64,000 nucleotides of DNA from Cyathus striatus. Its lineage: Eukaryota > Basidiomycota > Agaricomycetes > Agaricales > Nidulariaceae. The stretch spans positions 3,534,001 to 3,598,000 of the forward strand of contig JAOVFP010000006.1 of NCBI GenBank assembly GCA_025738555.1. The letters run 5' to 3'. The position numbers were made by a program, and so were the translations under genes. Shown piece by piece: positions 1 through 64,000 of this stretch; position 1 is the first letter of the stretch; every line of letters begins with the position of its first letter. A model generated the notes under the pieces. The model was given only the letters and a program-made list of their open reading frames with translations, did no database searches and was not told the DNA's origin.

Positions 1-1
1 G

Positions 2-3000
2 GCTCTAGAATATGCTTCTTCTACTGGTGAAATTCTCAAAAATGCATGAAATACAAACATTCAGCACTCAATTTTCAATGCTCCCGGATGAGATTTGATT
101 ATAAAAAATAAAATAACAACATTCAAGAAAAGCTTAGTCTGCTAAAGGCGATATCTCATGAAGGACACTATGTTCCATATTGCATGGAAGGCACAAGAGA
201 GAAATTATTTGAAAATATAAATGAATGGCTTAATGATTTTGGTGTGTGTGAATTAAATAACTTGTATAGATATATTCAACTGTCTTTCTTATAGACAATT
301 CCACACCAAACATAATGTGGATTACTGGATATCCAGGTGCTGGAAAGTCAGCAATTGCTTCTACTATGGTTTCCAAGCTCTCTCAGTCTCAAAGACTCAT
401 TGGCTATCACTTCTTCAAAAGAGATGATGTATTTTTAAGTGATCCCTGCACTGTGTGGCGCACCACAGCTGCTACTATAGCTTCCAAACATGACAGTATT
501 GCTGAACTTGTGGCACTGAAGCTTGATAACACATTCAGGGTTCAAGACATTAGATGGCACTTTGAAAATCTCATTTATATAGTTGTTGGGGGCTATTTAA
601 GCACATTAAATGATCCAGTTATGGTTATTGATGCATTGGATGAATGTAAAAGATCAACTGACATGCATATTTTCTTGAGCACTTTGTATTCTTGGTCTAG
701 ATTTCCAAAAAACTGTAAAATCTTAGTTACAAGTAGACCTAGCTATAAGCCAGAAGGGCTGAGGAATGGTGAACTATGCATTGACTATGAATTGGAAATT
801 GGCTTTAATGCTGGATCAGAAATTAATAATGATATAATGTATTACCTCAAAAATAAATTTGAAGAAACTTACAATTGGATGGAATGGAAGCCAAGTGAAG
901 AAGACTTGAATATGATAGCAAAAAAAGCAGCTGGATTGTTCATTTATGCTTCTACTGTAGTAGAGTTTATTACCTCCAAGCAAGAGGGTGAGATACTTCC
1001 AAATAGAAAGATAAAAAAAATATTGGAAAATCAAGAAGAGACTACAGTTTCAGGTATTGACAACTTATATATACAAATTTTAAACACCTCCTTTACAACA
1101 TGGAGTAAGGAGGACAAAGTCATAGTTCAGAATGTACTTGCCCTCATGATACTTGCAAAGGTTCCATTGGATCAAAATGACATACAATATTTCATTGGTG
1201 ACAAGAAGAATGATGATCTGAGGATAACCATTGAGTTAATTTTGAGACATTTACAACCAGTAGTGTCCACTACTAGAGGAAAAGCGTCTGCCAGACACTT
1301 ATCATTTTTGGAATTTCTAGCAGAAAGATGTCAATTGGAGCAGTTTAAGATTGACAAAGCCACTTTTTCTGTGAAAATAGCAACAACAATATACAAAATT
1401 CTAAACCATGATCTGAAGTTCAATATATGCAATCTGGAATCATCATACAACAAAAATAATAATGTGGATAACTTGAATGAAAGAATTCAACAATTTATAC
1501 CACATTCTTTACAATACTGTTGTATGTACTGGCCTCTGCATGAAATGGACATTTCAAAAAATGATATCAGAACTGAAGTGAAACATGAGTTCTTTACTTT
1601 TCTTCAGAATAAATTTTTATACTGGCTGGAAGTCATGAGTTTACTAAATGAAATACCTAAAGCTTTTGGACACCTAAATGAATTATCAAAGAATTGTCAG
1701 AATGTAAGTTTACCCTAAATCATATTACAAATAAGATTAAACACAAGATATAGAATGGAATACATAAGTTTATTGTAGATGCTGTTGAGTTCATTATGCA
1801 TTTCTACATTCCAATTACTACAAGTGCACCACACATATATCTGTCTGCACTACCATTTGCACCACAAAAATCAGTAATTTTCAACAAATATAAAACTAAA
1901 TTTGGAAACACTCTTTTAAGATTGGGAAACATAGAGCAGGACTGGATTTATAAAGGTAAAAAAGTTTACCACCATCAATCTGGAGTTGCATGTGTTGCAT
2001 TCTCCAAAGGTGGAGATCAGATTCTTGCTGGTTTAGAAAACAATACAATTGGTATATGGGACATTGCAACTGGTAAAATTATTGCTGGTCCATTTGAAGG
2101 TCACACAAATAAAGTCACATCAGTAGCATTTTGTCCAGATGGAAAGCAAGTGGTATCTGGCTCATATGACAAAACTGTGAGAGAATGGGATGCAGAGTGT
2201 GGCATAATTGCTGCTGGCCCATTTGAAGATCACACAGATTATGTCACATCAGTGGCATTTTCTCCAGATGGAAAGCAAGTAGTATCTGGCTCAGGTGACA
2301 AAACTGTGAGAATATGGGATGTGAAAGGTGGAAAATATGGTGCTCATACATTTGAAGGTCACACAGGTCATGTTACATCTGTAGCATTTTCTCCAGATGG
2401 AGAGCAAGTGGTATCTGGCTCAAGTGACAAAACTGTAAGAGTATGGAATGTGAAAAGTGGTAAAATAGCTGTAGATCCATTTAAAGGCCACACAAGTTAT
2501 GTCACATCTGTAGCATTTTCACCAGATGGAAAGCAAGTAGTATCTGGCTCAGGTGACAAAACTGTGAAAATATGGGATCTGAATAGTAGTATAATTACTT
2601 CTGCTTTATTTGAGCATGTCACAGATTATGTTGCATCTGTAGCATTCTCACTAGATGCAAAGCAAGTGGTAGCTGGTTTTAATGACAAAACTATGAGAGT
2701 ACAGTATTTAGAGAGTGACACACTTGCTGATGTTCCATTTGAAGGTCACACAGATTGGGTGAGATCTGTAGCATTTTCTCCTGATGGAAAGCTAGTAATA
2801 TCTGGATCTGATGACAAAACTGTGAGAATATGGAATGTGGAGAGTGGCACACTTGCTGCTGGTCCATTTGAAGGCCACACAGGTTCTGTCACATCTGTAT
2901 CATTTTCTCCTAATGGCAATAAAGTAGTATCTGGTTCCTGTGATAAAACTGTGAGAATATGGGATATGAAGTTTCGAGAAATTGGTAATCATACATTTGA

Positions 3001-4065
3001 AGGACACACAGGTTATGTCACATCTGTAGCATGTTCTCCAGATGGCAATCTAGTGGTATCTGGATCTGATGACAACACTGTGAGGGTGTGGAATGTGAGT
3101 TTGCTTCTTATCTGTTTATTAGTCACACAGGTTATATCACATGTGTATCATTTTCTCCTTATGGCAATCAAGTGGTATTTGGCTCAAGTGATAGTACTGT
3201 GAGAATATGGGATATTGGGAGTGGTGCAATTTCTGCTGATCCATTTAAAGGTCATACAGATTATATCACATCTGTAGCATTTTCTTCTGACAGAAGGCAA
3301 GTGGTATCTGGATCAGATGATCATACTGTGATAACATGGAATGTGCAGAGTGGCACAATTGCTGCTTGTCCATTTAGAGGTTATACATCTTATGTCATGT
3401 GTGTTGCCTTTTCTCCAGATAGCAAGCAAGTGGTATCTGGTTCCTATGATAACACTGTGAGTATATAGGATGTGGAGAGTGGCACTATTGCTGCTGGTCC
3501 ATTTGAAGGTCACACAGATTGTGTCACATCTGTAGCATTTTCTCCAGATGGAAAACATGTGGTATCTGGCTCTTATGATCAAACTTTGAGAATATGGAAT
3601 GTGGAGCATGACACAGTTACTATCAGATCTGTGTCAGTCTCTCCAGATGGGTTTCCAGAAGCATTGGACTCAAATAACCAACATATCAGGTTTGTAGTAT
3701 TTATTAAAGCTGAGTTTTCACTATGCTAAACTATTTTTAGACATTTTCAGTTGACACCTGGTATCCAATTTTCCATATAAATTAAATGATATTAATTTTA
3801 CTAACTATTTATGAAAATAGCTCATTTAAAAAAGTTGCTATCACTGGGTGGATCATCCATATATATTACTAGTCATGATGATGGCTGGGTTAGAGATAAG
3901 GATGGAAATTTACTTTTCTTGGTGCCTGACTACTTAAGATCAATACTATGTGATTTTGACACAATTGTCATCATGGGTAAAACTATTGTATGTAGATTAA
4001 GCCTCTCACAATTCTGCCATGGACCTGACTGGATATGTTGTGTTACTACCAATACAAGAAACTAG
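2..4065 (+). pseudogene. NACHT-WD40 NLR-like protein, disrupted
   Basis: A fungal NOD-like receptor: a P-loop NTPase switch joined to a WD40 sensor, cytoplasmic, of the class linked to non-self recognition. NACHT lies at 315-1703, with Walker A GYPGAGKSAIA just after the start and Walker B VMVIDALDE near residue 100. An upstream exon (128-241) is joined by a clean 53-nt intron (242-294), and an earlier exon (to 26, intron 27-127) fits in phase but is tentative, so the true start is probably outside the window. The NACHT-WD linker (SAPHIYLSALPFAP) starts near 1779 after an intron beginning GTAAGT at 1704; the phase of this junction is uncertain. About thirteen WD repeats follow (1990-3600), then the usual C-terminal cap (DGWVRDKDGNLLF, 3811-4065). 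Two lesions lie in the WD region: a roughly 10-nt loss that shifts frame at 3100-3127, and a Trp-to-TAG change at 3466. Family assignment is firm; death of the gene rests on these two lesions. Confidence 0.5.
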
Positions 4066-5365
4066 TCATTTAATAGAAGCTATCACATAGTAATTCAACA
4101 TGTAAATCATTAGAATTATGTCAATGATCATGTTACATGTTTCAACTCAGCTATTACCCAACTATAGAAATTATAAATATATTATAGTGATTGTAGAATT
4201 GAATTTCCTTATGTCATCTATGCATGTAGAATATAACTATTCACAAATCTCAGTTCTATTTTTAATACAATGACTGTACCTATATGTGAAGAATATGAGT
4301 GTATAATTCAAGACATGATGTCAGATATGCAGTGGCATCCAAAAGTACTGCACACACATCACATGACTGTCAAGACCAGTATCTTGAGTAAGCTCAGAGA
4401 GCTAAAGGTAGGGAATACAATGTTAGCTCAGTTAGGTAAAGGGAAGTGCAGGATAGAAAGGGCTGTTGGCTTCAGCTTATGTGCTGTGCCCCTTTACATT
4501 CTCAAGTTCCAGGTATTTCAAAGTGTGGAAGTGTGGGACAGGAGTGCAGGAGTGTGGAGTTGTAACTTAGGAAGTAATGATTAAGTCAGAAGTGAGTAGA
4601 ACTTAGGGACAAGTAGGGAAGACCATAACTTAGTCAATATTTGAACTGAGTATTTTAATACAAAGATGTGCTACTTAAATACTATAGGGCTTTACCAATG
4701 ACCAGTGAGTGAATGGAATAGTGGCACTCTAGTTGATAATGATAATAAGATGGTGGCAGAAGGTGGAGCAATATCTGAATACAATATGTACCAAGGAGGG
4801 ACTAAGGGTATTGGATTCAATGCTGAGAGCAAGGTATACCTAGGGTACAATTGAGAGGGCATAGTGGATAACAGACAATGAACTGGATGAGTAAGGTAAC
4901 ATAGGAACTTGGCAATCTTTGGTCAGAAGAGCAGAAGAGGGACTGGAAGAAAGAGATCTATACAAGTCAAGAAGGTCAGATAGTGTGGAAGGAAGGTCAG
5001 GAAAAGGTTGGAAAGGTATGGCTATGACAAATGCAAAGTGGAGAAAGCATTTATGTGTTGTGATGCCACCTGTGCATTTAGGCATAAAATTGCACATCTC
5101 TACCATTTACAGTCTTAAATCTGTACACATTAATGAACTCCATATAATAAATAAAGATCTATGGACTGCTACAAAATAGCAAGCTTTGTACTTATTGGCC
5201 TTTTAATTGTGTTAATATTCAACTGTTCATATCATAAAATACAGTACAACTTCTATGTCCAACCTACCATTAGTCTGGTGTGTAGGAAAAAATATTAAAC
5301 ACTGAAGGGACCACTTTTCTGATAGTCACATGACTTATATATGTTTTATATCATTTTAGTACCAC
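4066..5365. other. Unassigned AT-rich spacer with one unrecognised ORF
   Basis: No recognisable gene. An open frame of 104 codons at 4270-4584 (+) starts with a plausible ATG but matches no family I know and has no visible splice signals around it. 4600-5180 is purine-rich on the plus strand and holds only chance frames. Confidence 0.5.
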
Positions 5366-5368
5366 TAA

Positions 5369-6565
5369 CACGGCGGGCATTTGGCTGTCATGTTCCGTGC
5401 AGTCAAGTAACCTGTCAGGTTTACTGTCAAGTCGATCATCATAAAATCATCAGTGACACAAGTCACGTTAAATTGAACCAGCTTACCAGTTCATGAGCAC
5501 TTGAAGTTGATGAGCACAAAGAATTCACCATGTGGCAACCACGAAGTCGGAACAGTGAAAGTGAGCCCGAAAAGATGAGGTAAGCAACAATAGCTGCACT
5601 CGAAATGAGAAGGTTGCGTGTTCGATTCACCGTCAACGCAATATTGTGGAAGAACAGCCATTCTTTTCACGAATAATTATTCTGCTGCAGTAGTACATTA
5701 CAGGTTAAATATTGTATTTGTGGCTATCAAAAATTCATGTGAAATAGTTACAGAATATTTACAATTACCGAGAAAGAATGATAAGCCAGAGTTACATGTT
5801 AAAAACTGATGTAGCGGAACACGCGGCAACTAAAATATAGCTAAGCTAAAACTTTACAACCATGTAGGTTTGAACATCTGCCTTCCTGCAAATAAAATAA
5901 CTTCGTTCAAACTTGTACAACTCACCAGTAGTCAATCAACCTGCAATGTGAGTACAGTCTGATTTTATATATATCACATCGCCCCATTCACTCGCGCTGT
6001 AAGATATGTTTTCTTCTGCTGTGATGCTTCTGTAATAAGTATTAAGTTTTTAGACATTGACTGCTTATAACTTGTTTATTGACACGCCTTTCCAACTGTA
6101 GAATTTTTTAATGATCATTTACAGTTCATTGAGCAAAAACCACTGAGCCTACTACAAGCTCAATATATTTTGAGCAATCATCACCTGTATAATGTATAGT
6201 AAAATGCTACAATACATTTGTTATCATCTGTTTAATTTGATACAATACCGCTTTGCAACAAGTATTTTAAAAATCAAACATTAAGTATCTGCAAGTTTGC
6301 GCTGTGTCTGAATTGAACATGCGGCCTTGTCTTTTCAAACCTAGCCGAGATCTCTTATGTAATCTAACCCAGCTTGTTGTCGCCATTCTGATTTCGCGGT
6401 TGTAGCATTTTGATACCTTTGTTTTTGGAAATTGGTAAGTTGGCTCAATTTTCTGTGACGCTTGTCACTGATGATCTGCTGATGATCTGACATGACAAGT
6501 TACATGACAGGTTACACTTCAGGTTCCATGACAGCACGGAACCTGACAGCCAAATGCCCGCCGTG
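5369..6565. mobile_element. Harbinger-like non-autonomous DNA transposon, TAA target duplication
   Basis: A 1197-bp element with imperfect inverted ends of about 130 bp. The outer 20 bases, CACGGCGGGCATTTGGCTGT, are identical in inverted form at 6546-6565. TAA directly flanks both sides (5366-5368 and 6566-6568), which fits the TWA target of PIF/Harbinger elements. The interior has no transposase frame. A pol III B-box-like word (GTTCGATTC, near 5618-5626) occurs inside but no tRNA fold was found. Boundaries are certain to a few bases; the superfamily is inferred from target and length only. Confidence 0.5.
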
Positions 6566-6568
6566 TAA

Positions 6569-9008
6569 GTTGTTTGTTTGGCATCAGGATTGAAGTTTAA
6601 TAAATAGTCAATGATATAAATATGAATTAATGAATATTTCAAAGTGGCATAAAATAGTCAATCCTTCATCAATCTGGATGATTTTGGTCTCAATCTGGAG
6701 CTGGAATTTAATACATTCTATTCTAGTATGATAGGGCATGGTCTCACCGAAGCACAGGCTTAGATAAGAACAAAACATTGGATTAAAGATGACAATTTTA
6801 TAATGATCTACCCAAGATGATCAATGATGAGACACTGTAGCATCTGGAAACCATGGGAATGGAATATTCTAGAGGATTCTAATGCCTCGGAGTGACTCAT
6901 GGTCAAATAATAGCTATATAAAGACACAAATAAAGACAGGTGAAGTGTTTCAAGTAGATATATGTAGTATACAATGTCTGGGAAATCTTAGTAATAGTTC
7001 TGTGCTTTATGCATTTAAGTAGGTACTATAGAGGGTAGAAAGGCAAGCAGATTCACATCTTTCTTGCCCAGGTACATAGGTATTGGGTAGTGGTTTAGGT
7101 CTTATTTATTTCAAAGAATATTGTTTGTTTGTTTTTCATTTTGGGTATTTTTGGAAAGATTTGAAGTTCTGAGACTCCAGTGAGGGCCTAGGACTTAGCT
7201 GTTTCAGTAAAGTGGCTTCATAAAGAGTAAAGACTTGCTCTTTTCGGTTTTCTAAGAAGTTGTACCAGTGAAAGATTGTTGGACCCTTCTACAGAGTTTG
7301 GAGTAGTACAAAGGTGTATTACTTGAATTCTACAATAAAATTCTATTGTTTTCAGTTCACTTGGCTTCTGAATGATTGAAGAATACATAAGACAATAAGA
7401 AGGAACACCCACCTTTCCCACAACTTGCACTTAAAGAGTCTTGTGAGTTCTGTAGTGAAGTAAGTTGCAAATTTAGAGCCAATTTCACTACTTGAACACA
7501 AGTACCCCTTATCAGTGTGGCTTCAACCTTGCCTTTCATACATGCCTTCAGGGATATCTTCAAATAATGGATCTGAAGCATCATCCACATGACCCCTTCC
7601 CTGTCCAAACTATAGTAAAAGCTGCCATGCATATCCTTTCTTTGCCAGACTTGTCCTTTCCATTTACTTCATTTAATATCCAATCTATTGTACCTTCTTG
7701 TCCTCCACTGGCAGAACATGACACATTGAAGAACACACTCAATTTCAAGGAACTCAAAAACTTTGTTCCAGCTATTTTGGATTTGGTTACCACTGATACA
7801 ACTAACATTTAAAAGTACTTTATTATGTCAGTGGTAGCACCACCAACATAAAATAGGTAATTACATTAGTTATATGTAGTATGAAGGGTATCTGGTTCAC
7901 AATAATGAAATAGAATGATTTAAAGACTATAGCTTGATTTCTAAGACTTGGTTTTAATACTTCAATTGCAGTACTGGTTCAAAAACTCAGATAACCAATA
8001 TTCAATTCAATTCAATAGTACTTGGTACTTCAAATTCTAATAATAAAAACTTCAGATACTGATTTCAGAATGTTACTCTACTTTGAGAATGGAAGTACAG
8101 CTCAGGCAGTGCTTGCCTTTTCTACAGCTAATCTGAACTGCTTATATACTATAACAAAGCCTAGGCATATCATGTAATGTAGTCTAATTCTAGTATTTGG
8201 GTATCATGCTTCCAAGAATATTTACTAAGCTACTTTAAGATAGGACTGACTCTGCATATGAGAAATCATGTGGATGTGCCTTGTTTCAGAGGCACTTCCA
8301 AATGCTACAGCATTGGTATTATTTCAGTACATGTGCTAGGACATGCACTCACATCAGTATGCACTTGGTTACAGGAATTACCGGACTTAACAGCTCTTTC
8401 TGCAGCATGCATCAATAGTGTGTGATGGCATTAGTACAAGTTCTTGTTTCATGTGCTGTTGTCCATGCAGTTTTACACATGTAAGCCATGCAACCATCTG
8501 GTTTCTCATATGAGGGGTACAAGTCATGTTCTATTAAGGCTCTAGATTTGAGTGATACTGGTGTAGGTACTTTGATTAGGATTTGCTTTGGAGTTATATA
8601 CAGCAGCACATGATGCATTGGACTTTGTGCTAGAGCACTATTCAAGATGTATGAGAGTGGTATAGTGGCTTCATTATAGAATAATAATAATTGTAAAAGA
8701 AGTAGTGCAACAGCTACTGTGAAAAGAGTGCAATATATTAAAATAAGTGCAAGGGACTGAAGCCATATGATATATTCTTTAATACCCTTGGTTTGTATCA
8801 GTGCAATACTTTAGCTGGTGGCATGGGTCTCACCCCCAGCCCTTGTACTCTTCCCTTAGTAAGGTATCTTGTAAAAGATACTATAGTTGGCAATTCAGGA
8901 TTCATTCCAACTCTTGTACTCATGGAGTGGCCCTTGCACAGATTTAATACAGAATATTTGAATAAATGCAATAATAATCGAAAAATAACTCTATTCTAAA
9001 AGCTGGCA
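6569..9008. other. Unassigned spacer, no clear gene
   Basis: AT-rich sequence without a recognisable domain. An ORF of 106 codons at 7492-7812 (+) looks protein-like in composition but I do not recognise it and it has no flanking splice evidence; it may be a relic of the gag-like unit that follows. Confidence 0.5.
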
Positions 9009-9741
9009 TATCACCACCATGGTTCAGCAACAACTGGCTTTAAATTCACCTCAGGTATATGTTCATCAGGTACCAGCTTCTCTCCAGCTTCCTCAACATG
9101 AAGTATGTGAGTTTTGTTCCAATACAGCACATTTAATTCAAGATTGCAGTATCCTAGCTGAGTATCTACAACATAATCTCTGTTCACATGATGCAACAAA
9201 TTAGGTTGCCCTTCCTAATGGCTAATGGTCAGCAAATCACCCATTATCTACTTGGTGACAATCTCCATGAACACATTGACAGCTGGCACAACATGTTGCA
9301 CTGCCTACTCCTTCTGACAAATATGTTTGCAGTCAATCCTCCATCATGTGTTTATAATTGGATGGACCCTGTTGTTCCTGAGAAGCTCATTGGTTCATTG
9401 TCTCCAGTCTCTGTTCAGCCTCCTGCTCCCATTTCCTCACCTGAAGTTGAAAATGGAGTTAGTGAAAGTGATGATTTGGAATCTAGGAAAAACTCTCACA
9501 ACATACTTAATGAAGATCTAGGGTTGATAGAGGCTGAAGATGCCATATTATTGGGTGCACAAATTAGTTCTCAGATGAAATCAATGGCTTCCACACCCCT
9601 GCCTGACCCTGAATATGATATCAACCCCCCTGCAGTTCTCACTGGAAATGAACTCCTTGCACCATCCCTCACAATGAGACCAGTTTCCTGTCAACAACCA
9701 AATGTAGCGGAAGGAGGCAAGATCTTCATTTATATTTTTTG
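9009..9741 (+). pseudogene. Gag-like zinc-knuckle protein relic
   Basis: Remnant of a retroelement Gag. The first frame (9019-9204) carries one CCHC knuckle, C-x2-C-x4-H-x4-C (CEFCSNTAHLIQDC), followed by an EYLQHNLC tail of the kind seen after this knuckle in basidiomycete Gag proteins. It meets a TAG at about 9202. The next frame (9188-9742) continues the family pattern with a LPNGQQI-like segment and an HEHIDSWHN segment, then a low-complexity acidic/proline region, so a stop plus a frameshift separate the two halves. No protease or RT follows: the relic stops where the large inverted-repeat element at 9746 begins. Assignment rests on the knuckle and the spacing of flanking motifs. Confidence 0.5.
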
Positions 9742-9760
9742 AAGTGTGTCAGCCAAATTT

Positions 9761-9819
9761 ATCATTTAAGCTCGATGTTTTATGATATGAAATATCATAA
9801 AACATCGAGCTTAAATGAT
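9761..9819. repeat. Perfect terminal hairpin, left
   Basis: Two 28-bp arms (9761-9788 and 9792-9819) are exact reverse complements around the 3-nt loop GAA. It lies 15 nt inside the left end of the large inverted-repeat element and has a counterpart at the right end. Confidence 0.5.
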
Positions 9820-9835
9820 TGAGGCATATATTATA

Positions 9836-10245
9836 TATAGTATACAGATTACTCATAAAAACTCATTACTTTATGCTTTCTACTATTATTACAATTGTAT
9901 TACGTGTACTTATAAGTACTCATTACATTATGTTTCCTATTGTTGTTGTAATACTATTATGCATACTCATAAGTACTCATTACATTATGTTTCCTATTGT
10001 TATTGTAATAGTATTATGCATACTCATAAGTACTCATTACTTTATGTTTCATATTTTTATTATAATACTAGTATGTGTACTCATAAGTACTCATTACTTT
10101 ATGTTCTCTATTATTACTGTAATGCTTCCTATTATTATTTAATAGTATAATGTGTACTCATAAGTACTCATTAATTTATGTTTCCTATTGCTATTGTATT
10201 AATATTATGTGTACTCATAATGCTCATTACTTTATGCTTTCTATT
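9836..10245 (+). repeat. 57-bp minisatellite, left array
   Basis: About seven tandem copies of a 57-bp unit centred on ACTCATAAGTACTCATTAC followed by TTTATGTTTCCTATT and a T-rich stretch. The same unit occurs inverted in the right array at 22375-22960. The long open frames here are by-products of a period divisible by three. Confidence 0.5.
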
Positions 10246-10277
10246 ATTATTAATGTATTGCTATTACTGATTACTAG

Positions 10278-10625
10278 TTGATCTGCGCTTCGCATATTTC
10301 CCACGCTTCGATTTGTCACGTACTTCACGCGCGTCACGTTCGTCACGCATATTCCCGCGCTTCGCATTTGTCACATACTTTCCGCGTGTCACGTTCGTCA
10401 CATATATTCCCGCGCATCGCATTTGTCACATTCTTCCTGCGCGTCACGTCTGTCACGCATATTCCTACGCATCAATTCATCATACAATTCCCACATATCA
10501 CATTTGTGACAATTTTCACGCGCGTCACGTCTGTCACAATTCTCCCACACTACGCATATATCGCACTTGTCACGCTTTAGCGCGTTTGTCACGCTTTTAT
10601 GAATGTCACACATCTCACGCCAGAC
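10278..10625 (+). repeat. CpG-rich satellite, left
   Basis: Degenerate tandem units built from CGCATTTGTCAC, CGCGCGTCACGT and CATATTCCCGCGC. The block is strikingly CpG-rich inside a CpG-poor region. A shorter inverted counterpart at 22195-22350 shows many CpG to TpG/CpA changes. No gene is present. Confidence 0.5.
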
Positions 10626-13600
10626 AACCACGCTCAACCACGTCAAAGTTTTTGGGCTCCGCCCTTCAGCTCAGTGGCAGTGCACTTAGATACTCGCTTA
10701 GGTCTTAGTTCTTCGGGCTGAATTTCAGTTAATGACTAAATCGGAACCCATTACATACATTTATCATTTGCGTCCTAATGTAAGACATCAGAATTAAAAC
10801 AGACTATCGTGACATAGGCCTTCTGTTATTATTATATGTTTTCAATTCCATTGTCAAGGTAGAAAATGAATAATAAAGGGCATGATTCTATAACAATAAC
10901 TTAAAATTTAGTGCCCATGCCATATCATATAAGCATTGAAGTGTATCGACATTGTAGAATACTTCAAATTATGTTCTGATAAATTGATTAAATGAATGAG
11001 ATATTACAGTTAGTTTCACAAAAGCACTGTGTTATGAGTCATGACCCAATTCTTAACAGAACTCCGAATTGACACTAGCTTTGTATTCACACTCAAAGAC
11101 CACAAAGTACAATCATAGGTGACATAGTGAAACTTTGAAATTAGAATTTTCACTCGTAATCATCTCTATTAATAAGGAAATTCACGATATAGTGGCACAT
11201 TGGTAAGCTTCACTCAGAACAATGTCATTAATTGAAGATACAGAGCAGAGAAGATGTTATTTGACTTTAATACCTATTCTAACTCTTCATGAGTTGCAAT
11301 AAGTCTACCTGGAGGAGTATACCACACACAATGGATTTATAAGATGACAGCATTAAAATATTTTCATATAGTTGCTGTATACTTCACCATGTAGGATTGG
11401 CAAAAATCAAAGATTGAGGATCTATCACAATGAACTCTCTATTGTTACAAATAATTGGCTGATGCCCAACTCAGCTATTCGCAGAATTTAGCTAGTGGTA
11501 AAACACTTCAGTGAACTCACCACTTCCTTGCCCGAAGGGAGCTTTAATCAGATAAATTTAAGGCGAAAAGTGGTACATTCCCTGGCAGCCGACAAGTTGA
11601 AACTTAATGGTTGCATAATAATGCTAATGTAAATAAAAGTCAGAATATAGAATCACAAAACCAATGATTAACTAACAATGTCACCACAAAGTGAACAAGA
11701 CAGCCTGCTAGTTAAGCAGCAAGAGAAATATAATATCAGGAATACAACACTGTACAAAACTGAAACAAATTGACCATATATGTACAATCTCGTTCCAGTA
11801 CTCTATGACACCCCATTTGATCAAAAATTCACTATGCCGTAGTTTGGTTGCTGTAGCATTGACCTTTTCTTATATTTTTCAGCTATTTCTTCTATTTTCA
11901 ACATTATTATATAGTTTATGTTATAGATACTATATTATATTGAAACCTGACCCCTCAGATTGCCCTGAAAGTGTCATTTTTTCGTGTTATATCTCATACT
12001 AAAGTTGATTTCCCACGCTTGTTCAATGCACGTAAATTTCAACAATATTTACTAGACCTCTATTATAAGTAATAATACCTCATGTATATCATAAAAGCGA
12101 GTTAAGCACTATTATTTAGTAGCTATAAAGTCAAAAAATTTATACTCCTAATGCAATATACAATCTGCTGGTATTCTAGCCACTTTTGTGGGTTAATAGA
12201 CTTGATGAAGGTGGAGTGTGTTAGAAAGTTGACTCGTGTAAGACTTTATCTGTATAATATCTGTGCATAAACTCAAGCAACCATGAAGAGAAATATCAAG
12301 TTTAGAGACTAATTTATACCAAGTGCTTGAGGTATTGTAAATTCATTGAACTTGAAGCTTGAGCGGCTGAACAATTAATAAAGCAGCAATGTAAGGTATT
12401 TCAATTAAGCGTGGGAAATACTGCTGAATAAAACATTCCATGAAATGACATAGCTTCTGGGTCGATTTAAGACTATTTTATTGTTATATTATAACCCAGA
12501 GACATTTATAATGATATTGATATTTCAAATTACCGTCAAAGTCTCTGTTTTTCGTGTTGTTTCGCATATGAACTTCAAAGGTTGTTTTCCCACACTTTCT
12601 CAAAATGCGGGGACTTCAATAATATTTGTTACGCCAGTATATATGTAACATATACCTCATGAATATCATAAAAAGCGAGTTATGAGCTATTTTTTAGTGA
12701 TTATAAAATCAGATATTTTATGTTACCAATGCTAATGATGAGCCCAACAATATACTGTCATTGTAGTCACTTCTCTGGGTCGATTGACCTAATGAAGGTG
12801 GAATGTTTTGAAAACTCGACTGGTGTAAGTCTTTATATACACCATAGAATTACACTGATATACTTTCATAACACCCATGCATTGATTTTACTGCCTAGCA
12901 AGTATTATTTAAGAGTCTCCGCATGGTCAGTAAGCGTGGGAAATCAACCTTCACATGTGAAACAACCTGAAAAAGAGACTTTTAGGTATATATTTTTATC
13001 ATAAATAGTGAATGTATATCATATAATGTATATTAATATTGAAAACATAAGAATTGGCTGAAAAAAATGCGAAATGTCTAATGCTATGGCACCTACTTTA
13101 CTACGGCAACCGAACTATGGCACGGTGAATTTTTGATCAAACAGAGCATCATACTATCATGTAACAAGTGTTTAAAACTGTCTCGAGTGTTTAAAAATAG
13201 CTCAAAACCTACTTTATCTCAGCACCCTCCTCTAGCGCATCTTTGAAACTTCGCAGATCATTACCGTAGATATGGTAGGGCATATATCCAAAGTTATAGG
13301 ATGATTGGATGAGTATATATTCTTTAATGGTAGAAATAATGTCGAAAGATGTCAAAATGTAAACGAGATCCGAGATCAAATGTAAGATTTAGCAAGATCC
13401 TGTTGGAAAATACTTATGATAATTTGCGTATCATTAGCACACGCCTTCACCAGCCCATATGTCAAATTGCAGAGGAATCGGATGCGTATGCAGTGACAGA
13501 CATGGAGAATACATGTTTTCAATGTGACACGGAAGGGTCTCAAATCGCACTGTGAAAATGCATCACAATCGTTGTTAAAAGCTAGTTACGCTCTCCGGAT

Positions 13601-14150
13601 GTGCTCCACTACTGCACTACAACAAAAATTTGCAAATATAAGTAGATAATCGTGGTCCCAAGGAGCCTGAATATGTGTATCTGAAACATGAAGTCTCGAA
13701 GTGTTGTGCATAAAGAGGAAATAAGGAATGAGTAATTTTTTTATAAAAACTTTCAAACACTTGTTACATGATAGTATGTTTTCAGAGCATAATTCAAAGT
13801 ATTCTACATCGTCGATACACATCAATACATATATGATACAGCATGGCAGGCACTAAGTTGAAATTAGATTTATTGTTATTGGCTCGGGCTCTTAATTTTT
13901 CATTTTCTAACTTGATGATGGAATTAAAAACATATAATAGTGACAGAAGGCCTCTATCACGATAGTCTGTTTTAATTCTAATGTCTTACATTAGTACTCA
14001 AATGATAAACACATTTAACGGGCTCCGATTTAGTCGTTAACCGAAATTCAGCCCGAAGAACTAAGACCTAAGTGAGTATCTAAGTGCGCTGCCGCAGAGC
14101 CGAAGGGCGGAGCCCAAAAACTTTGACGTGGTTGAGCATGGTTGTCCGGC
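10625..14150. mobile_element. 3.5-kb nested TIR element, no transposase seen
   Basis: About 240 bp at 10625-10865 recurs inverted at 13905-14150. Ends begin near CCAGACAACCACGC (left) and end GCATGGTTGTCCGG (right). The interior has further nesting: a pair of inverted ends (CATTTGATCAAAAATTCAC near 11812 and its complement near 13125), a second inverted pair (near 13149 and 13785), and a direct duplication of roughly 280 bp (about 11965-12240 and 12540-12840). The short frames inside match nothing. No target duplication could be fixed. Confidence 0.5.
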
Positions 14151-14619
14151 TTTCCATAGAAAAGAAGGTGATGATGTAGTTGACACTAAACTAAATAATA
14201 GAAAAGCAAGTGATGATCACTGAGCAAGAAAGTAATGAGAAGTACAGGAGGAGGTTTCATATGTATGAATGGATACTAATACTAAAAGAACTATATAACA
14301 TAATCAGAGATGTGAAACACATGACAGTGTAGAAGTGTCACATAATCATATAGAGTAAGCATATGACTTAATAATGTGTGTTGGAGATATAAGAATAACC
14401 AATGGTTAATGCAAGAATCATGATCATTTAATGACTGAGACATATGAGTTTGATGTGATGTGGAATCACATATACCAACCATTCTTTCAGATTTGTTATC
14501 CATATGTAATTCTTTCAGTATATGTCCTTTTCTGTTCAGTTGTTAAATATTTCCAAAATATTCATTTCTATCATAATGATCTCATCATCTCTCATATGAG
14601 CTCTTTGTGCTCCCCCCCC

Positions 14620-14870
14620 CCTTACACATGAATTTCACATGAAATTCATGTGAATTGGTGAAGTTCATGTGAACTTTTTACCCACTATTTTTTCAATTTT
14701 TGGGTGAGAATGCCACAAATTAATTCACATGAACTTCACATGAACTTCATCTATTCACATGAATTTCAGGTGAAAGATTCACCTAATATTCATGTGAATT
14801 TTCACATTCCAGATTCACGTTCACTCTAAATGTATGTGAAATTCACGTGTAATTCACATGAAGTGCAAAT
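14620..14870. repeat. Subterminal TTCACATGAA array, gene A side
   Basis: Dense short inverted words TTCACATGAA, TTCATGTGAA and AATTTCAC follow directly on the C-run. The same words line the opposite end at 21690-21950. Their number and both orientations make them candidate transposase-binding sites. Confidence 0.5.
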
Positions 14871-15354
14871 GGAACATTACTCTTACTATATATAGTATAG
14901 CATATAAAAAAAAGAGCATTCACACCGGTGTTCAAATGCTCAACCTCACAAAACCAGCCATGTATTTCCCACGACTGGCACACTTAACCACTGCACCATA
15001 TGACCTTATTTCTCAAAGGTGCTATATGCTATATAGTCACCTTATACTCTCTACCTGCCAATTTTTTTTGTGCAATGTCGAATAACTTCCCACGCATTTG
15101 CTGTCATACCACACATCCCCCACTGTCCTTCCACCACCACCAACACCATTCTGCTCCCCCCCTCGCTCTGTTTAACTCTATGTCATAGAGTGCCGTTTCA
15201 CACTAGGTAAGTTTATTCACATCGCGGATGATCGATATCCATCGATATCGATGAGTACTGACCACTGTTTCTTTAGGATCGATTCCCTTCTCCCTCACCG
15301 CTGTCGACTCTCACTGTTGTCAATCCACCAGCATTTGTCAGCAGTCGCTTTTAG

Positions 15355-16596
15355 GTAAGTCTCTTTTTTTAGCACATCAATATTCACACAACTGACACCT
15401 TATCGATTACAGCCCCCACTCCCACATGCGCGCTTTGTATCAATATGGCAGCATTGCATTCGACACGTTGACCCACCTGCATTCGTCGGCGGTCGCTTGC
15501 GGGTGAGTTTTTTTTAGCACGTATATATATCCACACAGCTGAAACTTTGTTATCAATTACAGCCCCCACTCCCACACGCACGCTTCGTGTCAATATGGCA
15601 ATGCTGCGTTCACGTTCAACACTGCAATGCTGTGTTCAACACTGCAATGCTGTGTTCAACACTGCAATGCTGTGTTCAACACTGCAATGCTGCATTCAAC
15701 ACTGCAAGATACACATGTTGTTGACATACCACGCTGCGTCAATATGCATGGGATCATCCTCCCCGCCTCGATCCCTTTCGATTTCGCCATACGATAGGGG
15801 GGAGTAATGTATTCAAAGACGTTTAGTGGGTTACAGGATTGAGTAGTACAGTACGTCTCCCTCCCTCCCCCTCCTCCCCATGCTACCCCTCCAACCTTCA
15901 CAGGCGGCAACACATTCTACCACCTTCAACGCCAGACCGCAACAGCTCCCTCTCGATTCCCGCCCCTTTCAGCCCCAGCATCAATGCGAAACGCCGACAC
16001 CATGTTACCACCCCCTCAATGATTTCATGCCCACTCTGCCATCCGCATCGTCCCCAGCTCCCCTCTCAATTCCCGCCCCTTTCAGCCCCAGCATCAACAC
16101 GAAACACCAACACCGCATTACCACCCCCTCCTCGACGATTCCACGCCCACTCTGCCATCCGCCTCATCCCCCGCGGGCTTATCGATGCCACGTCATCGGT
16201 GGGCGGCTTACGTGTGCATGCTACGGCTGTTTGATGACACTGAGGGTGTGCGTGTACCATGCTAGGGGGACACGTGCGCACACCCACTTCAATGTCAAAC
16301 TACAGCAGCCCCTCTCTCAACATCCGCCCCTTTCAGCTCCTCCCATCTGCCATCCATCCAGCACCGCTCTCATCCCCGTGGGCTTATTGACTCCACGTCA
16401 TCGATTGGTGGCTTACGTGTCGTGCTATGGGTGTTCGAGGACACCTGAGGGTGTGTGTGTACCATGCTAGGGAGGACGCATGTGCACTGAGGCCTGTCAT
16501 AGAGCACCATCTGCTTCATCCTGTTCATCACTGGCAGGTAAGTCTTTTTAACATATATCTATATCCCTACAACTAATATTTCCTTATCTATTACAG
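15355..16596 (+). repeat. Three intron-like repeats and GC-rich duplications upstream of gene A
   Basis: Three related 58-60-nt units (15355-15412, 15503-15562, 16538-16596) each start GTAAGTCT or GTGAGTTT, continue with a T-run, and end in a TTACAG or ATTACAG acceptor. Between them lie a 20-bp tandem repeat containing TTCAACACTGCAATGCTGTG (about 15612-15705) and duplicated GC-rich blocks of roughly 110-200 bp (15930-16480). No long open frame spans the block. It may be a duplicated non-coding first exon with its intron. Confidence 0.5.
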
Positions 16597-17160
16597 CTAC
16601 CACTCTCACATTGACACAGCAGTCTCTCTGCTGTCGCTGAGTCTTCAGCATCCCTCCCTCCCTTTGCGCTGTGGTGTGTCTGCTATCACCACATCTGCCG
16701 TCACTGAGTCCTTGGTGTCCTCCTCCCCTCCCTTTGCACTGCAGTGTGTCCGCCATCACCATCTCCACCATTCGGCTCGCTTATCGATGCTGTGTGGCTC
16801 AGGGGCACTTAGGTGCGTGTGTGATGCTTCTGAGTTGGCAGAGAAGATTGTGTACATCGTAGCTAAGTTTAGTGTAGATATTATTAGTCTACCAATAGAA
16901 TTGGTTTTCACAGAGAAGATTGTGCACATTGTAATTAAGTTTAGTATAGATAATATTAGTCCACCAATAGGATTACACCACATGTTAAGATAATTTTAGA
17001 CAAGGTTAGGAAGCATGTCATGTGTGTGTACACATGAGACACAGGCCATAGGACACAAGCTGTTGAGTTCATTGTGTCCCCCCCACTTAACTCTCAACCA
17101 CTCAACCACCATCTCTTAGTTCAACTTTGTTAAACTCTTACTCTGTATTTTCAACAAATA

Positions 17161-19271
17161 TGCCATCTCAAAACAGCAAAAAAAGCAACAATACCCCAGT
17201 CTCACCACCAACTTCTCGCAGTGGTTTGACTCGCACTGAGCCACCTGTCTCTAAAGGCCGCAAACGTACACAATCTACTGTAGATACCACAGCTGAGCCA
17301 GCTACCAAGAAGCCTGCTGTTACAGCTGATGAAGAAACAGTAGATAACAGTGAAAAGCAGGGAAAGAAAAGAGGTGGGAGGGGAAGAGGTGGGAAACTAA
17401 GGGGGAGAGGTGGGCTGTATGTATCAGCTATTGTAGTTGTTTTTCAAAGTTCAATATCTGACTTAAATTTTAAGTAAAACCACTGGTGATAAGGATAAGG
17501 AAGATGAAGCTGCAAGCAATGCAGCCAACAAAGACAAATCCAAGGCATAAGTATATATTTTGTTGCACTAGATTTTTCTAATGCAATAATTTTAGTGCTA
17601 TGAAGAAACTTCAAGAAATGTCAATTTCTATTGCACCACCTATGCAGCCCAAGACTGCTGGTGCCTCTGAGATTTCTAGGGCTTCTGAGATTACTAGCAC
17701 TTCTGAGATTGCTGGCACTTCTGAGATTGCTGGCACTTCTGAGATTACTGGCACTTGTGAGATTACTGGCACTTCTGAGATCACTGGCACTTCTGGAGTC
17801 TTGGCTACAACCCCAAGCCAATCAAGTGATTCTGGGGACAATAACTCTGAAGTTGAACATGTCAGTGAGACTGAGGGCATAACTCAGGATAATAATGAGG
17901 AAAATGAAGACAATACAGAAGATAAAGATGGTGATGATGATGTAGAAGAAAGAGAAGATATGGTTTTAGATGAGAATGACAGTAGCTTGGCTCAGATTGA
18001 GGAGGAAGATGTAGGCACAATGGATATTGGTATGTGCTATATTTTTATTTGTACCTTTTCTAAAATGTTTATAGACTCCACATTGGCATCTGATGCCATA
18101 CCTACAAAGAAAGATTTGAAGGGTGCATCCAGAACTACTGGTATTTCTTATTTTTTTCTTGGTCATAGAAGTTCTGAAATAAATTTCTAGGAGGCATATT
18201 CCGGGGCAAAGCTCAAGGAAATAATTTTCGGTTTGCTGATAATACAAATGAAAGTTCATCTATGGTTGTAAACCCTCAGGGGTTTGTCTACATCACAGTT
18301 TCTGATGATTCTCCTAAGTTTAATCCAACCCTGTTGAATACTGAAACACCACCTCAGGCTGTGCCAACTACAGTAAATTCTTGCCTTAAATTGGTACTGG
18401 ACTCAGTTGCAAAAAGAATGCCTATCATTAAACATAAGATTAACTTTGACTTAATGTTATCATTTGACTAATATTACATAGTTCAAAATAGGCTTATTAT
18501 GAATTTTGACACTGAGCGCGATACTTGGATTATATTTGGACGCTTCAATGATATTGAAAGCACTGATACTATTCAGTGGACTTCTCAAGTAAATGATCTG
18601 GTGTTATATCTTGCTGCTGTAATATCATTTTAACTTATATTCATATCTAATTTCTCATAATTTCTTAGATTTCTGTGAAAGAAACTGTCAACTTCCACTT
18701 AGCAAGAAGTGTGGGCAGTTCCTATGGAGCATCAACAACTACTAAGAGCAGTGAAAATGCCTCTGCCTCTACTGCTACTGATGAGAATCTTGGCATCCCT
18801 GATGGACTTACTAAAAAACAAGAACTTATTATATCTGTTTATAAAGTAGATAAGTCCCTTCTTGGACATAAGAACTGGTCTATTCAGATAGCATGGAAAA
18901 TCTACCAAGAGGTACAATGAGTCAAACACTTGGTAGATACAAGCCCACAGATGTGGCCCTCTGATATGGATAAGCCAATTATGAGAGACTTACACACAAT
19001 GTTTGGAGCTGCTGGGACTGCTTGGCATCATTGGGATAAAGTTCTGAAATTTGTATCCAACTACCCTGACATGGAAGAGTGGTTGAGTACTGCAACCCCA
19101 CCAGATAATAAAGCAACTCATGAGTTATGGGGATTGGAGAAGACAGCAGGATTCACTAGAACAGACTTGGAAAACTGGATTAAGAAAAAGAAGGGTATTA
19201 GTGCTGGAAAGGGAAAGCAGAAAGCAGAGGGGGGAAAGGGTAAGAAAGGATCTGGTATAAAGAATAAGTAA
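17161..19271 (+). pseudogene. Gene A, copy 1: element-encoded accessory protein, decayed
   Basis: Homologue of the intact gene at 50537-51734, in the same position upstream of gene B. The N-terminal exon is Ser/Thr/Lys-rich and ends in a GGRGRGG Arg-Gly stretch (17161-17416). Intron 17417-17474 fits in phase. A third segment (17596-18029) has an 18-bp repeat coding TSEIAG-type hexapeptides, then an acidic region. Introns at 18030-18074 and 18141-18190 are canonical. The core (18191-18600) has the GFVYITVSDDSP pattern and a segment at 18490-18590 that aligns with the other copy's GNFES region. The C-terminus (18930-19271) has ELWGLEK..F....LENWIKKKK and a Lys/Gly tail. Stops at 17548 (TAA), about 18469 (TAA) and 18918 (TGA) disable it. 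Function unknown. Confidence 0.5.
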
Positions 19272-19375
19272 GTAAAGTTGTGAAAGATAGCATGTTTTAC
19301 TTTTAAATTTGCATCCAATGTACTTTTAGTTTTCTCTATATCTGTGTATGGCTTCTTCAAATCTATTATGCAATA

Positions 19376-21493
19376 GTGATGCACTATTATTGGTTGATTG
19401 CACTAGCATATTTACCTATGGCTTATGGTATTGGACCTGAACAAGAATTTCCTATACTGAAGTTTGCTAAATTTAGTTCATTTATTCAAGAAACATTTGG
19501 TTCAAAAATAAGCTTATCAACTGTTTTATTTCTGCTATTTACATTAACAAAAAATGTTGAATTGCTAAATCTGCATGCAAGGCAGCAGTATTGTGAAGGA
19601 AATGATCGAAGAAGAACTCAAATCTCAAGTTGGATGAATGTATTAGCAACTACTGTTCAAACTGTTCTTGGTGATAAAACAAAGTATTTATTTTCAGAAA
19701 ATGAGATTCCAACCATAGTTGATGATGATGAAATAATTTCTGAAATTGTAATTAAGCTGGATAAATTTGCAAAATTTTTAAAGCTGCATCCTTATGATGA
19801 TGATGGATTTACCCAGGAACTTGGGCCTATTTCTGAGAAAAAAATTACTCCTGTATGTCTTGTATGCCCAACATCTATGCGATGTGTTACAGTATCTTGT
19901 GAAGGTCATTCATTAAGACAATTCAAAATATTCTGATATTCCTAAAGTTACTTTAATTGAAGGAACAAAATTGTACTACAACACATATATATTAACTGGT
20001 CATTGCTCAAATTGTAATACAATTTACTATGCAGATCATAAGCATATTAATATTAATGGTCAAGAGCCCCAGACAGAATATTTGAATAATGCACGCTATG
20101 TTAAAATTGGGACACATTTATGGGTAGATCGTGTATTCTCAAAAGCAGTTATGAATGCCACATATAGTTTTCATGCATCTACTGCTGCTTATGCAGAGTT
20201 CTGGACAAATAGCTATGGTGATAATAATGAGTTAAGTCGCCGACAAGTTTGGGATGCATTTATAGAAGAATCAATTCGCAATGTGGGCACAGCATCCAAT
20301 AAACAATTTGTGGTTCATGATGGTCTATCCACTAAAGATGTTACTATAAAAGCATATGAATATCTTGGAGAGAGTGGAAGAATAAATGTGGCTTCAAACC
20401 ACAGCTGTGCAGAGTGTACTCAACCACATAAATCAACTGCAGATACTATGAATAATATAAACAATAATGCAGCATCTGAAATGGCTTCTCCAGTAAAAAT
20501 GGTTGTTATTGATGGTGTTGTAATGGGACCAGTTCACTGTGCAATGGAAGGCTGTTCTGCTAATGTAACCAATCACCGTGGTGGTGTATTCTGTGGATAT
20601 CATAATATTCAACATGGAGCAAAGTGTCGTGTGAAAGATTGTACCAGACAGAAGGTTCATGGTACTGAAGCATGTGAAACTCATCAAGAAATATGGAATA
20701 AACACTGTTCAAATTACAGCTCAGCAGGTCTTTCTGGACTAAGATGAGCATTACAACATCGCAATGAGAATTTGTCTTGGCTACCTAGAATAAATCATAC
20801 CAATCAGCCACATGATGAAGAACAGAATAGTGATGATTTTTATACTCATAAAACATACTTTTCTCCAAACCATTATTACTGTGTAGAGACTATTTGTGCT
20901 CCATATGGTGTTGTCATTGCATGGACAAAATTTGTCAAGTCTGAATCCTCAAGACATATTTTGGAATTTTTAAATATGGTTTTTCCTGATCCTAAATTAC
21001 AACCAGCATATATATGCATTGATAAAGCATGTCTTGTTCTTCATTTCATTGTAAACAATGCCATTCATCATATTTGGCTTGATACAAGTCGATTTGTTGT
21101 TGACAGTTATCACTATACAAACCATAAAGCAGATGATGATCTTTGCCACACATACTGCAATCCTGCACCTAATGATGGTTCTGCTCCTAATCTTGTAGTA
21201 ATTGATCATGATCATAATGGAAATCAATATTTCAAAAGAGCTTTTAATACACAGGTGAGCTTAAGTACTTTAAGTTGTATTCAATATTAATATTATTAAA
21301 GGCTTGTGAACAACTCAATGCTTGGCTTGGTGGATTTGAATCAATACTGAAAAGAATGACTGTATCAAACTTTAACTGGTTTTTGCATGCTATGTTGTTT
21401 TATCACACACAGCATGTATTGAACAAGCAGCAAAAAAGAATGGCAAGGTTGAGTAGGGATTTATTTGAAAATGAGGAGGAAGAGTACATGTAG
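19376..21493 (+). pseudogene. Gene B, copy 1: CxC5/CxC6 KDZ-type transposase, disabled
   Basis: The putative transposase. After a hydrophobic N-terminus come a CxC5-type cluster (CLVCPTSMRC, GHCSNC) and a block with FSKAVMNATYSFHAS and RRQVWDAF. Then follows a CxC6-type cluster: C-x4-C, C-x2-H, C-x4-C, C-x3-H around 20540-20690. The C-terminal part has the features of a KDZ-associated transposase core: VETICAPYGVVIAWTKF, CIDKACLVL, DSYHYTNH..D.LC...CNPAP, then ACEQLNAWLGGF. I take the Asp of CIDKA, the Asp of DSYHY and the Glu of ACEQ as the likely acidic residues; this is inference. A 47-nt intron (21255-21301) splits NTQ and ACEQ. A one-base frameshift near 19928 and an in-frame TGA at 20745 inactivate it. 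It lies 104 nt downstream of gene A. Confidence 0.5.
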
Positions 21494-21689
21494 GTTGTAA
21501 ATTGTAAATTGTAGACTATTTTGTGTAGAGCATTAAATGATTAGTTTGGTTTCACTATAATTTGTCACATTTTAAGTAAACTTTATTTTATTCTAAGTAT
21601 CATAAGGTAAACTTCTATAATACAAATGTACTTGTGTAAAACTATATGTTAATTGTACTTATCTTTATCAGTACTAAATAGCCTATAAT

Positions 21690-21950
21690 TCATCTAATAT
21701 TCATGTAAAATTCACATGAATAACACCTAATTTTCAATGTGAAATAGCCTATAATTCATCTAATATTCACATGAATTTCATGTGAATTTCACCTAATTTT
21801 CAATGTGAAATTTCACCTAACTTTCACCTCACCTTCACCTCACCTTCACCTAATTTTCACTTAAATTTGATGGTTTTGGAATATTGTATGTGAAGGTGAA
21901 ATTCATGTGAATTTCTGCCTTTCATGTGAAATTCACATGAATTCATGGTG
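21690..21950. repeat. Subterminal TTCACATGAA array, gene B side
   Basis: Mirror of the array at 14620-14870: TTCACATGAA, TTCATGTGAA and TTCACCTAATTTTCA words in both orientations, ending at the G-run (about 21952-21962) and the terminal GGAGTGCAAAGTACTG. Confidence 0.5.
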
Positions 21951-22194
21951 AGGGGGGGGGGGAGTGCAAAGTACTGTCTCATATCCAGACTAACCATTAT
22001 AGTTTTTACTTTGTCATTTAATTACATCTCTAGTTCTGATTATTAAACATCATATCATCCCATTTCCAAATTTCTCATGCTCTGTCAGTGTGGGTAAGCC
22101 TTCAACTACATATACACTCTACATTTTTCTTTCTAGTTTCTTATTACTACCACACTTCTATAACTTTCTAATTGTTATTTTCTGTGTTACAATC

Positions 22195-22350
22195 ATGCAG
22201 GAAATTTGTGACAGATGTGACACATGCAGTATGTGATAAGTGCGAAGCACGGGAATATGTGTGACAAATGCGATGCGCGGGAAAAACATGAGGCGCGGGA
22301 ATATGTGTGACGAACGTAACACATGGGAAAATTGTGACAGATGTGACACA
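22195..22350 (-). repeat. CpG-rich satellite, right (decayed)
   Basis: Inverted, shorter version of 10278-10625 with words such as GACAAATGCGATGCGCGGGA. Many units have lost CpG by C-to-T change. Confidence 0.5.
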
Positions 22351-22374
22351 CTTGAAAAGCATACATAATTCTAT

Positions 22375-22960
22375 TAGAATAATAATAGGAAGCATAAAGT
22401 AATGAGCACTTATGAGTACACATAATACTATTAAAATAATAATAGGAAGCATTACAGTAATAATAGAAAACATAAAGTAATGAGTACTTATGAGTACATA
22501 TACTAGTATTACAATAACAATAGGAATTATAAAGTAATGAGTACTTATGAGTACACCACATGCTAGTATTAAAATAACAATAGAAAACATAAAGTAATGA
22601 ATACTTATGAGTACACATATTAGTATTACAATAATAATAGGAATCATAAAGTAATGAGTACTTATGAGTATGCACACTAGTATTACAATAATAATAGGAA
22701 TCATAAAGTATTGAGTACTTATGAGTACACATGCTAGTATTAAAATAACAATAGAAAACATAAAGTAATGAGTACTTATGAGTACACACACTAGTATTAC
22801 AATAATAATAGAAAGCATAAATTAATGAGTACTTATGAGTACACATAGTAGTATTACAATAATAATAGGAAGCATAAAGTAATGAGTACTTATGAGTAGA
22901 CATAATACAATTGTAATAATAGTAGAAGCATAAAGTAATGAGTACTTATGAATAGCCTGT
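22375..22960 (-). repeat. 57-bp minisatellite, right array
   Basis: About ten tandem units, reverse complement of the left array (AAGTAATGAGTACTTATGAG core). Apparent ORFs of over 200 codons on the minus strand come from a period divisible by three and should not be called genes. Confidence 0.5.
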
Positions 22961-22995
22961 ATATACATATAGTATATGCCTCACTCATAAAACTC

Positions 22996-23030
22996 AGACC
23001 TTATATGATATCCCATATCATATAAGGCCT
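22996..23030. repeat. Terminal hairpin, right
   Basis: Arms of 16 bp (22996-23011 and 23015-23030) pair with one G-T-type mismatch around the loop CCC. The position near the end matches the left hairpin but the sequence differs, apart from an ATGATAT core next to the loop. Confidence 0.5.
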
Positions 23031-23059
23031 ATGATAAATGAGAAATTTGGCTGACACTT

Positions 23060-23196
23060 ATGGTGGAACTACATGGACTCCACAAGAAGTGTACATGGAA
23101 TTCATGGACTTAATGTGGACTCAACATGGACTTCATATAAATTTTAAGGAGGCTATGTGGAGTCCATGTGGACCTGTGGGGGAGCATAAATTACTG
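23060..23196. mobile_element. Orphan end of the KDZ-type family
   Basis: TGGACTCC and GGAGTCCA words lead into GTGGGGGAGC and end ATAAATTACTG at 23196, a variant of the gene-B-side end of the two complete elements. The other end is missing, probably cut by the 13.3-kb element that abuts it. Confidence 0.5.
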
Positions 23197-23694
23197 AGAT
23201 CCACTGTCATGAACAGTATATTACTTGGCAGCTTACTGGGTCCCCACAAGTTGATAAAAAAATATGGGAACCTCCTGATCTTGAACTTGATCATGTTGTT
23301 CACTTATCAAAACATCCAAGTTGTCATGCAGTTACAGTGCTCAATTTGTAACAATAGCCAATAATCCTGAGCTTGATTCAATTGTTCAGCTTGAACATGA
23401 TCTTTGGGATGTACATTTGCTTACACAGAAGTTCCAAATATAGCACTACATAAAATTTACTCACAAAGATCCTTTTTCAAATCAGATCTACACTGCAGAC
23501 TCTATTTATACACATCCTCAATACACCAATAAAAGCATCAAGTCATTCCTGGTCACTTTGATACAGCATATATTAATGATGGAACTGGAATCAATACTGG
23601 TACAGATGGTATGGATTTTGTTCTTGCAATATAAAAGGATACTATATTAGAATTTTTAAGTTACTGTATTGGGTGAGTAAGACTTATATTTTCT
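23197..23694 (+). other. Possible decayed coding remnant
   Basis: Open segments in shifting frames (for example 23270-23340 with PPDLELDHVVHL and 23350-23420 with PELDSIVQLEHDLW) read like protein but stop codons and frameshifts intervene. I do not recognise the family. Confidence 0.5.
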
Positions 23695-24599
23695 CAAGGT
23701 CTTTACACTCCCCCCTAAATTCCTTCCAGAGTCCAGATGGAATCCGCAGACTCCCCAGAAAGTCCACAGAATTTCCACAGAATTTCTGGCCATTCCATGG
23801 ACTCCATCTGGACTCTGGGTGGACTTGTTTTGGCAGAGACACCAGCCAAATTTTAGTTTTCCAGTCCAGGTGCTTTCTGGATGAATTCCACATGGAATCC
23901 AGATTATTGGCCAAATTCTGCCTTTCAGCTGGAATTCTGAAGGAATTTGCTATACCAGATTCCACCTGGAATCCATATGGATTCTGGGTAGCTTGTATTA
24001 ATTAGTAGAGCATGGCATAGTTACATAGTTTGAACCAATATTGTCATGATGATTATATAACATTCATTCATACCATAGTGTGTGTGCACATACTGTACAG
24101 TCCACAACTTCTATTATGGCTATGTCAAGTGTGACACTGCATTAAGCATGACATGGTGTGTGGAGTGTGATATGATGCATTGAGTGTGACACTGTGTTGA
24201 GTGTGACACACTGGCCTAACAGATCAGTTTTCTGCTTCTGCATGAACTCCTGACTGTTGGGGTACTTGCTCACTGTCCATTCTTTCTTCCTTTCCCCCCT
24301 TCTCATGCTCTCTCTCTATGTCTCACTGTTTCATTGTTTCTTTGTCTCATTGTCACTCAAGCTCACTGGCCTTGTATCTTAGGTTTCAAGGTCTGGGCTT
24401 TAGGTTTTGGTAAGTCTGTGTATTGTCTATATCCCTTTCATGTATCTTGTGCTGACTTTTATCACATGTCAGATGCTAGTACTGGGTTCTGGTACTTGTT
24501 GTACAGAATGCAATGTCATTTTAAAAAGGTAAAGTCTTTATGTATTTATTTGTTTAAGTGGTTTTGAACTAGTACTAATGTGGAGTATATGTTTTTAAT

Positions 24600-25740
24600 A
24601 GTATTATAATGTTTTAATCCCTGGATGAATTATGGGAGGCAGCACAGGAACTCAGCCCCTCCCTGCTGTTTCCTTTGCTTGACACATTTGGTACTGGTGT
24701 CTCAAAATTGAGATGTAAAGAAGATTTTAAAATTGGGTACATTGTTTTCTTGTACATGGATATCAGTGTGAAAGTCAGCCAAGAAATGGTCTTTCCCTCT
24801 GATCATCCACAGTTTCCAGGACTTCCAAAAGGCATGTTACACGTCCTTAAGGAATGAGGACTTGCAAGGGAGGGTCTTAAGAAATTGTGTACACAGAAGA
24901 AAGGTGACGAGACATCTGGGAAGTGCAAATCTGATGCATCAGACTGTTGTGCACAACACATATTGGAACTCCAGCCTGATTTTCAGAAACAGAACTCACT
25001 TGTACAGGAGGTAATTGAGGATGCTGGCCATCTTGCATCTTCTTACCAAAATTCCATTGTGAACTCAATTTTATTGAGTACTTCTGGGGGTCAGTAAAAT
25101 GATATCTCAGAGAACACTGTTGTAGAGCAGGCGATTTGCCTGCACTACAAAATTCAGTATTTTACAAGTTTTGGTATTGATATCATGTGACATTGGTATG
25201 CATATTGAGCTGTTCTGATTTTCTGGTTTTTGTCATCTGAACCTCTCCATCCTACTTCCTCATACTTTATGTTCTAACCCTCACTCTCAGTACCTATATC
25301 CAGAACTCTTTAATTTCCATTTAACAAGCTATTCTAAAATAAGTAATGTTCCTTTTTCTATAAATTTCCTGTATCTACCTCCTTACAATTCAGTGAAATT
25401 TACCCCTCTTTCTCAACACCTTAGAACACCCAAGGTCAAACTGAAGTTCACTGACTCACATTTAAATTTCTTTGTTGAGGTGCAAGTGCACCTTAACCCT
25501 TACACTGTGATGGCACTTTCACTTCACTACAAGAAAATCTACCAAAAGCACTTGAATCAGTGCCTGTTAAGCTCATATGGAAATGGGAACATTGCATGAT
25601 TTGTTAGATGAATGCTTATCATGAAGGGCTTGGGGTAAAAGAAGCACAAATGAAGGTAAAACAGTTTTCATCCAGACATTATACCTCTCATTGTCAGATT
25701 CCTGAGATGGTTGCATTGTCATTTGATGACTAATATTACC
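24600..25740 (+). pseudogene. DDE-superfamily endonuclease (Tc1/mariner-like) relic
   Basis: Remnant of the fungal DDE transposase family. Visible pieces in order: a segment with EMVFPSDHPQFPGLPKGM (24785-24840), ASDCCAQHILELQPDF (24935-24985), SLVQEVIEDAGHL, then in another frame LPKFHCELNFIEYFWG (about 25040-25090), whose Glu is the third acidic residue of the triad. After an insertion or intron of about 370 bp (25130-25500) the C-terminus resumes with LPKALESVPVK and AYHEGLGVKEAQMKVKQFSS (to 25740). A TGA at 24855, a frameshift near 25033 and a TAG near 25594 disable it. Upstream domains are missing. Family assignment is strong from motif order. Confidence 0.5.
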
Positions 25741-25980
25741 AAATTAAGTAATACATTACTATTTATGGTAATGATTACATTATGCAGCAGAATTTGAATC
25801 AGACAAAAATCATAACTCCATCAGTTTTGGGAATTTCAGAATTTCATCTGACCATTTTGTTCCCCTTGCCAAAAGAATCATTTTTGTCAGAGGAATAAGG
25901 AAAAAAAAGATTTCCCATGTCTTAATTTTAGTTATACAGAAGTGGAGGTAACTAAGTGCTCTGCACCATAGTACAAAGGT

Positions 25981-28900
25981 ATGGAAAACCTAACAACCAC
26001 ACTCAGTCCCATCAAATGGAAATGAATTCTGACATCAGCTTTCTCCAGATCTTTGATAATTGATTATGTAATACTCTTTGTAAGCTCATATCTAAGGGTT
26101 GCTGAAACTTGGCAATGTACACTGGTCCATTGTAGTCTTGAAGCATTGAATACTGAGTGCTGTTGGAGCACTTGAGTATGAGGATTTCATATCTCTGCAG
26201 AGTGCATAAGTACACTTGACTTCCAATTTATATCTTTTCTGGTAAGTAAATGTACAAGCTCATTCTGTTCAGGGTACACTCATAATACAATGAGTGTAAA
26301 GACAGTTGGGCATTTCAGGTTGTGAGCATGATACAATTATAAGTGACTACATTTAGAATTGATTGTGAAAGTTGATTTTAATCACCTGAGGTTGTACTAT
26401 TGTTACCCTGGAAATTATAAAAGTGGAAGTATGAACACTGTAGCTGTCTTTTTGCTGTATAATTTGGCACATATGTGGGTAGTTAGTGTCACATTCAGAA
26501 TCCAAATTTAAAGGATCTTGTGGTAATTATTGACAGAGATATTCATGACAAAAGGAAAAAAAATTCAGAATGTCCTCTAATCTAAACATAAAGGCCAGAT
26601 CTGAACAAATCCTTAGGATGCCAGACCATGAATTCTTCAAAATATATTCACATATTATAGTAGAATAGAGATATGTAAAAGATCTGGAATGGGCACCTGA
26701 GGTGGATTGAAATGGGAGAAGAAATAGCTGAGAAAAGGTGTTTATAAACTCCTAGTATCTCAGAGAATTTTTTGCCAGTAGAAACTTGTATTTCAATTTC
26801 TGCAAAACAAACTACATATTCAGGTAGGCCATGAATTTCTCCATGCATCTGAGAGGATCTGGAGATGATTGAACTTTGGGAAGATATGTTAGATCAAACA
26901 GCAATGAAAACATTATGAACTCAGAGGTAGTGATAGTATTACACTGCTTAAAAATTGCACTATTTATCAGTGCTAATGGGAATAGTGTCAGAAGTAACAA
27001 AGAATAAAGAGTGTGATAGTATGGAAAGCCTAACAACCACACTCAATTTCATCAAACGAAATTGAGTTCTGACATTCGGCATCATGGCTTTCTCGGTTAG
27101 ATGTTTTGTTCGATAATGCCCACATAGGAATGTAATTCCATACTGTATTATGTAAGCTACTAATACAATATTAGTTTTAATGTACTTATGTATACAACAT
27201 TGACTACTTATGGCTGCAGTATACTTGTTCACCAGCCGTTAATAAAGCACACTTGTTTTAATTTTGTACTAGTGTATACCATCCAGAGCACTAGAAGAAA
27301 AACCGGGCACCTATATAACCTGTGCTTCAACAGCTATACCATGTGGTATGCTCAAGGACCACCCTGGACCTGGGACTGGGGTCGAATCTTCAGTGTTACA
27401 CCCAATATATACAACTGTATTAATAGGCTTTTTATCCAGTCATACTATGTGCATGCAAGGTATACTATAGTTACATTATTATTGTAGTACTACTGTAGTC
27501 AGTTTTTCTTTGGCACCATTGAATAGTGTTACTTTTGAATAAGATGTACTGTTACATAAAAGTCTGATCACTGAACATTGAATGTTTGAACATACAGACT
27601 CATAGCACACTCATGGCATAGTTTTTTGTATCGCACTCACAGTCATCTGTGACAGAATTTGTAATGCTCAACATCTATTGTAGCTTATAAGTTCAGCACA
27701 TTTGCATTTAAATTCATGCTCATATTGTGAGGTCACCTTATAACCTGTATACATGTAACAGGAATGCACAATCCTCTTCTGCATTAACAGGTATATAAAT
27801 ACTTTTTGACTGGCGGATTGCTCGACTTCACCAGTGGTTACTGGTATTTATAAAACTTCAATGAATATTTTCAGATCCATTTATACAATTAAGTCGCGCT
27901 CACGCTCACTGTTAGATTGCAGTTGTTGTCTTATTTTTGCATCAGTAGACACCGATGCCAGGCTAAGAAAAATTAGGCTTTTGCTAAGCTCCTACTTCTT
28001 TTCAGTGTGCACACTCAGTACTCAGTGCTCAGGCCTAAGCTCAAAACTTCACACACACAATACTATATTTATAAAACATTTACATTGTTCTCGTAGTACT
28101 GTTCCCATTGGCACCAATAAATGCTATTTATCTTAAATAGTGCAATTTTAAAGCAAGGTGTAGTACAAGCTCAGATGATTAAAACCTACTTTCAAAATCA
28201 ATTCTGAACATATTCGCTCATAAGCTCATGCTCACAATCTGAAATGCCTAACTGTCTTCATACTCATAGTATTACGAGCCTACTTTACTTGAACATAATG
28301 AACTTGTATATTTACTTACTGGAAAGGATATCTATTGGAGTCAAGTGTACTTATGCACTCTTCAGAATAATGAAGATGCTCATACTCAAGCACTCCAAAA
28401 GTGCTCAATATTCAAGCCTACATGCAACAGACCAATGCTCTTTATCAAGTTTTCGGCAACCCTTAGATATGGGTTTTCACAGAGTGTTACGTAATCACTT
28501 ACTGAAGATCTGGAGAAAGCCAACATTGGAACTCATTTCCATTTGATGGGATTGAGCATGGTTGTTAGGCAATGAGTGTGAGCATGACTTAATTGCATAA
28601 ATAGATCTGAAAATATTCATTAGATTTTGTATAAGTACCAGTAACCACTGGTAAAATCAAGTGGTCCACCAGTTGAAAAGTATTTATATACCTGTTATTG
28701 TAAGGAGAGGATTATCTGGTGGCTCCAGACTTGAGTGTAACAGTATAGTTTATTCATCCAAGCCTGCAACATTTTGTTCAAAAGTTACACTATTCAACAG
28801 TGCCAATGGAAAAACTGACCATAACAATGTAACTGTAGACTGTTCTTGCACATAGTTGATTGGACAATCAGCCTATTAATACAGTTGTATATATTGGGTG

Positions 28901-29271
28901 TAACAGTAAAAATGTGACCTCTAGGGTGGTCCTGAGCATGCACACAACATAACTATTGAACTGCATGTTACATAAGTAGGTGCCTGGTTTTTCTTCTAGT
29001 GCTCTGGATGGTGCACACTAGTAAAAGATTAAAACATGCATGCTTTATTAATGGCTGATGAACAAGTATACTGCAGCCATAAGTAGTCAATGTTGTATAC
29101 ATAAGTAAACTAAAACTTATATTGTATTAGCAGCTTACATAATACATGTTATGGAATCACATTCCTGTGTGGGTGTTACTGAGTAAAAAATCTAACTGAG
29201 AAAGCCATGATGCCAATTGTTGGAACTCAATTTTGTTTGATGAAATTGAGCATGGTCATTAGACTTTCCAT
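25981..29271. mobile_element. 3.3-kb foldback element with interleaved inverted arms
   Basis: The outer end ATGGAAAACCTAACAACCAC (25981) recurs, inverted and diverged, at 29271. A near-duplication, ACAAAGGT at 25973-25980 and ACAAAGGC at 29272-29279, flanks it. The same end motif occurs again at 27021, with an inverted partner near 28570. Pairs of long inverted arms (about 25981-26400 with 28180-28570; 27021-27950 with 28580-29271; 26955-27000 with 28085-28150) make most of the element self-complementary. No transposase frame was found. Confidence 0.5.
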
Positions 29272-29984
29272 ACAAAGGCACACCTAGCTAGTTCAAAACC
29301 TTTCTAATATTAAATTACTTGGTTCAAATACTATTCAGATTCATTTCTATTCCAATGTACTGCACTCCCGGAGTGGAAGGAACCTATGATTTATCCTGGG
29401 GTGCTTGCCTTTCCTTCCCATTTCTGTCCTCCTTATATACATTTTACAAATAAAGCTGTACACTACTTATATAGGGAATGGAACTATTCTGGAATACTCT
29501 AAATGATGACATAATGTATTTCAGGCAGCTAAAGACACCACAATTCATTACTGGAAATGCCAACACAGTTGGCAGCAACCTTGGTTGGGAAAATGTTGTC
29601 ACATGGATATTTTAGGTAGTTTGTTAAGTAGTGAGCTGGTTTGTTCTAGTTTACTATGGTATGTATCAGGAAAAGCTGAATTTGATAATCTAGTATAATT
29701 TAGTATAATTTTTGATAGTTGATCAGATACGCATGATTAACACAAATTATTCAAAATTTTGACAGATTTTACACCTGGCTTTTAAATGTTGCAAGTTTTG
29801 TTAAATGTATGAAAGTTTTTGAGAAATTTTGCATAATTTACATGGATTTTATGCAATTATATTACATACATGGGGAAGGAACTATCATACCATAATCTGA
29901 TAAAGGTGTGCATCTGTGAAAGAATTAACATAAAACACATTACATTTATCCAATACATTGCTGCTGGTCCATCCTTCAGGTGAC

Positions 29985-30199
29985 ACTGTGTTGAAATAAA
30001 TGATGCATTGATGATAACAACATTACATTTGGCCTCAAAGCATGCAGGGGGGGGAGGTGTGAGGCAAATGGATAAGTATTTACAATACATTGTAAACTAC
30101 TTAAATACATAAAAAGTATAGTAAACTATCTAAATGCATATGTGGAGGCAGTGGGTGCTGATGATCATGAAGACATTTGATTAGTAATATATTTCAACA
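29985..30199. repeat. Dispersed repeat, copy 1 of a direct pair with 61803-62042
   Basis: About 215 bp sharing ACATTTGGCCTCAAAGCA, ACTACTTAAATACATAAAAA and CATATGTGGAGGCA with 61803-62042 in the same orientation. The minus strand of both copies reads ACFEAKCNV, but the frames are short and may not be coding. Confidence 0.5.
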
Positions 30200-30431
30200 C
30201 ACTGGACCAAATTTAGGGAAAAGATGAGCACTCCTGCAAATGTTAGACACAGAAATAATACTACATAGTGGCCCACCAGATTGGTCTTTGGCTGGAGTAA
30301 TCTTGTACAATAGATGTTTTGGATTGGGTTCATGTGAGAATTTTGTGAACCATTCAATGTAGGCTAGATGCTCTGGTACTTCAGCAGTAGATGTAAACAA
30401 ATAACTTCTTGTTCTTTCTGTGAGAGAAAAT

Positions 30432-30680
30432 CAGTACTTTACCCTCCCCCCCAATTTCCAGATGGACTCCAGACAGACAAGAAAATGTCCAGAATTTCTG
30501 GGTGGGCTCCATATGAAAACCAGATTTTCCAGATGGAATCTGGATGGACATGATAATTTCTGGACAAAGTCCACATTGAGTCCATGTTAAAAAACATTTT
30601 TTCTGGGTGGAATCCAGATGGAATGAGAGGGTTTCCAATTGATGGAAATGAAATATAACTTTGTTTTCCCATAGAGTCAC
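30432..30680. mobile_element. Orphan KDZ-type end
   Basis: CAGTACTTTACCCTCC plus a C-run, then GGACTCCAGACAGAC and further GGACTCC/GGAATCC words. It matches the gene-B-side end of the two-gene elements. The opposite end was not found nearby. Confidence 0.5.
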
Positions 30681-30689
30681 ATAGTATTA

Positions 30690-31110
30690 CAGTATCACAA
30701 TATCAAGTGTCTCACAGTTGCAGTCATCACAGTTATGTTTCACATAGTATTACACTTGTCACACTTTTTGCAGTATCACAGTATTGGAGTTGTCACAGTT
30801 ACCATTGCATAGTGTCACAGTATCACACATGGTCATAATGAAGCAAATATCACATTCACATTGTCATAGTCATCAGGGTCATCTTCATTATCACACTTGT
30901 CACATAGTGTCACAGCTGTCAAAATCTGTGATATTGTGACACTACAAAATGTGTGACAAACATGACAAGTGTGACATTATGTAAAAGATACTGTGACACT
31001 AAGCGAAAAGTGTGACATCATGTGAAAGTAGCTGTGATGACTACAAGACTGTGAGACACATAATATTGTGATACTGTAATACTATGCAACATTGTCACAC
31101 CTGTGTCATG
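30690..31110. repeat. GTCACA/TGTGAC-rich degenerate repeat
   Basis: Irregular repeats of GTCACA and CAGTATCACA on one half and their complements on the other (after about 30930), so the block is weakly palindromic. No coding potential. Confidence 0.5.
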
Positions 31111-31739
31111 CTCAATACACCCTGTTATGCTCAACATACTGTATTATGCTCAACACACAGTGTCATGTTCTATGCATGGTGTCACACTCAATGCATCATA
31201 TCACACTCCACACACCATGTCATGCTTAATGCAGTGTCACACTTGACATAGCCATAATAGAAGTTGTGGACTGTACAGTATGTGCACACACACTATGGTA
31301 TGAATGAATGTTACACAATCATTACAACAATATTGGTTCAAACTATATAACTATGCCATGCTCTACTAATTTATTTATAATACAAGTAAGTAAAATAAGT
31401 AATAAACTACTAATTAATACAAGCTACCCAGAATCCATATGGATTCCAGGTGGAATCTGGTATAGCAAATTCCTTCAGAATTCCAGCTGAAAGGCAGAAT
31501 TTGGCCAATAATCTGGATTCCATGTGGAATTCATCCAGAAAGCACCTGGACTGGAAAACTAAAATTTGGCTGGTGTCTCTGCCAAAACAAGTCCACCCAG
31601 AGTCCAGATGGAGTCCATGGAGTGGCTGGAAATTCCATGGAAATTCCATGAACTTTCCAAGGAGTCCGCAGATTCCATCTGGGCTCCAGAAGGAATTTAG
31701 GGGGGAGTGTAAAGACCTCATAATTTTGAATAATCTACA

Positions 31740-32720
31740 CCCATTATAATGAATCTAGCATTGTTCCAACAATATCAGTGCTTTTAAAATGATACAAGGG
31801 TTGTTATAATGAATCCAGCATCATTAGAACAATCTCAGTATCATTCTAATGATGCCAGTGTTGTTATAACAAATTATGCATCAGTATAACAGTGCTCAGA
31901 TTGTTCTAAAGATGCGAGCATCTTTAGAATGATACTGACCTTGTTCTAATGCTCATTACAATGCTTCCTACTTTGCTATGATACTCTCTACTTTGTTATA
32001 TCCCTTTTAACTTCATTATAGTGGCCTCTATAATGTTATATTGCTGTCTACTTCATTATAGTGTTCTCTGGAAAGCTATAATGCTATATACTTCATTATG
32101 ATGTTCCAATACTTGTTATACCACTCTCTAATTTGTTGTAGTACTCTCTATGTCTTTATAATGACCGCTGTATTCATGTAGCCTAGAATGTGTTCCTTAC
32201 ATTTATATTCATCCATCCAACTCCATTGCTCATTCTTGATCTCTCTCTTTTTATTGTAAAGCTGTTAGCATCATTCCCCAGCCTCTGCTTCATTCCCCAG
32301 CCTCTAGCTTCATTCTCTAGTCTCCAGTTCCTCTTCCCAGCCATTAGATTCATTCTACATCTCCTGCTTTATTCTAAATCTTGCAGCTTCATTCACCAGC
32401 CTCTAGCTTCTATATCTAATCCTGTACTTTGTTTTATAGTCACCAGTTTAACTCTGCAGTAACCAGTTTCATTCCTATGTATCAGACTTTGTTCACTAGT
32501 CCCCATATATGTTCCCTAGCCTTCCGCTTCATTTCGCAGTCCCAGATTCATTCTCCAGTTACAGCCTTCATTCTATAGTCCCCAGGTTCGTTCTTTAGCC
32601 CACATAGTCATTTTAAATCCCCAGCTTCGATTCCCAGCTCACAGCTTTGTTTTCTAGCCTCTAGCTTCATTGTATAGTCCCCAGTTTCATTTTGCAGCCC
32701 CCAGCTTTGTTGCTCTATTG
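31740..32720 (+). repeat. Degenerate tandem repeats
   Basis: 31740-32170 has loosely repeated ATGATNCCAGTGTTGTTATAA-type words. 32190-32720 is pyrimidine-rich with a roughly 30-bp rhythm around TTCATTCCCCAGCCTCTAGC. No gene. Confidence 0.5.
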
Positions 32721-33093
32721 TAATTAGCTCTTGTTTGTTGTTTGAGACAGAATTAAATAGGAGTAATATTATTAGTTCAAGTGATCATTGAGTGATTTAG
32801 GTGATGTATTGGGTTACTATTTATACTAATGAATTCAAGAGTGATCATACATGATTATTGAGTGATTCTGGTGTTGTTTGAGTTACTTTCACTGTGTGCA
32901 TGCCTCAATATTTCAATGTGAAATAGCTTTGACATATTGTGGAAATATTCCTTTTATTACATTATTATTTTGCTTTGTAATTCTCAAACAATTCACATAT
33001 GATATTTCTCACATATTTAAAAGTCACAATGACAAAGAAATATTGAAACCCAGATCCCCATTTTCTTTCCTACCCTTTATTCAATATTTCAAA

Positions 33094-33514
33094 GGTTTTT
33101 TATCTATGAAATAATAAAGAAATATTTATTTATCACACTGGGTAGTCACAATGTGCTTTGTCAACCATTGTCTCATCTTTGTGACATGTGCATATGTCAC
33201 AAGGCTCTTATCTACAAGATTTTAGCAAGATCTTAGTGACCATGTGATACATGTCACAGTCATCACAGTCATCGCAGTTGTCTCACAATGTCATTGTCCC
33301 ATAGTGTCACACTTGTCACAGTCGTCACAGTTGTCTCAGTTGTCACAGTTATCCCATGATGTCGCCAACTGTGATGACTGTGACATGTGTGACATGTGTG
33401 ACATGTGATGACTATGACATATGTCACAAAGATGTAACAATGGTAGACAAAGCTCATTGTGACTACCCAGTGTGACAAATAAATATTTCTTTATTATTTC
33501 ATAGATAAAAAACC
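33094..33514. mobile_element. Foldback MITE-like element
   Basis: Terminal inverted repeats of about 95 bp, starting GGTTTTTTATCTATGAAATA and ending with its complement. They enclose a centre of TGTCACAG/TGTGACAT repeats. It separates short inverted minisatellite pieces at 32756-32890 from the main array at 33520-34740. No coding potential. Confidence 0.5.
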
Positions 33515-33519
33515 TTACT

Positions 33520-34740
33520 TATGAATTCATTAGTACTAATAGTAATACAATATGCTACCTGAATCACTCTATGATCACTTATGATCACTTCTGAATCCTT
33601 TAGTACCAATAGTAATACAATACATCACCTGAATTACTCAATGATCACTTATGATCACTTAAAAATCCATTAGTATCAATAGTAACCCAATACATCATCT
33701 AAATCACTCAATGATCACTGATGATAACTTATGAATCCATTAGTACCAATAGTAATACAATACATCACCTGCATCACTCTATGATCACTTTTGATCACTT
33801 ACAAATTCATTAGTATCAATAGTAACCCAATACATCACCCAAATCACTCAATGATCACTGATGATAACTTATGAATCCATTAGTACCAATAGTAATACAA
33901 TACATCACCTGCATCACTCTATGATCACTTTTGATCACTTACAAATTCATTAGTATCAATAGCAACCCAATATATCACCTAAATCACTCAATGATCACTT
34001 ATGATCACTTATGAATCCATTAGTACCAATAGTAATACAATACATTACCTGAATTACTCAATGATTACTTATGATCACTTATGATCACTTACAAATCCAT
34101 TAGTACTAATAGTAGCCCAAGAATCACTCAATGATCACTTATGATCACTTATGAATTCATTAGTATCAATAGTAACCCAATACATTACCCAAATCACTCA
34201 ATGATCACTTATGATCACTTATGAATCCATTAGTACCAATAGTAGTCCAATATGCCACCTCATTACTCAATGATCACTTATAATTACTTATGAATCCATT
34301 AGTATTATTAGTAACCATTAGTTACCAGTAGTAACCCAATACATCACCTAAATCACTCAATGATCACTTATGATCACTTATGAATCCATTAGTACCAATA
34401 GTAATACAATACATCACCTGCATCACTCTATGATCACTTTTGATCACTTACAAATTCATTAGTATCAATAGTAACCCAATACATCACCCAAATCAATCAA
34501 TGATCACTTATAATCACTTACAAATCCATTAGTACTAATAGTAATCCAATATGCCACCTGAATCACTCAATGATCACTTATGATCACTTATGAATCCATT
34601 AGTATCAATAGTAACCCAATATATCACCTGAATCACTCTGTGATCACTTATGATCACTTACAAATCCATTAGAACAAGTAATAGTCCATAGAAACCTACC
34701 AATACTAGTATATACCCCAATACACCACCTATATCCCTAT
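33520..34740 (+). repeat. About 70-bp minisatellite
   Basis: Some fifteen imperfect units made of AATCACTCAATGATCACTTA, TGAATCCATTAGTACCAATA and GTAATACAATACATCACCTG. Two inverted units lie at 32756-32890. The array runs toward an end motif at 34866-34880. Confidence 0.5.
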
Positions 34741-34865
34741 ATGATCATTTATGATCACTATTAGATTCACTAATAGTATAGAACATCATACAATTTAGAG
34801 ATGATCATTAGACTCAGTGCTTATAAGAATGTATGATCATATAGTCCTGAGTTTATATGAAAATA

Positions 34866-34880
34866 TTTGGCTGACACTTA
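34866..34880. mobile_element. End motif shared with the 13.3-kb inverted-repeat element
   Basis: ATTTGGCTGACACTTATGG here matches the right end near 23046-23063, including four bases beyond the presumed boundary. The neighbouring minisatellite is unrelated to the 57-bp one, so this is the end of a sister element. Its left end was not found. Confidence 0.5.
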
Positions 34881-35600
34881 TGGTATGAAGATCAGAGATG
34901 GGGGATGGTGAAGTGAGTGGTGGGGGACATACCTGGGAGGGAGGATGGAGGAGGGGCTGGACAATGTGCACTGATGCCATTCATGCCAGGCATCATCATC
35001 TTCTGACATGTAGCACTGTTGGTTGAGTGACATGGATGATGGTGGTGGTGACACTGTTCTTGCCATGATGCAGCCATCCTCATGACACAGGGAGAGGGGA
35101 GGGGTCGGTCCAGATGACATGGTGTCACCACCACCATGACACAGGGGGGAGGAGGGCAGAGGAAGGGGGGGGAGGCATGTCATTGCAATGCAAGGGAGGT
35201 GGGGGCCAGATGATGTGGCATTGACACTGTTCATGTCAGTGGTGTTGTCATCTTTGTTGAGCTGCAAGGATGAGCTGTTTGTGTCATCATTATGATGCAG
35301 AGGGGGGGCAGCACAAGCATTGGTTGAGGTGGGAGAGCCTGGGGATAGTTGTCAAGTGCTGGTGCAACTATGAGACCATAGACAATGCTGTGGAAAGATT
35401 ACATATGAGGGATGGTAAGTAGAGGAAGGGGACATACCTGGTGGCCAGTGGCATGGCATCAGCCTTGAGGGTGACATTGAGGTGGGATGAGGCAATGGGA
35501 GAAGAATGTGGAAGAGAGAAAAGTGGAGGGGGAATGTTGGTATGAAGAGTGAAGCAGTGGGAACACACCGTTGTTGACAGCAAGAAGCACAGTGGTGACA
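34881..35600. other. G-rich spacer
   Basis: Plus-strand G-rich sequence with GGTGGTGGTGACAC-like runs. Minus-strand open frames of 77-129 codons are low-complexity Pro/Ser/His and match nothing. Confidence 0.5.
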
Positions 35601-35607
35601 CATCACT

Positions 35608-36122
35608 CTCAGTAAAAATGGTAAGTCAGTGACATGTAGCTGAAATACACTAGTTTAGTCATCTGAGGGTCAAAGTTTGGTCGAAATTGAGCAAGTGGTG
35701 ACTAAAGTGCCAAAAATTTGATGTTGGTCTGACTAATGAATGCAAAATCAATGACTGCGGTTAATTAACATTAATCCCTGAGTGTTCCCTCAATAGACAG
35801 CAACTTTTGGAACTGAAAATGGAATTCTAAACTCATTTGTTGTGTAATTTTAGTATAATTCAGGACACCTATTGGGCAGTGGTGTGACATTCAGAATCCA
35901 AAATTACAGAATAGTTGGGTAAGTATGCAAAGAGATATTCGTGATATAAAGATGAAAACATAGAATTATTTTAAAATTAACTGCAGTCATTCAATAGTCG
36001 GACTAACATCAAATTTTTGGCACTTTAGTCACCACTTGCTCAATTTCGACCAAACTTCGACCCTCAGATGACTAAACTAGTGTATTTCGGCTACATGTCA
36101 CTGACTTACCGTTTTTACTGAG
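35608..36122. mobile_element. MITE with ~150-bp TIRs and CATCACT target duplication
   Basis: A 515-bp element with ends CTCAGTAAAAAYGGTAAGTC, inverted arms of about 150 bp with only scattered differences, and perfect CATCACT flanks (35601-35607 and 36123-36129). The interior is non-coding. Confidence 0.5.
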
Positions 36123-36214
36123 CATCACTGGTTACTGGTCATTGGTTACCAATGGCCAGTGACAGATGATGAGCATATGTCACATCACTGGTGGCTATGT
36201 TATGGTGCTAATGA

Positions 36215-36295
36215 CATACTGGCTCAGTTGGATAAGTGCACTGTGTATATGATTACTAAGTGTAGGGTAGACTGAGGTTCGAAACATATAAGATG
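36215..36295 (+). other. tRNA-like pol III promoter (possible SINE head or tRNA relic)
   Basis: An A-box-like TGGCTCAGTTGG (36220-36231) is followed by a B-box-like GGTTCGAAAC (36276-36285). The spacing suits a tRNA with a long variable arm or small intron. A full cloverleaf with a 7-bp acceptor stem was not confirmed, so it is called tRNA-like only. Confidence 0.5.
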
Positions 36296-36561
36296 CAATT
36301 TATTTTATTATAATAAATGTACAATAAGTATTGTTAATAGTCTGCACAGATTCTGAGGAAGTCTTTGTTATGGAATTCTGTGTAATCTGCACAGAACTTT
36401 CCATTCCATACAAATATGTGCAGAATCTGTAAGGATTCCATACAGACCATTTCCTTCATTATAGTGATATTCCAGCCAATTTTCAGCCTCCCGGATTCCA
36501 TACAGAATGCTCAGGTAAGCATAAAGAGCTCAGCATATGGGACTTCAACAAGTTCGAAATT

Positions 36562-38337
36562 TTGGCCACATGCTTCAGATTTGAGGTTGTTTCATTCCTC
36601 ACACACCTAGCAGATTATCATGACTTTGGAAGAACACAAAAAAAACCTACTCCAATGGTAAATCCAAAGTCAGCAAGAATACAGGTACCCACTTCGAGTC
36701 TGAAACCTTTACCAAAAGTTAAAACAGAGGACAAATCTTTAAGAATACTAGCAGCACATACAGTTACACCAGCAAGCAATCATCATAGTTCCATGAGTTC
36801 CACTATTGATCAAGAACAAATAGATAGCCAAGAATCAAACTTTAAATGTGACCTTCCACCTCATATGTTGGTTAGCAATAAAAACCCTTTCAAAAGGGAA
36901 TACACTCCAACAGAGAATATTGTAACCTACCCAATTACCAGTATTTCTACACACCAACCAGCTAATCAAAGTGAAAGATTAGGATATTCAGCTAGTGCAG
37001 GACAGCAACCTTCAATTTTCATACATCCTACTACCTACAACAATTCCTCCAGATTGTGTGATTTGTTCCCAATAACAAGCACACCAGCAGGAGAGCCGGA
37101 CCTGGGTGACCCAGGTGACAATGACAATAATGCAGGAGGTGCTAACCATAGCCAATGAGACAGAGATAATAGCTCAGATCCATGAAGAAGAATTCCATGA
37201 GGAAATGGAGATGGTGGTGGAGGCGAACCGAACCCCTCACCAGGAGCTACACCCTTCTCACAAGATCGAAGACCAGTGAACCAAGTCAATGTACCACAGT
37301 TCGATCTGAAACTCAAGATTGATATGATTCCAGAATGGGATGGTAATACAGATTTCATAAGTACTTGGTTTATGAAAATTAATGACTTAGCTGGAAAATC
37401 TAGCATACTATCAAATCAACTAGGAGCTTGGGTACCAATGAGACTAAGAGGTACAGCTGATAAATGGTACTATAGCCAATCTTTGGACACTAGGAAAAAA
37501 CTAGAGATTAGCTGGAATAGCTTGCAAGATGGCATTGCAGAGTATTACATGAATCATCACTGGATAGATAGCCAGCACAAAAAAGCTTAAAAGGTGAAGT
37601 ACAGAGAATTCAATTACTGAGAAGAAACTCCAAGTGAATATTACATATGAAAGACCAAATTACTGAAGACTGGAAGTGATTATAGTGATAGGCAACTTAT
37701 TGACAAAGTTCTCTCTGGAGCACCATTAATCTGGGGAACAGTACTGACACCTCACATATATCATACTGCAGAAGAATCCCAAATTGCTATCAAATTGCAA
37801 GAAAAAATACCACTATGCTATGATGCAACAGGGCAACCACCTCAATCCAATGATTACAGCACACAGCAGTGTCAGAACCTGAGAAACCCTTTTAATAAAA
37901 CCCAAGCACAAACAAACTTAGTAGGATGGTCCAAATCAACTGCTAATCCACAGTATCCTAAAGATGATTCTATTGTGTCAAAAAACAGTACACCTGAGTC
38001 AAATAATGCTCAACCTTGTAGACATTGTGGTAGCAGAAAGCACTGGGATTATGACTGCAAGTATTCATGCAAGGGAATGAAGAAGGCATGTACCAATATG
38101 GTAAATTCAGATCCTAACCCTGAAGATCTACAAGCACTAGCTGACTATGAGGATTTATATTATAATCTCATATCAGATGATGAAGATGAAGTAACACCAG
38201 TCACAGAGGAACAGGATTTTGATTTTCCCCTTCAGAACACCACCACCAAACACACCACCAAGAACCCTACCATGGAAAATGTGATGAGTGATGCAGGACT
38301 GAAGGGGGATGCTTGGGGAAAATTTATGGAAACATGA
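36562..38337 (+). pseudogene. Ty3/gypsy Gag, degenerate
   Basis: Structural protein of a gypsy-type retrotransposon that would form the virus-like particle. Three open segments: an N-terminal low-complexity part (36562-37158) ending in STPAGEPDLGDPGDNDNN, a capsid-like part (37276-37590) with PEWDGNTDFISTWFMKIN and LRGTADKWYYS, and a C-terminal part (37795-38337) with one zinc knuckle, CRHCGSRKHWDYDC (C-x2-C-x4-H-x4-C). The same order is typical of basidiomycete gypsy Gag. Stops and frameshifts fall between the segments. No 5' LTR or primer-binding site was found upstream, so the left part of the element is probably lost. Confidence 0.5.
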
Positions 38338-38493
38338 GAAAATGAACATATCACACAGACATATAAAGTCAATACAATCAATTGGAACAGTAATATAATG
38401 AAAAATTTAGAACTCACACTGTCAAATACAGCAAGAGGACTGTTAAAAGCTACTAACAATGGCAGACTGGATCGAAAAACAAGATGAAAACTA

Positions 38494-38970
38494 TTGAAAG
38501 AAGTAGAAAGAGTTAACTATTCCATCCAAACAGATACAAATATGATCATGTTAAAACCTCATCAGTCAAGACCTCCTGGATCTTCCTTTCTAGGTGCCAA
38601 GGCTACAGAGGTAAATGCTTTTGTGAATAATATCAGAGAAGGAACTATGAAAGTCATTTTAGATTCAGGGTCAGATATTACACTTATCTCTGAAAAGGCA
38701 CTGCGAGAGCGTATTAAGAATCCAAAAATACAAATGGGACAGCATATAAAGTTAATTCAAGTAACTGGTAACACTATTATAACTGGTTACACTACACTTG
38801 ATTTAATTTTTGAGACAGAGGAAGGTATGGTTAAACTAACTATTGAAGCTTATGTAGTTAAAGGAATGTCTACTGAATTTATCCTCAGAAACAACTTTGC
38901 AGATCAATATTCATTATCACTTATGCAGAACAAGGGGAACTTGCATGTGTTATTGGGAGATTCAGAATGA
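38494..38970 (+). pseudogene. Ty3/gypsy aspartic protease region
   Basis: Retropepsin-like domain of the polyprotein. The active-site motif is VILDSGSDITLIS (near 38652), in the DSG form used by many gypsy proteases. A glycine-containing flap-like region and FILRNNFADQYSL at the end of the domain follow. The frame is closed at 38968 by TGA; further pol sequence continues at 39142 in shifted frames. Confidence 0.5.
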
Positions 38971-39141
38971 AAAGTGCAAGTACAGAACTCAGTAACTAAA
39001 CCTTTCACAGATGAAACTGGACACACATTTAAAATACAAGTACGTGGGGACTTGAATGATCAAATATCCAGAGCATAAAACCATTGAAAATGACAGCTAA
39101 AGAAGAAACATGGAAAGGATACTTGGCACACTGTATGAAGT

Positions 39142-40510
39142 ATGAAGTCGGTAACTATTCAACCTGGGACTTCAAAGTTAGTTGAGGTAGAAGCTTATTT
39201 TCCTATGAATTGTGATACCCTTTTTGTTGAGAGAATGTTTAGTACCAACAAAAATATGGAAGACATTTATGGCTCCACTGACTCACTAATATCCAAGGAA
39301 AAACCAGGGTTGCATATTGCAAATTTCTCCGAATTCATGGTAACTATAGCTGAAGGTCAAACTTTAGGCACAAGTCATAATCCTAAGAGTTGGTTAGATA
39401 ACAAATGATGCATGTCAAAATCAGCCTTACAGTCTGCAGAAGCACATGCTAATTTCATTTGAAAACTTGTTAAAGAGATAAGCAATGGAATGGTACAATC
39501 TGAACTGGATAAAAGCCAATCAATTAATCCAGATCTAAATAAGTATGACACACCTCTAGATGGCAGACCTAAGACAGGAGAAGTACCACCAATTCCTGTA
39601 AACCAGGCTGACTTTTTAGCTAGCTTAGACATCTGCTCTGAATTAACAAATACACAACAAGCAGACTTAGCCAGCATCCTCAATAATCACCAGGAAGCCT
39701 TTGGTATAGATGGACAGTTAGGAAATTATGAAGCTAAAGTGGACATACCATTAAAACCAGGATCTAAGCCAATATCAGTACCTCCATTTCCTCAGTCACT
39801 GGCAAAAAGAGAAGTTATTGATAAACAAATGGATTCATGGTTGGAATTGGACATTATCAAACCATCAATAAGTCCCTGGGCAGCACCAGTTTTTATAGTA
39901 TACCAGAACAGTAAACCTAGAATGGTGCATGAGAAAGTTAAATGAGATGGTTATCCCTGATGAATTCCCATTACCTCAACAGGAAGACATACTGCAATTG
40001 CTCTTTGGAAGTCAATACCTATCAATCTTGGATGCTTTATCAGGTTTTACACAGTTAAGCATAGATGAAAAAGACAAGGAGAAATTAGCCTTTTGCACTC
40101 ATCAAGGACTATTCCAGTTCAAACGAATGCCGTTTGGATACCAAAACAGGCCAGCAGTCTTTCAACATATTATGCAAAAGGTACTAGCACCATATCTTTG
40201 GATTTTTGCATTAGTATATATTGATGATATTGTTATATACTTGCTTACTTTTGAAGACCACCTAAAACATGTAGACTTGGTATTAACTGCAATTGAAAAT
40301 GCAAAAATCACCCTGTCACCCTCTAAGTATCATTTTGGGTATCAATTGTTACTACTATTAGGACAGAAAGTATCTAGATTAGGATTATCAACTCACAAGG
40401 AAAAAGTTGATGCAATATTACAACTGGATGAGCCACATAATCTAAAGGAGCTTCAAATGTTCTTAGGTATGATGGTATATTTCTCATCATACATACCATT
40501 TTACACCTGA
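39142..40510 (+). pseudogene. Ty3/gypsy reverse transcriptase, frameshifted
   Basis: RT that would copy the element RNA. 39142-39408 is the pre-RT linker. RT proper starts in 39490-39945 (ISPWAAPVFIVYQ) and shifts frame near 39930 into 39929-40510: RKLNEMVIPDEFPLPQ, SILDALSGFTQLSID, FCTHQGLFQFKRMPFG and the catalytic YIDD box (YIDDIVIY, about 40220). The thumb LGMMVYFSSYIPF ends the frame at a TGA (40508-40510). Motif order and spacing are those of Ty3/gypsy RT. Confidence 0.5.
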
Positions 40511-41633
40511 ATGGCACACCCCTTATTTGCACTATTAAAACAGAAATCTAAATGGGAATGGGGAGAAAATGAGAGTGAAGCATTCAATCTTTGCAAACAA
40601 GCACTTACAGAAGCACCTGTTCAAGCACATCCAATGCCAGGCAAGCCATATAGGATCTACTCTGATGTGTGACCATGCTATCACAGCTATCATACAACAG
40701 ATTCAACCTATCAAGATATGTGAGCTTTGCAGAACCAAGGTATATGAATGGTTAGAATGTGCTTATAATGCAAATAAATCAGTACCTGTTCTATCAATCC
40801 ATTTAACTAAAACACAGTCAGATGTACCTACAAATGATACCTGGGGAACAACATTCGAGGATACCAAAGTACACATTGAATGTGTTATAGCATACTGGTC
40901 CTGTGTCCTACAACTTGCTGAACGAAATTACTCCCCTACAGAATGAGAAGCATTAGCATCAAAGGAAGGACCAACCAAATTCTAGCCATTACTAGAAGGA
41001 GAACATATATTTGCTGTTACTAACCATGCTGCCCTCACCTGGAGTTGAACATTCCAAAATTTCAATAGAAGATTACTCACATGGGGATTCATATTTGCGG
41101 CCTATCCAAATATGCACATTGTGCATCAAGCAGGATGTATACATTCAAATGTTGATCCAATTTCAAGACTAAGACAAAGGATACCACCTCAAGAAGGTCC
41201 TCAAGGAGACAGCTATGAGTCATTACATTTCAATCTAGGTGAAGACCCTCTAAAAAACATGTATGAGGAATTAGGTTCTAAATTTGAAGAGAAACTATTA
41301 ATGATTGCATCGAACTATGTAGCATGTGAGAAATGGAATAACTCACCAGATTCTAGGCAAGAAATCACCATTGAAATAAAGCTAGAAGATGGTAGTGAAT
41401 TCAGTACTTCTGATCATAGCTCACATTGCTATTCTACCCTCATAAGTATGAACCAAAATGAGCTACAAAAATGGAGGACAGCTTACAAGACAGATATGCA
41501 CTTTAGCAAAGTAATGTCAGACATAAAAGAAGTATCAAAAGATAGCAAGCATACATCTAAATATACTCAATATCGACTTGGTAATAATAATCTATTATAT
41601 TTTGATGATTCTGATGGTGCTTCACACTTATGC
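40511..41633 (+). pseudogene. Ty3/gypsy RNase H and connection region
   Basis: RNase H that would degrade the RNA template. Pieces visible: AHPLFALLKQKSKWEW, RIYSDV (first acidic residue), then after a frameshift AIIQQIQP, VIAYWSCVLQLAERNYSPTE (second acidic residue), ALTWS, and a segment ending VHSNVDPISRLRQR-like (here IHSNVDPISRL). A chain of stops (near 40508, 40668, 40944, 40985, 41046) shows age. The connection ends ASHLC at 41633 exactly where a foreign LTR is inserted; the reading frame resumes beyond it. Confidence 0.5.
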
Positions 41634-42381
41634 TGTAAGGCCTGACAGCGGTCTATACATGAAATCACCTAGAATACGTAGCCCTCGTCAGAGTCATAAC
41701 AAACAATACAATAGAAAATACCTACCAATACATTATGCGTGCATGCCGAACAGGGCAGATTGAAGATGGAGAAAAGATGAAGTCACTAGAATAAAAATAT
41801 ATTCCACCAAAGTCGATGCATTCCGAAACCAACAAGTCATGTGCCAGACCAACCAACACCCTCAGAACCAAACAACCCTGAAATAAAACATCCCAATTCG
41901 GCTCGGATGACACTCACAGAATCGGACACAGTAATTGACAACGGCAGAAAAGCAACAACACTTAACATGCGTTGCCGCACGCTTCTCCTCAAAGCTATGT
42001 CTTTCTTTACTATAGTTTACTACTTAAATTTTATATGACTCACTTAGATATTTACATATATAAACCTCTCTGTAGCTAGCTACTCTCCCTCAGTGAAATA
42101 CACCCCATTATATCCATCTCTATCCTCATCTAGTCATGCTAAGGGTCAGTGGCTCTAGGATTGAGCAGCCCTTAATCAGTGTATCACCCAAGCTCTTTGT
42201 ATTCACTCTGGTTACTTATATCTCGCACTCTATTGTAGTTTGACTCAAGCCTGTCAAAGCTACAACTACTTTACCTCATCAAGCACAACTTCAAATCGAC
42301 GAAGTGCAACGGTTGATGGATGCAACCGTGCTCACAAAACAAACTCACATTTACACATTGACACACTCTCTTACCCTTACA
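41634..42381. mobile_element. Solo LTR inserted between RNase H and integrase
   Basis: A 748-bp insert starting TGTAAGG and ending CCTTACA (7-bp inverted tips, TG..CA), flanked by ATGC on both sides (41630-41633 and 42382-42385). Removing it restores the coding order ..HLC/VPSSLKAEL.. of the host polyprotein, which proves the insertion. It differs from the host element's own LTR and from the two solo LTRs at 44425 and 48401. No internal region is present. Confidence 0.5.
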
Positions 42382-43206
42382 ATGCGTTCCTTCAAGTCTG
42401 AAAGCAGAACTCATGAATGAGCTTCATAATACAATCAGTGAAGCAGCACATGGAGGTTATTTCAAAACTTACAACAGAATAACAAGTGGATACTAGTCAA
42501 GAATGTCTCGAGATATTAAAAATTTTGTGAAAACCTGTGATATCTGTCAAAAAACCAAAGTGAAACAACATGCCCCCATTGGATTATTATGACCAATACC
42601 AATTCTGCATCAACCATTTGAAGTCATCACCATGGATTTCATAACACAGCTACCTCTATCAGATGGTTATGATGCAGTCCTTGTAATCATTGATAAACTG
42701 ACAAAGTATGCCACCTTTATTCCAACAACCACAAAACTTAAGGAGCACAAGGCAGCAAAATTGTTTTTTGACAACATTATCTCACAATATGGAATACTTC
42801 ATCAAGTAATATCTGATCATGACATGCAATGGAAAAATACATTCTGGAAAGAAATATGTCAACTACTGGGAATTAAAAGGGCACTTACTACTTCATATCA
42901 CCCTCAGGCAGATGGACAAACAGAGATCATAAATCAAATTCTTGAAATTGTGCTAAGAGCTTACATTAGTCCTAAACAAGATGACTGGAGTTCTCATTTA
43001 TCCAATTCAACCCTGCTTACCATCAAGCACATTCCATCCAATTCCACCTCCACCTCTCATACAACACACAAGAAACGCAAAGCTCGATCCCATTATCACT
43101 CATCTCAGGACAATGCCAAATGCATGTACTATCAGAACTGGCAGAAGTACAACTCACATAAAGTCAAGAAAGCCGCCTCTGGATCTGTTGACATCCTTAT
43201 GGCATA
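42382..43206 (+). pseudogene. Ty3/gypsy integrase
   Basis: Integrase with the HHCC zinc domain (HNTISEAAH, then TCDICQ) in 42386-42560 and the catalytic core in 42632-43100. The triad is visible as the Asp of MDFITQLP, the Asp of ISDHDMQW and the Glu of DGQTEIINQ. Stops at about 42496 (TAG) and 42590 (TGA) interrupt the N-terminal part, and the frame shifts after about 43000. It is followed 125 nt later by the polypurine tract and the 3' LTR. Confidence 0.5.
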
Positions 43207-43331
43207 AGGTTTTCTTCGCATTTTTAAGAGTACTAACTATTCCAATCAATAGATTTTCAGGGCTGTTCTATATTTTTCATTCACATCATTATCTTTCCAC
43301 TTTTATCGAAACTAGTAGACAGGGGGAGAAT

Positions 43332-43906
43332 TGTTATAGGTATCCTATAGCATAGACACATTTTAGCCCAATTACCTACTAGTTCTGCTCTGTAGTATAC
43401 AATACTACAGTATTAGTCTACGAGAACTCACTCTTCCTTTCTATCATCCATAGTAGCCCATAGAATAGCACAGAACTACCTAGTGTACTGTAGATCATTC
43501 AGAAACACTAAGACAACACATATAAGTAGGACTACACAGGATACCCCAATATTATCTTTTACTTTCACTTACCCTTACCTCAGTTCGAAGATTTGACACT
43601 TAGAACCTAGTATTAAAGTACTGCAGTAGCTACTTAAATACTATTAATGTACTGAGTATACTCTATGTCACACTAGTTTACCTTGAGATTGTCACCAATT
43701 TGCTCTGACACTCTTGGAGATAAGAACATCTCTTATCTCCATTGGTAAGCATGTGCTAAGTCTACAATCAGAGCCTTGAGATTGACTTGTTTCCGACTAC
43801 ACCTGCAACTCAACACCCATGAATAAAGGTATATTCCCTATCATACTCTAACTACTGACTATGTGTATTCATAGGAATACACCAAGGTTACAGCTGAGCT
43901 ATAACA
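43332..43906 (+). mobile_element. 3' LTR of the Ty3/gypsy element
   Basis: A polypurine tract AGGGGGAGAA (43321-43330) immediately precedes TGTTATAG. The LTR ends CTATAACA at 43906, giving 8-bp inverted tips and a 575-bp LTR. No second copy was found upstream of gag, so the element is 5'-truncated. Confidence 0.5.
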
Positions 43907-44181
43907 ATGTATGTATTTACATACTTTAGCTGGCAGTGCAGGGCTTACCCCAGTTCCCAAACCCTAAGATCATTGAGGTACTCATAATACTGTCTGAACA
44001 CTTTCCTATTTTATATTTAATAATCCCTTATTAAAATTATAGCCACCCTATCAGTATACATATAATTTATATGTTGGTATGCTTACTACGAGCATATACT
44101 CTTCAGTTGAATTCCAAAGCACTCTCTTCAATCTTCAGTTGAGGTGCCTCACTGAATCTCATCACATCAATTCTTTCACTA
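43907..44181. other. Unassigned spacer
   Basis: AT-rich sequence between the gypsy 3' LTR and the next inverted repeat. No gene seen. Confidence 0.5.
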
Positions 44182-45582
44182 AGTGTGGGAAAATTTTCCA
44201 AAAAGGAAGATGAGAGAAAGTAGAGACAGAAAATGAGTTATAAAATGACAATGACATGGTACATGTTTAAAAAACATATGTATGAATTCTTGTAAGCAAT
44301 AGCACCTATCTATGCAGAAAGAAATATAAAATACAGAATTTTTCTGAATTATGACACTCTGAGTTTATGGCACAACCAAATTACAGTTATGGTGAATTAT
44401 TCCACACTCGGAACTTCATATTCTTGTCATATCCCATATCGCCTACCTCCGGACCCCTATGTTCTTACTCCACCTTTCCCTTTGTTTACTCCGGACTTTG
44501 ATTATGTTCTTAATATTACTTATTGATTACTGTACATAGATTACTCTTGTTTCCTTTCTTCCATTCTACTGAGCTATCCCCTCAGTATTGTAGTATACAT
44601 CTCATAGTGAGTCACTTATCATTCTTAAGTGCACCACTATCTGTTTTACTTTACACCGCCATACGCGCTCACTTCTCTGATGCGTTTTATTATGTTTAAT
44701 TAGTTATAGTCTTCATTCTACGTACGTCTACCCTGACCATACTTCTCCACTGGCCTTGGCCAGCAGCCTTTACTTACTCTGAGTCTCTAGTATTTAAGTA
44801 GTACTCGATTTGTACTTAGACTTTAGTTTCATATTGAACTACGTCCTCACCTTTCAGTCTGACTTGAGTTACATCTCTCGTCCCCTCGTCTCTCGTCTTC
44901 TCCAAAGGGCTTGCCCTTACTCCGAAATCCAGGACCGGGAATCCCAGGGCGCAGCACATAAGCTGAAGCTGAAGTCCTACCCCCTGAGTTATCGTTCTCC
45001 GCTTTTGTCTTACACTCACCCCTCGCTTCTCCACAGTCACTCTCTCGTACTCCGCCACCAAGTCAGGCTAGGGGCACGGTCATGACAATTCTATGATATA
45101 ACACTCCAACTATAAATAAATTCACTGTACTAAAACCTATGCCATATTTGGGTTCGCCATACTTGGGTGTCACTGTAAACTAAGAATTGGTTTATTTCTC
45201 ACTATTTTAAAGATAAAACTATTCTACTTTTTATGCTATATACCCACATACTATAAATCTGCACATATGTTAGAGAAAAGGATCTATTCAATGACTTTTT
45301 GCAGCCACAGAAATCTCCGAATTAATTCTCATGCTCTCCAGACTGTACAGCGTCACATACATTTAACCTCATTCAGCCACATTTACTTTTAAGCATTACA
45401 ATTTTGAGTCTCAATTTGTAGTTTTACATTATATTAGTAGATAATTGACACTATGTAAGGGCTTTTAAATGGTAGTTAAAATGTTAGAATTTATTTTCGG
45501 CACACTCATTCACATGTTTCCATGTTCAGAGCAACAGTGCACCACTGATGACAGAAAAAAAACATAAGTCATCAGGAAATTC
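44182..45582. repeat. Left arm of a large inverted repeat flanking KDZ-type element 2
   Basis: Apart from the solo LTR at 44425-45087, this arm is the reverse complement of 54657-55400. Matches include TTCATTCAGCCACATTTAC-type words and the block ending CAACAGTGCACCACTGAT. Element 2 lies between the two arms. Confidence 0.5.
44425..45087 (+). mobile_element. Solo LTR A (TSD ATTCT)
   Basis: A 663-bp LTR starting TGTCATATCCC and ending CGGTCATGACA, flanked by ATTCT on both sides (44420-44424 and 45088-45092). It is the same family as 48401-49038, with a 25-bp difference due mainly to an extra CTGGCCTTGGCCAGCAGCC stretch. Many CpG sites of the other copy read TpG or CpA here. The short frames are not genes. 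Confidence 0.5.
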
Positions 45583-47000
45583 CCCACTGGCTAAATTAGT
45601 AAAGTTAGCCATATTTAGTGTATTTAAGTTACTATAAGGTGCACTGTATCTAATATGTACTAAATATGTACTAAATTTAGCTTATTTGAGCTAATGTGAA
45701 AATATTAAGATAATAAAGTATTGGGTTAGGACAGAATAAGGGTTTATAAGTAAAGATAATACTAATACATCCCTAAAATGTATTATGTTCAACTTAATTT
45801 GACCACCATTAGTGTTATGTGCAAATCATATCTTTGAATTTCATCAAGTACATGGTTTTTATGGAAACTATTATCTATACTACTTCTAAGTAGGTTGTCA
45901 GTAGGCTGTAGTACTTAGTAGTTGTTAGTAATTATGGAGGAGAGATATATAAAGAGTGAGTACATAATGTCAATTGAACTTGTCAATGTGTCATGGTCAA
46001 TGTGTCACCCAGGGAGTGATGCACAACGAGTTGACAGGATTTCGTTTATGTCATTTCAAACTCCGTTTACACCAGTCTAATCTGGTCATGTGACACATTG
46101 GATTTGCCACGTTGTCATCAATATGTCAATGTGTCAGCATAGCTCTTCAGAGCTTGAATTCAACTTGAATGAAATCTTACCACTTGCTTATTCCCCCCTC
46201 CCTCCCTCTCCCATCCTCTTGCCCTTTGTGCCTTTCTGCTCCTCTGCTCCTCTGCCCTCTTCCCATTTATAACATGTACAAGTGTGTCTTCATCTCCTGC
46301 TTGTATCGACATCCATTTTCATCCTCAGGGCCTGATCCTCTGCCTTGCCATTGTGCTGACTCCACCTGTGCCTGGACTCTACCTCTGCCTGCAGCACCAC
46401 ATCTGGAACCACATTGAGGGAGTTCAGTGTACATTAACTCAAACTCTGCCTGCCCTTCCTGAAATGGAATGCACCCAGATGTGTTTGGCTGCTTTCCATC
46501 AGCATGCCCCCTTTAATGTGCTCATCTCCTTGGACCACATCCTACCCCCCACCTTGTTACCTCAAACTTTTTTCTCACTATCTGATACTTGCTCTCCTCT
46601 TTGCTCACCACCCTTTACTTTTGTTAGACTGTTCAAAACTTCTGCTTTCTCAGCTTTCTTCTAAAGTTCATATGTTGCCGGTTGTTTTGTATGTAAGTAC
46701 CTCCTCTTTTTCATTTTCACAAGTGACAACTAGCACTTATCATGTTTACAGACTTGTGATTTGGTGTACCTGGTGTATAAGGTATGTTATATGTTTTATG
46801 ATTGAGAGTGTGCATGTTCAGGTACATGTTATGTTTGTTATTAAAGGGTGCTTTGTATATGTATAATGTCTTAGTTATGTTAGTCAGTACATAGTTCATG
46901 TATCTAGTAGTACACCAATGTTAATTATTTTTATTGTTTATTTATGAAACAACATGTTAGATAACCAATTAATTCAACACTAAAGCATTCTTTAATAATG
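45583..47000. other. Unassigned spacer
   Basis: AT-rich to 46160, then pyrimidine-rich. An ORF of 126 codons at 46284-46664 (+) and overlapping frames have no recognisable domain. Short GTCAATGTGTCA words recur at 45970-46140. Confidence 0.5.
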
Positions 47001-47019
47001 CTTATTCTCAGTACTTTAC

Positions 47020-47240
47020 ACTCCCCCCCCCAGTCCATCCGGACTCTGGACAGACTCAATATAGTCCGGATAGTCTGGGTGGAGTTTGGCAGAGTCCTGA
47101 TGGAATCTTGTGGAGTCCGGGTGGAGTCTGGATGGAGTCCTGATGAAATAAATATTGTCCTGATGACATCCTGCTGGAATATAAGAAGTCCTGATGGAGT
47201 CCTGGTGGAGTCCTGATGGACTTTGTATTTTTTAAAGTAA
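47020..47240. repeat. Subterminal GGAGTCC array, gene B side
   Basis: Repeated AGTCCGGAT, GGAGTCCGG and AGTCCTGATGG words in both orientations directly inside the C-run. Matching words line the other end at 54005-54285. Confidence 0.5.
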
Positions 47241-47264
47241 GTTCTGTTTAAGACTCCAGGTGTA

Positions 47265-47634
47265 TTTTCCCACACCTATTGATAACATACTATCTCACTA
47301 CTACATCTTTGCTACTACTACTATTCTTTACTACATTTTCCCACACTCTTCAGTACATGCTACCACTATTATTCTTTACTACACTTTCCCACACCCTTCA
47401 GTACATGCTATCACTACTACTCTTTACTACATTTTCCCACACCCTTCAGTACTGATAGCATACTATCTCCCTACCACATCTTCCTATGCCTCTTCTACAA
47501 TATTTTCCCACACCTATTATTCTCCTACCAGATATCTCTGTACTACATTTGTACCACATTTTCTGACACATCTTCTACCATATTTCCCACACCTATTATT
47601 TCTGATGCCTCTTCTACCACATCTTCCAATGCTT
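47265..47634 (+). repeat. Minisatellite downstream of gene B
   Basis: Imperfect units of about 50 bp: TTTACTACATTTTCCCACAC, CCTTCAGTACATGCTA, ACTACTATTC. It lies between the subterminal array and the stop codon of gene B. The plus-strand open frame here is low complexity. Confidence 0.5.
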
Positions 47635-50487
47635 CTACAACAGACCATCATCATGTTCAAAATCTTCACTAATAATACTAAAGTTTTGGCTGTTCTGCCA
47701 TTTTATTACTTGTTCAGTATGATAAAAGATCATAGAATGTATGAACCAATTAAAGTTGCTTGGAGTCATACATTTCATAATAGATTCAAACCCACCAAGC
47801 CATGAATTTAGTTGTTCACAGGCTTGTGTATTGAATGCTCATTTGTGATATCCTTCACCATTTCTGTCTTGTGCAATATAAACAAGGTTTGGTGCAGAAC
47901 CATCTTGTGGTGCTGGATTACACCACTTTCTACAAAGATAATCATCTGAGTGGTGATTTGTATAGTGATAGCCATCTACTACAAAGTGGCTACTTTTAAA
48001 CCAATTTACCCAACTTCCATTTGCAACTACTGTTTGAAGAAGTTTACATGTCTTATCAATACATATATAATCTGGTCTTAATTCTTCATCAGGAAAAACA
48101 TCTTCTAAGAACTTAAGTATATTGGTTGTTGACTCAGTCAGACTTCACAAACTTTGTCCATGCAATTACAGCACCACATGGAGCACATATTGTTTCTACA
48201 CAATAATAGCAAGAGGCACTAAAATAATGAGATTTCTTTGGAATATTGGTATCTGACTCATCATGAGGCTGCTGAACACATCTTCCTCAGTTTTTATTCC
48301 AAGGTGGATTTTCAGCTGGTTTGCGAAGCATTCTTTGTGCACCATTTAAATAATCTGAACTATGTTCTAAATTATATTTATGCCACATTTCCTGGTGCTC
48401 TGTCATATCCCGTATCGCCTACCTCCGGACTCCTATGCTTTACTCCGCCTTTTCCTTTGCTTACTCCGAACCTTGCTTACACTCTTAGTATTACATACTG
48501 ATTACTGTACATAGATTACTCTTGTTTCCTTTCTTCCGTTCTACTGAGCTATCCCCTCAGTAATGTAGTATACATCTCATAGTGAGTCACTTATCATTCT
48601 TAAGTGCGCCACTATCAGTTTTACTTTACACCGCCATACGCGCTCACTTCTCCGACGCGTTTTATTATGTTTAATTAGTTATAGTTTTCATTCTACGTAC
48701 GCCTACCCTGACCGTACTTCTCTTACTTACTCCGAGTTTCTAGTATTTAAGTAGTACTCGATTTGTACTTAGTCTTTAGTTTCGTATTGAACTACGTCCT
48801 CACCCTTTCGTCTGACTTGAGTTACATCTCTCGTCCTCCGTCTCTCGTCTTCTCCGAAGGGCTTGCCCTTACTCCGAAATCCAGGACCGGGAATCCCAGG
48901 GGCGCAGCACATAAGCTGAAGCCGAAGTCCTACCCTGAGTTATCGTTCTCCGCTTTCGTCTTACACTCACCCCTCGTTTCTCCGCAGTCACTCTCTCGTA
49001 CTCCGCCGCCAAGTCAGGCTAGGGGCACGGTCGTGACATGCTCATTGCAAGCTTGTGTATTTTCTATCTTTTGATTTTGACAGTTACAAACACAGCATCT
49101 TGCTCCAAATTCTTGGTTGTGAACATCACAAAATACACCTCCTCTATGGTTTAGAAGAGTATTGGAACAATTGTCATATGCACAGTGCTTAAAATATGTA
49201 TTAGTATGATATTGTTTAGTTTTAGTTGTGCATTACCTGTGGTCCCATAACAATTCCATCAATTACTACCATTTTAACTGTTGCACTCTCATCTGGTAGT
49301 GAGTCTTGAGTTTATCTATAAGGCTGTGTACACTCTAAGCAGCTGTGATTATGTGATGCACATATTTTTCCATATTCACCCAACCTTGCAAATGCTTCTT
49401 CTGTTAATGCAGTAATTGAAAGTCCATCAAGACTAATAAAATTAACACCAGATCCTGCAGAAACCATGGGTATTGATTCATGTATAAAAGCCTCCCAAAC
49501 TTGTCTTTGGCTTATTTCCTTTCCATTTCCAAAACTATTGTTCCAATATTCCATATATGCTGCAGCAGATGCATGAAAGCTATATATACCATTCAGAACA
49601 CCTTGAGAAAATGCCCTATCTACCCATAGTTTTTTTCCTACTTTCAGATATTTAGCAGAGTTTAAATGAACCATATAATATCCCTGTTTTTCATCATAGG
49701 CATGTTCATGTTCTGCAGAATATAATGTTTTACATTTTTCACAAGTACCTGATACTACATAAGCATGTTCAAATATTTTTGAGCCTTTAATTAATGTTGC
49801 TTTAGGTACATCTCTAACTTTAGTATGCACATGTAGTGCCTGTCCTTTACAGCTCCGTGTCTCACACTCTGCAGCTATAGGACATATTATATGAGCAGGA
49901 TCAATACTAGCATGAGATACAAGTTTCAGTTGACCTTCAAAAACTTTCCTCTCCTGATTGAAAGGATACAAGTTCAGAAGTCTTGCTGTTTCATTTAATT
50001 TAGTGCCTAACAAAATAGATCTGCCTGTTCAAGTTGTGTGTTCATTAATTTCATAATCTTCAAAGAGATCATCTGAGTCCATGCCAATTTTTTCCTGAAT
50101 AGCTCTAGCCAGTAATCTAATCCATGCAGTTGCATCAACATTTTTTTCTCCTGTTAACTTTGCATTCTGCTGTCTTGCATGAAGACTCAACAAATCAACA
50201 TTATCAATCATAGAGAACAATATACCCAATGTGGCAGAGATTGTGATGTTGGAACCAAAATTTGACAGAATAAATTTACTGAACACATCAAATGTGATGT
50301 TAGGAAATGATTGTTCTCCTGCTGCAAGTACTGGTTGAATAAAAATAAATAGAACTAGTATTGCAATTGGGAGCCATTGAAATAGCCAAATTATTAATAA
50401 CCAGAATAAAATATGTTGAGTGATTTCTGGCATGAATATAGCCCATATACAGGTTAAGCACCACAGATATGTCTCAAAGGTTACCAT
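47635..50487 (-). pseudogene. Gene B, copy 2: CxC5/CxC6 KDZ-type transposase, disabled and LTR-interrupted
   Basis: Same protein as copy 1. The 5' exon (50487-50029) has a longer hydrophobic N-terminus and SLHARQQN. 50013-49312 carries the CxC5-type cysteines (CPIAAECETRSC, GTCEKC), AFSQGVLNGIYSFHAS and RRQVWEAF-like QRQVWEAF. Then come VKMVVIDG, a 49-nt intron (49188-49236) absent from copy 1, and the CxC6-type cluster. A solo LTR (48401-49038) splits the ..ACNEH/QEMW.. segment. The core continues with VETICAPCG, VVDGYHYTNH, CRKWCNPAP and ACEQLN-like residues to a TAG at 47635-47637, without the intron that copy 1 has before ACEQ. Stops near 50027 and 49312 and several frameshifts below 48300 inactivate it. 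Confidence 0.5.
48401..49038 (-). mobile_element. Solo LTR B inside gene B (TSD TGCTC)
   Basis: A 638-bp LTR, TGTCATATCCCG to CGGTCGTGACA, flanked by TGCTC on both sides (48396-48400 and 49039-49043). The duplicated bases are part of the gene B coding sequence, so the insertion postdates the element. It keeps more CpG than LTR A and is therefore probably younger or less modified. Strand is arbitrary. Confidence 0.5.
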
Positions 50488-50536
50488 CCAACTGAAAAAT
50501 CATATTGTAAACTATTACAATTTGAGTTCAATATAC

Positions 50537-51734
50537 TTACTTGCACTTCTTTGAACTTGATTTCTCTTTATCCTCATGAGCCTTCTCATCCTTACCTCCC
50601 TTCTCCTCCTTGCTCTTTCCCTTTCCCTTTCCCTTCCTTTTCTCCTTCTTCTCCTTAAGCCATCTTTTCAAATCCAAAAATGTGTAGTAATCTCTTTCAA
50701 AGCCCCAAAGGTCCAGATCAGTAGGATTATCCTCATCTTCAGCCAACCAAGACTGCATTGCTGGAAAATCTGCAATCTTATCAAAGTTTGAATAGTTCTC
50801 ATACCAGGCTGAAAATGAGACAAAGACTGTGACAATTTCTTTCTTTGTGGCCTTGGCAACTGGCCAAGTCCTGTTCTTGTTCATAGTATTGTGGTTGGAA
50901 ACTGCCTTTATACAGGCAAGGTACCTCTGGTATGTGACTTGAAGTTCAGTTGCAGTGCTCTCAAGAATGTCCCTAGGAATCTTTAGAACATTGGTAAGTT
51001 CATCAGTATGTTGCTCTGAGATTCCACCTCTTTGAACAAGAGAAGGGGTGTGAGAGCAAGAAACAGCATGAGAGCTAGTTGCAGAGCTTCCAGCTGACTT
51101 AGACTGAATGGAATATGTCTCAATATTGAGGGAGAGTGGTGCATTTGGCTGAAATCCAGACTATAAAGCAACACAATATAAGTAAATAGTACAAGAATAA
51201 AAGAATAAAATATATAGCTACACTCAGAATTGGTAAGATAAATTTGCCATCTATCTTTAGCCAGTTGACTTCCTCATCATCCTTGACAGCAGATTCAAAG
51301 TTTCCAAGAAAGTTCCAGGCTTTACTTTCATAAACATACAAACAGCGATCAGCAGCTAAAATGATATTAGTATATGAATAAAATATGAAAGAAAACATAC
51401 TAAAGAAATGTTCGGCTTTGTCTTTGAGTTTCTTCAAGACAGGCCCAATGGTTGCCATAAGATTATGCTTCAATGTAAATGAAGCAACTCCAGGTACCAT
51501 AACAGTACTTGGATCTGCATTAGACATATACAACCATACTTGCCCTGTAATAGGTTTGTTGGTCGTGGCCTGCTTCTTTGTTGGTGGTTGGGCTGTAAGA
51601 TCGGCAGCAGAAGTACCATGCTTGCAAGACTCACTATGAGTTTCATGTGTAGCAACTGACAGAGAAGCAGACTCAGTAGGAGTAATACTAGAAGCCTGAG
51701 TTGTAGCAGAGCGAGTTGAATGACAAGGAGCCAT
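50537..51734 (-). CDS. Gene A, copy 2: intact element-encoded accessory protein (363 aa, 3 exons)
   Basis: An intact spliced frame with exons 51734-51401, 51355-51222 and 51160-50537 (stop included), joined by introns of 45 nt (GTATGT..TTTTAG) and 61 nt (GTAGCT..TTATAG); phases match exactly. The N-terminus (MAPCHSTRSATTQAS) is Ser/Thr-rich and probably disordered. The middle has GQVWLYMSNADPSTV, IGPVLKKLKDKAE and LYVYESKAWNFLGNFES. After a Ser-rich linker comes a helical C-terminal part with WYENYSNFDKIADFPAMQSW, LWGFE and DLKRWLKEKKEK, ending in a Lys/Glu/Gly-rich tail. I do not recognise the family. It lies 49 nt upstream of gene B, which suggests co-regulation. A DNA-binding or transposase-partner role is plausible from the basic tail but is inference. 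An alternative start 28 codons upstream adds only low complexity. Confidence 0.5.
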
Positions 51735-51979
51735 TGTGTGTAGAAGTGTTAAAATGCTTTGAGATAGCAAGATAGTGGTGGTGGTTGAGGGTTGAGAAGG
51801 AGGGGGGGGTTGATGCAAACCAAAATCTTAGAAGTCTGATGATGCACAGCAATTTCTCATGATCAAAAAGTTAAAAATATACAGCCTTTTATAGACTACA
51901 TTGAACATAACTAAATATATATTACATGTCATTGGCTATACAACATAACTATCTAACTATTTTAAGGAGACACAGCCTT

Positions 51980-53470
51980 TGATCTTCTTCAGCCTGTTGA
52001 CAGCACACGTGAAGACGAGGGGAGAAGGGGAGAGATGGCATGATAGGGGGGAAAGGGGACAACAGACGATGGGGACAAGGGGGACGAGGCAGGGGGGAAG
52101 GACAGTGTCCTCATCACTTGTAAGACGAGGAGGTAGTGGAGGAGGGGAGAAGGGGAAGGGGATGGATACTAATCCTTGTCACTTGCAAGATGAGGAGGCA
52201 GAGGCGGAGGGGAGGAGGGCATGGGAGGAGGGGGGGTGATGGGTAGCTCATCCTTGTCATTTGCAAGATGAGGAGGGGAAGGAGGAGGAGGGACAAGGAG
52301 AGGGGATGAGGAGGAGGGGGGACAAGTGCTTATCCACGTCACTTGCGAGACAAGGACAAGGAGGAGGGGGGACAAGCACTCATCCTTGTCATTTGCGAGA
52401 TGAGGCATGGAAGGAGGGGGGGATGAATGCTTGTCCTCGTCATTTGTGAGACAAGGCATGGGAGGAGGGAGGGGATGAACACTCGTCCTCATCATTTGCG
52501 AGATGAGGCATGGGAGGAGGGGGGGACAAATGCTCATCCTCGTCATTTGCAAGACGAGGCATGGGAGGAGGGAGGGACAGGTGGCTTGTCCTCATCATCT
52601 GCGAGACGAGGAGGGGAAGGAGGGGGTAACAGCTGGCTCATCCTCATCATTTGTGAGACAAGGAGAAGTGGGAGGAGGGGGTAACGGCTGGCTCGTCCTC
52701 GTCATTTGCGAGACAAGGAGGGGAAGGAGGAGGGGGGACAAGGGCCGAGCACTCATCACCTGCAAGACAAGGAGGGGGGGACGAGTGCTTGTCCTTGTCA
52801 CTTGCAAGATGAGGAGGAGGGGGGGGGACAAGCACTCATCCTCGTCATTTGCAAGATGAGGAGGAGAGGGGGGGACAAGTGCTCATCCATGTCAATTGCG
52901 AGACGAGGACGAGGAGGGGGGGGATGAGCACAGGTCCTCGTCACTTGCAAGATGAGGAGGGGGGGACAAGTGCTTGTCCATGTCACTTGCGAGATGAGGA
53001 CGAGGAGGGGGGACAAGTGCAGGTCCTTGTCACTTGCAAGATGACAAGGAGGGGGGGGACAAGTGCTTGTCCACATCACTTGCAAGACGAGGACAAGGAG
53101 GGGGAGACGAGCACTTGTCCACATCACTTGCAAGATGAGGACAAGACGGGGGGGACGAGCACTGGTCCTCATCACTTGCAAGATGAGGACAAGAAGGGGG
53201 GGGACGAGCACTGGTCCTCGTCACTTGCAAGACAATGAGGAGGGGGGGGATGAGTGCTCGTCCATGTCACTTGTGAGATGAGGACAAGGAGGAGAGGGGG
53301 GACAATATGCATATGCTCGTCCTCATTATTTGCAAGACGAGGAGGCAGTGGAGCATGGGGGGACAGCAAGCTCATCATTTGCGAGATGAGAGGCAGGCTG
53401 GGAGGGGGGGACAGCCACTTGTCCTTGTCACTTACAAGATGAGGCAGAGGGAGGAGGCAAAGGGGTGGTG
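51980..53470 (+). repeat. G-rich minisatellite upstream of gene A
   Basis: About 30 imperfect units of roughly 45-60 bp: GAGGAGGGGGGACAAG, TGCTCGTCCTCGTCA, TTTGCGAGACGAGG. Runs of five to nine G recur every unit. Both strands are widely open because of the periodicity, but composition and repetition argue against coding. It lies between gene A and the element end, where a promoter would be expected. Confidence 0.5.
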
Positions 53471-53475
53471 ACTAG

Positions 53476-53960
53476 ATGAGAAGGAGCAAGCAAGTGAGGG
53501 AAGAGGGAAGAGTGATACTTACCTTTACTGTGTATGCGCTCACACACACACCCTCCCTTTCCACTATGGCACCTGTGCCATTACCATGCATTATTGATCT
53601 TGAAGGAAATCAATTGTTGCCTGCTAAGTGTTGGTGGGGTGATGACGTGGGAAGGGGGCTTGAGGCAACGACTTGAGAACAGGGGCTTGGGGTGACGACG
53701 TGGGAATGGAGCTTGAGGCGAAGGCACTGACATGGGAAGGTGAGGTGATGATGTGTGAGAGAAAGAGAGAGTGCGGTGGGAAAAACTACATGCTGTTTTA
53801 GGAAAGTGAGATATATGGCTATTATATACCTTACTGACTTAAGAAAATATAAGACCATTTGGTGTATCAGTATTGCATATGATTTCAGTGTGCACATGAC
53901 TTGTCTCTACGTTGCTGGTTCGATTCACACTGGTTGTAAAATTTTTACTATAGAATATTA
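53476..53960. other. Element-internal spacer
   Basis: A frame with MAPVPLPCIIDLEGNQLLP (about 53566-53676, +) is protein-like but short and unrecognised. A B-box-like GGTTCGATTC occurs near 53917 without a matching A box. Confidence 0.5.
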
Positions 53961-54004
53961 AAGGTTACTAACTAGTAATAGTGGGTACTTGTAAGTCTGT
54001 GTCT

Positions 54005-54285
54005 GCCTAGTCCAACTGAAGTCCAGGTGAGTTCTGAACAGATTTAGTCTGCCAGAATTCCTGCTAAACTTGCCGGACTCCAGCTAATGAAAGCATTCCT
54101 GGCAGACTCCAGGTGGACTGGAACCGGACTGGATTTGGAAAATTGGGTGGACTCACAGTGAAAATGTGTCCGGCTGGAGTCTGGCTGGAATCCACAGACT
54201 ATCTGGAAAATACTTGAAGTCCATCCAGATAGTCCATGGAATCCACAGAGTCCATCCAGAGTCTGAATGGAATGGGGGGGCAAGC
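54005..54285. repeat. Subterminal GGAGTCC array, gene A side
   Basis: GGACTCCAG, GGAGTCTGG and AGTCCATCCAGA words in both orientations, leading to the G-run and the end ATAAAGACCTC at 54296. Confidence 0.5.
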
Positions 54286-54656
54286 ATAAAGACCTCCTTA
54301 TTCTTGAAAATATGTTGAAATATGGTGGAATAAGTTGAAATTAGGTAAAATTAGGTGAATCAAAGTCAAAATAAGAGGGGGGCCAATCCTAATTTGCCTA
54401 AAACAACTTATAGGCCTTAATTTTGCTTAATTTTGCTTTAATTGCCTTTAAATTACTATTCATTGCTTATATATTGCTTTACTGTAGTTATTTCTCCTAA
54501 TCATGTATGTTAGGTATTTCCTGATGAATTTGATCTGGTTATCTGAATAAACATGGCATTGTCACACTGAATAAACAAGAGCTATGTGCATAGCAAGTAG
54601 AAATATATGATACAAATATGACAAGGTAATCAGTACCTCAGGATAATCAGATCAAA

Positions 54657-55400
54657 TTATGTTTTTTTTTTTGCTATCAGTGGTGCACTGTTGCTCTGAA
54701 CATGGAAACATGTGAATGAGTGTGCCAAAAATAAATTCTAACATTTTAACTACCATTTAAAAGCCCTTATGCAGTGTTAATTATCTACTAATATAATATA
54801 AAACTATGATTTGAGACTCTAAATTGTAATGCTTAAAAGTAAATGCGGCTGAATGAGGTTAAATGTATGTCACACTGTATGGTCTGGAGAGCATGAGAAT
54901 TAATTCGGAGATTTTCATGGCTGCAAAAAGTCATTGAATAGATCCTTTTCTCTAACATATGTGCAGATTTATAGTATGTGGGTATATAGCATAAAAAGTA
55001 GAATAGTTTTATCTTTAAAATAATGAGAAATAAACCAATTCTTAGTTTATGGCAACACCCAAGTATGGCAAACCCAAATACAGCATAGGTTTTAGTATGG
55101 TGAATTTATTTATTACATATGACACTCCAACTGTTATGAAGTTCTGAGTGTGGAATAATTCACTGTAACTGTAATTCGGCTGTGTTGTAAACTCGGGGTG
55201 TCGTAATTCGTAAAATTCCGCTATTTTTCATTTCTTTCTGCATACATAGGTGCTATTTCATATCATAATTATGTATATGTTTTAAAATAAACATATGTCT
55301 TGTTATCACTGTGTTATAGTTCATTTTCTGTCGATTCTTCTTCTTATCTTTTCGTCTCAAGAAATTCCCACACATAGAAAAGGCGAGCGAATAAGAGATC
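54657..55400. repeat. Right arm of the inverted repeat flanking element 2
   Basis: Reverse complement of 45582-44182 once the solo LTR is removed. Its distal part overlaps the left arm of the BTB-enclosing structure at 55135. Confidence 0.5.
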
Positions 55401-56693
55401 TCTCTATAAGGATTCTATCTGTAGTATTTAATATGTTTTTGTTATATATAAAGTCTTACTTTGTGAACAAGAACTTCATAATTTATGCTGTCTATCATTG
55501 TTCATTATTTGTATGTATCCTCTTTCCAGCATGTCAACACACATGAAATATGTAGGCACTCTCATAAATATTATGTGTTTCATGTGTAGCAACTTCAAAT
55601 ATATTATTTTTATTAAAATGTTCATATTCCTATGTAGTCAACACAATGAGAAAGTACAAGTTAACAGAGCTTACTAATATCTGAAACCTCGAGCCTTCAA
55701 TTTACATATATTCTGGCTTATTACAAAACTATAGCGGGACACTTCTTGCAAAGCTGTACACCCCAAGATGAATCACAAAAGTGCGAAATCTATTTTAGTA
55801 TATAATGCAAAAATTGACTGAACTACAGATGTAAAAAAGAAAAAGGAACCCCTATGACAGACATATTTACTCTTATTCGCTCGCCTCTGTTAGCGTGGGA
55901 AAGTTCTCTGAAAGGAAGACGGGAGGAAGAAGTGATGGGAGATGTGCTATAAAACAACAATCATAGGGCATACATTTTTAAAAAGACATATATATGAATT
56001 ATGATATGTAGTAGTACCTATGTATGCAGAAAGAAATGAAAAATAGCGGAATTTACGAATTACAATGCCAAATTATGGTTACAGTGAATTATTCCACACT
56101 TGGAACTTCATATTTTTCAACACTTGGAACTTCATAGTTTACAGTATGGTTGGCAGCCGTAACCATACCATACAAAGTTTCTTGAACCTTCTATGGTATG
56201 GTACTATGACACTCCAACTATAAATTATAAAGTTCCAATAGGGGAAAAACCCGCTGAAGCGAAATTCACTTCCCACCATAACTCCCAGTGGGCAAAATTC
56301 ACAATACTGCTGTTTTTTTTGGATAGTTCTGTAATCTTATGTTATTCATATCATTGAATGTATTTACTGACCTATTATACTGAAGTTAATCATACAAAAA
56401 ACACTTACTATTGCACTACTCATGTACAATCTGTTCGCTTGCAGTTCATTTCAATATTTCTCACAGTCATTAGTTATCGTCTGCCTAATGTATCAAACAC
56501 CCCTCAATGCTCTCAATTTCTGTATATGTCTCTTCGAATGCTTGACATTTCGACACTACGTAGACAAAGACATGATAAATTAGGTTCTTGGTATTGGGAC
56601 ATTGTGTCAATTGTTTCATTGCTTAGCTTGAAGTCAATTCACATACATATCAATTTGGAAAGCAATGGAATGTAACATGTAGCTATGTCTTAA

Positions 56694-57568
56694 CTAATGA
56701 TTGGCAAGCAACCATGTCAAATATTGTTGTATAATAGATTCCTCCTTTTTGAATTGCTTATCTTTTTCATCAGTGATCTGCCTCATGCACTCCCAACATG
56801 CACGGTTCATTCCTTCAAAATCCACAGAATTTATGATACCACGCATATCTCTGAGTAATTTCAGATCTACTGGATCGTGAATTTGCTGTCCAATAATCTT
56901 CCACCATTCATTATCATATGCTGCAGCACATAACTTGTTATCCATGCATGAGGCTGCATGTGAAACAGGAGGTGGTGTGAATGCGAAACCTTCTTGAAAC
57001 TTTTGGATTGAGTTCTGAGCTTTGACAGCGGCAAGGAGATATCGAATATCAAGATCCCTTACATCGTCTAGAGTCACTGTTGAGATATCACTAAGTACCA
57101 GTGCTTTAAAAGCCTCTGTAATCATCTCATTCATGTCTGAGTACTTGCATGTGAGCTGAAGGACCTTCACAGGATTGTGATTGCCATATTTAACCACTGC
57201 TTGAACACACTGCTTTGCATCTTCTCTCGCTTTTTTAATACCAAACTTATTGGCCATTTCCAAGACAGCGGCCCAATGCTCAAGTCCATAGGTTGTCAAA
57301 GGATTGCTACTACAATAATACAATAACTCTATAGTTAGAAATCAGATATATCAATGAACAGGAGTATAACTTACAAGCTCAGAAAGAGCCAGTCAAGAAA
57401 ATGGTCAAACATAGAATGGCTTAACCCATGGAGAATGATCAGGTTATCATCAGATGTCCCTTCGCTCTGTGTAGTCCCCTGTGGAACTGAAAACATATCG
57501 CTAAAGATTTCGGAGTGACGTGTCAACATTTCCCTTCCAATAGCACCTGTTTTCCTCTTGGTATTACT
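56694..57568 (-). pseudogene. BTB/POZ-domain protein, N-terminally truncated
   Basis: Two exons, 57568-57375 and 57309-56694, joined by a 65-nt GTAAGT..TTGTAG intron in matching phase. The first carries the end of a BTB domain of the basidiomycete type (EMLTRHSEIFSDMFSVPQ, DDNLIILHGLSHSMFDHFLD). The second has the helical back region usual in these proteins (LEHWAAVLEMANKFGIKKAR, DMNEMITEAFKALVL) and a C-terminal CWECMRQI. The start of the BTB fold (the VEDTLFRV-like strand) is not found upstream, so I call it a fragment, although an undetected first exon is possible. BTB proteins mediate dimerisation and often link to ubiquitin ligases; the role here is unknown. Confidence 0.5.
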
Positions 57569-57599
57569 GGAACATCAAGTGGTGAAGATATGTTAAACA

Positions 57600-59480
57600 T
57601 TCCCACTACCTTTTAAGGTAAGTGGGTCCTAGGGGACTCTTGACATCCTGAAAAGGCAATTTTGAGATCTGACTTTGGGATCTCAACCTGATTGGTTCTT
57701 GCTGTGGTCTCAACCTGATTGGCTCCTGCCACTATTGAAACTAAAACTATTCAAAATGTATTTAGTACACTTATGAATTGGACCACTATTTTAATCAATT
57801 GTTATCAATTGAAAACCCTACTACTATATAATCTTGTGTTGTATTTATTTCTCATCTTCCTTGCTTCTATCTTGAACTGTGTGTTATCTTTACTCCTCTC
57901 TCATCTCTGATGAGCTAAAATCAATCCTCATTTCACAATGTGTGTTGCATTCCTTTTGCTATTTAACTTGACTAACTTTCATAACTTACAGCCCTTTCAT
58001 GTCTTCTTCACTGTCTATCATAACTTCTTTCAACCTTCCTCCACATGCAACACCTGAATTAAGCCATTTATGTTATATTCTTTTTAGTAATCTGTATGTT
58101 GCTCATTTCTCATCATAGTTTCAACCCATTATTGGAAACCTAAAAGATTTATCACATATATTTACGTCTATGCAACATTTGAAATATGTTATGAATCTCC
58201 ATGGAATTAGCACTAGTGCTAGCAAGTTCCTTAAGCTTACTGCCTTGTTCATAAGCCATTAATCTATCTGTTTCATTTGTGCTCTCTCTAACTTGTTCTT
58301 ATTCTCTCTCCATCATTCTTAATCTGTCCCTGCTCTCTCTGCTTGGTTTCTGCTCTCTTCATTCTTTATCCCCCTGTCTAGTTTCTGGTCTCTATGCTTC
58401 ATTCCTGCTCCCCATAACTTGATCCTACTTCATTGCAGCTCTCCCTGCTTTGTTACAGATCTCCCTGCTTCATTCCTTCTCTCTCTACATTGATTCTACT
58501 TTATTTGCTTCATTTATAAAATCTCTACATTGCTTTTGCTCTCTCTGCTTCATTTTTAACCCCTCTGTTTCATGCCCATACTATACTACATATAAATAGT
58601 TGTACTCTAGTTCATTATAATTCAATGATTATTGTTTTGAGTACACTAGACTTTCCTAGTACAATTCCCATGCCATTGCCTACCTGAAGATAGTATCTTA
58701 CAGCTGCCAATTTTAATCAATTCAGCTGAGTGCTCACATATCACAAGCCCTATAATGTATGTACAAAATGAGCTATTGTACATAATATTTGCATGTTTGG
58801 TCTGAGTGCTATGACATATATTATCTTATATTCTTTCTTATTCTAAAATTTGTAAATATTAGTAAAACCTATGGGTTGCAATACCTGTGGGAACCCATAC
58901 CCATGAGAACAGGTACAGGTTAGCATGGGTACAGGTATGGGTCGAGCTCCAGATACCCATGGGTTACCCATGCTGTTGCACATCTGATATATTTCAGTGT
59001 GTCCAATTAAAAGCTGAATGTTATGCATCTATGCAACAAATACCTTCCCAGTCAGAGTTAAAAATAAATGTATTATGAAATATACTCAATGCCCCTAATT
59101 CAAATTCAGTACTAATACTTATTTTAAAATCTCTAAAATATTAATGAAGACAACTTATCATCCTTTTCCACTAAATATCTTTCTTCCATGTTAAACAACT
59201 ATATGACTTAACAAGTCTGGATTGTCCAGGGTATTTCCATTTGCCTTATTTTAATCTCACCTATTACAACCAGCTTTTTTCCAGACTCATGAACTTCATA
59301 TCCACAAAATATATGAGTTTTAACTATTGTATCAATTACTATATTTTAAATTTGTATTATTAATAAATATTCTCAATTCTCTTACCTGGCCCTATTGTTT
59401 ATTTGGTAGGTAGTGGGTTTTGCCGCTAGGTGGCCCTATTTTTTATATATTGAGGATTAATTGAGAGTGTCAAGGGCATT
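57600..59480. other. Unassigned core of the BTB structure
   Basis: AT-rich, with pyrimidine-rich degenerate repeats at 58290-58570 (CTCTCTGCTTCATTC rhythm) and a cluster of ACCCATGGGT/GGGTACAGGT words at 58865-58975. A direct duplication of a CTCAACCTGATTGG word lies at 57683-57724. No gene recognised. Confidence 0.5.
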
Positions 59481-60689
59481 TGTTACACACCTGGGAAGAC
59501 GACAACATAGACTTGTTTCTTTCATGACCGTGGGAAAACTCGAAATGAATTACAAGCGAACAGATCGTACATGGATGGTGTGCATTGGTGGGTGTTTTTT
59601 GTATGATTAACTTCGGTATAATAGGTCAGTAAATACATTCAATGATATGAATAACATAAGATTACAGAACTATCCAAAAAAAACAGCAGTATTGTGAATT
59701 TCGCCCACCAGGAGTTACAGCGGGAAGCGAATTTCTATGAAGTTCCAAGTGTGGAATAATTCACCATAACTGTAATTTGGCGTCGTAATTCGTAAATTCC
59801 GCTATTTTTCATTTCTTTCTGCATACATAGGTACTACTACATATTATAATTCATATATATGTCTTTTTAAAAATGTATGCCCTATGATTGTTGTTTTATA
59901 GCACATCTCCCATCATTTCTTCCTCCCATCTTCCTTTCAGAGAACTTTCCCACGCTAACAGAGGCAAGTGAATAAGAGTAAATATGTCTGTCATAGGGGT
60001 TCCTTTTTCTTTTTTACATCTGTAGTTCAGTCAATCTTTTCATTATATACTAAAATAGACTTAGCACTTTTGTGATTTGTCTTGGGGTGTACAGCTTTGC
60101 AAGAAGTGTCCCGCTATAGTTTTGTAATAAGCCAGGATACATGTAAATTGAAGGCTCGAGGTTTCAGATATTAGTAAGCTCTGTTAACTCGTACTTTCTC
60201 ATTGTGTTGACTACATAGGAATATGAACATTTTAATAAAAATAATATATTTGAAGTCACTACACATGAAACACATAATATTTATGAGAGTGCCTACATGT
60301 TTCATGCATGTCGACACGCTGGAAAGAGGACACATATGAATAATAAACAACAATAGACAGCATAAATTATGAAGTTCTTGTTCACAATATAATACATACT
60401 ACAGATAGAATCCCAATAGAGAGATCTCTTATTCGCTCGCCTTTTCTGCGTGTGGGAATATCTCGAGATGAAAAGATAAGAGGAAGAATTGACAGAAAAT
60501 GAACTATAATACAGTGATAACAAGACATATGTTTATTTGAAAAACATATACATAATTATGATATGAAATAGCACCTATGTATGCAGAAAGAAATGAAAAA
60601 TAGCGGAATTTTACAAATTATGATGCCCCGAGTTTATGGCACAGCCAAATTACGGTTACAGTGAATTATTCCACACTCAGAACTTCATA

Positions 60690-61562
60690 AAAAAGTCGCC
60701 GCCACTGTAATTCGGTTGTGCCATGGCCATATCCACACTGTATAGTTGGAATTGCTGTTTTTTCTTGCTTATGTTGTATAAAATGTGTACTATATTATAT
60801 TCCATACATTTTGGCGCCTTTATGCGAGATGTATTCTGCGTTTTTGCTATGTTTTATCATTTGAAGAATTTTTCTCACGCTCCCCCACACACTGTTCAGC
60901 TTTCCGAAAACATACCAAACCTACCAAATAAATGTTGATTCAAATATATTGCATCTCTTCATTATAAAATACACTCTATCTTGAAATACATAACAATACA
61001 AAGTACACTGGGTACGTAAAAGATCATATTTATTATATTAAAAATTAAATAAGCTCATATATCATTCAACTCGTTACATTGAATTGTGATATAAATTTTA
61101 TCTCTCACTTAATTGCAGCTTTACTTGTACACTATTAATTCTGTCTTATAACCCAAAATCTTCATGAGAATACATAGCATGCGAGATTATCTAGATAATG
61201 CATAACGAAGAAATTGTATTGAGCTCGATGGTGAGTAGCGATGAGTGGAGGAGCTGGATATTACAAAGGAGACCTAACATAAACTACTCTAATTATAGCT
61301 TAAAAACATTTAAATCAACATTTATTCAGTAGATTTGGTATGCTTTCAGAAAGCTGAACAGTGCGTGGGGGAGCGTGGGAAAATTCTTCAAATGATAAAA
61401 CATAGCAAAAACACAGAATACATCTCGCATAAAGGTGCGAAAATGTATAGAATATAATATAGTACACATTTTATACAACATAAGCAAGAAAAAACAGCAA
61501 TTCCAACTATGCAGTGTGGATACGGCCACGGCACAACTGAATTATGGTGGCGGCGACTTTTT
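60690..61562. mobile_element. MITE, AAAAAGTCGCCG ends
   Basis: An 873-bp element with inverted arms of about 240 bp, starting AAAAAGTCGCCGCCA and ending TGGCGGCGACTTTTT. It sits directly after a TTCATA end; a related site at 56122 lacks it. No gene. Confidence 0.5.
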
Positions 61563-61802
61563 CAACACTTGGAACTTCATAGTAAATGGCTTGCCTTATA
61601 CGGCCATAAACCGTTACGGTACAGTTGGCAGCCCTAGGACTCCAATGGGCGGTCAAGGTATTTTTACATCCAAGCGATCAAAGCTAGATCCAGCCTGTCT
61701 CTGAATCTATCTCATTGAAGTCATAAGATGGCCACCGTAATGAGAACATTATGCAATTGGAAAGGCTCAGTGGGTACACTACACCTTCGATTGACACATA
61801 TT

Positions 61803-62042
61803 ATTGTTGAAATAAACGACGCAACGACGATGACGTTACATTTGGCCTCAAAGCACGCAAGGGAAGGAAGTATGAGGAAAATGGATAAGTAGTTACAGTA
61901 CATAGTAGACTACTTAAATACATAAAAAGCAGTAGCACATTTTCTGAAGAATACATAATAAGTATAGTAAAATATCTAAAAGCATATGTGGAGGCAACGG
62001 GCGCTAATGATCATGAAGGCATTTGATTACTAATATATTTCG
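61803..62042. repeat. Dispersed repeat, copy 2 of a direct pair with 29985-30199
   Basis: Shares long blocks with 29985-30199 in the same orientation, with an extra stretch of about 30 bp (near 61935-61965). It keeps several CpG sites that read TpG in the other copy. Confidence 0.5.
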
Positions 62043-62417
62043 ACAATTATTCCTCTCTTCGAAGATTTACTTTTACAGAGTGGTAACCAGCTGGTAATCG
62101 AGGTTCGAATATGGGTGTATGACAGCAGTAGACAAGCACGTACAGGTATAAGCTCAATAATCTGCATGATCAAGTCGAACGTAGGAAGGCTAGGGTTAGT
62201 AGTAATGTGACCTTTGCATTCCTTTCAACGGTTGAAATAGATTTATATGTTTTGTGTTTGATTCTGCATTTTGCATGGTGGACTTTAACATTTCTAGATA
62301 GTAGAGAAGCGTATTAAGCAACTTGTGAACTATGGAACGACTAGGATCAGCGATTCCCTTCGTCTTTATTTTGACATTGAATGGCAGAGCTTGTCATTAA
62401 AATATTATTTATAAGTA

Positions 62418-62595
62418 CAGTCGGACTCCTCTTAGCCCATACCCATGACAGCCCATAACTTCTTATACCCCATAGCATCTTGTGACTCCCAAGTTGGGCG
62501 GCGCCATGCCTATTAAGCTCCACGTACCCCACAACTCCTAATAGGCCATAGCCTGGGCTGCCTCTAGAGGGTATGGGTTAAGAGGAGTCCGACTG
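62418..62595. mobile_element. Tc1/mariner-type MITE (TA duplication)
   Basis: A 178-bp element with ends CAGTCGGACTCCTCTTA and complement (about 27 bp, one or two differences), flanked by TA on both sides (62416-62417 and 62596-62597). CAGT ends and a TA target fit the pogo-like part of Tc1/mariner. The interior has CCCATA words only. Confidence 0.5.
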
Positions 62596-62599
62596 TAAA

Positions 62600-63240
62600 T
62601 GTATGCTCTCCGTGGCGGTGCTTGTTAGATATGTTAATGTCTAAGCTAATTACACATAAGAACGGAGTCAGGAATATAAACGGGTGTCAAACCGGTGAGC
62701 ATGACTTAAACTTTAACACATTCCATGGGGTGATTATGCTTTTATGCTTAGTGGAGGTACCAGTAATCTGTAAATATTGCCACACGCCCCTCCAGTGCTC
62801 CCCTATGCTCCCTGGTCCCGCGATGCCAACATTTTGACGTTTTAAATTGAATCAAATTGAATGCACAGATGACAAGCTACATCAAGGGCCATAACTCGGT
62901 TGAAACCAATTTACATCTTTGTGGCGGTATGGCGCGGTCGCTACGCTAGGTCAATTCAGCCAAAATTAAGTGGTAAATTCACATAGCGACCAGTGACCGG
63001 TACCGGTGACCCTTTGCCGATACTGTATTCGTTCCATCTTCCTAGTCGGTCCTCTAACTCATCACTGCGTTCCTCTTTAGTAAGTATGAATCATTTACTC
63101 CTAGCTCAAACATACACTCTGTCAGAGAATGGAAATAAACAAGATCATAAGCTGCTAGGATCGTACGCACTTCAACGTCAGGGGCCCTAATCCCACATAT
63201 GTATAAATCTTTCGTGTTTGCGCACTGTACATTTGAACTA
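62600..63240. other. Unassigned spacer
   Basis: More CpG than the rest of the window. Contains a short palindrome ACCGGTACCGGT near 62997-63008. No gene recognised. Confidence 0.5.
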
Positions 63241-63287
63241 ATTGCGTATCCCACCCACCTCATTCTCAACCATTCACGCAAACTATC

Positions 63288-64000
63288 ATGGAACAGATAC
63301 CGATCGATATGCCAAAAACAATATTCAAGGTGACATTCCAAGGGTCGTATGGCTCTCAGCTGGTATCGTCGATGGTAAATGCAACGTATGTTTTGGTTTT
63401 TTGCCCTTCTCAAAACTACATTCTTGATATATCGATATCTTACAGCGCTTATGGCACGGCAACGGTAAGAGCAGATAATCTACCCGTAAACACTTGAATA
63501 AATGCTTGATAGACAATGGTGGCACAATATTTTAGAAACCACTCGAACAGTGATACACTTCTTGTGAAGGGAATGGTTATCTTACTCATGTAAAATGCCC
63601 ATTCTTCCATACCGAAATCTACTAACATTTTTGTTACTATATCTAAAGGGCTTTAGAAACTCTCGAAACTCTATGTGCCACTTATCAAACATACGATTGC
63701 TTCATCTATAAGTTCGGTAGAGCAGATTTATTAATAGATGTGATTACAAGGTACGTATTTTCTTCTACATTGTTAACAGTGAGCAGCAGCTTACCTCAAA
63801 TAGATCTGCTATGGTAAGTAAATATTGAAATTCCTCTGTTGCACGTACCAACTTTCATACAGGGAAAATATATAGGTGTCGTAAGTTCATGTCTCGTTGT
63901 ACCCTTGTGATTGCAGTCTTAGGTGCTCTCATTCAGTATCTTACCGCATTTGTGGCGCAGCTGTGAGTTGGTAATAACTTCTACCACAGATATCACATTG
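63288..64000 (+). CDS. Candidate multi-exon gene running off the window
   Basis: A first frame from ATG 63288 (MEQIPIDMPKTIFKV..) runs to a donor GTATGT near 63388, with an acceptor TTACAG near 63446. Later exon-like blocks occur at about 63651-63751 (ALETLETLCATYQTYDCFIY) before a GTACGT donor, and at 63780-63816 between AG and GTAAGT. Splice signals are good but the middle exons cannot be joined with confidence and the product is unrecognised. The opposite strand also has a 119-codon frame (63413-63054), so strand is uncertain. Confidence 0.5.

Follow-up and report, generated by a model that had tools for sequence, protein, structure and literature searches.

A degenerate two-gene DNA transposon in Cyathus striatus whose CxC5/CxC6 protein is probably its transposase

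Genes for proteins with CxC5 and CxC6 cysteine clusters are abundant in mushroom genomes, and the only name that Pfam gives them is that of clusters 'associated with KDZ transposases'. The CxC names were reportedly introduced by Iyer et al. in 2014. A 7379-bp element (14598-21976) in a 64,000-nucleotide stretch of the Cyathus striatus genome, in the following called the window, carries such a gene and raises the question of what kind of element this is and which protein moves it.

The element is flanked on both sides by TCTCATAT, in identical 8-mers at 14590-14597 and 21977-21984, so that the perfect 8-bp duplication by which a first-pass annotation had set the boundaries is indeed present. 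The left end reads GAGCTCTTTGTGCT, then 10 C; the right end reads on the minus strand CAGTACTTTGCACT, then 11 C. Ends of an element of this type would resemble GAGCTCTTTRYRCT / CAGTACTTTRCACT. Between the ends lie apparently two multi-exon genes, A upstream and B downstream, which open reading frames and profile matches place inside the element, as had been claimed. The features are as follows.

14590..14597, no strand: left target site duplication TCTCATAT, identical to 21977-21984
14598..14611, plus strand: left terminal inverted repeat GAGCTCTTTGTGCT, then C-tract; present in 30/30 left-end loci
14612..14860, plus strand: left subterminal region, in which a C-tract and recurring TTCACATGAA/TTCATGTGAA-type words were read by eye
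17160..19271, plus strand: gene A, from open reading frames and the homologue profile A3; start codon and exon limits putative
19379..21493, plus strand: gene B, CxC5/CxC6 protein with predicted DDE core, from open reading frames, profile and Pfam; start codon putative
19926..20216, plus strand: CxC5 cluster (PF18718), Pfam E 7e-19, 68.6 bits, cut-off 26.9
20505..20705, plus strand: CxC6 cluster (PF18721), Pfam E 4.8e-14, 52.8 bits, cut-off 27.5
20511..20513, plus strand: first candidate catalytic Asp, in VVIDG (D419 of P0030, see below); D in 75/76 sequences
21021..21023, plus strand: second candidate catalytic Asp, in CIDKAC (D591 of P0030); D in 77/77 sequences
21308..21310, plus strand: candidate catalytic Glu, in ACEQLNAWL (E671 of P0030); E in 41/46 sequences
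21690..21962, plus strand: right subterminal region with TTCACATGAA-type words and G-tract, read from the sequence; repeated in the genome
21963..21976, minus strand: right terminal inverted repeat CAGTACTTTGCACT; right-end pattern repeated in the genome
21977..21984, no strand: right target site duplication TCTCATAT, identical to 14590-14597

The window element is a DNA transposon whose ends are defined and whose target site is duplicated over 8 bp. Its description as a complete unit holds for the ends but not for the genes, which in this copy are broken by stops and a frame break: with the copy in locus L078 as reference, gene A has an in-frame stop at 18918-18920, and in gene B the frame breaks near 19920 and a stop follows at 20745-20747. 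With a probability of about 0.85 we regard the element as a degenerate two-gene cut-and-paste DNA transposon in which gene B itself encodes the DDE transposase; that it moved by cut and paste rather than by copying is what we infer.

The genome search with both ends that the first-pass annotation had proposed yielded many copies. In the 107-Mb genome there are dozens of relatives (40 candidates scored per end); the left end sequence was found in 30/30 left-end loci cut out, with 15-19 of 19 bases matching, and that of the right end in 30/30 right-end loci (18-19 of 19 bases), in locus L056 approximately 1.4 kb distant from the search match. As exact patterns the left end has 174 matches in the genome versus 0 for the reversed control, and the right end 237 versus 4. 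Ends were paired when they lay on the same contig and the same strand at a distance of up to ~20 kb. In the 27 cognate pairs the flanking 8-mers match 8/8 in 17 cases, 7/8 in one and at 5 or fewer positions in nine; in the all-against-all comparison of 1377 non-cognate pairs one matches 8/8 and three match 7/8. The L078 copy adds one exact pair. The 8-bp duplication predicted around each copy was thus found exactly in 18/28 pairs and at 7/8 in 1/28, but 9/28 are mismatched.

Loci that remained unpaired were 9/30 at the left end, with no right end listed (L004, L005, L008, L009, L016, L024, L026, L027 and L029), and 7/30 at the right end, with no left partner (L037, L049, L051, L052, L054, L057 and L058); in the copy of L037 (as L077) no left end was seen. 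Excluded from the pair counts were the stretches L073 and L074, also without left partner, the pair at C11:2216548/2224774 (L072/L071), in which L072 is without a left end, and end matches neither cut out as loci nor having a listed partner. One copy splits a repeat-protein frame, which reads open across the empty site. Short elements, picked by eye among the end-pattern matches listed, have an exact 8-bp duplication in 10/12 cases. Two diverged CxC5/CxC6 families each supplied one copy whose ends are similar and whose 8-bp duplication is exact; the second copy of family 2 (L086) yielded no end pair and that of family 3 (L090 with L088) only a left end, the duplication being present in 2/4 copies fetched.

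Gene B has an intron at ~21255-21301, and its profile is matched by four open pieces of the window element, in order. In the Pfam scan, for which the nine open pieces of the element were searched separately, the CxC5/CxC6-type clusters seen earlier in the downstream gene were recovered, both above cut-off. The transposase-like core also ascribed to this gene is supported by the predicted fold of a homologue, P0030 from Pleurotus ostreatus (740 aa; 44% identity over 95% of gene B), to which a second homologue from the same species, P0098, is 99% identical. The P0030 model shows an RNase H/DDE core in which CxC6 follows the first strand, the Pfam match to CxC6 starting within predicted strand b1 and lying mostly between b1 and b2. 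This transposase fold appeared only with a second structure aligner; Foldseek found no match of the model in the PDB at E 0.001 or better. The gene B profile, when compared with the sequences of solved structures, hit only three ion-channel sequences (E 0.022), which were taken as chance. Of the marks of a DDE enzyme the RNase H-like fold is thus present by prediction, and the D, D and E are conserved in 75/76, 77/77 and 41/46 sequences, the last count referring to sequences with at least 18 letters at 669-690 (43/69 if incomplete last exons are included).

The product of gene A consists of an acidic low-complexity N-terminal part, a conserved region and a lysine/glycine-rich tail. Profile A3 of gene A homologues matches three pieces of the window element, one at 3.6e-11 and two more weakly, and hhalign of 18921-19268 against A3 gave E 1.6e-8. 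Gene A is a conserved partner, for which a ubiquitin/DIX-like domain is predicted.

In the mechanism that we propose, DNA binding at the 14-bp ends and at the subterminal TTCACATGAA-type repeats would fall to the N-terminal helical part of gene B and its CxC5 zinc cluster, with gene A probably assisting. The RNase H core of gene B, with its candidate catalytic D, D and E and with CxC6 inserted after the first strand, would excise the element and connect it to the two strands of the target at points 8 bp apart, which would give rise to the 8-bp duplication. Gene A, which is a constant accessory protein and for which a ubiquitin/DIX-like beta-grasp is predicted, would possibly serve assembly or contact with host proteins.

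How closely is gene B related to the KDZ transposases? The element had been called KDZ-type, a name that in the sense of PF18758 finds no support: PF18758 matched 0/9 open pieces of the window element, 0/32 family members at E up to 1 and, in precomputed domains, 0/120 gene B homologues (120 listed of 214). The proposed HMM search against PF18718, PF18721 and PF18758 was therefore positive for the first two but not for the third. Alignment of the gene B family with PF18758 proteins by hhalign gave E 0.085, the negative control E 0.079, and alignment of the trimmed cores gave E 0.6 in the expected register. PF18758 genes are common in the genome (169 first-look candidates), as are those for CxC6 (448 first-look candidates). 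Of the listed CxC6 loci 0/150 lie within 5 kb of a PF18758 locus (chance ~1.3) and 4/150 within 10 kb (chance ~2.6), in a comparison of 92 PF18758 loci, condensed by hand from listed rows, with 150 listed CxC6 rows, which also took in the first 33 rows of another listing. Simple KDZ membership was rejected, the Pfam, hhalign and neighbourhood results being negative or not significant.

A distant kinship with KDZ is possible. We give somewhat less than an even chance to the reading that the elements are true, Zisupton-like members of the KDZ superfamily whose PF18758 core has diverged beyond Pfam's reach; it is compatible with gene B as transposase and differs on kinship. For it speaks the signature D-x2-C-x(25,26)-[FYH]-H-x3-H-x(3 or 6)-C, found in 75/77 CxC5/6 proteins, 27/30 PF18758 proteins and 0/2140 shuffles, although it was written after both families had been seen and was compared on these two alone; the trimmed alignment sets both families in its register. 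D-x2-C, H-x3-H-x-C and Cys-Glu motifs occur both in the gene B family and in KDZ. Both are fungal DNA transposons with cysteine clusters in their proteins, Zisupton being described with a cluster of its own, CxC7 (PMC12062965). The 8-bp target size, which had been likened to that of Zisupton and is upheld by the exact pairs reported above, is given for Zisupton and Dileera (PMC12730594) and for Cryptococcus KDZ1, the duplications of KDZ2 and KDZ3 being 4-8 bp (PMC12810828). Against this stand the lack of a PF18758 match in the 32 members, an hhalign E value no better than that of the control, and the E of 0.6 for the trimmed cores. Gene B also differs from KDZ in the position of CxC6 inside the predicted catalytic fold. 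Kyakuja differs by 7-bp duplications and 5'-CA..TG-3' termini without inverted repeats, as described in PMC12730594, and Cryptococcus KDZ1-3 by inverted repeats of 139-241 bp and CxC1, as described in PMC12810828.

It is improbable that the CxC5/CxC6 gene has only an accessory or passenger role and that a PF18758 KDZ transposase encoded elsewhere moves the element, as the Pfam label and the many PF18758 candidates might suggest: a DDE fold is predicted for the gene B family itself and its triad is conserved, the PF18758 loci are not beside the listed CxC6 loci, and according to Lavrijssen et al. no KDZ adjoins the Pleurotus CxC5/CxC6 genes (PMC7641404). Because of the predicted DDE core, the 0/32 matches to PF18758 and the finding that KDZ genes do not adjoin CxC6 genes, gene B most likely encodes the transposase and is at most a distant KDZ relative.

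DDE enzymes of the ISCth4, Tn5 and retroviral integrase type have, among the matches listed, 5-16% sequence identity to the P0030 model, and their termini differ from those of the window element; we know of none with a zinc cluster at the position of CxC6. Duplications of 8 bp occur in further superfamilies beside hAT. With hAT the window element shares the 8-bp duplication (PMC12730594) and a right end starting with CAG, but in the gene B model strand b5 is followed by just a short stretch before the Glu helix, and of the 21 Pfam families that 32 gene B members matched at E up to 1 none is a hAT domain.

In sporeless Pleurotus ostreatus a 6,792-bp CxC5/CxC6 insert with a 739-aa ORF interrupts MSH4. 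Having found no transposase, its authors suspected a Copia element; copies of the insert are co-located with Copia elements in Pleurotus, and CxC5/CxC6 copies number 44 in one Pleurotus genome and nearly 60 in another (PMC7641404). The insert encodes the same protein family as gene B and is of similar size (6,792 vs 7379 bp); we suggest that it is one of these CxC5/CxC6 elements. One of the LAMP primers directed at the insert's left junction contains the complement of TTTGCACTC (primer table of PMC12568894), which also occurs within the right end here; the start of the insert is not given there, so we give this no weight. That Copia-type LTR retrotransposons move CxC5/CxC6 fragments or carry them along, the proposal made for the MSH4 insert, is very improbable: in this genome the unit has inverted ends of its own and is flanked by an 8-bp duplication in 18/28 pairs and in two further families, which an LTR integrase would not explain. 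An LTR integrase is expected to duplicate ~5 bp. The window element was also rejected as a Copia-type retrotransposon, its ends being short and inverted rather than long direct repeats; a reverse transcriptase was matched in none of its nine open pieces (frames between 17091 and 21490).

Among the open-licence papers that our literature searches listed we saw none defining such a CxC5/CxC6 unit, and the only ones on CxC5/CxC6 genes were two on the Pleurotus insert (PMC7641404, PMC12568894). Tentatively, and with less than even confidence, we put forward that the CxC5/CxC6 elements make up a eukaryotic DNA transposon superfamily of their own, in which a zinc cluster sits within the catalytic RNase H fold and a ubiquitin/DIX-like partner, perhaps polymerising on DNA, is always present, and that it was such an element rather than Copia that hit MSH4 and so made the commercial oyster mushroom sporeless. 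Should gene B prove to be the transposase, the role of a very common fungal protein family would be explained, many unclassified repeats would gain exact ends and a duplication rule for cleaning gene annotation, and the commercially used MSH4 mutation would have a cause that can be checked.

The two-gene unit of the window is a clearly delimited mobile element, and its kind is already known: it has a predicted DDE transposase, inverted ends and an 8-bp target duplication. The window, C6:3534001-3598000, belongs to a genome of 107 Mb in 24 contigs; the element measures 7379 bp between two copies of TCTCATAT, gene A being followed by gene B, which encodes the CxC5 (PF18718) and CxC6 (PF18721) clusters. 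The features of the window are:

14590-14597 and 21977-21984: target site duplication TCTCATAT, read from the window sequence
Left terminus of the element: left end GAGCTCTTTGTGCT, then a C-tract, then subterminal repeats of the TTCACATGAA type
Right terminus of the element: right end CAGTACTTTGCACT, read inward, then a C-tract, then subterminal repeats of the TTCACATGAA type
47001-48400, minus strand: another CxC5/CxC6-type element, whose right end CAGTACTTTACACTCCCCC is at 47009 with CTTATTCT as flank

The second element seems to be truncated near 48400; the sequence behind its right end reads, by eye, as gene B. At 22168-22945 on the minus strand, simple repeated frames (HYFMLSIIIVILVCVLIS-like), apparently a tandem repeat, adjoin the first element.

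Genome searches with the left and the right end found further copies, with at least 96 matches (40 of 237 candidates scored) and at least 80 matches (40 of 254), respectively. All 30 left-end loci and all 30 right-end loci that were cut out contain the end sequence; in L056 it sits about 1.4 kb off from the search match. When ends were paired by contig, strand and distance, the flanking 8-mers of 27 cognate pairs agreed at 8/8 positions in 17, at 7/8 in one and at five or fewer in nine, versus one at 8/8 and three at 7/8 among 1377 non-cognate pairings. A copy at locus L078, with the duplication AGATGCAG, is the 18th exact pair among 28, and the 8-bp duplication claimed in the first-pass annotation is thereby confirmed. 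The nine mismatched pairs may be wrong pairings, nested copies or recombined copies. The left flank of the 7/8 pair, L022/L039, shares 14 bases with that of L014, which suggests that this pair sits in a duplicated region.

Insertion with an 8-bp duplication is seen directly at L078 (C6:4439120-4448740), where a 6240-bp element interrupts a long frame whose repeats, judged by eye, are tetratricopeptide-like; across the joined flanks (the empty site) this frame stays open. At L077 (C14:2810880-2820500) a copy breaks off within gene A and is followed, at 3900-7577 of the locus, by two inverted blocks that share their simple repeated frames, one block carrying them on each strand.

The same annotation had called the unit complete, which holds for its ends but not for its genes: gene A has one in-frame stop and gene B one frame break and one stop. 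An open gene B frame is present in other copies within the genome. Aligned with the L078 copy from 17079 onward (4900 columns), the element shows 97.8% identity, CpG sites accounting for 11 of the 47 substitutions. Among the listed homologues of gene B, the closest with a named source were from Cyathus, Amanita, Laccaria and Pleurotus; together with the introns they suggest that the host is an Agaricomycete. Residues 82-183 of the gene A homologue P0126 are predicted to form a ubiquitin/DIX-like beta-grasp domain, here in a transposon accessory protein.

A protein-level search of the genome with the CxC region, in which 140 of 766 candidates were scored, found at least 179 matches; among the long ones listed, identity spans 100% to about 43%. 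Two copies each were fetched of families at about 63% and about 45% identity. One copy of family 2 (6932 bp; ends GAGGTCTTTACCCT / CAGTACTTATCCCT) is flanked by the exact duplication GGTTCTAC and one of family 3 (8053 bp; ends GAGCTCTTTACGCT / CAGTAGTTTACACT) by CGAGAGTC; the second copies are incomplete. Genome-wide, the right-end pattern occurred 237 times versus 4 for its reversed control and the left-end pattern 174 times versus 0, and many of the listed ends pair at just 0.7-1.5 kb. Twelve such short elements (L091-L102, 663-1481 bp), chosen and fetched from the listed pairs, gave ten exact 8-bp duplications, one at 7/8 and one at 5/8. They lack room for both genes and look like non-autonomous derivatives mobilised in trans.

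The designation "KDZ-type", taken to mean a PF18758 core, is not supported. Zisupton and Dileera make 8-bp and Kyakuja 7-bp target duplications (PMC12730594), and Cryptococcus KDZ1-3 combine the KDZ core with CxC1 (PMC12810828). A search seeded with an exon of a PF18758 (KDZ core) gene of the same genome yielded 442 proteins, PF18758 being present in 120 of the 120 listed; 30 were aligned. With hhalign, whole profiles of the gene B family and KDZ gave E 0.085, against 0.079 for a negative control, and trimmed cores E 0.6, aligning IDKAC with YDIGC and VDSYHYINH with VGSFHGHAH. The pattern D-x2-C-x(25,29)-[FYH]-H-x3-H-x(3,7)-C, derived from the latter alignment after the fact, occurs in 75 of 77 CxC5/CxC6 and 27 of 30 PF18758 sequences, but in none of 22 gene A homologues and none of 2140 shuffles; it is compatible with a distant kinship, but post hoc. 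Of 150 listed CxC6 loci, none lay within 5 kb and four within 10 kb of the 92 PF18758 loci (about 1.3 and 2.6 expected by chance), from which it follows that travelling with PF18758 genes is not the general rule for CxC5/CxC6 genes here. For the window's family (33 loci) the numbers were two and three; the two neighbors within 5 kb adjoin the ends L039 and L060, whose left partners have a common flank, so they may represent one event.

Lavrijssen et al. likewise reported no KDZ beside CxC5/CxC6 genes in Pleurotus (PMC7641404). Their 6,792-bp insert in MSH4 of sporeless P. ostreatus, with a 739-aa CxC5/CxC6 ORF, was linked to Copia because no KDZ transposon was found nearby (PMC7641404). The elements described here suggest a simpler reading, in which this ORF would encode a DNA transposon's own transposase. 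One LAMP primer designed against the insert's left junction contains the complement of TTTGCACTC, the exact insert start being left unspecified (PMC12568894); TTTGCACTC also lies within the right end of the elements here. Among the papers listed in the literature searches, those on this insert were the only ones on CxC5/CxC6 (PMC7641404, PMC12568894), and the literature searchable here gave no description as such of the transposase lineage with its two-gene layout.
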